Assembly: GCA_028687425.1 (NCBI GenBank) | Contig: JAQUAD010000021.1 | Coordinates: 1-43,385, forward strand | DNA: 43,385 bases | Source of the DNA: Sideroxydans sp. | GTDB lineage: Bacteria; Pseudomonadota; Gammaproteobacteria; Burkholderiales; Gallionellaceae | Direction: 5' to 3' | Shown: piece by piece, positions 1 to 43,385 of the stretch | How positions within the stretch are numbered: the stretch's first letter is position 1 | Layout of the letters: each line of letters begins with the position of its first letter | The notes under the pieces: generated by a model | Seen by the model: the letters and a program-made list of their open reading frames with translations, nothing else | Databases searched by the model: none | Told to the model about the DNA's origin: nothing | Position numbers and translations under genes: made by a program

Positions 1-2243
<2,243 letters not shown>

Positions 2244-2270
2244 GCGTTCAACTCACGATAGCATCAATAC

Positions 2271-2300
2271 GCAGAAGCCCGCGCCAGCGGGCTTCTGCGC
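2271..2300 (+). terminator. Inverted repeat after acnA, likely terminator
   Basis: A perfect 13-bp GC-rich stem (CGCAGAAGCCCGC pairing with GCGGGCTTCTGCG) closes a 4-base GCCA loop, starting 28 bases after the acnA stop. The following bases are CTTCAAG rather than a T run, so it is either a weak intrinsic terminator or an RNA 3'-end stabiliser. Confidence 0.6.
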
Positions 2301-2371
2301 TTCAAGTGCGAAAAGGCAAACAAAGCGCCCTTTGCTCGCGTCTTTAGTACCGTGATTCGTGCACTATCCTT

Positions 2372-2416
2372 CCCGACAATTCCTGCGCATGCGGATAGGC
2401 ATGCGCTTGGGTCGGG
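2372..2416. other. Two-tier stem-loop in the acnA-chemoreceptor gap
   Basis: The outer stem is CCCGAC (2372-2377) with GTCGGG (2411-2416). The inner stem is a perfect GCGCATGC (2385-2392) with GCATGCGC (2399-2406), closing a GGATAG loop. It lies in the 302-base gap between acnA and the chemoreceptor. A TAGAAT hexamer at 2428-2433 follows, with a poorly spaced TTGGGT at 2407-2412 (15 bases apart), then a small GC stem at 2435-2457. Function is unknown. It could be a terminator on either strand, or part of an additional promoter or small RNA. Confidence 0.4.
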
Positions 2417-2477
2417 CATCGTTTATGTAGAATGCGGCGCTGATTTCCTTCGCGCCGGTCAAATATCCGACTTTTCT

Positions 2478-2504
2478 TAAAGATTATTCGGCAAGTGCCG
2501 ATAG
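2478..2504 (+). promoter_or_regulatory. Sigma-28 (FliA) promoter of the chemoreceptor gene
   Basis: TAAA at 2478-2481 is followed after exactly 15 bases by GCCGATAG at 2497-2504. The established sigma-28 consensus is TAAA-N15-GCCGATAA, so there is one mismatch. It lies about 40 bases upstream of the chemoreceptor start codon in the right orientation, as expected for a class III flagellar/chemotaxis gene. It implies that the organism has FliA and is motile. Confidence 0.82.
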
Positions 2505-2545
2505 GGAATCTCATCATAAAAATTCTTCAATCAAGGGGGAGCGCC

Positions 2546-4183
2546 ATGTCCATAGTGAATCGCCTACTGGGACATCAAAGCATCGGCAAGAGACTTGCTG
2601 CCGGATTTGCTGTTGTTGTAGCCATTTTTGTAATCAACCTGCTGCTGATCGGCAGCGCATTCGTGCAACTGGAAAATGACACGAAGCAGATCCGCGATGA
2701 AACGCTGCCGTACATTCTGACCGTCGATGAAATGGACACTGCGCGCTCCGAAGTGCAGCAGTGGCTGACCGATGTTTCCGCCACCCACAACCGCGACGGC
2801 TATGCCGATGCCGAGCAAGCGGCCGGGATTTTCCATGCTGGTATCGAAAAGTACAAAAAGATGTATCAGCAGGAAAATGACAGTGCCGACCTCAAGAAGA
2901 TGCTGGATATAGAGGAGAGTTTCAAAACCTTCTATGCCGACGGCAAGCGCATGGCCGAGATCTATATCACCAAGGGACAGGAGGCAGGCAATGCAGCGAT
3001 GGAGGGTTTCGACCAATCCAGCAGCAGCATCGCCGAGAAACTGACCAATTTCCGCAAGCAACAGATCGCCGAGGCGAACCAGATCACCGGCGGCACCGTG
3101 AGCACCGCCGAATCGACCATGAAGATCATGGCATTCGGCGGCCTGATCGCGGCCCTGCTCGCCACCACCTTCGCCATGCTGATCAGCCGCTCCATCATCG
3201 GCCCCGTCGGCCAGATGCGCAGCACCATGATCAGCATCGGCAAGAGCGGAGATTTCACCCAGCGCATCCCCATCGAAAGCAGGGACGAGATCGGACAGAC
3301 CGTACGCGCCTTCAACGAACTGATCGGCAACCTGCAGTCCACGCTGCACGAGTTGCACGACGGCATAGATAAACTGCTGGATTCTTCCAACGGCCTGTCT
3401 TCCGCCTCGCACCAGGTTGCCGGCAGTTCTGCCCAGCAAAGCGAGGCATCCTCTTCCATGGCTGCCACGATTGAAGAGATCACCGTCAGCATCAACCATG
3501 TATCCGAATCTTCACGCGAAGCGCTGGCCTTCTCCAGGAAGTCCGGCGAACTTTCGGAACAGGGCGGGCAGATCATCCATAACGCGGCCTCGGAGATGAA
3601 GCAGATCGCCGACACCGTGCGCGAGACGTCAGTATCGATCGAAGAACTGGGCCGCCAGTCGACGCAGATCTCTTCCATCGTGCAAGTGATCAAGGAGATC
3701 GCGGAACAAACCAACCTGCTGGCGCTGAACGCCGCCATCGAGGCCGCCCGGGCCGGCGAGCAGGGCCGCGGCTTCGCCGTGGTGGCCGACGAAGTGCGCA
3801 AGCTGGCCGAACGCACGGCCAATGCGACCGGCGAGATCACCGGCATGATCGACAGCATCCAGAACACGGCGAACATCGCAGTGGATAGCATGTCCGGTGC
3901 GGTCGAACAGGTGAGCAGCGGCGTGACCCTGGCCGAGAACGCCGGCGATGCCATCAACCAGATCAAGGCTGGTTCGGAATCCGTCATCAGAACGGTGAGC
4001 GACATCTCCGACGCGTTGGTCGAACAAAGCTCCGCCAGCAACGAGGTCGCCGTACACGTCGAGCGTGTCGCCCAGATGACGGAAGAAAACAGCGCCGCAG
4101 CGGAAGAGACCTCGCGTGCGGCACACCAGCTTGCCCTGCTGGCGGAAAAGATGCGTGCGACAATCAACCAGTTCAAGTGTTGA
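2546..4183 (+). CDS. Methyl-accepting chemotaxis protein, transmembrane
   Basis: This is a chemoreceptor that signals through CheW/CheA to the flagellar motor. The chosen ATG (545 residues) follows AAGGGGGA at 2533-2540; an in-frame GTG at 2495 sits inside the sigma-28 promoter and is rejected. Order: TM1 at about 20-38, a ~150-residue periplasmic helical region of four-helix-bundle type (VDEMDTARSEVQQW), TM2 at 194-215, HAMP at about 216-268, then a long cytoplasmic coiled coil. The conserved hairpin tip is at about 384-423 (EQTNLLALNAAIEAARAGEQ, FAVVADEVRKLAERT). There is no C-terminal CheR-binding pentapeptide; the end is NQFKC. The ligand cannot be inferred. Cytochrome genes follow immediately, so a redox-related signal is possible but unproven. 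Confidence 0.95.
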   Translation: MSIVNRLLGHQSIGKRLAAGFAVVVAIFVINLLLIGSAFVQLENDTKQIRDETLPYILTVDEMDTARSEVQQWLTDVSATHNRDGYADAEQAAGIFHAGIEKYKKMYQQENDSADLKKMLDIEESFKTFYADGKRMAEIYITKGQEAGNAAMEGFDQSSSSIAEKLTNFRKQQIAEANQITGGTVSTAESTMKIMAFGGLIAALLATTFAMLISRSIIGPVGQMRSTMISIGKSGDFTQRIPIESRDEIGQTVRAFNELIGNLQSTLHELHDGIDKLLDSSNGLSSASHQVAGSSAQQSEASSSMAATIEEITVSINHVSESSREALAFSRKSGELSEQGGQIIHNAASEMKQIADTVRETSVSIEELGRQSTQISSIVQVIKEIAEQTNLLALNAAIEAARAGEQGRGFAVVADEVRKLAERTANATGEITGMIDSIQNTANIAVDSMSGAVEQVSSGVTLAENAGDAINQIKAGSESVIRTVSDISDALVEQSSASNEVAVHVERVAQMTEENSAAAEETSRAAHQLALLAEKMRATINQFKC

Positions 4184-4315
4184 GTAGCAGCGCGCGGATA
4201 TGTGCGGCACGGCCCGCACGACGATCTGCCAATATGCATCGCACAATATAAAATTCCCTTCCGGTATGCGGCACGGAGAAAGCATGCAACCGGACGGGAA
4301 CAGCGGGGAATCAGG

Positions 4316-5410
4316 GTGGAAATAGACAAATTCAAATCTGGCATTGCATTCGCAGCAGCGCTGGGCATCGGTGCGGCTGCTCCGGTTTATGCGGCTGGCG
4401 ACACTGCTGCGGGACTGCCGTTCGGCCTGGAATTTTCAGCCTTTGGCGATGTACAGAGCAGCTACGACGATACGGGACGGCAAAAGCTGGATTTCGGCTC
4501 ACTCGAACTGGACGTATCGGCCGAATTCAGCGACGACCTGCAAGGTGCGCTGGCATTGGTGACCGACCAGACGAGCACGGCAGTTGCGGTCGCATTTCTC
4601 GACTATCACACCTTCGGCGGGCGCATCGCCCCGCGCGGCAGGTTGTGGGTAGAAAAAGGCTTTCACTTACATATTGGTCAATTCGACGTGCCGTTCGGCA
4701 GCGACTGGCAGTTCTTCGCCAGCACGGACAGCATCTCGATCTCGCGCCCGCTGACGACCGATCTGGTGATGGAAGGCGGCTATAACGATACCGGCATCCG
4801 CGTGCTGGGCAACAACGGCAGTATCAATTTCAATACCTTCCTGCTGCATGGTTTCAATTCCGGACGCCTGGTCGGCGGCAGGCTGGGGCTCACCCCGTTC
4901 AGCGATCCTTTCTCGCTGAAGGGCGCGCAGGAACCCAAGACTTTCGAATTCGGCCTCTCCTATCTGCTGGATACCGACTCGAGCTGGAAGAAGAACGAAG
5001 TCGCATGGGCGGTGGATGCCGAAGCCAGCAGGGATGCCTGGACCGGCCGTTTCGAATACATGGTGCGCAGGAAGGAACTGCTGATCGATCCGGCCCGCAC
5101 CGTCACGCGTGCCTGGCACATCACACAGGAATACGCGCTGGACGAAGAAGTGTTCTGGCCGACCACCCTCTTCGCCCGCTATGACCAAGGTACTGTGCAA
5201 CCCGCCGAGATACTGACGCCGGGCGCGAGCGCGGGCGATGACCACGATGCCCGCATCGCGGCCGGCTTCAAGACCAATCCCGGCGGCAGCGAGAATGTGC
5301 ACTGGAAGTTCGAAGTGCAGCACTATCGCGCGGCCACGCCGAGCACCCGCGAGATGCCCGGCTTCGGTCGCCGCCTGTTCTGGTACACGCAGCTGGTACT
5401 GTCGATATGA
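4316..5410 (+). CDS. Putative outer-membrane beta-barrel (porin-like) protein
   Basis: I do not recognise a named family with certainty. The GTG at 4316 is preceded by GGGGAA and opens a clear signal peptide (KFKSGIAFAAALGIGAAAPVYA, cleavage near residue 27). Starting further upstream would bury that signal. The mature part of the 364-residue protein is rich in alternating polar/hydrophobic stretches with Gly and aromatics (LHIGQFDVPFGSDW, INFNTFLLHGFNSGR, FGLSYLLDTDSSW, HWKFEVQHYRA) and ends in RLFWYTQLVLSI, typical of outer-membrane barrels. Its stop overlaps the start of the tetrahaem cytochrome gene (ATGA), so the two are translationally coupled. This suggests a porin-cytochrome partnership or a conduit for a redox substrate. 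An ordinary porin is the alternative. Confidence 0.7.
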   Translation: MEIDKFKSGIAFAAALGIGAAAPVYAAGDTAAGLPFGLEFSAFGDVQSSYDDTGRQKLDFGSLELDVSAEFSDDLQGALALVTDQTSTAVAVAFLDYHTFGGRIAPRGRLWVEKGFHLHIGQFDVPFGSDWQFFASTDSISISRPLTTDLVMEGGYNDTGIRVLGNNGSINFNTFLLHGFNSGRLVGGRLGLTPFSDPFSLKGAQEPKTFEFGLSYLLDTDSSWKKNEVAWAVDAEASRDAWTGRFEYMVRRKELLIDPARTVTRAWHITQEYALDEEVFWPTTLFARYDQGTVQPAEILTPGASAGDDHDARIAAGFKTNPGGSENVHWKFEVQHYRAATPSTREMPGFGRRLFWYTQLVLSI

Positions 5411-5892
5411 AGAAGCGATTCCTGACTGCCGGCCTGCTGCTCGTCGCCACGATCCTGCCGATGGCGGTTCATTCATTGAACACCGGGAATGAGCAGGATG
5501 CGCGCACCACCGGCTGCCTGCCCAGGGACGTCGCGAGCGTAGCCGCTGCGGTATGCGCAAGCTGCCACAAGGATGCACCGCAAAGATTCGGCAAAGACCC
5601 GGTGCGCAGTTGCACACCTTATTGCATGAGTTGCCACAAGAAGACGGACATGGACCGCCACCACACCGTGGGCACGGCGCTGCCCAGGATGCCCGAAACC
5701 GACATGTATCTGACGGCCGGGAAAAAGGTGGTCTGCTCGACCTGCCATGACCTGTCGCGTCCCCGCTACGACCTTGTGCGCTGGAAGGCCACCAGTCTGT
5801 TCGATCGCATGTTCCACGACGAAGACCAATATAAAACCTACTTCCTCTCGATGAGGAACGACCAAGGGCAGCTCTGCCTGACTTGCCACTAA
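5407..5892 (+). CDS. Periplasmic tetrahaem c-type cytochrome, paired-CXXCH type
   Basis: A 161-residue exported protein with a signal peptide (MKKRFLTAGLLLVATILPMA) and four haem-binding CXXCH motifs: CASCH at 50-54, CMSCH at 73-77, CSTCH at 110-114 and CLTCH at 157-161. The last motif is the extreme C-terminus, directly before the stop. The spacing and the LCLTCH ending resemble the doubled-CXXCH family. An extra cysteine sits three residues before the second motif (CTPYCMSCH). The start overlaps the barrel gene by 4 bases and the HAMP-like gene follows after 9 bases. Likely role: electron transfer in the periplasm, perhaps with the barrel protein. The partner and substrate are unknown. Confidence 0.85.
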   Translation: MKKRFLTAGLLLVATILPMAVHSLNTGNEQDARTTGCLPRDVASVAAAVCASCHKDAPQRFGKDPVRSCTPYCMSCHKKTDMDRHHTVGTALPRMPETDMYLTAGKKVVCSTCHDLSRPRYDLVRWKATSLFDRMFHDEDQYKTYFLSMRNDQGQLCLTCH

Positions 5893-5901
5893 GGAAACCG
5901 C

Positions 5902-6450
5902 ATGAAACAAGTAACACAACGCCGCATCGTCCTGATCGACCACCGCTTCCAGCTGCGCATGGCCGCAGCCTTCATCGCGCTGCAAGTGCTGCTGACGGCG
6001 CTATTCGCTTTCGGACTTTACCTGTTCATGGACAGCGAGATCCATGCCGATCTCGCCTCCGCCCACGCCAGCTATCAATCGCTGAGCCAGATGTTGCTGC
6101 CTATCGTGGTGGTGCTGGCCGTATTCAGCGTCACGCTGTCCATCATCCTGGTCACGGTCTTCGTGGTGCGCATCAGTCACAAGGTGGCGGGGCCGATGTA
6201 CCGTTTCCGTACGGTGCTGGAGGCGCTCGCGCAGCGTCGTATCGATCCGATGACGCGCATCCGACCTGACGACCAGCTCGGCGAACTGGCGGCTTCGCTG
6301 GACAAGGCGCTGGGCAGTGTCCAAACCGATGTGCAACTGCTGCAACAAACCGCACGCCGGCTGCAGGAGAACAACAGCAAGGGTGACGGCGATGCCGTTG
6401 CTGAAGATATTGCCCTGATCGCCAATACTGTGAACAGTTGGAAGGCCTGA
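5902..6450 (+). CDS. Two-TM HAMP-like membrane protein without output domain
   Basis: A 182-residue inner-membrane protein with hydrophobic segments at about 20-46 and 62-91 separated by a short periplasmic loop. A HAMP-like stretch follows (SHKVAGPMYRFRTVLEAL ... DQLGELAASLDKALG) and then a short coiled coil ending at residue 182. There is no kinase, GGDEF or chemoreceptor signalling domain, so on its own it would relay signal by protein contact, or anchor or modulate the cytochrome upstream. It is 9 bases from the tetrahaem gene, preceded by AAGGAAA, and most likely in the same operon. It ends 21 bases before the convergent GGDEF gene. Specific function unknown. Confidence 0.75.
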   Translation: MKQVTQRRIVLIDHRFQLRMAAAFIALQVLLTALFAFGLYLFMDSEIHADLASAHASYQSLSQMLLPIVVVLAVFSVTLSIILVTVFVVRISHKVAGPMYRFRTVLEALAQRRIDPMTRIRPDDQLGELAASLDKALGSVQTDVQLLQQTARRLQENNSKGDGDAVAEDIALIANTVNSWKA

Positions 6451-6471
6451 ACAGCCGGCGTTAGCTGACGG

Positions 6472-8412
6472 TCAGTCGCCCGAGTCCTGTTCGCTTATGC
6501 TCGGACGATACAGCGAATAGCGGTTGCGGCCGCCCAGTTTGGCGTCGTACATAGCCTGGTCTGCTTTTTTCAGCAGGCCGTTCGCATCCACTTCCTCCGA
6601 TGGATACAGGCTGATACCGATGCTGACGCCGATGGCGACTTCTTTCTCCTCCACGATCCATTCGGCCTCCATGGCCTGCAATATCTTGTTGGCGGCATCT
6701 TCCGCATCGCTTTCACTCTTGATCTCTTTGAGCAGCACAGCGAATTCATCGCCGCCGATACGGGCGAAGGTATCGCTGCGGCGCATCAATGCCGACACAC
6801 GATGTGCGAACTCGACCAACAACTTGTCGCCGGCTTCATGCCCCAAACCATCATTGACGGCCTTGAAGCCATCCAGATCAAGGTACATAACGGCGATGGT
6901 TTGATGGGAGCGACGGGCATGGCTGATCTCATGCTCCAGCCGATCCAGGAACAAAACACGATTGACCAGATTGGTGAGCGGATCGTAGAAGGCCAGACGC
7001 GTGATCTTGCTTTCGGTGATGTCCTTGCCGGTGGAAACGAAGTGCGTGACAGCGCCTTTTTCGTCAAGCAATGGGGCGATGGTCTTTTCTTCGTAATACA
7101 ACATACCGTTCTTGCGGCGATTGATGAACAAGTCCTGGAAGGTCTCGCCCTGTTTGATGCGCGCCCACATGTTGCGATAGAACTCGTTTGAATGCTGGCC
7201 CGATTTCAGGATACTGGGCGTCGCGCCTATGACTTCGCGCTGTTCATATCCGGTTGCGAAGCAAAACGCAGGATTCACATAATCCAGCTTGCCGGCGGGA
7301 TCCGTGATCAACACATGGTCGGTAGTCTGCTCGACCACCTTGGAAAGCTTGTGGGCCTGCTTCATCGCTTCCGCGGAAAGTATCTTGAGTTTGCCCCAGC
7401 CGCGCATCACGAATGCCCACAGCGACAGCCCCAGCACCAGCAACACAAGCGCGACCTGCAACCGGCCGTAGGTCGGCGCCAGTATCGTCGCAACATCTTC
7501 CTGTCCGCTCACCAGCCAGAACGGATCGGCACAGCTGACTGTTGCATCCGGCCAGGCACCCAGACCGTCTGCCCCAACGAAATCAACCGCCGTCACGCGC
7601 ATGGTTGTACCGTAACTCCGCCCCGACGACCATTGCACAATGCCCGGCCCCTGCGCCACCGCCATCTTCTCCCAAGCCTGCGGATTTGCCTGACTGAAGG
7701 TCCGCTCATGCTCCAGCATGCCTCCCCAGCGATCCTGCTCGGCACCGCCTCCCAGCCACGCCCCCCGTGCATTAAGCAACGTCATCTGTGCGCCGGATGC
7801 ATCCGCCGTATTGAAGAGTTTTGCCAGCACCGGCGCGACGCCGTAGTTGATCACGACCACCCCCAGGCGCCCCCCTTGCGCGGAATGAACCGGAACGGAG
7901 AAGCGCAACATGGGATTGAGCGGCCGCTCGATCTGGCCGTGTTCGATATTCAGATCAAGATGCGAAAGACGCAGCGAATTCGGGGGCAGGCTGATCGCTT
8001 CCTGAAAATAATCGCGGCCGGATTTATCCTGCAACGATTGCTCTGCGACGCGCCATATCTTGCCGGCCCTTGAATCGACGCGCAGGCGCTCCTGACCCGA
8101 AGCATCTATGAAGCGGATCTGCTGGAAATGCGGATTGAAACGCGCCAGCGACATGAAGCGTTCGGCCAGCATATCCATCGCCTGCGGGGACTGGTGACGC
8201 AACAACGCATCGTCTGCCATCAGCATTGCATCGGTCGATGCCTCACGAAAATCGGCCATCAACATCGTGGCTGTTTTTTGCACTTGCGCGGCCATGCGCT
8301 GTTGCCATTTCTCCAGCGTCGTTACCCGATCGGCCAGATGCAGGCCGAGCACGACCATCATTGCCGGAATCGCGACCGCAAGGAAGCGCCAGATAAACAT
8401 TTGGCGTGTCAT
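6472..8412 (-). CDS. Membrane diguanylate cyclase: periplasmic sensor, PAS, GGDEF
   Basis: Predicted to make cyclic di-GMP from two GTP. The ATG at 8412 has an AGGAGAG Shine-Dalgarno sequence and gives 646 residues; an earlier in-frame ATG adds 13 residues with no such site. Order: TM1 near the N-terminus (FLAVAIPAMMVVLGLHLA), a ~300-residue periplasmic sensor resembling a double-Cache fold (QIRFIDASGQERLRVDSRAG), TM2 (LQVALVLLVLGLSLWAFVM), PAS (VVEQTTDHVLITDPAGKLDY) with a PAC tail, then GGDEF. The active-site motif ARIGGDEFAVL is intact and RRSD five residues upstream fits an inhibitory I-site. No EAL domain. It is convergent with the cytochrome cluster and has its own promoter. Confidence 0.93.
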   Translation of the reverse strand: MTRQMFIWRFLAVAIPAMMVVLGLHLADRVTTLEKWQQRMAAQVQKTATMLMADFREASTDAMLMADDALLRHQSPQAMDMLAERFMSLARFNPHFQQIRFIDASGQERLRVDSRAGKIWRVAEQSLQDKSGRDYFQEAISLPPNSLRLSHLDLNIEHGQIERPLNPMLRFSVPVHSAQGGRLGVVVINYGVAPVLAKLFNTADASGAQMTLLNARGAWLGGGAEQDRWGGMLEHERTFSQANPQAWEKMAVAQGPGIVQWSSGRSYGTTMRVTAVDFVGADGLGAWPDATVSCADPFWLVSGQEDVATILAPTYGRLQVALVLLVLGLSLWAFVMRGWGKLKILSAEAMKQAHKLSKVVEQTTDHVLITDPAGKLDYVNPAFCFATGYEQREVIGATPSILKSGQHSNEFYRNMWARIKQGETFQDLFINRRKNGMLYYEEKTIAPLLDEKGAVTHFVSTGKDITESKITRLAFYDPLTNLVNRVLFLDRLEHEISHARRSHQTIAVMYLDLDGFKAVNDGLGHEAGDKLLVEFAHRVSALMRRSDTFARIGGDEFAVLLKEIKSESDAEDAANKILQAMEAEWIVEEKEVAIGVSIGISLYPSEEVDANGLLKKADQAMYDAKLGGRNRYSLYRPSISEQDSGD

Positions 8413-8463
8413 GATCTCTACTCTCCTGTGCAACGCCTTTGCGGAGTGCACGAATTATTATGT

Positions 8464-8497
8464 CCGGCCGCAAGGCGGCCGGTGAACGGGCATTATA
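8464..8497 (-). promoter_or_regulatory. Promoter -10 and leader hairpin of the GGDEF gene
   Basis: On the minus strand a perfect TATAAT occurs at 8492-8497, about 80 bases before the start codon. A clear -35 is not seen: TTGATA lies 21 bases away, too far. Downstream, in the predicted leader, CCGGCCG (8464-8470) and CGGCCGG (8476-8482) form a 7-bp GC stem with a 5-base loop. A second inverted pair, TCCGGA at 8527-8532 and 8541-8546, lies further upstream and may end the preceding WYL unit. Confidence 0.45.
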
Positions 8498-8589
8498 AGA
8501 CCCCAATCCTGATACACCTATCAATATCCGGACATTGCGTTCCGGACTTCCATATTTCAAACAATTGATTAGCCAGCTACCACGGATAC

Positions 8590-9288
8590 CTACGCAGGCT
8601 TCTGCTCATCCTCGACGCCGATGACCCGGGTCAGGTAGTGCTCGATATTGCGCTCGGGATGTTGCGGATAGTGTTCGGGCAAGCAGTCGATGCGCTGGAT
8701 GCGGTCGAAACGGAAGTTGCGATATTCGTCGCGCAACTCGCACCAGGTCAGCAGCGTCCAGTGGTCGCCCCAGCCGAACATGCCCAACGGCCACAGCGTG
8801 CGCTCGGTCTCCTGCTCTTTCATATCGCGATAGGCAACCTTCACCTTGAGGCGCAGCTCGCAGGCGCGGCGCAGCAAACCATGCGTCTCGCGCTCGGGAT
8901 AAGAGAAGTCCGGTATGCGGTATGGCAGGCGCGAGACTTCGTTCAGCATGGCGGGCGTGAGTACGGCCAGTATCTTGGCTTCAGCGCGTCGTGCCGCCTC
9001 GGCCAGTGCGGGATCGGTCCAGGCCTGCACCATGCGATTGCCAGCCAGTAGCGCGGTGATCTCGTCCATCTCGAACATCAGCGGCGGCAGGTCGAACCCC
9101 GCACGCAAGCGATAGCCCACGCCTGCCTCGCCGTCGATGGGCACGCCGGACAGCACCAGCGCCTGGATGTCGCGATACACCGTGCGTATGCCCACGCCCA
9201 GCTTGTCGGCCAAGGTTTGCCCGGTCATCGCCGTGCGACGGCCTTGCAGCAAGGTAACCAGCTTGAACAGGCGTTCGGATTTGCGCAT
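8590..9288 (-). CDS. WYL-domain (YafY-type) transcriptional regulator
   Basis: A 232-residue DNA-binding regulator. The N-terminal helix-turn-helix is at about 1-60 (MTGQTLADKLGVGIRTVYRD), followed by a linker and a C-terminal WYL domain from about 130 (RLKVKVAYRDMKEQETERTL, WTLLTWCELRDEYRNFRFDR). WYL domains sense small ligands or nucleic acids in other family members; the ligand here is unknown. It is the last gene of a minus-strand unit that begins at 10289 behind one copy of a 32-bp dyad repeated three times in this cluster. I infer that it binds those sites and regulates its own unit. The gap to the TfoX-N gene upstream is only 3 bases. Confidence 0.9.
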   Translation of the reverse strand: MRKSERLFKLVTLLQGRRTAMTGQTLADKLGVGIRTVYRDIQALVLSGVPIDGEAGVGYRLRAGFDLPPLMFEMDEITALLAGNRMVQAWTDPALAEAARRAEAKILAVLTPAMLNEVSRLPYRIPDFSYPERETHGLLRRACELRLKVKVAYRDMKEQETERTLWPLGMFGWGDHWTLLTWCELRDEYRNFRFDRIQRIDCLPEHYPQHPERNIEHYLTRVIGVEDEQKPA

Positions 9289-9291
9289 GGA

Positions 9292-9627
9292 TTATTTCTT
9301 CGGTTTCTTCACCTTGGGCTTGGGCAGCGGCAGCTCCCTGTCGGTTGCGCGCAGCAGCTCGCACAACCATTCCGCATCTTCCCATTGATCCGGCGTGATC
9401 AGCAGATGCGGCTTGGCGCCGGGATAGGGTGCGCCTTCGACCACGGTGGAGAGCTGCGCTTTCCCTGCTTCGGTCGGTTTGAGATAGAGCTGATCGTCGC
9501 ACACCAGCCCGACCGGCTTGCCGGCAAGGTAGAGGCAGTATTCGCCGAACATCTTTTTGCTGGATGCCGCGCCCAGCGCAGAAAGCTGGTCGAGCAGAAA
9601 GTCCATGGTGTTTTGCGATGTTGCCAT
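9292..9627 (-). CDS. TfoX N-terminal-domain protein
   Basis: A 111-residue cytoplasmic protein matching the TfoX N-terminal domain: KKMFGEYCLYLAGKPVGLVC early and a LYLKPTEAGKAQL segment. The tail is Lys/Pro rich (PLPKPKVKKPKK). In gammaproteobacteria full-length TfoX/Sxy combines this domain with a C-terminal helix-hairpin-helix-like domain and activates competence genes. Here the C-terminal domain is a separate gene at 10372-10641. The start has an AGGAG site a few bases upstream. Solo N-domain proteins are common and have no firm function, so a competence role should not be assumed. Confidence 0.85.
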   Translation of the reverse strand: MATSQNTMDFLLDQLSALGAASSKKMFGEYCLYLAGKPVGLVCDDQLYLKPTEAGKAQLSTVVEGAPYPGAKPHLLITPDQWEDAEWLCELLRATDRELPLPKPKVKKPKK

Positions 9628-9659
9628 CAGTCATCTCCTCTCTGCCCGGCTGCGAACCA

Positions 9660-9977
9660 TCAATGACTGATGGCAACCTCGCTCACCTGGATGGTGGTTT
9701 CGATATCGGTGTAGTTCGGCATATCCCCCTGCAACTCGGCGGCATGCGGCATGAATGCTGCCATGAAGTCATCGACCGTGTCGAACACGTACTGACACAT
9801 GGCAACAAATGCCGGAGCAGAACCGGGCGATGCGCCGCCCAGTCCGCGCTCCACCGACACACCACGATAGCCCTTCCCCTTGCTCAGCAGTTCGATGGAA
9901 CGCGGCATATGGACGTTCAGGTAATAGTCCATATCGAACCTGCCGCTGTTGGGATAGAAGATGCTGATCTTGACCAT
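9660..9977 (-). CDS. EthD-family small protein
   Basis: A 105-residue protein matching the EthD family, a dimeric alpha/beta-barrel fold: MVKISIFYPNSGRFDMDYYL, then HMPRSIELL, and a C-terminal VDDFMAAFMPHAAELQGDMPNYTD. The founding EthD is needed for ether degradation in actinobacteria, but most members are uncharacterised. It lies 9 bases after the dimeric-barrel-like gene at 9987-10289 and 32 bases before the TfoX-N gene, inside the WYL-linked unit. No catalytic role can be inferred. Confidence 0.8.
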   Translation of the reverse strand: MVKISIFYPNSGRFDMDYYLNVHMPRSIELLSKGKGYRGVSVERGLGGASPGSAPAFVAMCQYVFDTVDDFMAAFMPHAAELQGDMPNYTDIETTIQVSEVAISH

Positions 9978-9986
9978 ATGTCGTCC

Positions 9987-10289
9987 TTAGCCGCGCTGCA
10001 TCACATGCGCCTTGCTATGGCTCATCACCACGCTGCTCATGTCGATCAATTGCTCGCAGGTCGCGCCCATCTCGGGGCCGAATTTTTCGCCAGCCGTCTT
10101 CGCTGCTTCCAGACTTTCCCAGTACACCATATCGATCCACTCGCCATCGTCGGTCTCCGAAACGCTGCGGAAGCGGAAGCCGGGTTGCTGTTTGACCCAG
10201 TCGTTGAGCTTCTCATTGGCCTTCAGCCACTCGGCGGAAGTCTTGCCTTGCTGCAAACGGAAACGCACCAGTTCTATCGTGTCGGACAT
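9987..10289 (-). CDS. Uncharacterised ~100-residue protein, paralogue A
   Basis: A 100-residue protein starting MSDTIELVRFRLQQGKTSAE at an ATG with AAGGAG upstream; a longer frame to 10394 would run through the operator and has no such site. It closely resembles the gene at 12387-12689: both share ELVRFRL-QG-T-AEWL, QPGFR-RS-SET--GEWID and a C-terminal SHV/AHV segment. Size and pattern suggest a ferredoxin-like dimeric-barrel fold similar to antibiotic-biosynthesis-monooxygenase-type proteins, but no catalytic residues are evident. It is the first gene of the WYL-ending unit, 47 bases from operator copy A. Confidence 0.75.
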   Translation of the reverse strand: MSDTIELVRFRLQQGKTSAEWLKANEKLNDWVKQQPGFRFRSVSETDDGEWIDMVYWESLEAAKTAGEKFGPEMGATCEQLIDMSSVVMSHSKAHVMQRG

Positions 10290-10336
10290 GTTTTCTCCTT
10301 GTTGTGATGCCGGGACATCCGGCAAGGAGAATGCTA

Positions 10337-10368
10337 GCCACCTGCTGCTGACAACGTGATGGCAGGAG
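10337..10368 (-). promoter_or_regulatory. WYL-cluster operator, copy A
   Basis: One of three 32-bp near-identical elements. On the minus strand it contains the imperfect dyad CTCCTGCCA-N6-TGTCAGCAG followed by CAGGTGGC. It differs from copy C at 4 of 32 positions. It lies 47 bases upstream of the start at 10289 and just after the stop of the TfoX-C gene. The TTGTCA inside the right half-site may act as a -35, though spacing to a convincing -10 is poor. Confidence 0.7.
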
Positions 10369-10371
10369 TGT

Positions 10372-10641
10372 TCATGGACGCTTGTTGATTTCAATATCTT
10401 CCAGTTGCATCAGCAGACTTAACCTATCGTGCTTCGCCACCTCCTGCCAATGCCGTCCTGTCAATGCGCCTTCCATCGCCCACAGCAGGTTGAGACTGGC
10501 ATTGCCACTGTGCTGCTTCACTTGCAGGTAAGCGGGCACTGAGCCGAGTTCGCGCAATTGCTCAATGGTTTTGATGCCTGCCTGTTCCAGCATCTGCTGC
10601 GACTTGGGGCCGAAGTTAGGCAGGTCGGCGATGTTTGTCAT
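10372..10641 (-). CDS. TfoX C-terminal-domain protein
   Basis: An 89-residue protein made only of the TfoX C-terminal domain: LPNFGPKSQQMLEQAGIKTI, VPAYLQVKQ, NLLWAMEGALTGRHWQEV. The ATG at 10641 overlaps the stop of the cupin gene (ATGA), which fixes the start; an earlier ATG at 10665 would run 28 bases into that gene. It ends 4 bases before operator copy A. With the separate N-domain gene at 9292-9627 it makes a split TfoX pair in different units of the same cluster. Function unknown; such domains are helix-hairpin-helix-like and may bind DNA or partner proteins. Confidence 0.85.
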   Translation of the reverse strand: MTNIADLPNFGPKSQQMLEQAGIKTIEQLRELGSVPAYLQVKQHSGNASLNLLWAMEGALTGRHWQEVAKHDRLSLLMQLEDIEINKRP

Positions 10642-11156
10642 TCGCCTTCCCAGTAGTCGAGGCATTGATCGGGCCTGCCGATGAAGCGGAAGGCCCCTGG
10701 CTTGCCGTCGGCACCGGGTGGCAACTCGGCCATGACGCCGAAATGTCCGCTGACGGGATATTCACATACCTCGGGATAGATGCGTGTGCTGACGGCAAGG
10801 TATCTGAGTTCGGCAGTGCCGGTGTTGGTGACGACATGGGCGGTATCCCTTCCGCCCGGCGGCAGTGCGACAATGTCACCCTGTTTGATGGGGTAAGTCG
10901 TCTCGCCTATCTTCACCTCGCCCGATCCTTCCAGCACGAAGAACATCTCTTCGTTCGCCAGGTGGCTGTGCGGCGGGAAGGCTCGCTTGCCGGGCGGCAC
11001 GGCGGTGATGTTGTAGCCGAGTTTTTGCGCGCCGATCAGCGGCGAGATGCGCGCCATGCGTGCTTCATAGCGCGTTGCCGCTTCCCCTTGGGGTTCCATG
11101 CCGGGCGGCGGTGGCAGCAACTGGACATCGGCGATGTTGATGAGGGGTTTGCTCAT
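10638..11156 (-). CDS. Cupin-domain metal-binding protein
   Basis: A 172-residue single-cupin protein. Motif 1 carries H63, H65 and E70 (PPHSHLANEEMFFVLEGSGE) and motif 2 includes GDIVALPPGGRDTAH with H107, so the usual metal ligands (three His, one Glu) are present. Some such proteins are dioxygenases, isomerases or sugar sensors; the substrate here is not evident. It is the first gene of the unit behind operator copy B, which lies 40 bases upstream, and it is translationally coupled to the TfoX-C gene. Confidence 0.85.
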   Translation of the reverse strand: MSKPLINIADVQLLPPPPGMEPQGEAATRYEARMARISPLIGAQKLGYNITAVPPGKRAFPPHSHLANEEMFFVLEGSGEVKIGETTYPIKQGDIVALPPGGRDTAHVVTNTGTAELRYLAVSTRIYPEVCEYPVSGHFGVMAELPPGADGKPGAFRFIGRPDQCLDYWEGE

Positions 11157-11196
11157 GTGTGGTGCCTTTCAGTCGGGAGGAAGGTACGCACATTAT

Positions 11197-11228
11197 GCCG
11201 CCCCCTGCTGACAGCGTGGTGGCAGCAG
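11197..11228 (-). promoter_or_regulatory. WYL-cluster operator, copy B
   Basis: Second copy of the 32-bp element, with dyad CTGCTGCCA-N6-TGTCAGCAG on the minus strand. It differs from copy C at 2 of 32 positions. It lies 40 bases upstream of the cupin start and directly after the DUF1697 stop. A CATAAT hexamer follows immediately downstream and could be the -10. Confidence 0.72.
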
Positions 11229-11229
11229 G

Positions 11230-11763
11230 CTAGCCGGAGACCAGCCCCTGCAATTTCTTGACGGTGTTCCAGTTGCGGCCTGTCATGGCTACGCCGAGCA
11301 GCCGTTCCATATTGGCCGCCAGTTTGGATCGACCGATGCCATCCGGCGCATGCAGGTAGAACACATCCCCCTTCAATTCGCAGCGCTCGCTTGCAGCCTT
11401 GATCTTTTCGATCCCGGCAAGGTCGGGCGCAGGCGGAACGCATTTGAGGAAATTGAAATGCAGGGTGTTGCCTTCAGCTTTGTCTTCCGGGAAAGGGTTC
11501 GCCTTGATGGCCTTTTCCAGCTTGCCCGCATCGAGCAGCAGCACTTTGGGCTCGAAGCCGTGGCGCTCTTTGATCGCTGCAGCAATCCTTTCCGCCAGCA
11601 CAGCAGGCTCACCATTGCTGTCGAAAATGACATTACCGCTCTGGATGTAAGTACGGACAGCTTGCAAACCCAGCCCTTCCAGCACGGTGGTCAACTCCTT
11701 CATCGGCAGCTTGTTGTTACCACCGACATTGATGCCGCGAAACAGGGCGATGTCTGTCGTCAT
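11230..11763 (-). CDS. DUF1697 family protein
   Basis: A 177-residue cytoplasmic protein of the DUF1697 family, recognised by the N-terminus ALFRGINVGGNNKLPMKEL, then VRTYIQSGNVIFDS, and a C-terminal GRSKLAANMERLLGVAMTGR and NWNTVKKL. The family has no established function. It follows the glycosylase gene tag by 15 bases and is the last gene of the unit behind operator copy C. Its stop abuts operator copy B. Confidence 0.9.
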   Translation of the reverse strand: MTTDIALFRGINVGGNNKLPMKELTTVLEGLGLQAVRTYIQSGNVIFDSNGEPAVLAERIAAAIKERHGFEPKVLLLDAGKLEKAIKANPFPEDKAEGNTLHFNFLKCVPPAPDLAGIEKIKAASERCELKGDVFYLHAPDGIGRSKLAANMERLLGVAMTGRNWNTVKKLQGLVSG

Positions 11764-11778
11764 GGTTCCTCACTCCTG

Positions 11779-12390
11779 TCACGACCGGGACAGGGCCAAT
11801 ACCTCTGCCCGGCGGAAGCAATCCACCGAGTGGTCGTTCACCATGCCTGCCGCCTGCATGTGCGCATAGCAGATGGTCGAGCCGACGAACTTGAAACCGC
11901 GGCGCAGCAGTTCCTTGCTCATGGCATCCGACTCTTTGCTGGTCGCGCGGTAACCGGCCTCGCTGCGTATCTCGTTCACGATGGGTTTGCCATCCACGAA
12001 ACGCCACAGATAGTCAGCAAAGCTGCCAAATTCGCTCTGCACTTCCAGATAGCGCTGCGCATTGTTGATGGCGGCCTGTATCTTGGCGCGGTTGCGGATG
12101 ATGCTGGCATCGCCCATCAGCGCTTCGACCTTCTTTTCGCTATAGCGGGCGATCTTTTGCGGATCGAAGCCATCGAACAGGCGGCGGTAGTTCTCGCGCT
12201 TGCGCAGCACGGTGTACCAGCTCAATCCTGCTTGCGCCGCTTCCAGCGTCAGGAATTCGAACATCTTCTGGTCGTCGTGCACGGGTACGCCCCACTCTTC
12301 ATCGTGGTAGGCGACGTAATCGGGCTTGCTCAGGTCTACCCACGGGCAACGACATACTTCGCGTGTGTGTTTCATGCTGCGCCTGTTCAT
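11779..12390 (-). CDS. tag: DNA-3-methyladenine glycosylase I
   Basis: Removes 3-methyladenine from alkylated DNA in base-excision repair. Family features: CPWV near the N-terminus, YHDEEWGVPVHDD, FEFLTLEAAQAGLSWYTVLRKR, RGFKFVGSTICYAHMQAAGMVNDH. The zinc ligands of E. coli Tag (an N-terminal Cys, two His and a C-terminal Cys) have counterparts in CRCPW, YHDEEW and DHSVDC. The ATG at 12390 overlaps the stop of the upstream gene (ATGA) and gives 203 residues; the ATG at 12375 (198 residues) is equally possible. Second gene of the copy-C unit, giving that unit a DNA-damage flavour. Confidence 0.95.
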   Translation of the reverse strand: MNRRSMKHTREVCRCPWVDLSKPDYVAYHDEEWGVPVHDDQKMFEFLTLEAAQAGLSWYTVLRKRENYRRLFDGFDPQKIARYSEKKVEALMGDASIIRNRAKIQAAINNAQRYLEVQSEFGSFADYLWRFVDGKPIVNEIRSEAGYRATSKESDAMSKELLRRGFKFVGSTICYAHMQAAGMVNDHSVDCFRRAEVLALSRS

Positions 12391-12689
12391 TGCTGCAACA
12401 GCACGTGCGATTGTCCTTGCTCGCACTGGATGCTGGCGATGTCTATCATCGGTTCGCACTGGCCGGCCATTTCCACTTCGAATCGCTCACCGGCCAACTC
12501 GGCAGCTTCGCCGCTTTCCCAGCACAGCAAATCTATCCACTCGCCCTTGCTCGTCTCGGACAGACTGCGCAAGCGGAAGCCCGGCTGACGTTGCAACCAT
12601 GCATCGAGTTTCTTGTTCGACTCCAGCCATTCGGCCACTGTCCTGCCCTGACTCAAACGAAAACGCACCAGTTCTGTTTTGCCTGTCAT
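12387..12689 (-). CDS. Uncharacterised ~100-residue protein, paralogue B
   Basis: A 100-residue protein clearly paralogous to the gene at 9987-10289, sharing ELVRFRL, AEWL, KLD/N-W, QPGFR-RS-SET and GEWID in the same order. No signal peptide or membrane segment. It is the first gene of the unit behind operator copy C and is coupled to tag by a 4-base overlap. Both paralogues are leader genes of operator-controlled units, suggesting duplication of the gene together with its control site. Function unknown. Confidence 0.75.
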   Translation of the reverse strand: MTGKTELVRFRLSQGRTVAEWLESNKKLDAWLQRQPGFRLRSLSETSKGEWIDLLCWESGEAAELAGERFEVEMAGQCEPMIDIASIQCEQGQSHVLLQQ

Positions 12690-12728
12690 ATCGCCTCACA
12701 ATTGAATTTTGATCCTGCTGACACTCTA

Positions 12729-12760
12729 GCCGCCCGCTGCTGACAACGTGGTGGCAGCAG
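12729..12760 (-). promoter_or_regulatory. WYL-cluster operator, copy C
   Basis: Third copy of the 32-bp element (dyad CTGCTGCCA-N6-TGTCAGCAG, minus strand), 39 bases upstream of the start at 12689 and just after the DUF2239 stop. A second TGTCAGCAG occurs a few bases downstream on the same strand, at 12714-12722, as an isolated half-site seen only in this copy. Confidence 0.72.
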
Positions 12761-12762
12761 CC

Positions 12763-13356
12763 TCAGCCCTGCGGCAGGAAAGTGCGCAATGCCAGCTTGC
12801 GCGCATGCTCGCGTATATCCAGCGGCCACGCCTCGGTGTGCATGCCGAACTGCTCTGGCTGGTCGGCGAACAGGGCGCGGGTCGCTTCTTCGTAACCCGG
12901 CAGGTTGCCGGCAATGGCGGACATGAAACGGTAGGTGGCCTCCTGCGCCTGACGCTGGCGATCCTTGATCTCGTTGGCGCGGCTGGCGGCTTCGACCAGT
13001 TTGCGCAGGGCGACCGATGCGCCGCCGGACTGTTTGGACAGCCATTCCCAGTGGCGTGGCAGCAAGGTCACTTCGCGCGACACCACCCCTAGTTTGGGAC
13101 GGCCCGCTGTACGCACCGCCGGTTCAGGTTCTGCAACAGGCTGCAACGGTTCGGGCAAGCGGCTTAATACATCCTGCACCGTGCCGCGCAGGTCGATCTC
13201 CATCGGTTCACTGGTCTGGTCATCAAAGATCAGCACCGAACTGTCCGCATGCTGCTCTTGCCATTGTTTGACAACAGCAGCGACGGCATGCAGCCCGCCT
13301 TCGGCGATACGTTGCGCACCGCTGAAAGCGATGCAGGATGGGGTAAGGTCTTTCAT
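12763..13356 (-). CDS. DUF2239 family protein
   Basis: A 197-residue protein of the DUF2239 family, with an N-terminal CIAFSGAQRIAEGGL, a central GRPKLGVVSREVTLLPRHWEW, then SGGASVALRKLVEAA and a C-terminal region (RFMSAIAGNLPGYEEATRAL). The middle looks like a ribbon-helix-helix or related DNA-contact region, but that is speculation. The ATG at 13356 is chosen because an upstream GTG at 13386 lies inside the promoter. It has its own strong promoter with tandem palindromes and no copy of the 32-bp operator, so it is probably controlled separately from the WYL cluster. Confidence 0.8.
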   Translation of the reverse strand: MKDLTPSCIAFSGAQRIAEGGLHAVAAVVKQWQEQHADSSVLIFDDQTSEPMEIDLRGTVQDVLSRLPEPLQPVAEPEPAVRTAGRPKLGVVSREVTLLPRHWEWLSKQSGGASVALRKLVEAASRANEIKDRQRQAQEATYRFMSAIAGNLPGYEEATRALFADQPEQFGMHTEAWPLDIREHARKLALRTFLPQG

Positions 13357-13386
13357 ATGCGCACTATCCAGATTCAAGATGCGCAC

Positions 13387-13426
13387 ATTTTACCCGGGTT
13401 TTATTTTAGGTCAATATTACCCGGGT
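13387..13426 (-). promoter_or_regulatory. DUF2239 promoter with tandem ACCCGGGT palindromes
   Basis: On the minus strand TTGACC (13409-13414) and TAAAAT (13387-13392) are separated by 16 bases, a good sigma-70 promoter 31 bases before the ATG. An 8-bp palindrome ACCCGGGT occurs twice: 13392-13399, next to the -10, and 13419-13426, just upstream of the -35. Centres are 27 bp apart and flanks are AT-rich. This arrangement is typical of a repressor operator pair; the regulator is not identified. Confidence 0.7.
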
Positions 13427-13461
13427 TTATTTATTTCAAATTATTGCTCGCCGCACGCAGA

Positions 13462-13944
13462 TCAATCATCGTCATCGTCGTACCAGCGCCCCCGACCCGG
13501 GATGCTGATGCTGTGTTCCGACCAGCGGTTCTGCGCGATGTTCTGGTGACAGGCGGTGCAGTTGGCGCGGCTCTTCACTTCGGGATGCACCCATTCCTTG
13601 GGTGAGACGCTGCGGTGTTCGCGCAGGAACCATGGCGTTTCGGTGATGCGCAGACTGACCGCACTGTGACGCGCTCCGCTACCGGCATTCCGCGTCAGGT
13701 AGCTTTCAATGGCCTGCCTGTCTTTCGCGCTCAGTTCGGCGTTGTCGCCGAAGTGCTTGTCCAGATTCGCCATCAGTTGTTTCCAGTTTTCTTCCGTCAG
13801 CAGGCGCGGCGGGAAGGCGGCGTGGCAACTCCCGCACTCTTCCTGCCACAGGGCATTGGGAGGCGACTGCATCTTGCCCCCGTCGGCATGGGCCGGTTGC
13901 GTGACGGCCAGCAGCAATGCCAGCGACATGATGATGCGCTTCAT
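13462..13944 (-). CDS. Dihaem cytochrome c (DHC type)
   Basis: A 160-residue periplasmic cytochrome. The ATG at 13944 has AGGAGG upstream and overlaps the SHP stop (ATGA). The signal peptide is MKRIIMSLALLLAVTQPAHA. Haem motifs are CGSCH (37-41) and CTACH (129-133). Sequence around them (ALWQEECGSCHAAFPPRLLT, NCTACHQNIAQNRWSEHSI) fits the DHC family, which in Rhodobacter and Shewanella is encoded beside SHP and passes electrons to it. The protein ends in a run of five aspartates. The cytochrome b561 that often completes this cluster is not encoded nearby. Confidence 0.9.
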   Translation of the reverse strand: MKRIIMSLALLLAVTQPAHADGGKMQSPPNALWQEECGSCHAAFPPRLLTEENWKQLMANLDKHFGDNAELSAKDRQAIESYLTRNAGSGARHSAVSLRITETPWFLREHRSVSPKEWVHPEVKSRANCTACHQNIAQNRWSEHSISIPGRGRWYDDDDD

Positions 13945-14351
13945 ACTTTTCCTCCTTCGATTGCGAACTGGATGAAATCTGCCTTTTCGGCGGCACTGCA
14001 TTCACGACCCACCACCTCTGTGCAATTACGCTTGAACCATTTGGCGACCTTTTTGGCATCGGTGAATCGTTCCGCATTCACAACGGGCGTGAGCGGTTCG
14101 ATGGGTTTGCCTGTCTTCACATGCTTGCCTACCGCATGCATGTCCTTGCCGTGGCAGCTGGTGCAGCCCGGTGCGCGTTCCGATATACCCCATTGCTTGA
14201 CGAACAGCTCGCGCCCGCGCTCGGCGGAAGGCTTGAAACCCTGTCCTGCCTCGGCGGTGTAGACCGCCTGGATCTGTTGCGGTGTATCGGCCAGTGCCGG
14301 TGCAGCGCCTGCCAGCATCAGCAGGGTGATACAAATTTTTTTCGCGTTCAT
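13941..14351 (-). CDS. SHP-type monohaem cytochrome c (DUF1924)
   Basis: A 136-residue exported cytochrome with signal MNAKKICITLLMLAGAAPALA. The single haem site is CTSCH (63-67). The C-terminal KWFKRNCTEVVGREC matches the SHP pattern: N109 aligns with the unusual distal Asn ligand and C110/C118 with the disulfide of Rhodobacter SHP. SHP binds oxygen and other diatomic ligands and is reduced by DHC; its physiological role is unsettled. It is divergent from the response regulator, with a CTTAA-N6-CTTAA box 48 bases upstream, so control by that two-component system is likely. Confidence 0.92.
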   Translation of the reverse strand: MNAKKICITLLMLAGAAPALADTPQQIQAVYTAEAGQGFKPSAERGRELFVKQWGISERAPGCTSCHGKDMHAVGKHVKTGKPIEPLTPVVNAERFTDAKKVAKWFKRNCTEVVGRECSAAEKADFIQFAIEGGKV

Positions 14352-14398
14352 AATGTGTGCCTTCAGGGTTGGGACGGTGCGCAGTGTGGCAAACGATT

Positions 14399-14414
14399 CT
14401 TAACCCCTCCTTAA
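14399..14414 (-). promoter_or_regulatory. CTTAA-N6-CTTAA response-regulator box upstream of SHP-DHC
   Basis: Exact direct repeat CTTAA (14399-14403), six bases, CTTAA (14410-14414), read on the plus strand. This matches the established box for QseB/PmrA-type OmpR-family regulators. It lies 48 bases before the SHP start and 21 before the response-regulator start. Its geometry matches the second box at 16776-16791 relative to a minus-strand gene, so SHP-DHC is the likelier target; autoregulation remains possible. Confidence 0.75.
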
Positions 14415-14435
14415 TGAACGGACGAACTGGCGACC

Positions 14436-15098
14436 ATGAGAATTTTGCTGGTGGAAGATGACAGACTGCTGGGCGACGGTACCCGCAACAGCCTCGGCCA
14501 TCTCGGCTTCACCGTGGACTGGATGCAGGACGGACAGCTGGCGCTGGATGCGCTGACCAGCGAGGCGTACGACGCCATCGTGCTGGACATCGGCCTGCCG
14601 CGTCAGGATGGCTACAGCGTGCTGCAAACGATGCGCGAGCGCGGCCTGCACACGCCAGTGCTGATGCTCACCTCGCGCGACGACAAGTTGGACAAGCTCA
14701 AAGGCTTCGGCCTCGGCGCGGACGATTACGTGGTGAAACCGGTGGACATGGAGGAACTCGCAGCACGCCTGCGCGCCCTGATCCGCCGCAGCGGCGGACG
14801 CGCCACCGCCCGCCTTGCGGTGGGCGCGGTCGAGATCGATCCCGACAGTCGGCAGACCTGGCTCAACGGTAAAAGCGTGGAACTGTCGGCGCGCGAGTTC
14901 GGACTGCTGGAACTGCTGATGCAGAACGCCGACCGCGTGATGACGCGCGCCCAGCTGGAACAAAGCATCTACGGCTGGGACGACAGCACCGACAGCAACA
15001 CCATCGAGGTATTCATCCACCATTTGCGCAAGAAGCTGGGCAGCGACTTTATCCAGACCCTGCGCGGCATCGGTTATACCGTGAGGCGTCCGTCATGA
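14436..15098 (+). CDS. OmpR-family response regulator, QseB-like
   Basis: A 220-residue two-component regulator. The receiver domain (1-115) has acidic pocket E7/D8/D9, phosphoacceptor D51 (VLDIGLPRQDG) and K101 (KPVD). The C-terminal winged helix carries VELSAREFGLLELLM and SNTIEVFIHHLRKKLG. These are typical of the QseB/PmrA/TctD branch. Its stop overlaps the kinase start (ATGA). Predicted targets are the divergent SHP-DHC operon and the zinc-ribbon gene at 16447, both preceded by CTTAA-N6-CTTAA. The stimulus is unknown. Confidence 0.95.
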   Translation: MRILLVEDDRLLGDGTRNSLGHLGFTVDWMQDGQLALDALTSEAYDAIVLDIGLPRQDGYSVLQTMRERGLHTPVLMLTSRDDKLDKLKGFGLGADDYVVKPVDMEELAARLRALIRRSGGRATARLAVGAVEIDPDSRQTWLNGKSVELSAREFGLLELLMQNADRVMTRAQLEQSIYGWDDSTDSNTIEVFIHHLRKKLGSDFIQTLRGIGYTVRRPS

Positions 15099-16438
15099 GC
15101 CGGCGCACCATGTCCATCCAGTCGCGTCTCACGCTGCTCCTGCTCGGCGCGGTGCTGCTGTTCGGCATCATCGCGGGCTTCGAGAGCCACAAGAATGCGC
15201 TGCACGAAGCGGATGAGTTGTTCGATGCGCAACTGGTGCAATTCACCCACAGCCTGCTCTCAGTCGCGACCGACCTGGACGATGACCATGCCGCGCGCAA
15301 GCTGCCGCCCTCGCACAAATACCAGCAGAACTTCGTCTTCGAGGTATGGAGCGAGGACGACGGCGAACGCAGGATATTGCTGCGTTCCGACGAAGCGATA
15401 GACCTGGACGGCATGGCCTTGCCGCCGAGAAAGCTGAAGAATAGAACATGGAACGGCAGTGACTGGCGCTTCTATCATTTGCGCGACGAGCGTCGCCGCA
15501 TCGAGGTGCTGGCAGGCCAGAACAACAAGGTACGCAATGAGCTGGCACGCGAAGTCGCCTGGCACAACGTCACGCCGTTCCTGTTCGGCCTGCCGGTACT
15601 GGCATTGTTCATCCTCATCGCCATTCGCTTCGGTCTGCGCCCGTTGAACAAGCTCACCGCTTCCTTGCAGCGTTTGCAGCCGGAGCAATTGAGCCCTGTC
15701 GAATTGCAGGCCGCTCCCGCCGAGATCACGCCGGTGGTGGAGGCACTGAACAACCTGCTCACGCGCACCGCCAGCGTGATCGAGAACGAGCGCCGCTTCA
15801 CCGCCGACGCGGCACACGAACTGCGCACGCCCATCGCCGCGCTGCAATCGCAGATACAGGCTGCACAACTCGCCACCAGCGCAGCCGAGCGCGATGACTG
15901 CCTGCGCAAATCTCTGCAAGGCACCGAGCGCATGTCGCATCTGGTCGGACAACTGCTCACACTGTCGCGACTGGACGAACTGAGCGCGCCCGCCTTGCTC
16001 GAACCGCTGAACCTGGCCGAGCTGGCACGCGCATGCAGCGCAGAGCTCGCCCCGCTGGCACTGGATAAACATATCGTGCTGGAATTGAACGGCGACTCGG
16101 CGACAGCGGTGATGGCTTCTGAGGAATTGCTGCACATACTTTTGCGCAACCTGCTGGACAACGCCATCCGCTACACGCCGCAAAACGGCCGGGTGTCGAT
16201 CGATGTCGCTGACAACACGCTGACCATCACCGACAGCGGCTGCGGCGTCGCCGAAGACGATCTGCCGCTACTGGGACAACGCTTCAATCGCTTCGACCGC
16301 TCGGCGCAGGATGGTGTGGGCTTGGGGCTGTCCATCGTGCAGCGCATCGCTGCCCTGCACGGTGCGCAGCTTGAATTCAGTCAAGCATCCAACCTCGGCG
16401 GACTGAAGGTGACGGTGAACTTTCCTGCATCGAGCTGA
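15095..16438 (+). CDS. Sensor histidine kinase, QseC-like
   Basis: A 447-residue inner-membrane kinase paired with the regulator upstream. TM1 at about 11-29, a ~130-residue periplasmic sensor domain, TM2 at about 160-180, a HAMP-like linker, then a dimerisation domain with phospho-accepting H241 (TADAAHELRTPIAALQSQI). The ATPase domain shows the N box (LLRNLLDNAIRYTP), G1 (ITDSGCGV) and G2 (GVGLGLSIVQRI). All catalytic motifs are intact. It ends 8 bases before the convergent zinc-ribbon gene. Confidence 0.95.
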   Translation: MSRRTMSIQSRLTLLLLGAVLLFGIIAGFESHKNALHEADELFDAQLVQFTHSLLSVATDLDDDHAARKLPPSHKYQQNFVFEVWSEDDGERRILLRSDEAIDLDGMALPPRKLKNRTWNGSDWRFYHLRDERRRIEVLAGQNNKVRNELAREVAWHNVTPFLFGLPVLALFILIAIRFGLRPLNKLTASLQRLQPEQLSPVELQAAPAEITPVVEALNNLLTRTASVIENERRFTADAAHELRTPIAALQSQIQAAQLATSAAERDDCLRKSLQGTERMSHLVGQLLTLSRLDELSAPALLEPLNLAELARACSAELAPLALDKHIVLELNGDSATAVMASEELLHILLRNLLDNAIRYTPQNGRVSIDVADNTLTITDSGCGVAEDDLPLLGQRFNRFDRSAQDGVGLGLSIVQRIAALHGAQLEFSQASNLGGLKVTVNFPASS

Positions 16439-16446
16439 CGCAGCGA

Positions 16447-16722
16447 CTAGAAGTCGAACATCTTGTGCCAGATGGTTTCTCGCTTGCCGTGGTGATAGCC
16501 ATGCTTGTCATGGCTGTGCTTGTCATAACCGTGATGCCCCATACTGGGATACGGCGTTGCGGGACGCATGTTCTGGTTGACCTCCAGAGCAGCCATACGC
16601 TCCACCAGTTTCTCGAGCTCACCCCGATCCAGCCAGATACCGCGACAGGTCGGGCAGTAGTCGATCTCGACGCCTTGCTTGTCTGTCATCAATAATTCCA
16701 CATTGCATACAGGACACTTCAT
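16447..16722 (-). CDS. Small zinc-ribbon (TFIIB-type) protein with His-rich tail
   Basis: A 91-residue protein. The ATG at 16722 has AAGGAG upstream; an in-frame ATG at 16761 adds 13 residues without a good site. C3/C6 (CPVC) and C23/C26 (CPTC) form a zinc-ribbon of the zf-TFIIB family (KCPVC, GVEIDYCPTCRGIWLDRGEL). After residue 45 a His/Lys/Tyr-rich tail follows (MGHHGYDKHSHDKHGYHHGK) that could bind metal. It has a CTTAA-N6-CTTAA box 53 bases upstream, suggesting control by the neighbouring QseB-like regulator. Function unknown. Confidence 0.85.
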   Translation of the reverse strand: MKCPVCNVELLMTDKQGVEIDYCPTCRGIWLDRGELEKLVERMAALEVNQNMRPATPYPSMGHHGYDKHSHDKHGYHHGKRETIWHKMFDF

Positions 16723-16775
16723 TCGCTTTCTCCTTGAATCGCCAACGGCGAATGAAGCCATCTTAGCCAGCGCAG

Positions 16776-16791
16776 CTTAAGTATCCCTTAA
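16776..16791 (-). promoter_or_regulatory. CTTAA-N6-CTTAA box upstream of the zinc-ribbon gene
   Basis: Second exact CTTAA-N6-CTTAA (16776-16780 and 16787-16791, plus-strand reading). In the gene's direction the second half is followed after 10 bases by TAAGAT, a plausible -10. Spacing and orientation relative to the gene match those at SHP. Confidence 0.72.
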
Positions 16792-16796
16792 TGACA

Positions 16797-16819
16797 ACGG
16801 GCAGCTCAAGGCTGCCCGT
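16797..16819 (-). terminator. Hairpin after def, possible terminator
   Basis: A perfect 9-bp stem (ACGGGCAGC with GCTGCCCGT) and a 5-base loop lie 27 bases beyond the def stop in the direction of transcription. The minus-strand bases that follow (TGTCATTAAGG) are not a clear T run, so termination would be weak. It probably separates the def unit from the zinc-ribbon promoter. Confidence 0.5.
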
Positions 16820-16845
16820 AACAGTGCGACACGGCATGGCTGCCG

Positions 16846-17379
16846 CTAGTCATCCACCAGATTCTGGCCGGGGAACAACACGTCGCTGAAACCGAAGTCG
16901 CGCATGTCGCGGATGCGCATGGGATAGAGGATGCCGTCCAGATGGTCGCACTCGTGCTGCACCACGCGCGCATGGAAACCGCTCACGCTGCGGTCGATCA
17001 ACGCACCGTGCTCATCGCGCCCCTGATAGCGCAGCTTGGTATGACGCGGCACCAGCCCGCGCATGCCGGGCACGCTCAGGCAGCCTTCCCAGCCTTCTTC
17101 CATCTCGTCGGACAGCGGTGTCAGCACCGGATTGATGAGCACGGTCTGTGGCACCACTTCCGCATCGGGATAGCGTTCGTTCTTGTCCACGCCGAAGATC
17201 ACCACGCGCAAGGGCACACCGATCTGCGGTGCGGCCAGTCCGACGCCATTCTGGGCACGCATGGTGTCGCGCATATCCTGCAGCAGGAGTTGCAACGCAT
17301 CGCTGCCGAAGTCGCTGACCGGTTCGGCGCGCTGCAGCAGGCGTGCATCGCCCATGCGCAATACGTCTCTAATCGCCAT
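16846..17379 (-). CDS. def: Peptide deformylase
   Basis: Removes the formyl group from the initiator methionine of nascent proteins, using a metal ion. All three family motifs are intact: [18 protein letters not shown] (metal Cys) and QHECDHLDG (two metal His plus catalytic Glu). The ATG at 17379 gives 177 residues, normal for the family, and overlaps the phosphorylase gene by 11 bases; a longer frame to 17493 starts inside that gene and is rejected. Last gene of the zipA-ligA-hpt-phosphorylase-def run. Confidence 0.97.
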
Positions 17380-18115
17380 CGCATTCCACCACGCATTCGA
17401 GGATGCGGCGCACGCGCTCCATCGCCGGCTGCGCGACCGCTCCGATCTTGTCGAGCACGATGCCGCCCTGGCTGCTGCGGCGTCCGGCGGCATCGTTCAC
17501 CACCACGGCGATGGCGGCGTAGTTCAGCCCCAGCTCGCGCGCCAGAGCCGCTTCCGGCATGCCGGTCATGCCTGCCATGTCCGCCCCATCCCGCTCGTAG
17601 CGATTGATCTCGGCCAGCGATTCCAGACGCGGCCCCTGCAATGCGGCGTACACCCCGCCGTTCAACAGCGGCTCGTTCGCGCGCTGCGCCGAGCTCAGGA
17701 TGCGCTGACGCAAGACCTCGCTGTAGGGCCAGGTGAAATCGACATGGGCGACGGTCTTCTCGTGACCGTCGAAGTAGGTGGCTTCCCGCCCGTAGGTGTA
17801 ATCGATGATCTGGTCCGGCACCACCAGCACGCCCGGCGTAAGGTCGGCGCGTATGCCGCCCACGGAAGAGATCGCCACCACATTGGTCGCCCCCTGATCA
17901 TGCAGCGCCCACATGTTGGCGCGATAGTTCACCAGATGCGGCGGGATGGTGTGACCGTAACCGTGGCGGGCGATGAACATCACTTCGTGACCGCTGAGCG
18001 TGCCGAATGTCATCGGACCGGACGGTTCGCCATAGGGCGTACGCATCACCTGCCGGTGGGTGATGGTGAGATTGGACAACTGCGCAAAACCGGTACCGCC
18101 GATGATCGCTATCAC
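17369..18115 (-). CDS. S-methyl-5'-thioinosine phosphorylase (MTA/MTI phosphorylase family)
   Basis: Phosphorolyses methylthio-purine nucleosides from polyamine synthesis, salvaging the purine and methylthioribose-1-phosphate. The GTG start at 18115 has AGGAGG six bases upstream, which decides it. The 248 residues include the phosphate-binding GGTGF at the N-terminus, [28 protein letters not shown] and the substrate region [19 protein letters not shown], all typical of PNP/MTAP enzymes. The closest described type is the Pseudomonas MTI phosphorylase, but the MTI versus MTA preference cannot be settled by eye. It follows hpt by one base, fitting a purine-salvage pair. Confidence 0.88.
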
Positions 18116-18116
18116 T

Positions 18117-21744
<3,628 letters not shown>

Positions 21745-21783
21745 GTCGCTGCCGATAGTCCCGGTGAAGAATGACCGGGCCGA

Positions 21784-22839
21784 TTATAACGACACCAGCG
21801 GCAGTTCGCCTTCACTCATGCCGATCTTGCCGATGTTGTGCAGGCTGCGCACAAATTCAGGATCCTCATGCAATTGCGCATGGCTGCGCGGATGGGTGTG
21901 GCCGTGCATCTGCGCCAGTCGGGCACGGCTGGGTGCCGGCAGTTCCCATTTCAGGCCGGCCAGCAGCTCGTCGGCCAGATCGGGACGGTTGCACACCAGC
22001 ACCATGTCGCAGCCGGCCTGTAGCGCCGCTTCCGCACGCTGCACGATACCGCCCGCCACGGTCGCCCCTTCCATGCTGAGATCGTCGCTGAAGATGCATC
22101 CCTCGAAGCCCAGCTCACCGCGCAGGATGTCCTTCAGCCAGCGCTTGGAGAAACCGGCCGGTTTGTCGTCCACCTTGGGATAGATGACATGGGCCGGCAT
22201 CACGGCCGTCAGCCCGAAATGCACCATCTGCCGGAACGGGATTAGATCGCACAGTTCGATATCGGTGTAGCTGCGCTCGTCCACCGGGATCGCCAAGTGC
22301 GAGTCGGCCGCGACGAAACCGTGCCCCGGGAAGTGCTTGCCCACGGTGGGCATACCGCCCTGCCGCAACCCCTGCAACAGGCTGTGCGCCAGTTCAGAGA
22401 TGGCTTGCGGTTCGCTGTGGAATGCACGGTCGCCGATGACCGTGCTGGCGCCGTAATCGACATCCAGCACCGGCGTGAAGCTGAAGTCCACGCCATGGGC
22501 ACGCAGCTCGGAAGCCATCACGAAGCCCACTTCCTGCGCCAGATGACGCGCCTGCTTGGGATGCGCATCCCAGATCTTGCCCAGCTCGCGCATGGGCGGG
22601 ATGCGTGTGAAGCCTTCGCGGAAACGCTGCACGCGGCCGCCTTCGTGATCGACCGCGATCAGTAGGGGCGGTGTGCGGAGAGCGTGGATGCTGGCAGTCA
22701 GCGCCGCCAACTGCGCGGGCGATTCATAGTTGCGCGCGAACAGGATCACGCCGCCGACCAAAGGATGACGCAGACGCGCTTCGTCCTCCGGCGTCAACGT
22801 TTTGCCCGCCACATCCAGCATCACCGGTCCGATACCCAT
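21784..22839 (-). CDS. nagZ: Beta-N-acetylhexosaminidase (peptidoglycan recycling)
   Basis: A cytoplasmic GH3 enzyme that removes N-acetylglucosamine from anhydromuropeptides. Family motifs: [42 protein letters not shown] with the catalytic DSH loop, and nucleophile Asp in [11 protein letters not shown]. At 351 residues with no signal peptide it fits NagZ rather than a secreted GH3. A 6-bp inverted repeat (21760-21765/21774-21779) follows the stop but lacks a T run. Confidence 0.96.
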
Positions 22840-22881
22840 AGTCTGTCCTTATGAAAATGTCGCGCGGATTATACGGACTTG

Positions 22882-24195
22882 CTACAAGTCCATCGGATTA
22901 CCGCGCGCGAGATATGATCTGAGCTCATCGGAGATACGCGGGTCATTCGCTACACGCTCCCAGAAGTCGTGCGCCATATTTCGCACGCCCGCAATGCTTT
23001 CCGGCCCGAGATTTGTCCCAACATATTCGGGCGGTTTGAAATCGTATGGCAATACCTCACCCCCACTTTTCGGCGCGAACCCCATGGAACACATGTCATA
23101 CACCGGCAGCAACCTGAACACGCCACCGTCGATGGAGAAGCTCAGATTGCCCAAGTGCATGTCCGAATTATTGATGAAACGCCCAAACCACCACTGGCAA
23201 ATGACATCAAACGCGTGCTCCCAACTCACCAATTTTTTCTGAAAGAGTGCATCCGCAACGCGCGACCAGTCGCTGCCAATTCCCGTGAATTCAGCATCTA
23301 TAGCCTGCATGGAAAGCATGGGCATGCGCCCAAACTCCCCTGAACGGTCAAAGCGTTGCGACTCAAGAAAGAGTCGCCCATCGATCTCCAGCAAACGCGT
23401 CTCCGCCGCCGGGAAATTTTCTTTGTGCAACGCTTCGGTCGCGTGAAATTCCGTAATCAGGATGTCGCGCCACCTGCGCGCCACCTCGTTCTCGCCCATG
23501 GGCGAGAACTTCACGATGACGTGCGCGGAACGATTGCCGCAGTAGGCGGTGAACTTGGGCTGTTCGCCCCCAGCGGATGAGCCGGGGATCACACCACTCA
23601 TCACACTATCCGCCAAGGCCGGATAGTCCGCTTCAGTGGTAACGACTGGTTTGCGCCGCACGCGCGATAGTGCTTGTTCACCGAACTTGAAATTCCCTGG
23701 CAGGTCGTCGCCGTTCGAAATCAGGTAGCGCCCGACATGATGCGCATTCCAGTGGCGCGGGTCGGGCGGAAAGTCAGCGGACTGTGCCGCCAGCTCCGCC
23801 GCCACCTGCCGCCCCAAAAAACCTTGAGGCGCCAAATCCCCTAGAAAGTACGGCAGATCATCATACAAACCATTGCCGCCAGCCCCTAGCAAGAGCGGCG
23901 ACATACCGGTAGCGGCTTCAACCAGGAAGCCATTGGGCACCAGCGGACGCAGAAAGGCTACCTGCACCGTATTGCCATGCGCATCCACCATCACAATGGG
24001 CAACTTGTTGTTACCGCCGAATGCATTGCGGGTCAGCGCATATCTGGGCGGACGAGTATTGGACAACACCACCACGGCATCGCCCGTTCCTCGCAGTTGG
24101 CGGGAGACGGCGGTCTGGCTCAGACCGGTGGCAGACTGTATCTCTTTGGATGTCGCCGGGCCGCGCAGTAATAATTCATTTATGGTAAGTGCCAT
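22882..24195 (-). CDS. yjjJ: HipA-like kinase with fused N-terminal winged helix (YjjJ type)
   Basis: A 437-residue protein. Residues 1-60 form a winged-helix DNA-binding region (ATSKEIQSATGLSQTAVSRQL). The rest is a HipA-type Ser/Thr kinase: GSSAGGEQPKF at 205-215 (the flexible loop that HipA autophosphorylates), K229, ESQRFDR at 278-284, catalytic NNSDMHLGN at 342-350 with D345, and metal-binding YDMCS at 366-370. Catalytic residues look intact. Architecture and length match E. coli YjjJ (443 residues). No hipB-like antitoxin gene is adjacent, so self-control through the fused helix-turn-helix is plausible. It interrupts the acpS-nagZ run and sits behind an AT-rich region, which suggests insertion by transfer. 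Confidence 0.85.
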   Translation of the reverse strand: MALTINELLLRGPATSKEIQSATGLSQTAVSRQLRGTGDAVVVLSNTRPPRYALTRNAFGGNNKLPIVMVDAHGNTVQVAFLRPLVPNGFLVEAATGMSPLLLGAGGNGLYDDLPYFLGDLAPQGFLGRQVAAELAAQSADFPPDPRHWNAHHVGRYLISNGDDLPGNFKFGEQALSRVRRKPVVTTEADYPALADSVMSGVIPGSSAGGEQPKFTAYCGNRSAHVIVKFSPMGENEVARRWRDILITEFHATEALHKENFPAAETRLLEIDGRLFLESQRFDRSGEFGRMPMLSMQAIDAEFTGIGSDWSRVADALFQKKLVSWEHAFDVICQWWFGRFINNSDMHLGNLSFSIDGGVFRLLPVYDMCSMGFAPKSGGEVLPYDFKPPEYVGTNLGPESIAGVRNMAHDFWERVANDPRISDELRSYLARGNPMDL

Positions 24196-24347
24196 TTTGA
24201 AAAACGCATAGATAATGACTAGATAGCAGAATCCTGCATCATTTCTAACACAATGTAAATAAAAAGTTATTTATCAATAGTCAGTACAATCTCGCGCTAC
24301 AAGTGACTAGATAAAAATAGGCAAAGAATGAGGGGAGAGGGCGAGAC
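24196..24347 (-). promoter_or_regulatory. AT-rich upstream region of yjjJ with direct repeat
   Basis: These 152 bases are markedly AT-richer than the surroundings. The decamer TGACTAGATA occurs at 24216-24225 and again at 24304-24313, bracketing the likely promoter. A partial inverted copy (TAGTCA) lies near 24281. No single sigma-70 pair stands out. The repeat could be an operator for the winged-helix domain of the kinase. Confidence 0.45.
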
Positions 24348-24728
24348 TTAAGTGCGTTCCAGCACGACAAACGCCAAGGCATGCTCGTGTTCATCGCTGA
24401 TGGAAAGGTGATGATGAGCGACACCTAACGAGTGAAGGTATTGCGCCAGTTCTAAGGCGAAATGAAACTGCGGCTTGCCCAGCTCATCGTGCCCTACTTC
24501 GATGTTATGCAGCGTGACAGGATGGCGCAGCCCCTGGCCGGTGGCCTTGGCGAGCGCCTCCTTGGCCGCGAAGCGCTTGGCGAGGAAGCGGGCGGGATGG
24601 GGTTGTTGTGCATATTCGGCCAACTCGGCAGACGTCAGCAAGCGCTCGGCGAATGCAGCACCATGACGCTCGCAGGCTTCGGCGATGCGCGCGACGCTGA
24701 CGATGTCGGTACCGATGCCGAAGATCAT
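24348..24728 (-). CDS. acpS: Holo-[acyl-carrier-protein] synthase
   Basis: Transfers 4'-phosphopantetheine from CoA to acyl carrier protein, activating fatty-acid synthesis. Signature motifs: [15 protein letters not shown] with the metal-binding Asp, and [17 protein letters not shown] with the catalytic Glu/Lys. The 126 residues are full length. The start overlaps the pdxJ stop by 4 bases; pdxJ-acpS is a classical pair. Confidence 0.97.
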
Positions 24729-25441
24729 GCGCGCAGCAGCGCCTTCATGTTCTTCACCGCCTGCTCCAGCCCGATGAACACCGCCTCGGCCACGATGGCA
24801 TGGCCGATGTTGAGCTCGGCAATGTTAGGAATGGCGACGATGTCCTGCACGTTGTGATAGTGCAGGCCGTGACCTGCGTTCACCTGCAGGCCGAGGCCGT
24901 GCGCGTACTGCGTGGCATCGTGGATGCGTTTCAGTTCGGCGGCACGCTCAGGCACGCTGTCGGCGTCGGCATACTTGCCGGTGTGGATCTCGATCACCGG
25001 CGCGCCGGCCTTCACGGCGGCATCGATCTGCTTCTCGTCGGCGTCGATGAACAGCGACACACGGATACCCGCTGCAGTGCAGCGCTCGGTGGCGCGTTTG
25101 ACCTGCTCGAAATATTTCACCACATCCAGCCCGCCTTCGGTGGTGAGCTCTTCGCGCTTCTCCGGCACCAGACAGATGTCGTGCGGCTTCACGCGCACGG
25201 CGTTGTCTATCATCTCGTCGGTGACGGCACATTCCAGGTTCATGCGCGTCTGCAGCATGCCGCGCAGAATGTCGACGTCGGCATCCTGGATGTGGCGGCG
25301 GTCTTCGCGCAGGTGGATGGTGATGGCGTCCGCACCCGCTTCTTCGCAGACCAGCGCGGCGCGCACCAGGTTGGGATAACGCGCGCCGCGCGCCTGGCGC
25401 AGGGTGGCGACATGGTCGATATTTAGTCCAAGCTTGATCAT
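24725..25441 (-). CDS. pdxJ: Pyridoxine 5'-phosphate synthase
   Basis: Last step of de novo vitamin B6 synthesis: condenses 1-deoxyxylulose-5-phosphate with 3-amino-2-oxopropyl phosphate. A TIM barrel of 238 residues. Recognised by [16 protein letters not shown] at the N-terminus, [31 protein letters not shown] and [12 protein letters not shown] near the C-terminus. The gap to recO carries a palindromic element instead of the usual short spacer. Confidence 0.97.
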
Positions 25442-25470
25442 AGGGTACCTCTCATAATCCAGATTTCATC

Positions 25471-25577
25471 CCAACTGCTGCGTTGCTCATAAAATTTCTT
25501 GCTTACATATAACCAATATGCTGCGCCGCGAAATTGTATTCGCGCCTTGCATTTGGGCGAACTCTGAATTATCAGAG
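25471..25577. repeat. Palindromic intergenic element between recO and pdxJ
   Basis: A long imperfect hairpin spans about 25471-25556. The centre is CATAT-AACCA-ATATG (25506-25520). AATTTC (25493-25498) pairs with GAAATT (25530-25535), and outer arms with CGTTGC/GCGCC-type and CCAA/TTGG pairing follow, with mismatches. A separate perfect 6-bp hairpin, CTCTGA-ATTA-TCAGAG (25562-25577), lies 5 bases beyond the recO stop. Nothing is encoded here. The shape resembles dispersed palindromic elements found between betaproteobacterial genes (recollection, not a search result). Confidence 0.5.
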
Positions 25578-25582
25578 GCACC

Positions 25583-26314
25583 CTAAAGTTTCTGTAAATC
25601 TCTCATCAGTTCACGAGTGTGTAATGGTTTCCCTGCCAGGTGATGGTCCAGCAGCATGCGCATCAGTTGCTTGCTCTGGCGAGCCGTCACCGCATCGCGG
25701 TAGTCGTCTGCCGCCATGTCCAGCAGCGTCTTGCCGGCTACCGGCATGCCCTGCGTGCTGTCTGCCGTTTCGGCGACTGCGCCGCGCTCCAGTATATAGC
25801 GGTAACTGCGCTCAGGCACCACCGGACGGCCGCTGCCGGCCTCGGTTTCCAGCGACAGCGCGTAGCCCAGTTCCTGCAGCATGTGTTTTTCGAAACTGCG
25901 CAGGGTAAAGGCGTGATCCTGTTCCTGTGCCAGCCGTTGCAGGGTCTGCTGGTAATAGTCGAACAGGCTTTCGTGCGGATCGTCGCGCGCCATCAGGTTG
26001 AGCAGCAGTTCGTTCAGGTAGAAACCGCACAGCAGCGCGGTGCCCTGCAACTGCGGCTGGCCACCCTGCCATTCCGCGCTGTGCAGGGTACGCAGTTCGT
26101 GCTTGCCGAACCAGCTCAGGGTCAATGGCTGGAATCCCATCAGCAGACCGCGCACCGCGGAACGGGGACGTCGCGCGCCGCGTGCCACCAGCGGAACGCG
26201 GCCATGGTTGCGGCTGAACACTTCGACGATCAGGCTGGTTTCGCGAAAGGGGTAGCTATGCAGTACGAATGCAGGATCGTCCTGGATGCGATTCTTTGAA
26301 GTCGCGTTAGTCAT
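25583..26314 (-). CDS. recO: DNA repair protein RecO
   Basis: Mediates RecA loading on SSB-coated DNA in the RecFOR pathway. The 243-residue protein has the N-terminal OB fold ([40 protein letters not shown]) and a helical domain ([28 protein letters not shown]). The zinc-finger cysteines seen in some RecO proteins are absent, which is common in proteobacteria. The start overlaps the era stop by 8 bases. Confidence 0.95.
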
Positions 26315-27200
26315 ACCCCAGCGTCTTCAGCATGTGCGCGCTGTCTGCCCAGCCGCTGCGCACTTTGACGAACACTTCGAGGAACACCTTGCCGTCGAAC
26401 AGTTTTTCCATGTCGAGGCGGGCCTGCGTGGCGATCTCCTTGATCTTCTCGCCTTTGCTGCCGATCAGCATGACCTTGTGCACATCCTTGTCCACCAGAA
26501 TGGCGGCATTGATGCGGCGCAGCTTGCCGTCCATCTTGAACTGCTCGATCACCACACTGACCGAATAGGGCAACTCGTCGCCGGTGAAGCGGAACACCTT
26601 CTCGCGCAGGATCTCGGCGGCAAGGAAACGCTCGTTGCGGTCGGTGATGTCGTCCTCGCCGTACATATGCTCGCCTTCCGGCAGATAGGGGCGCACGGCT
26701 GCCAGCAAGGTATCCAGATGCTTCTCGTGCCGTGCGCTGACCGGCACGATGGCGTCGAACTTGCGCAGGGCAGCAACCTTTTCGATGAAAGGCAGCAGCT
26801 CGTTCTTGTCCTTCATCAGGTCGGCCTTGTTGATGACCAGAATGGCCGGCCTGTCCTTGGGCAGCAGTTCCAGCACCTGTTGGTCGCGCTCGTCGAAGTG
26901 GCGCGCCTCGATCACGAACAGCACTACATGCACCTCGCGCAGGCTGCTGGTGACCACGCGGTTCATGCTGCGATTGAGGGCATTTGAGTGTTGCGTCTGG
27001 AATCCCGGCGTATCGACGAACACGTATTGCGTCGCGCCTTCGGTGAGGATGCCGGTGATGCGGTGGCGCGTGGTCTGCGCCTTGCGCGAGGTGATGCTGA
27101 TCTTCTGCCCGATCAGGTGATTGAGCAGGGTCGATTTGCCCACATTGGGACGGCCGACAATGGCGATGAAACCGCTGTGCATGTTTTCGGATTCGGTCAT
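26307..27200 (-). CDS. era: GTPase Era
   Basis: A GTPase that assists 30S ribosome assembly and binds the 16S rRNA 3' end. G1 is GRPNVGKS (16-23), G3 DTPGF, G4 NKAD; the C-terminal KH domain includes [21 protein letters not shown]. The length of 297 is normal. A second Met at residue 7 is an alternative start. It overlaps rnc by 4 bases; rnc-era-recO is a classical operon. Confidence 0.98.
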
Positions 27201-27871
27201 GTTCTGTTCTGTATGAGTTGGTAAGCGCGCTCGGCGGCAATCTGTTCGGCGATGCGGCGGCTGCTGCCCTCGCCGCGCGTGCTGATCTTGAGTTTTTCGA
27301 CATCGCAGGCCACGGCGAATATCTGCGCCTGCCCTTTGCCATGCGTCTCGACGATGGAGTATTTCGGCAGCGGCAGCTTGCGTCCCTGCAACAGCTCCTG
27401 CAACTGCGTCTTGGCGTCTTTACTCACCGCGCGCAGATCGATCCTGGCGATGAAGGGAATATAGAGTCCGAGTATCACTTGCTGCGCAGTGGCGAAATCC
27501 GCATCCAGCCACACTGCACCGAACAGCGCTTCCAGCGCATCAGCCAGGATGGAGGGCCGTTCAGCACCGCCGCTCTTGATCTCGCCGTCGCTCAGCAGCA
27601 GGCATTTACCCAGCTGGAGTTGCTGCGCCAGAATTGCCAGCGTCTGCTGATTGACCAGGCTGGAACGCAAACGGTGCAGGTCACCCTCCGGCAGATCCGG
27701 ATAGTTCTCGAACAGGTGTTTGGCAATGGTGCAGTTGAGCACGCTGTCGCCGAGGAACTCCAGACGCTCATTGTGATCGGCATTGTGGCTGCGGTGCGTC
27801 AGCGCCTGCTGCAACAGCTTGGGCTGCGAAAAATCATGGCCGATCTGGCGGCACAATGCGGCGTGCTTCAT
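27197..27871 (-). CDS. rnc: Ribonuclease III
   Basis: A double-strand-specific RNase that processes rRNA precursors and regulatory RNAs. The signature [11 protein letters not shown] lies at 35-45 and [14 protein letters not shown] provides the second acidic pair (D111, E114). A double-stranded-RNA-binding domain covers roughly 150-224. The ATG at 27871 gives 224 residues and places the conserved IGHDF at the usual distance; an upstream TTG at 27904 overlaps the previous gene and is less likely. First gene of rnc-era-recO. Confidence 0.97.
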
Positions 27872-27878
27872 CGACACA

Positions 27879-28247
27879 TCATGAACTGGAGGGTTTGAAT
27901 TCAAGCAGCAGGGTGATATTGCCGACCAGCTTGATGCGCACTTCGTACTCAGCGCTCAAGGAAAGCGATCCGTCTTCTTCCCGCACGATCGCCACATCTT
28001 CAACTTTCAGGTCGTTGATGTCGTTGATCTGAGCGCGCTTACGATAGGACATTTCCACCTCGGGAATGGAGGCAGTGCGCATGGCCGGATCAGCCACGAT
28101 CTCGCGGAAGATCTGACCGATCTGCGCACTATGCAAATAGGCGGGGACCATTTTCAAACCCAGTAAAGCCACGAAGACCAGGGCAAATGCCCCCGCGATG
28201 AAGCCGGAGAAACTCAGACCGCGCTGCCGATTGCTCAATCCGTACAT
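27879..28247 (-). CDS. DUF4845 membrane protein
   Basis: A 122-residue single-TM protein of DUF4845, which in beta- and gammaproteobacteria sits between lepB and rnc, as here. RQRGLSFSGFIAGAFALVFVALLGLKMVPAYL forms the membrane segment; the remainder is a small extracytoplasmic domain. Function unknown. It lies 23 bases after lepB. Confidence 0.88.
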   Translation of the reverse strand: MYGLSNRQRGLSFSGFIAGAFALVFVALLGLKMVPAYLHSAQIGQIFREIVADPAMRTASIPEVEMSYRKRAQINDINDLKVEDVAIVREEDGSLSLSAEYEVRIKLVGNITLLLEFKPSSS

Positions 28248-28270
28248 GCTTCACTCCTTTCCACAAATGC

Positions 28271-29074
28271 TCATTTGACCGACATGCCGATACGATCCAG
28301 CTCGCCGAAGTTCATCCAGATCAGGAACGCCTTGCCCACGATCATCTCGTCCGGCACGAAGCCCCAGTAACGACTGTCGCGGCTGTTGTCGCGATTATCA
28401 CCCATCATGAAATAATGACCTGCCGGGACAACGCAGCGCATCTCCTGCTCACTATAACTGCACTGGCTGCGCTGCGGGAAGTCGTCCACCTTGCCCAGAT
28501 ATATCTGCTCATGCTCCGGATTGATCAGCATGGCGTGTTCATGCTCGCCGAGCTTTTCCATATAGCGTTCGGTATGCACGAAACGCAAACCGCTCTCGAC
28601 ATAGTTGTATTCGCCATCTGCGGTGCGCGTCTGCAACTCGCCGTTCACCCACAGGCGCTTGCCCCGGTAGACGATCTCATCGCCCGGCAGACCGATCACG
28701 CGTTTGATGTAGTCGACCGATGGATCGCTCGGGAAATGGAACACCATCACATCGCCACGCTGCGGCTGTCCGATCTCGATGACCTTCTTGTTCAGGATAG
28801 GCAGTCGCAGGCCGTAGGTATAGCGGTTGACCACGATGAAGTCGCCCACATGCAAGGTCGGGATCATGGAGCCGGAAGGAATCTTGAACGGCTCGATCAC
28901 GAACGAGCGCAACATGAACACGGCCAGGATGACCGGGAAAAAGCTGATGGAGTATTCCACCCACCACGGCTCCTTATCGCCTTCCTGGCGTTGCTTGCGC
29001 AGGCTGTATTTATCCAGCAACCAGATGGCACCGGTCACCAGTAGCAGCACGAACATGATCAATGCAAAAGTCAT
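28271..29074 (-). CDS. lepB: Signal peptidase I
   Basis: Cleaves Sec and Tat signal peptides at the periplasmic face of the inner membrane. Two N-terminal TM segments, catalytic Ser69 (FKIPSGSMIPTL), Lys124 (DYIKRVIGLPGD) and the C-terminal box MGDNRDNSRDSRYWGFV are all present. The 267 residues are full length. It is 15 bases downstream of lepA, the usual arrangement. Confidence 0.98.
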   Translation of the reverse strand: MTFALIMFVLLLVTGAIWLLDKYSLRKQRQEGDKEPWWVEYSISFFPVILAVFMLRSFVIEPFKIPSGSMIPTLHVGDFIVVNRYTYGLRLPILNKKVIEIGQPQRGDVMVFHFPSDPSVDYIKRVIGLPGDEIVYRGKRLWVNGELQTRTADGEYNYVESGLRFVHTERYMEKLGEHEHAMLINPEHEQIYLGKVDDFPQRSQCSYSEQEMRCVVPAGHYFMMGDNRDNSRDSRYWGFVPDEMIVGKAFLIWMNFGELDRIGMSVK

Positions 29075-29089
29075 CTTCTCAACCTATGG

Positions 29090-30883
<1,794 letters not shown>

Positions 30884-30891
30884 GAGGTTTG

Positions 30892-30954
30892 AAATAAAAA
30901 TCCCGTCAAATTCGGTAGTTGCGCAGGGCGCGCATTCTAGCCGATTTTGACGGG
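30892..30954 (-). terminator. Intrinsic terminator or attenuator between mucD and lepA
   Basis: On the minus strand CCCGTCAAA (complement of 30946-30954) pairs with TTTGACGGG (complement of 30902-30910). The stem extends by TCGG/CCGA and TAG/CTA past one mismatch and a bulge. It is followed by ATTTTTATTT. It lies 18 bases after the mucD stop and ends just before lepA, so it should close the sigma-E transcript. Confidence 0.78.
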
Positions 30955-30971
30955 CACTGCCGGAAGGCTGC

Positions 30972-32363
30972 TTATTTTTCGTCCAAACGCACGGGAATAT
31001 AGACGGTGCCGTCGTTGCGGCGCACCAGTAGTGCAATGCTGCGTCCCGGCGGCACTTGCTTCAATACCTCATTGAACTGCGCCACAGTGCGTATCTCGAT
31101 ATTGCCTATGGCGAGGATCACATCACCGCGCTGCAATTCGATCCGGGCTGAGGCCCCCTGGGCATCGACCACCAGCAAACCGCCATCGACCTGCAGCTCG
31201 GCCTTCTGCTCACTGGTAAGCTCGGTCACTCGCAAACCCAGACGCAACACGCTTTGTGTCTGCGCATCGTCCGGATCGATCTGCGCCGCCACATTGTCGT
31301 GCGGCTCCTGAATTTCGCCCACGGTCAGCGCCACTTCCAGTGTATTGCCTTTGCGCCAGAGCAGCACAGGCACTTTGCTGCCCGGCTTGGTCCCGGCCAC
31401 GATGCGCGGCAGATCGGAAGAATTCTCGACCTGTTTACCGTCAAACTTCAGGATCACGTCACTGGCCCGTACACCGGCCTTGTCCGCCGGACCACCTTTC
31501 TCGACACCGGAGATCAGTGCGCCTGCGGCTTTTTTCAGCCCGAAGGATTCCGCCAGTTCCCGCGTGACTTCCTGGATGGTTACGCCGATGCGACCGCGTG
31601 TGACCTTGCCTGTGCTGCGCAACTGGTTGACCACGTCCATCGCCACATCGATGGGAATCGAGAACGACAAGCCCATATAACCGCCGGAACGGCTGTAAAT
31701 CTGGGAGTTGATGCCGACCACCTCACCCTTCATGTTGAACAAGGGGCCGCCTGAATTGCCGGGATTGATCGCCACATCGGTCTGAATGAAGGGCACGAAG
31801 TTCTCCTGCGGCAAAGACCGTCCCTTGGCACTGACGATACCTGCGGTCACGCTGCTGTCGAAACCGAACGGCGAGCCGATCGCCAGCACCCATTCACCGA
31901 CCTTCAGCTGCTCCGGTTTACCCAGTTCGACCACGGGTAAACCTTTCGCTTCGATCTTGAGCAACGCCACATCGGTGCGCTTATCCGCTCCCACGATCTG
32001 CGCCTTGAATTCACGCTTGTCGGTCAGGCGCACGGTGATCTTGTCCGCGCGATCCACCACATGGGCATTGGTCAGGATGTAGCCGTCAGCGCTGATGATG
32101 AACCCGGAACCCAGAGATTGTGATTCCTGCTGGCGGGGGATCTGGGGTGCGAAACGTCGAAAGAACTCATAGAAGGGATCGTTCTCAGGCAGGTTGGGCA
32201 AACCGGGCACCATCTGCTGCGCAGTGATGGTCTGGCTGGTACTTACATTCACCACCGCAGCACCCTGCTTTTCAACCAACTCGGTGAAGTCCGGGAAATC
32301 TCTGGCCGACACGCTTCCAACCAGTAATATGCCGAGCAATAACGCGAGTGACCGTTTAAACAT
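30972..32363 (-). CDS. mucD: DegP/MucD-type periplasmic serine endoprotease
   Basis: A periplasmic protease/chaperone that degrades misfolded envelope proteins and tempers the sigma-E response. Signal peptide at 1-20 ([15 protein letters not shown]). The trypsin-like domain has H101 (LTNAHVVD), D131 ([10 protein letters not shown]) and S204 ([11 protein letters not shown]). Two PDZ domains follow at about 260-350 and 370-455. The length of 463 is usual for MucD/DegQ. Final gene of rpoE-rseA-mucB-rseC-mucD, as in Pseudomonas algU-mucABCD. Confidence 0.96.
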
Positions 32364-32387
32364 CCAGACCTCCTGTCAGAAATTTAT

Positions 32388-32828
32388 TCAGGAACCAGCG
32401 GCTTTCACGACCGAGCGCACCACTGCCTGCATGCCCGATCGTCTCGTTATCTGCCGCACCACGAAAAAACCGACCACCAATCCCATTGCCGCGCCCAGCA
32501 AGGCAGCTGCATCATGAGCTTCTTCATAGACGCCCGAGGCCAGCAATGAAGCCCCCAGCATGAATGCCAGCGGCAGCACATACATCAACATCGAATTGCG
32601 CAACAACACGCCGTCCGGCAAGCCGACATTCACTTCATCGCCCACTTTGGCGCTGATGGCATTACTGACTTTGAAGCTGCGCGGCTTGCTGCTGCAGAAC
32701 AGTTGCGACAATTTCCCGCTGCCGCAGCCTTTGCCGCTCGCACAATGTCCACACCCGTTGCCGCCGACTGGTGTGATCTCGGCCTCGCCGCCATGCAGGC
32801 GCAGCACGATGGCACGCATCTCATTCAT
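32388..32828 (-). CDS. rseC: RseC/MucC family membrane protein
   Basis: A 146-residue inner-membrane protein with two TM segments (about 72-92 and 100-120) and a Cys-rich N-terminal part (GNGCGHCASGKGCGSGK ... LFC). These are diagnostic of RseC/MucC, a positive modulator of sigma-E whose E. coli homologue also assists SoxR reduction. The ATG at 32828 overlaps mucB by 8 bases; an ATG at 32819 is an alternative. The cysteines could hold an iron-sulfur cluster, known for the family but not proven here. Confidence 0.9.
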   Translation of the reverse strand: MNEMRAIVLRLHGGEAEITPVGGNGCGHCASGKGCGSGKLSQLFCSSKPRSFKVSNAISAKVGDEVNVGLPDGVLLRNSMLMYVLPLAFMLGASLLASGVYEEAHDAAALLGAAMGLVVGFFVVRQITRRSGMQAVVRSVVKAAGS

Positions 32829-33816
32829 TTTTATCGCCCGCATAGCGCACGGAATCAGCCACTTGTATGACTGCGCGCGGAGGAAGCTCGCCAACCACCG
32901 TCACCAGATGATCGCCGCTCAGCCTGCTGTAGATATGCACGGCCCCCTGGCTCTTCAGTCCGGCGCTGTATCCCGCTGCATCCGTGGCACGTTCGACAAA
33001 CACCGATAAAGCCGCCAGGCCATCTGAGTAGACGATGTGCACCACCGGGAATTTCTTGTCGCGCATGTTGCGACTCATTTCCAGTATCTTCTTGAAGCCG
33101 GGAGGCACGCCATCCACCTGCCAGCCACTGCTCACGTTCGCCAGATTGTTGTTCGGCAGCGGCGACAGATGCTTGCGCTGCGCCAACCGTGCGGCATCTT
33201 CAGTAGAGGGCACCGCCCATTTGCATTCAATTTGGCCGCCGATCTGCAATTGGGTAAACGCATATTGCTCGATGACCTTGCCGCGCTCATCAAGCACCGC
33301 TGCCTTCAGCAACAGACCAGATTCGCTGTGCGCCCACATCTTGCGCGAATAACGCAAAGTATCCTTGGGTTGCAGCAGCAAGGTGTGGGCATGGTAGTCC
33401 GCCACACGGTCTTCTTCCTGCTGGATGATGTTGTAGTTCTCTTTCAGGCTCTGTATCTGCTCCGGCAGCAATGCCGGGAAAGCGCGACGTGGCCGCTGCT
33501 GCTCGAAGTGCACCTTCTTGTCGCCCAATTGCAGCCAGACCTGATCATTGTTGCGTATCACTTCGCGCCGCTGGCCATCAAGGCCTTGCAGTCGTTCATG
33601 CTCACCATGCTCATCGACCACATGCGTGATGCGCGATGTCTCGACGCGACCGCCGGCCTGATAGACGAACACCCCGCTATAGTTGGTCTCGTGCGCTGCA
33701 AATGCCATGGTACGCAACCAGTCGGCATCATCCAGCAGCGGGTCTGCCTGTGTCACGGCCGCCCATAGCGGTAGCCACGCAAACAGCAAACCGACCTTGG
33801 CCATCTGATTACGCAC
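32821..33816 (-). CDS. mucB: RseB/MucB sigma-E regulatory protein
   Basis: A periplasmic protein that binds the anti-sigma factor RseA/MucA and shields it from DegS cleavage until lipid/LPS signals release it. Signal peptide LLFAWLPLWAAVTQA, then DWLRTMAFAAHETNYSGVFVYQAGGRVETSRI, typical of the large lipid-binding domain, and a C-terminal domain (WQVDGVPPGFKKI, VVGELPPRAVIQVADSVRY). The GTG at 33816 shares a base with the rseA stop (TAGTG); the ATG at 33804 is an alternative. Confidence 0.94.
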   Translation of the reverse strand: MRNQMAKVGLLFAWLPLWAAVTQADPLLDDADWLRTMAFAAHETNYSGVFVYQAGGRVETSRITHVVDEHGEHERLQGLDGQRREVIRNNDQVWLQLGDKKVHFEQQRPRRAFPALLPEQIQSLKENYNIIQQEEDRVADYHAHTLLLQPKDTLRYSRKMWAHSESGLLLKAAVLDERGKVIEQYAFTQLQIGGQIECKWAVPSTEDAARLAQRKHLSPLPNNNLANVSSGWQVDGVPPGFKKILEMSRNMRDKKFPVVHIVYSDGLAALSVFVERATDAAGYSAGLKSQGAVHIYSRLSGDHLVTVVGELPPRAVIQVADSVRYAGDKNE

Positions 33817-34289
33817 TATTTTGCCGCCACCGAATGAATGTAGGTCGCGGCACCCTGCATGTCCGCGCTGGGAGAGAACTCCTGGTGCGCCATCAGATAA
33901 TCGCTGGCATGGAATGCCACCGGACGCACCATGCTCTGTTGCTGTACGCTGGCCATTTGCGGCGCCGGCTCTTGACCGACCTGCATGGACAGCCAGGCTA
34001 CCAGTGCCAGTGCCATGACGGAAGCGGCGGCGGAAAGTGCATATTGCTTTATTCGCTGTTGCTGGCGACGGCGGGGCGCGAGGATGACTGGTTCGTTTTG
34101 CAGGCGTTCATGGAAGGCGGCCATGAAATCATTGGTGACATGATCAGGTTGGCGCAGGGCATCTCCGATCAGGTGATAGGCGGCCCAGTCACGGTCAGCC
34201 TCTGGATGTCGCTTCAACTTGTCGAGCAAGGCATCCGCTTCGTCTTCGAACATCTCGCCATCCATCAGCACGGAAATTTCCTGTTTCAT
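33816..34289 (-). CDS. rseA: Anti-sigma-E factor RseA/MucA
   Basis: An inner-membrane protein that sequesters sigma-E. The N-terminal cytoplasmic domain (MKQEISVLMDGEMFEDEADALL, DWAAYHLIGDALRQP) is the RseA sigma-binding fold. A TM segment lies at about 87-105 (ALSAAASVMALALVAWLSM), followed by a short periplasmic tail for RseB binding. The ATG at 34289 follows GAGGTGG and lies two bases after the rpoE stop. The length of 157 is usual. Confidence 0.93.
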   Translation of the reverse strand: MKQEISVLMDGEMFEDEADALLDKLKRHPEADRDWAAYHLIGDALRQPDHVTNDFMAAFHERLQNEPVILAPRRRQQQRIKQYALSAAASVMALALVAWLSMQVGQEPAPQMASVQQQSMVRPVAFHASDYLMAHQEFSPSADMQGAATYIHSVAAK

Positions 34290-34291
34290 GC

Positions 34292-34891
34292 TCACCACCT
34301 CTTGTCTTCACTAGTACCCAGCAACGGACGCAAATTCGCTGCCACCACCTCTCGCGCCCGGAAGATACGCGACCTTACCGTGCCGATCGGACAATTCATC
34401 ACCGACGCAATCTCTTCATAACTCAAGCCTTCGATCTCGCGCAGCGTCAAGGCTGTACGCAGATCCTCTGGCAACTGTTGCAGGGAAGAGTTCACCACCT
34501 CGATCACTTGTTTGCTCATCAACTCGTTTTCCGGCGTCGACACCTCATGCAACAGCGAGGCATCCTCAAACGCCTCAGCCTCCTCGGCATCCAGGGGCGT
34601 GCTGGTCGGCGCCCTGCGCCCCTGCGACAGCAAGTGATTCTTGGCCGTGTTGATGCCGATCCGATACAGCCAGGTGTAGAACGCGCTGTCCCCGCGGAAT
34701 GCCGGCAATGCACGATAGGCCTTGATAAAGGCCTCTTGCGTGACATCCTCGGCTTCGCCCGGATTGCGCACGAACCTGGAGATCAGCCGCCCCAAACGGC
34801 GCTGATACTTGGCCACCAGCAATTCGAACGCATGCTTATCGCCGCCTTGCGCACGCTCCACCAGCTGTTGATCGACCTCCCTGTCACCCAT
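34292..34891 (-). CDS. rpoE: RNA polymerase sigma-E factor (RpoE/AlgU)
   Basis: An extracytoplasmic-function sigma factor for envelope stress. Region 2 (YQRRLGRLISRFVRNPGEAE, DVTQEAFIKAYRALPAFRG) and region 4 (LPEDLRTALTLREIEGLSYEEIA, GTVRSRIFRARE) are complete in 199 residues. Followed by rseA, mucB, rseC and mucD. A sigma-E-type promoter lies about 100 bases upstream, consistent with autoregulation. Confidence 0.97.
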   Translation of the reverse strand: MGDREVDQQLVERAQGGDKHAFELLVAKYQRRLGRLISRFVRNPGEAEDVTQEAFIKAYRALPAFRGDSAFYTWLYRIGINTAKNHLLSQGRRAPTSTPLDAEEAEAFEDASLLHEVSTPENELMSKQVIEVVNSSLQQLPEDLRTALTLREIEGLSYEEIASVMNCPIGTVRSRIFRAREVVAANLRPLLGTSEDKRW

Positions 34892-34986
34892 TCCGTTTCC
34901 CGGTTTTGTATTGATTGCGCCACGATGCGCGGCGCGAGAGTATAACCGGACGGGTGCACATCGTCAGCCTTGCCCGTAACGCGCCA

Positions 34987-35013
34987 ATTGACAGTCCTGC
35001 TCGAAATAAGTTC
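34987..35013 (-). promoter_or_regulatory. Sigma-E promoter upstream of rpoE
   Basis: On the minus strand a perfect GAACTT (complement of 35008-35013) is followed after 16 bases by TCAAT (complement of 34987-34991). The established sigma-E/AlgU consensus is GAACTT-N16/17-TCTGA, with TCAAA variants. It lies 95 bases before the rpoE start, the place where rpoE autoregulatory promoters are found. Confidence 0.75.
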
Positions 35014-35038
35014 ATTTCCACGTTTTCATCACAAGTTT

Positions 35039-35047
35039 TGCTATAGT
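35039..35047 (+). promoter_or_regulatory. Extended -10 promoter of nadB
   Basis: TGC-TATAGT (35039-35047) is an extended -10 element 32 bases upstream of the nadB start. No good -35 is seen at 16-18 bases, as is common with extended -10 promoters. It is divergent from the rpoE promoter, whose -35 lies about 26 bases away, so the two may interfere. Confidence 0.5.
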
Positions 35048-35079
35048 CCGACCAATGATTCCTTCGTACTTTTCCCATC

Positions 35080-36657
35080 GTGTTGCGCTTTGATACCCTG
35101 ATCATCGGAAGCGGACTGGCCGGCTTGACGCTGGCATTAAAGCTGGCCGACCGGCAAAAAATCGCCATCGTCACCAAACGTTCGCTACTGGATGGCGCCA
35201 GCGCCTGGGCCCAGGGCGGCATCGCCGCAGTACAAAGCCCCGACGACAGCCACGAAGAGCATATTCGCGACACCCTCACCGCAGGGGCCGGCTTGTGCGA
35301 TCCGGAAACGACCCGCTTCGTCGTAGAACGCGGCGCTGCCGCAGTCAGCTGGCTGATAGCTCAGGGCGTACCATTTTCCAAAGAGGATAACGCGAGTCAG
35401 GAATTTCACCTTACCCGCGAAGGCGGGCACAGCAAACGGCGCATCATTCATGCCGCAGATGCAACCGGACTGGCCGTCCAGCAGACACTCGCCGACAAGG
35501 TCAAAGCCCATCCCAACGTCACCGTGCTTGAACATCACATCGCGATCGATCTGATCACGGGCCGCAAGATAGGCAGGTCACCGCAACGATGCTTCGGTGC
35601 CTATGTGCTGGATACCTTAAGCGACAACGCAATCACCATTTCTGCTGCACATACCGTTCTTGCAACAGGCGGCGCCGGCAAAGTCTATCTCTACACCACC
35701 AACCCGGACACCGCGACAGGTGACGGTATCGCCATGGGCTGGCGTGCCGGCTGCAGGGTAGCGAACATGGAATTCATGCAATTCCATCCGACATGTCTTT
35801 ATCACCCGCATGCAAAATCCTTCCTCATCAGCGAGGCCGTGCGCGGCGAAGGCGGCATCCTCAGACTGCCCGACGGTACCCGTTTCATGCCCTGGCATGA
35901 TGAGCGGGCAGAGCTGGCGCCGCGCGATATTGTCGCCCGCGCCATAGACTATGAAATGAAGAAAGGCGGCCTGGACTGTGTCTATCTGGACATCACACAC
36001 CAGTCCGAGGCCTTCCTGCGCGAGCATTTCCCGACGATACATGCCCGCTGCCTGTCGCTGGGCATAGACATCGCAAGGCAGCCTATCCCCGTGGTTCCCG
36101 CGATGCACTTCACCTGCGGCGGCCTGATCACCGACCTGGCGGCACGCACCGATATCGACGAACTCTATGCCATAGGTGAAACAGCGCATACCGGCTTGCA
36201 TGGCGCCAACCGCCTCGCCAGCAACTCATTGCTGGAATGTCTGGTATTCGCCGAAGCGGCAGCTCAGGACATACTCTCCAAGAAACCGGAATATCCCGAA
36301 ACGCTGCCCGCCTGGGACGACAGCCGCGTCACCGATGCGGATGAACTGGTTGTGGTATCGCACAACTGGGATGAATTAAGGCGTTTCATGTGGGACTACG
36401 TTGGCATCGTGCGCACCACCAAACGGCTTCAGCGCGCGCAACACCGCATCAAACTCTTGCATGAAGAGATCAACGAGTACTACCGTAACTTCCATGTCAC
36501 TTCCGATCTGCTGGAGTTGCGCAACCTGGTCGAGACTGCCGATCTCATCGTACAAAGCGCACTGGCGCGCCATGAGAGTCGCGGCCTGCACTACAGCAAG
36601 GATTTCCCGCTGACCGTCCCTGTCGCATCGCCCACGATACTGACGCCTAGAGATTGA
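35080..36657 (+). CDS. nadB: L-aspartate oxidase
   Basis: A flavoenzyme oxidising aspartate to iminoaspartate, first step of NAD synthesis. FAD-binding DTLIIGSGLAGLTLALKLA at the N-terminus, AWAQGGIAAV, EGGHSKRRIIHAADATGLAV, MEFMQFHPTCLY, AMHFTCGGL, and GANRLASNSLLECLVF near the end are all NadB signatures. The 525 residues are full length. The start is GTG at 35080 with no clear ribosome-binding site; a TTG follows at 35083. NadA is not in the window. Convergent with ygfX, the stops only 4 bases apart. Confidence 0.96.
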   Translation: MLRFDTLIIGSGLAGLTLALKLADRQKIAIVTKRSLLDGASAWAQGGIAAVQSPDDSHEEHIRDTLTAGAGLCDPETTRFVVERGAAAVSWLIAQGVPFSKEDNASQEFHLTREGGHSKRRIIHAADATGLAVQQTLADKVKAHPNVTVLEHHIAIDLITGRKIGRSPQRCFGAYVLDTLSDNAITISAAHTVLATGGAGKVYLYTTNPDTATGDGIAMGWRAGCRVANMEFMQFHPTCLYHPHAKSFLISEAVRGEGGILRLPDGTRFMPWHDERAELAPRDIVARAIDYEMKKGGLDCVYLDITHQSEAFLREHFPTIHARCLSLGIDIARQPIPVVPAMHFTCGGLITDLAARTDIDELYAIGETAHTGLHGANRLASNSLLECLVFAEAAAQDILSKKPEYPETLPAWDDSRVTDADELVVVSHNWDELRRFMWDYVGIVRTTKRLQRAQHRIKLLHEEINEYYRNFHVTSDLLELRNLVETADLIVQSALARHESRGLHYSKDFPLTVPVASPTILTPRD

Positions 36658-36661
36658 GGCG

Positions 36662-37081
36662 TTACGAATTCCTCAACAGCACACGCAAGCGACGGAATTC
36701 CTCTCCCGCCATGGCATCCGGAAACAGCAGCAAACTTCGCTTGCCGTGCTGATCGGCAGTCATGTTGAGCAATACCAACCAAGGCAAGACCAGCGTATCG
36801 GCACTCACTACGCCAGACATCTGCTCACCATTCCGCAACACCAGTGAAACATGACGATCCTTATCACACACCAGCGCAAGGCAGGAACGGTCGGCCCGCA
36901 ATAGCACATCCCGCCCAAGCAGCCATGCAGTGTTGCTCAACACCGCCAGATAGCAACCCCATCGCCAGCCCGCGTCAAGCGGCAGTGCAGAGATGATCAT
37001 GAACACCGCGCACGCCAGTGCAAGGAGCAGGACAAAATGTGTTTTCGATGAATGCAGGGCGATACGAACTTGCGTATCCAT
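36662..37081 (-). CDS. ygfX: YgfX/CptA-like membrane protein
   Basis: A 139-residue protein with two closely spaced TM segments (about 16-34 and 39-57, LLLALACAVFMIISALPLDAGW) followed by a basic cytoplasmic domain containing VLRNGEQMSGVV and EEFRRLRVLLR. This fits the YgfX family. E. coli YgfX is encoded with sdhE and was reported to inhibit division by acting on FtsZ/MreB. No sdhE is present here; it is instead 14 bases after a Ser/Thr kinase gene. Family assignment is good, function in this setting unclear. Confidence 0.75.
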   Translation of the reverse strand: MDTQVRIALHSSKTHFVLLLALACAVFMIISALPLDAGWRWGCYLAVLSNTAWLLGRDVLLRADRSCLALVCDKDRHVSLVLRNGEQMSGVVSADTLVLPWLVLLNMTADQHGKRSLLLFPDAMAGEEFRRLRVLLRNS

Positions 37082-37095
37082 CCGCAGGAAAGGAC

Positions 37096-38271
37096 TCAGA
37101 AGATCAGTGCAGAGATCAGCCCCACCACGATCAACCCAATGATGATCAGCAATAAGTAACCGCCGCCATTGCTTTGAGCGGGGACTCTGTTGCGCGCTGT
37201 GTAAGCGGCAGAGGACTTGGGGCCGGCTTTATTGATCTCAGTCAAGCTGGGACGCTCAGTGCGCAATGTTTTGGAAAATTCCTCCACATCTTCCTTGCTG
37301 GCCGTCATCGCGGCCAAACGCATAGTGGCTTCGTTTGAATCGAAGGAAGAGGACAGTCCCAGCGCAATCACAGAGTTGGAATCGTCCTCCCCGCTGGAGC
37401 GGGTCATCGTAGCGGAGCGAGTGACCGGCTTGACCACCTCCGTATCGCGAGGCAATGCTTCCCGACAAGCGCGCAAATCGTTCACCAACTCACTGGCGTT
37501 CTGGTAGCGCGCATCCAGATCCTTGGCCAACGCCTTGGCGACTATATAGTTCAACATCTCCGGCACGGCCGGATTGGCGTTGCTGGGAGGGGAAGGAATG
37601 GCATTAAGCGTCTGATACATGATCGCGTTGACATTCTCGCCGATGAACGGCACCTGTCCGGTCAACATCTCGTACAACATCACGCCCAGCGAAAAGATGT
37701 CTGAGCGCTGGTCGGTCAACTTGCCCAGCACCTGTTCGGGAGACATATATTTGGGCGAACCCAGTACCATGCCGGTCTGCGTGCGCACTGCGGCAGAGGC
37801 CATGCGCGCGATACCGAAATCGGTGATCTTGACATGACCATCGCGAATAATCATCACATTGGAGGGTTTCACATCGCGGTGCACGATCTCGTGCTCATGC
37901 GCATATGCAAGCCCCTGCGCGACCTGGATGATGATGTCCAGGACCTGCGCCACAGGCAGTGTTTTGTTCTCATTAAGAATATCGCGCAGCTCGCGACCGT
38001 GCAGGTATTCCATCGCGATATAAGCGATGTCCCCGGCTCGCCCCACATCGTATATGGTGACGATATTCGGATGCCCGAGCCGGCCGGCTGCTTTGGCTTC
38101 CTGGTAGAAACGCGCCTCGTATTCTTCGCGTTCTTCCAGCGCGAGACTGAGGTTGATGGTCTTGATCGCCACTTCACGATCGATGAGCGGGTCGCGCGCC
38201 TTATACACGACCCCCATTGCTCCCTGGCCTAGCTCGCTGACGATTTCATAACGACCGAGTTGGCTGATCAT
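37096..38271 (-). CDS. Tail-anchored Ser/Thr protein kinase (PknB-like)
   Basis: A 391-residue Hanks-type kinase. Order: glycine loop GQGAMG (15-20), ATP lysine K37 (VAIKT), catalytic HRDVKPSN (131-138), DFG (151-153), activation segment with TQTGMVLGSPKYMSPE (APE box as SPE). Everything needed for activity is present. A low-complexity linker (~270-365, Thr/Ser rich) leads to one C-terminal TM segment (369-391), so the kinase domain faces the cytoplasm with no extracellular sensor. It lies 22 bases after a TPR lipoprotein gene and 14 before ygfX, in an operon started by a nucleotide cyclase. No partner phosphatase or FHA gene is nearby. Confidence 0.94.
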   Translation of the reverse strand: MISQLGRYEIVSELGQGAMGVVYKARDPLIDREVAIKTINLSLALEEREEYEARFYQEAKAAGRLGHPNIVTIYDVGRAGDIAYIAMEYLHGRELRDILNENKTLPVAQVLDIIIQVAQGLAYAHEHEIVHRDVKPSNVMIIRDGHVKITDFGIARMASAAVRTQTGMVLGSPKYMSPEQVLGKLTDQRSDIFSLGVMLYEMLTGQVPFIGENVNAIMYQTLNAIPSPPSNANPAVPEMLNYIVAKALAKDLDARYQNASELVNDLRACREALPRDTEVVKPVTRSATMTRSSGEDDSNSVIALGLSSSFDSNEATMRLAAMTASKEDVEEFSKTLRTERPSLTEINKAGPKSSAAYTARNRVPAQSNGGGYLLLIIIGLIVVGLISALIF

Positions 38272-38293
38272 ATTGCGTAGCTGCTCCGCGTGA

Positions 38294-38701
38294 TTACTTC
38301 GAGGGAGCGCCCTTTACACTGCGGAATACCGGCCCCCACAACGGATGCCCCGCTTCGGCGGCCGACAATTCGAAATCCGGATTGAGCTTGAGCACATTCC
38401 TGAAATGATCCCGACACAGTTTCTGATCGCCGGACACGCAATAAATGAAAGCTAGATATTTGTTTGCCCATAATGTCTCGTATCGAGTGGCATATTGGTT
38501 TTCCAGTACACCTTGCAGCGCGGTTTTGGCGTTAACGTAGTTGCCGGTCTCATACTCGCTGACACCTTTGGCAAGGTAACGCTTGGCGACGCTATCGCCA
38601 AACAGGCGAATACCGCCGCTGCCGTCTTCGCAGGTCCCGACCACCGATCCGCAGCCGACAAGCACCAGCGAACCCAGGCCCGCAACAATCCAACGTAACA
38701 T
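38294..38701 (-). CDS. TPR-containing lipoprotein, TssQ-like
   Basis: A 135-residue lipoprotein with lipobox LVGC (Cys17). The mature part has one or two TPR-like helical repeats (AKGVSEYETGNYVNAKTALQGVL, KYLAFIYCVSGDQKLCRDHF) and a C-terminal LNPDFELSAAEAGHPLWGPVF. That ending resembles, from memory, TssQ-type lipoproteins found with type VI secretion loci. No secretion gene occurs in this window, so the name describes similarity only. It may bring the tail-anchored kinase or the cyclase together with an envelope partner. Spacing of 22-25 bases on both sides puts it in one operon with them. Confidence 0.75.
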   Translation of the reverse strand: MLRWIVAGLGSLVLVGCGSVVGTCEDGSGGIRLFGDSVAKRYLAKGVSEYETGNYVNAKTALQGVLENQYATRYETLWANKYLAFIYCVSGDQKLCRDHFRNVLKLNPDFELSAAEAGHPLWGPVFRSVKGAPSK

Positions 38702-38726
38702 CCCTCTACTCTCCTGTTCGATCAGG

Positions 38727-39917
38727 CTACTTGAAACTGTGCCTGATTTTTATGTTCGCGCCCGGCTTAACCCTTATTACCTGCTTATACACCGGGAATG
38801 TCGAATTCCGTATTTCCAGCGTGTGCCTTCCAGCCACTACCTGCAATTCCATCAACGGCGGACTCACGCCCTGCTTCTTGCCATCCAGATAGATCTCACC
38901 CCACGGCAAGATCGCCAGGCTGACCACGGCCGGCCCACCGGTAGTGTCCTCTAGCGTACGGATACGCGCACTCTCCTTCACCCCCTGTATTTTTTTCTCC
39001 GCCGGCGGCTGCTTCACAACCTTGGGCGCCGGGGCCGGCTCTGCTGCCGGGGGTGTTTGGGGAACTGTTTTAACCGGCTCCGCGGGCGGCGCAACGGCTA
39101 CAACCTCCTTCACCGGCACAGGTTCAGGCTGATGGGCCAATTTATATACGGCCAGCACCGAGGTCGCCAACACCAGCATGCCCACGGCTATGATCCCCGC
39201 ACGCTGCTGTGCAGTTGCACGTTTGAATATGGCCACCGCATGTCGCTCATACCCGGCCGCCTGGCGCAGGAACTCATACCAGTAGCGTTTGGATAGTGCC
39301 AGGAGTCGCTGCACTCCCTCTGCATGTTCGATCTCTTCCTCGATCTCCACACTGCGTTGCGTCGTGGTGAAATCTCCTGGGTAACCAATAGCATAGACTT
39401 CATGTTCGCGCACATGCTTATCCGTGCGGGAACCCTGATAGTGGAACATGCCCGCATATTCCTGGGACAGGCGAGAAACCGCATCGTAGTAAGAGCGCGA
39501 CACCAATATCTGCCCCGGATCGGCAAAGCCCATCACGCGCTGCGCCACATTGATACCGTCACCCACGATATTGGGCTGGCCATTGATATCCTTGACCAGA
39601 CGCACCGGCCCAAGGTTCACCCCCATGCGGACCAGCAAGGGAGGCTCCATGCGCACGCCTTCGCCCAGCAAGCTGCTGCGCACACTCAGTGCGGCTTGCA
39701 GCGCATCTTCAATGTCGCCCAGAAAACTGATTGCGGCACCATCACCCGTATCAAGAATGATGCGATCCGCCACCGGCACATCGCGAATAGCGATGGACAG
39801 GAAGGCATTGAAGCGCTCCTTCAAAGATATTTGGCCCGACACGGACTTCTTGGAATATTCGACGATATCCAGGAAAAAGACCGAGCAAACGATGGTTTTA
39901 TTGCCTCTTTGTTCCAT
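38727..39917 (-). CDS. Class III nucleotide cyclase with TM and PEGA domain
   Basis: A 396-residue protein. The cyclase domain (1-190) has metal aspartates D17 (FFLDIVEYS) and D59 (DTGDGAAISF) and transition-state N123/R127 (VGDGINVAQR). The usual substrate-selecting Lys before TGDG is Leu55, and the Asp/Thr before VGD is Asn116, so specificity for ATP or GTP is uncertain. TM segment at about 242-262, then a Pro/Ala-rich linker (~265-325) and a C-terminal PEGA-like domain (GEIYLDGKKQGVSPPLMELQVVAGRH) in the periplasm. First gene of the operon with the lipoprotein, Ser/Thr kinase and ygfX. A TAGAAT -10 lies about 67 bases upstream without a clear -35. Confidence 0.9.
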   Translation of the reverse strand: MEQRGNKTIVCSVFFLDIVEYSKKSVSGQISLKERFNAFLSIAIRDVPVADRIILDTGDGAAISFLGDIEDALQAALSVRSSLLGEGVRMEPPLLVRMGVNLGPVRLVKDINGQPNIVGDGINVAQRVMGFADPGQILVSRSYYDAVSRLSQEYAGMFHYQGSRTDKHVREHEVYAIGYPGDFTTTQRSVEIEEEIEHAEGVQRLLALSKRYWYEFLRQAAGYERHAVAIFKRATAQQRAGIIAVGMLVLATSVLAVYKLAHQPEPVPVKEVVAVAPPAEPVKTVPQTPPAAEPAPAPKVVKQPPAEKKIQGVKESARIRTLEDTTGGPAVVSLAILPWGEIYLDGKKQGVSPPLMELQVVAGRHTLEIRNSTFPVYKQVIRVKPGANIKIRHSFK

Positions 39918-39992
39918 GTGTCCAATCTGTCATTTGCGTTTCATCTACGAAAACCGCAGAGACCGCCAAAAATAACCTGCCGGATTCTAACG

Positions 39993-40002
39993 GCACTAGT
40001 GC
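39993..40002. other. GCACTAGTGC palindrome between rluB and the cyclase gene
   Basis: A perfect 10-bp palindrome near the cyclase promoter, 13 bases beyond the end of rluB. It is flanked by CGG and, three bases beyond, CCG. It could be an operator for the cyclase operon or a short terminator stem of rluB; nothing further supports either. Confidence 0.3.
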
Positions 40003-40014
40003 ATTACCGCCAGT

Positions 40015-40839
40015 TCATTTTTTCCGCACCTTGGCACGCATCATCTTGCTTGGCCGCTCATCCAGACGCTTCTGTCTCGGGGCCGGGAGAGGCAGCCCCA
40101 CCCACTCCATAATTGCGCGCACCTCCGCGTCGCCCAACTCCGCCATCATGCCGCGTTTGATGCGCGGCGGCAGATTGACGATACCGAAACGGACGCGCAT
40201 CAAACGGCTGACCGGCAAGCCCAAAGCCTCGAACGTACGCCGTACTTCACGGTTTCGCCCTTCCTTGATCACGATGCGATACCAGTGGTTGAATCCCTCG
40301 CCGCCCTCATCGGCCAACTTGGCGAACTTCACCACGCCATCTTCCAGCTCCAGACCCTTGGTAGTCATCTGCTTCATCTGATCCGGCGTCATCTCGCCCT
40401 GTACCCGCACCGCATATTCGCGCTCCACTTCAAAGCGCGGATGCATCAGGCGGTTTGCCAATTCGCCGGAAGTCGTGAAGATCAGCAAGCCGCTGGTATT
40501 GAAATCCAGACGCCCGATGGCGATCCATTTCTTGCCGCGCAGCCGCGGAAGTTCGTCGAACACATTGGCTCGACCATCCGGATCGTCGCGGCTGACGATC
40601 TCGCCTTCCTGCTTGTGATAGAGCAGCACGCGCGGCAATTTCGGCTCGTCTTCCAGCTTCAGGCGGATATTGCGGCCATCCACCTGCACGCGATCGCCAT
40701 CCGCAATGCGCAACCCCAAGGCCGCCACCTGACCATTCACCGTGATGCGCCCAGCGGCGATCCAGGCCTCCATCTCACGACGTGAACCCAGGCCAGCCTG
40801 CGCCAATACTTTCTGTAGACGTTCGCCTTGCTCGCTCAT
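40015..40839 (-). CDS. rluB: 23S rRNA pseudouridine synthase RluB
   Basis: Isomerises a uridine in helix 80 of 23S rRNA. N-terminal S4 domain ([21 protein letters not shown]), catalytic motif [14 protein letters not shown] with the essential Asp, then [18 protein letters not shown] and VRFGIVNL, typical of the RsuA/RluB/E/F group. The 274 residues with a short basic tail ([13 protein letters not shown]) fit RluB. The start overlaps recR by 4 bases. Confidence 0.9.
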
Positions 40840-41435
40840 ACCGCCATCTCTCGTCTCTCGAATACGGCTTGCGCCAATGTGCCGCTATCCACATGTTCCA
40901 GTTCGCCGCCCACCGGCAGCCCGCGCGCGATGCGCGACACCTTGATGCCCTGCGACTTCAGCAAGGTTGCCAGATAATGCGCAGTCGCCTCGCCCTCCAC
41001 GGTGAAGTTCGTCGCCAGAATGACCTCGCAAGCGAGTTCCTGTGCGCGACTGACCAGTCGCTCCAAGGGCAATTCACGTGCACCTATGCCGTCCAGCGGC
41101 GACAAGCGCCCCATCAGTACGAAATACATACCACGATAACATTGCGCCTGTTCCATCATCAGCAAGTCCGCGGGCATCTCCACCACGCACAACATATTCC
41201 CTTCCCGTTGTGCAGAGCTGCACATGGGACATATCTCTTCTTCGGAGAAGTTGTTGCACTTGCTGCAATGCTTGACGCTCTCGACTGCATGGCTGAGCGA
41301 GTGTGACAGATGCATCGCCCCTGCGCGGTCACGCTGCAACAGGTGATAGGCCATGCGCTGCGCGGACTTCGGCCCCACGCCCGGCAAACAGCGCAAGGCG
41401 GTGATCAGCTCTTCCAGACTGGAAGGTGTCTTCAT
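40836..41435 (-). CDS. recR: Recombination protein RecR
   Basis: Works with RecF and RecO to load RecA at gaps. Helix-hairpin-helix ([19 protein letters not shown]), Cys4 zinc finger (C57, C60, C69, C72), Toprim domain ([28 protein letters not shown]) and a Walker-like C-terminal [17 protein letters not shown]. 199 residues, normal. Directly follows ybaB with no gap. Confidence 0.98.
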
Positions 41436-41753
41436 TTAGAACGGCAGACTCATGCCCGGCGGCAGCTTGGCGGTGAAGCCACTCATGCGTTGCTCGGTAG
41501 TCTGTGCGGCCTTCTTGTTGGCATCGTTGACTGCAGCGACGATGAGGTCTTCCAGCATCTCCTTGTCGTCCATCACACTGTCGTCCAGCATCACGCGGCG
41601 CAGCTCGTGCGCACAGGTCATGGTCACCTTGACCATGCCGGAACCGGACTGACCTTCCACCTCGATGGTTGCCAGTTCGTCCTGAGCCTTCTTCATGTTC
41701 GCCTGCATCTGCTGCGCCTGCTTCATCAGCCCGGCCAATCCGCCCTTCATCAT
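41436..41753 (-). CDS. ybaB: Nucleoid-associated protein YbaB/EbfC
   Basis: A small DNA-binding protein of 105 residues that forms a dimer and coats DNA. Signature [50 protein letters not shown]. The dnaX-ybaB-recR order is the classical one. Two adjacent ATGs open the gene. Confidence 0.97.
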
Positions 41754-41769
41754 TTCCAGCTTCCTCCAG

Positions 41770-43380
41770 TTAAACGGGTCTGATCGACCCTTCTATCAAT
41801 TGCGCCCCCAGCACCGCCTGCGCATCGCGCACGAATGCATCCTGACGGATCGCATCTTCGGCTTGCTGCTGACGATTCTGCTTGTCCTGCTGCTCCACCA
41901 CCGCAGGCGTCGCCACCTCGTTCGAGGCACTCAGCTCGACTTCCAGCCGGACCGGGCGCGCGAAATATTCACTCAGCGCAGCCTGCAGTTTCTCCTGCGC
42001 GATCTTGTTGCTTTGCAGATGCTTATGCTGCGGCGGCAGATGCAGCAGCACCCGCCCCTCCGCAAAGCTGGCCAGCAGACTGTTCTTCGCCAGTTGCAGT
42101 GCCATGCCCGACAGATTGAGCTGGGCCAGCAAGGTATGCCAATCCAGATCAGCCCCAGCAGTCATCGCCGGGGCCGGAGCGGCTACAGCTTTGGCAGGCG
42201 CTGTTGCAGGCGCCGGCTCCGCTGCACGGGCCACATTCACTACCGGCGCACTGCGCGGTGCTGCTTGTGGAGCACTCGTCGCAGCGCCCGCAGCCTGCGG
42301 CGCGAACGCCAGCATGCGCAACAAGGTCATGGTGAATCCGGCGTATTCATCCGGCGCCAGTTCGATCTCATTCCGTCCATGGATGGCGATCTGGTAATTC
42401 AGCTGTATCTCTTCCGGCGTGAACTGCTGCGCCAACTCCATCAGGCGCACGCGCTCCGGCTCGTCGTCGGGGATGGCTTGCGGGATGGTCTGCGCCAGGG
42501 CGATGCGATGCAGCAAGGTCGCCATATCCTGCAAGGCAGCTTCGAACGCGATGCTGCGCATGGACATATCGTCCGCGATACGCAGCAGACCGGGGCCATC
42601 ACCCGCACGCAGCGTCTGCATCAGATCGAACAGATAGCCCTGATCGATGGCGCCCAGCATGGTGCGCACCAGCGCCTCATCCACCTTGCCGGACGAATAA
42701 GCGATGGCCTGATCCATCAGACTCAAGGCATCGCGCATACTGCCCTGCGCGGCACGCGCGACCAGATTCAGCGCGCCATTCTCGAACGGAATGCTCTCCT
42801 GCCCCAGAACATATTGCAGATGCGACACGATCAATGCGGGCGGCATCTGCTTGAGATTGAACTGCAGACAGCGCGACAGCACGGTGACCGGGATCTTCTG
42901 CGGGTCGGTGGTCGCAAGGATGAACTTCACATGCGCAGGCGGCTCTTCCAGCGTCTTCAACATCGCGTTGAAAGCCGACTTCGACAGCATGTGCACTTCG
43001 TCGATGATGTAGACCTTGTAGCGCCCACTGGTCGGCGCGTACAGCGCGCTCTCCAGCAACTCGCGCATGTTATCGACTTGGGTGTTGGATGCCGCGTCCA
43101 GCTCGATCAGATCGACGAAACGCCCGCTGTCGATCTCCTTGCAGGCACTACATACGCCGCACGGCTCGGCGGTCACGCCGGATTCGCAATTCAGGGATTT
43201 GGCAAAGATGCGCGCAATGGTGGTCTTGCCCACGCCGCGCGTGCCGGTGAACAGGTAAGCATGATGCAGACGGTTCTGCATCAGCGCATTGCTCAGCGCC
43301 TGTACCACATGCTCCTGCCCGGCCAATTGGGCGAAGGTTCTGGGACGCCATTTGCGTGCTAAAACTGAAGTCGCAGACAT
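41770..43380 (-). CDS. dnaX: DNA polymerase III tau subunit
   Basis: Clamp-loader ATPase and replisome organiser. Walker A GTRGVGKT (46-53), zinc cysteines C65/C74/C77/C80, DEVHMLS, and sensor SRCLQF are intact. An Ala/Pro-rich linker (~365-415) precedes the C-terminal tau domain that contacts polymerase alpha and DnaB. At 536 residues it is complete, starting 6 bases from the window edge. No A-rich slippery heptamer for the shorter gamma form is visible, so frameshifting as in E. coli seems absent. Confidence 0.98.
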
Positions 43381-43385
43381 TTCGC

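What the first reader, a model, noticed from the sequence alone, without database searches (positions are those of the whole stretch)
8590..12760. Three 32-bp dyad operators define a WYL-regulator regulon
Near-identical 32-bp elements at 10337-10368, 11197-11228 and 12729-12760 (2 to 4 differences) each contain CTGCTGCCA-N6-TGTCAGCAG, or a one-base variant of it, on the minus strand. Each lies 39-47 bases upstream of the first gene of a unit, just after the stop of the previous gene. The WYL regulator is the last gene of unit A. Together they control, I infer, two paralogous small proteins, EthD, split TfoX, cupin, Tag glycosylase and DUF1697. The consistent geometry in a 4-kb cluster points to one regulator; the WYL protein is the only candidate in the cluster. 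The stimulus may be DNA damage or alkylation because of tag.
Basis: partly seen in the sequence, partly recalled or inferred. Interest (0 to 1): 0.75.

Follow-up and report, generated by a model that had tools for sequence, protein, structure and literature searches.

The report
WYL activator regulon with shared operator
Three near-identical control sites in this bacterium are probably landing pads for one small regulator of the WYL family, and the same pairing of site and regulator recurs in many other bacteria, where it appears to switch on DNA-repair and detoxification genes.

Summary
The own genome has just these three sites at two mismatches or fewer. The dyad tracks the WYL gene: 21 of 21 family genomes with the ortholog have a strict site, against 8 of 69 without. 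In an independent class-wide sample it is 33 of 35 with a close homologue against 6 of 202 with none. Of 80 public WYL loci, 70 carry the dyad (5- or 6-bp spacer) within 2.7 kb upstream of the gene.

New here: each dyad is part of a promoter. A -10 element (TAnnnT) sits 9 bp from the gene-proximal arm at 38 of 49 family sites, but within 14 bp of 0 of 9 places in genomes lacking the regulator. The 6-bp spacer occupies the -35 position without resembling TTGACA. This is how DriD and PafBC promoters look, so I predict an activator. In relatives, GyrI-like, VOC and EVE genes and sometimes an AlkZ-like glycosylase join the units, which suggests a genotoxin response. Binding, activation and stimulus are inferred. 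Unlike PafBC and DriD, WTL replaces WYL and no WCX domain is visible.

The parts
10345..10368 (-). Operator 1 (CTCCTGCCA-TCACGT-TGTCAGCAG), heads unit A
10331..10336 (-). Predicted -10 element TAGCAT, 9 bp from the gene-proximal arm of operator 1
9987..10289 (-). Unit A gene 1: 100-aa ABM-like protein (no Pfam hit; predicted antibiotic-biosynthesis-monooxygenase fold)
9660..9977 (-). Unit A gene 2: EthD-family protein
9292..9627 (-). Unit A gene 3: TfoX N-terminal domain protein
8590..9288 (-). Unit A gene 4: WYL regulator, 232 aa, HTH_11 + WYL
11205..11228 (-). Operator 2 (CTGCTGCCA-CCACGC-TGTCAGCAG), heads unit B
11192..11197 (-). Predicted -10 element CATAAT, 8 bp from the gene-proximal arm of operator 2
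10638..11156 (-). Unit B gene 1: cupin
10372..10641 (-). Unit B gene 2: TfoX C-terminal domain protein
12737..12760 (-). Operator 3 (CTGCTGCCA-CCACGT-TGTCAGCAG), heads unit C
12723..12728 (-). Predicted -10 element TAGAGT, 9 bp from the gene-proximal arm of operator 3
12387..12689 (-). Unit C gene 1: second 100-aa ABM-like protein, 55% identical to the first
11779..12375 (-). Unit C gene 2: DNA-3-methyladenine glycosylase I (Tag)
11230..11763 (-). Unit C gene 3: DUF1697 protein

Best explanation
The WYL protein (8590-9288) is a sequence-specific regulator whose dimer binds the dyad CTGMCA-N6-TGTCAG (N5 in some other lineages). The dyad lies across the -35 position of three promoters, 8-9 bp upstream of the -10 element. 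When a stress signal reaches its WYL domain, the protein most likely activates these promoters, which lack a recognisable -35, by holding RNA polymerase there as DriD and PafBC do. The three units make two ABM-like proteins, EthD, a cupin, separate TfoX N- and C-domain proteins, Tag, DUF1697 and the regulator itself (feedback). The regulon most likely protects against DNA-damaging or alkylating compounds. Well supported by comparative genomics: the link between regulator and dyad, and the promoter geometry. Inferred: binding itself, operon structure, activation rather than repression, the signal, and the genotoxin role.
For: Dyad and regulator co-occur: 21 of 21 against 8 of 69 family genomes (Fisher p 2.5e-14) and 33 of 35 against 6 of 202 class genomes (Fisher p 7e-32) (neither test corrects for ancestry). 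In 7 of 7 genomes of other families with a homologue at E 1e-48 to 1e-59, a dyad lies 0.5-1.5 kb upstream of the WYL gene. 60 of 80 WYL loci hold the N6 core and 0 of 80 the reversed-letter control; 70 of 80 hold N5 or N6 within 2.7 kb upstream of the gene. TAnnnT at 9 bp: 38 of 49 family sites, against 0-4 of 98 strands at every other offset from 0 to 44. At 17-bp spacing the -35 hexamer is the N6 spacer, with 0 or 1 of 6 matches to TTGACA in 38 of 38. A sigma-70 scan finds no promoter at the three sites. Closest solved folds are PafBC and DriD. R35xxxR39 in the HTH is invariant in 27 of 27, like the recognition-helix pairs PafB R44/R48 and SiwR R38/R42.
Against: No binding or expression data. 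G009 has a perfect Tag-promoter site but no WYL hit, and 6 of 202 class genomes without a WYL hit have a dyad. Loci of the next more distant homologues (E 1e-33 to 1e-43) have no strict site: 0 of 7; in the class sample the middle tier has the dyad in 11 of 18 and the weak tier in 2 of 19, so the link holds for one subfamily. WYL repressors exist (CapW, passage). WTL replaces WYL and no WCX domain is visible, so a ligand other than ssDNA is possible. Most members are small proteins of unproven function. AlkZ-like genes lie beside the WYL gene in the same direction in 6 of 10 loci but behind the dyad in 4. Tag sites belong to one Tag lineage, and G078 has such a Tag without a site although it has the regulator. 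The best -35 over spacings 16-18 is at about chance level, not below it.
Confidence: 0.75

Rival explanations
1. Same regulator and sites, but the protein is a repressor that covers the -35 region and is released by a ligand, as described for the WYL repressor CapW.
For: Dyads overlapping promoters are typical repressor operators; WYL repressors exist (passage; BrxR papers seen only as a listing). The regulator is last in one of its own units, which suits negative feedback as well.
Against: The spacer at the -35 position has 0 or 1 of 6 matches to TTGACA in 38 of 38 at spacing 17, and no sigma-70-type promoter is found at the three sites, so there is little basal promoter to repress. The fixed 9-bp distance to the -10 is expected of an activator contacting polymerase and matches the description of DriD promoters.
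Confidence: 0.2
2. The dyad belongs to another transcription factor encoded elsewhere, and the WYL gene is only one of its targets.
For: G009 and 6 of 202 class genomes have dyads without a detected WYL homologue. Apart from Tag, no other gene was tested for co-occurrence.
Against: Co-occurrence at family, genus (13 of 13 against 3 of 21) and class level. The dyad is upstream of the WYL gene in 70 of 80 loci although the genes between differ (a VOC cluster in 30 of the 70, no gene in others). Two WYL-less genomes, G004 and G028, keep at the matching Tag promoter only the outer arm (G004) or a dyad one base off the strict pattern (G028).
Confidence: 0.06
3. The regulator senses small molecules (drugs or quinone-like compounds) and the regulon is mainly detoxification; Tag and AlkZ-like enzymes are passengers.
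For: YafY-EVE-VOC/SRPBCC operons have been read as ligand-activated antibiotic resistance (PMC7641849, section 8 read). VOC is the commonest gene between dyad and WYL. The WYL tyrosine is an invariant threonine. AlkZ-like genes are behind the dyad in 4 of 10 loci.
Against: Sites stand directly before Tag in G009, G016, G033 and G069 and about 80 bp before the Tag match in G115. The Sm-loop residues needed in PafBC (Arg pair and Phe) are kept.
Confidence: 0.35
4. The repeats are chance similarity or a mobile repeat such as a REP element.
For: They are palindromic and intergenic.
Against: Only three copies at 2 or fewer mismatches in 2.79 Mb, with a -10 element at fixed distance, and conserved across families and classes next to the same regulator.
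Confidence: 0.01

Closest known systems
DriD (Caulobacter crescentus WYL activator)
   Same: HTH + WYL protein, among the best PDB fold matches. Palindromic operator with the same GACA...TGTC core (a probe printed in PMC12340889 has GACA-N5-TGTC, passage). Sites overlap the -35 at fixed distance from the -10 in promoters with poor -35 (passages).
   Different: DriD is a 327-residue protein with a WCX dimer domain; this one is 232 aa without a visible WCX. Spacer here is N6; the arms read CTGACA/TGTCAG rather than CGACA/TGTCG. DriD targets are didA, bapE, recJ, dnaG.
PafBC (mycobacterial DNA-damage activator)
   Same: Best sequence match in PDB, E 2.3e-7, and best fold match. Its promoter motif tTGTCRgtg-8nt-TannnT (PMC5656591, passage) closely resembles the gene-proximal half here, TTGTCAGNA-N9-TAnnnT.
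   Different: PafBC is a heterodimer of which only PafB touches a non-palindromic site (passages); here both arms are conserved. The -10 is one base further. The WYL tyrosine is Thr here.
SiwR (Mycobacterium smegmatis WYL activator)
   Same: Small local regulon of putative enzymes beside the regulator gene; palindrome in the promoter between -35 and -10; activation by genotoxic stress (PMC10693628: abstract, section 12 and passages).
   Different: 19-bp imperfect palindrome, reported dependence on the -26 region; DinB/YfiT targets; Actinobacteria.
YafY-EVE-VOC/SRPBCC operons
   Same: Same gene company: EVE and VOC next to a YafY-type HTH-WYL protein (PMC7641849, section 8; here).
   Different: The section I read gives gene context only; no operator, promoter architecture or multi-unit regulon with DNA glycosylases.

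Membership tests
WYL-domain transcription factors (Pfam HTH_11 + WYL) | N-terminal HTH and WYL domain | tested here: met
   PF08279 E 3.7e-15 and PF13280 E 4.7e-16
WYL activators (PafBC/DriD/SiwR) | Two arginines, RxxxR, in the recognition helix | tested here: met
   R35 and R39, in predicted helix 34-46, invariant in 27 of 27 aligned; compared with PafB R44/R48 and SiwR R38/R42
WYL activators (PafBC/DriD/SiwR) | Arginine pair and Phe in the Sm-2 loop (needed in PafBC) | tested here: met
   F192 and R193 invariant, R190 in 90% or more of 27; aligned with PafC RNFR
WYL activators (PafBC/DriD/SiwR) | Trp-Tyr-Leu triad | tested here: not met
   W177-T178-L179, invariant in 27 of 27
WYL activators (PafBC/DriD/SiwR) | C-terminal WCX domain ('in most cases', passage) | tested here: not met
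   The 232-aa model ends with one short helix after the WYL domain (mean pLDDT 76, pTM 0.52)
WYL activators (PafBC/DriD/SiwR) | Binding site at fixed distance from the -10, over a poor -35 | tested here: met
   38 of 49 sites with TAnnnT at 9 bp; 0-1 of 6 matches to TTGACA at spacing 17 in 38 of 38
WYL activators (PafBC/DriD/SiwR) | Binds ssDNA and raises transcription after DNA damage | not testable with these tools
   needs protein and expression experiments
YafY-EVE-VOC/SRPBCC operons | HTH-WYL gene in an operon with EVE and/or VOC or SRPBCC genes | tested here: inconclusive
   Not in the window itself. In relatives: a VOC cluster between dyad and WYL in 30 of 70 loci with a site, and an EVE cluster (one representative per cluster scanned); EVE and VOC in some family loci
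WYL repressors of defence islands (BrxR, CapW) | Anti-phage defence genes alongside | tested here: not met
   PADLOC: of 10 window proteins only the WYL protein hits, mostly WYL-type models; relatives' genes were not scanned against PADLOC

The most novel reading that the evidence does not exclude
A compact WTL-type branch of WYL regulators, spread over Pseudomonadota and present in records labelled Acidobacteria and Nitrospirae, runs an SOS-independent genotoxin response. It activates promoters through a dyad that brackets an absent -35, combining a DriD-like dimer site with a PafBC-like half-site and -10 spacing, and in Gallionellaceae it has taken DNA glycosylases (Tag, and in some genomes an AlkZ-like enzyme) into a multi-unit regulon.
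Probability: 0.4. Interest if true: 0.78.

Novelty: new variant of a known kind. Interest (0 to 1): 0.62.

Why it matters
HTH-WYL (YafY-type) regulators are very common and, by the SiwR paper's account, few have been characterised. This gives one large branch a defined operator, a promoter architecture and a predicted mode of action that one gel shift and one deletion can test. It links WYL activators beyond Caulobacter and Actinobacteria to DNA glycosylases, and it lets regulons be listed in other genomes by a simple pattern search.

Tried and rejected
Chance or REP-type repeat: rejected. A fourth own-genome place at C117:16510 (3 mismatches) overlaps the called start of a long minus-strand reading frame (L156 3613-6531); not counted. 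LexA-type box: dropped, because the arms read CTGACA...TGTCAG and not CTGT...ACAG (LexA form recalled). Distant homologues: seven loci at E 1e-33 to 1e-43 have no strict site, so the claim is limited to the closer subfamily. Tag test: 48 Tag-upstream stretches fetched have no dyad. This set left out the Tag genes whose surroundings were already held, so it shows only that one Tag lineage is in the regulon; it is not a clean presence/absence test. The N5 scan had no control. Literature: ten searches showed no paper describing this operator with a YafY or WYL protein; the listings were cut at 20, 8 and 15 of 48, 158 and 53 papers, and those of 31 and 43 were mostly unrelated.

A pattern error of mine: one search allowed spacers of 4-5 instead of 5-6; it was repeated correctly and only that call is counted.

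Gene calling in relatives was my own script, without a trained gene finder; many ORF starts are too far upstream, so a few sites appear inside called ORFs. In one search the first gene could not be assigned for 10 of 49 sites, and for a few sites the direction was mis-set by chance -10 matches. Families in relatives rest on one Pfam-scanned representative per sequence cluster.

Site set for the -10 count: 48 of the 49 strict sites of the 21 orthologue-bearing family genomes plus the G009 Tag site. The one left out, G033:C26:1584, was fetched later and has no TAnnnT within 14 bp on either side. The 49 include close relatives (47 distinct 52-mers). Leaders folded: 15 of the 18 listed; L105, L109 and L136 were left out (L109 nearly repeats L101; the other two do not head ABM units).

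Full report
Observation. On the minus strand they read CTCCTGCCATCACGTTGTCAGCAG, CTGCTGCCACCACGCTGTCAGCAG and CTGCTGCCACCACGTTGTCAGCAG. They stand 47, 40 and 39 bases before the starts of an ABM-like gene (10289), a cupin gene (11156) and a second ABM-like gene (12689). Over 32 bp the pairs differ at 2, 4 and 6 places (counted). In the whole genome (2.79 Mb, 119 contigs) these are the only places with 2 or fewer mismatches; five further places have 3, where the reversed-letter control also gives 1-2 hits.

Genes. Pfam gives WYL + HTH_11, TfoX_N, EthD, TfoX_C, cupin, DUF1697, Tag and DUF2239, and nothing for the two 100-aa paralogues, which are 55% identical over 97 residues. A model of the first (pLDDT 92) matches antibiotic-biosynthesis monooxygenase folds such as SnoaB, so I call them ABM-like. 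PADLOC matches only the WYL protein among the ten.

Does the dyad go with the WYL gene? I searched 149 genomes (own and relatives) for the WYL protein and for TNCTGMCA-N6-TGKCAGNA (40 of 149 genomes; reversed-letter control in 5). In the window's family (90 genomes) 21 have an ortholog at E below 1e-100, and 21 of 21 have at least one strict site; of the 69 others 8 have one. Within the genus it is 13 of 13 against 3 of 21. The eight genomes hold ten places: seven inside called genes, one 42 bp before a Tag gene in G009, two in stretches without a called gene. G009 (94% complete) is the real exception. In seven orthologue-bearing genomes (G011, G017, G029, G033, G053, G069, G078) some or all sites lie on other contigs than the WYL gene; contig breaks may explain part of this, the rest would need control in trans.

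Other families. Seven genomes carry a homologue at E 1e-48 to 1e-59 (G102, G110, G115, G116, G120, G126, G146), and in 7 of 7 a strict site lies 0.5-1.5 kb upstream of it. Loci of more distant homologues (seven fetched, L125-L131) have none. Of the other 20, 13 have an N5 form with at most one mismatch and 8 a perfect one (no control run; Cellvibrio, Enterovibrio, Lysobacter and others). 70 of 80 hold an N5 or N6 core within 2.7 kb upstream of the WYL gene. The seven without any form are L207 (no upstream DNA), L209, L211, L216, L230, L270 and L271.

Independent sample. Of 276 genomes drawn across the class, 35 besides the own genome have a WYL hit below 1e-70; 33 of 35 carry TNCTGACA-N5/6-TGTCAGNA, and in 30 of 35 it lies within 2.6 kb upstream on the same contig. 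Of 202 genomes with no hit at 1e-20, 6 carry it. The tier from 1e-70 to 1e-40 has it in 11 of 18, the weak tier in 2 of 19, and G189, whose WYL hit (E 1.1e-40) is in two pieces with a stop, has it. The reversed-letter control occurs in 2 of 276. The own genome's sites do not match this stricter pattern because one arm reads CTGCCA. Fisher tests do not correct for shared ancestry.

Promoter architecture. Aligning 49 family sites (composition of the set under Tried and rejected) shows a -10 element at a fixed place: TAnnnT begins 9 bp after the 22-mer in 38 of 49 sites, while every other offset from 0 to 44 has 0-4 hits in 98 strands. The nine strict places in genomes without the regulator, other than the G009 Tag site, have no TAnnnT within 14 bp on either side: 0 of 9. 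At ten places in other families the counts are 4 at 9 bp and 3 at 8 bp of 20 strands, and 0-2 elsewhere. In the window the elements are TAGCAT (10331-10336), CATAAT (11192-11197, 8 bp) and TAGAGT (12723-12728). With a 17-bp spacing the -35 hexamer is exactly the N6 spacer, which matches TTGACA at 0 or 1 of 6 positions in 38 of 38; the best of spacings 16-18 reaches 4 once, 3 in 12, and 2 or fewer in 25 of 38, about what chance would give (chance estimate mine). A sigma-70 scan finds no promoter at the three sites. It finds one (TTGACC-16-TAAAAT) upstream of DUF2239, but its total of 2 is no more than the shuffles give (mean 1.5), so whether DUF2239 has its own promoter here is open; in G017 it sits in a likely unit.

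Mechanism. DriD sites overlap the -35 at one distance from the -10 in promoters with poor -35, and its DNA-binding domains sit either side of the -35 (PMC12340889, passages). A DriD probe has GACA-N5-TGTC. The PafBC motif is tTGTCRgtg-8nt-TannnT (PMC5656591, passage). The site here looks like both: a dimer dyad whose inner half is [CT]TGTCAG and whose -10 is 9 bp away. The protein's closest solved folds are PafBC and DriD (TM-scores about 0.4, model pLDDT 76), and its recognition-helix and Sm-loop residues are kept. From this I infer an activator. Against a full equivalence: the WYL tyrosine is an invariant threonine and no WCX domain is visible.

Function. In family relatives, units that start at a dyad also hold GyrI-like (first gene at 5 of 49 sites), VOC, EVE, DUF6157, DUF1801, RibD_C-type and FMN-reductase genes (one representative per cluster scanned). 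An AlkZ-like glycosylase gene occurs in 10 loci: beside the WYL gene in the same direction in 6 (L108, L111, L113, L115, L116, L117) and behind the dyad in 4 (L097, L099, L100, L104). OmdA genes often follow the WYL gene. AHSA1, PhnB-type and other RibD_C genes mostly lie next to the sites but behind them (L105, L133, L134), so I do not count them as members. Sites stand directly before Tag in G009, G016, G033 and G069, and about 80 bp before the Tag match in G115, of another family. GyrI-like enzymes can hydrolyse DNA-alkylating natural products (PMC5684135, title and abstract start seen). In the public loci the commonest form is dyad-VOC-WYL (a VOC cluster in 30 of 70 loci). The common thread is protection against reactive or DNA-damaging compounds; this is inference from family names.

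Where the regulator is absent. G004 and G028 (99-100% complete, single contigs) have no WYL hit, yet carry the Tag lineage found in the regulon (79-80% identity). At their Tag promoters G028 has a dyad one base off the strict pattern (TGCTGCCACTACGCTGCCAGCA) and G004 only the outer arm. This fits decay after loss but is two cases only. Counter-examples: G009 keeps a perfect Tag site without the regulator, and G078 has the regulator but a Tag without a site.

Prior knowledge. The EVE-domain survey (PMC7641849, section 8 read) already describes YafY-EVE-VOC/SRPBCC operons as ligand-activated systems. SiwR (PMC10693628, abstract, section 12 and passages) is a WYL activator of neighbouring genes under genotoxic stress. 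I saw no report of this operator in ten searches of the held library (listed under Tried and rejected). I therefore rate it a new variant of a known kind.

Noticed in passing
window 10290-10330 (minus strand) and leaders of relatives: Just downstream of the -10 of ABM-headed units there is a conserved small hairpin (GCCGG-N5-CCGGC type); 3 of 6 predicted pairs show changes on both sides among 15 leaders chosen from 18. It may be a 5' end stabiliser or translation control.
   Followed up: partly
window 13388-13430: Upstream of DUF2239 the stretch ACCCGGGTTT occurs twice around a sigma-70-like match (TTGACC-16-TAAAAT), looking like another operator.
   Followed up: no
window 9292-9627 and 10372-10641: TfoX N- and C-terminal domains are separate genes in two different units, and are separate in relatives' clusters too (13 and 14 loci).
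   Followed up: partly
L138 8272, L106 102, L139 8535: In genome G029 three strict sites lie within about 125 bases of contig ends with shared flanking sequence, probably one duplicated region split by assembly.
   Followed up: no
window 8590-9288: The WYL protein hits a PADLOC model of CRISPR-associated WYL proteins strongly (E 2.3e-59) although no defence gene was found among the ten window proteins tested.
   Followed up: no
L222, L223, L225, L228 (Cellvibrio): The operator spacer is 5 bp instead of 6 and the site is 61-76 bases before the WYL gene, so the same arms are used with two spacings in different lineages.
   Followed up: partly
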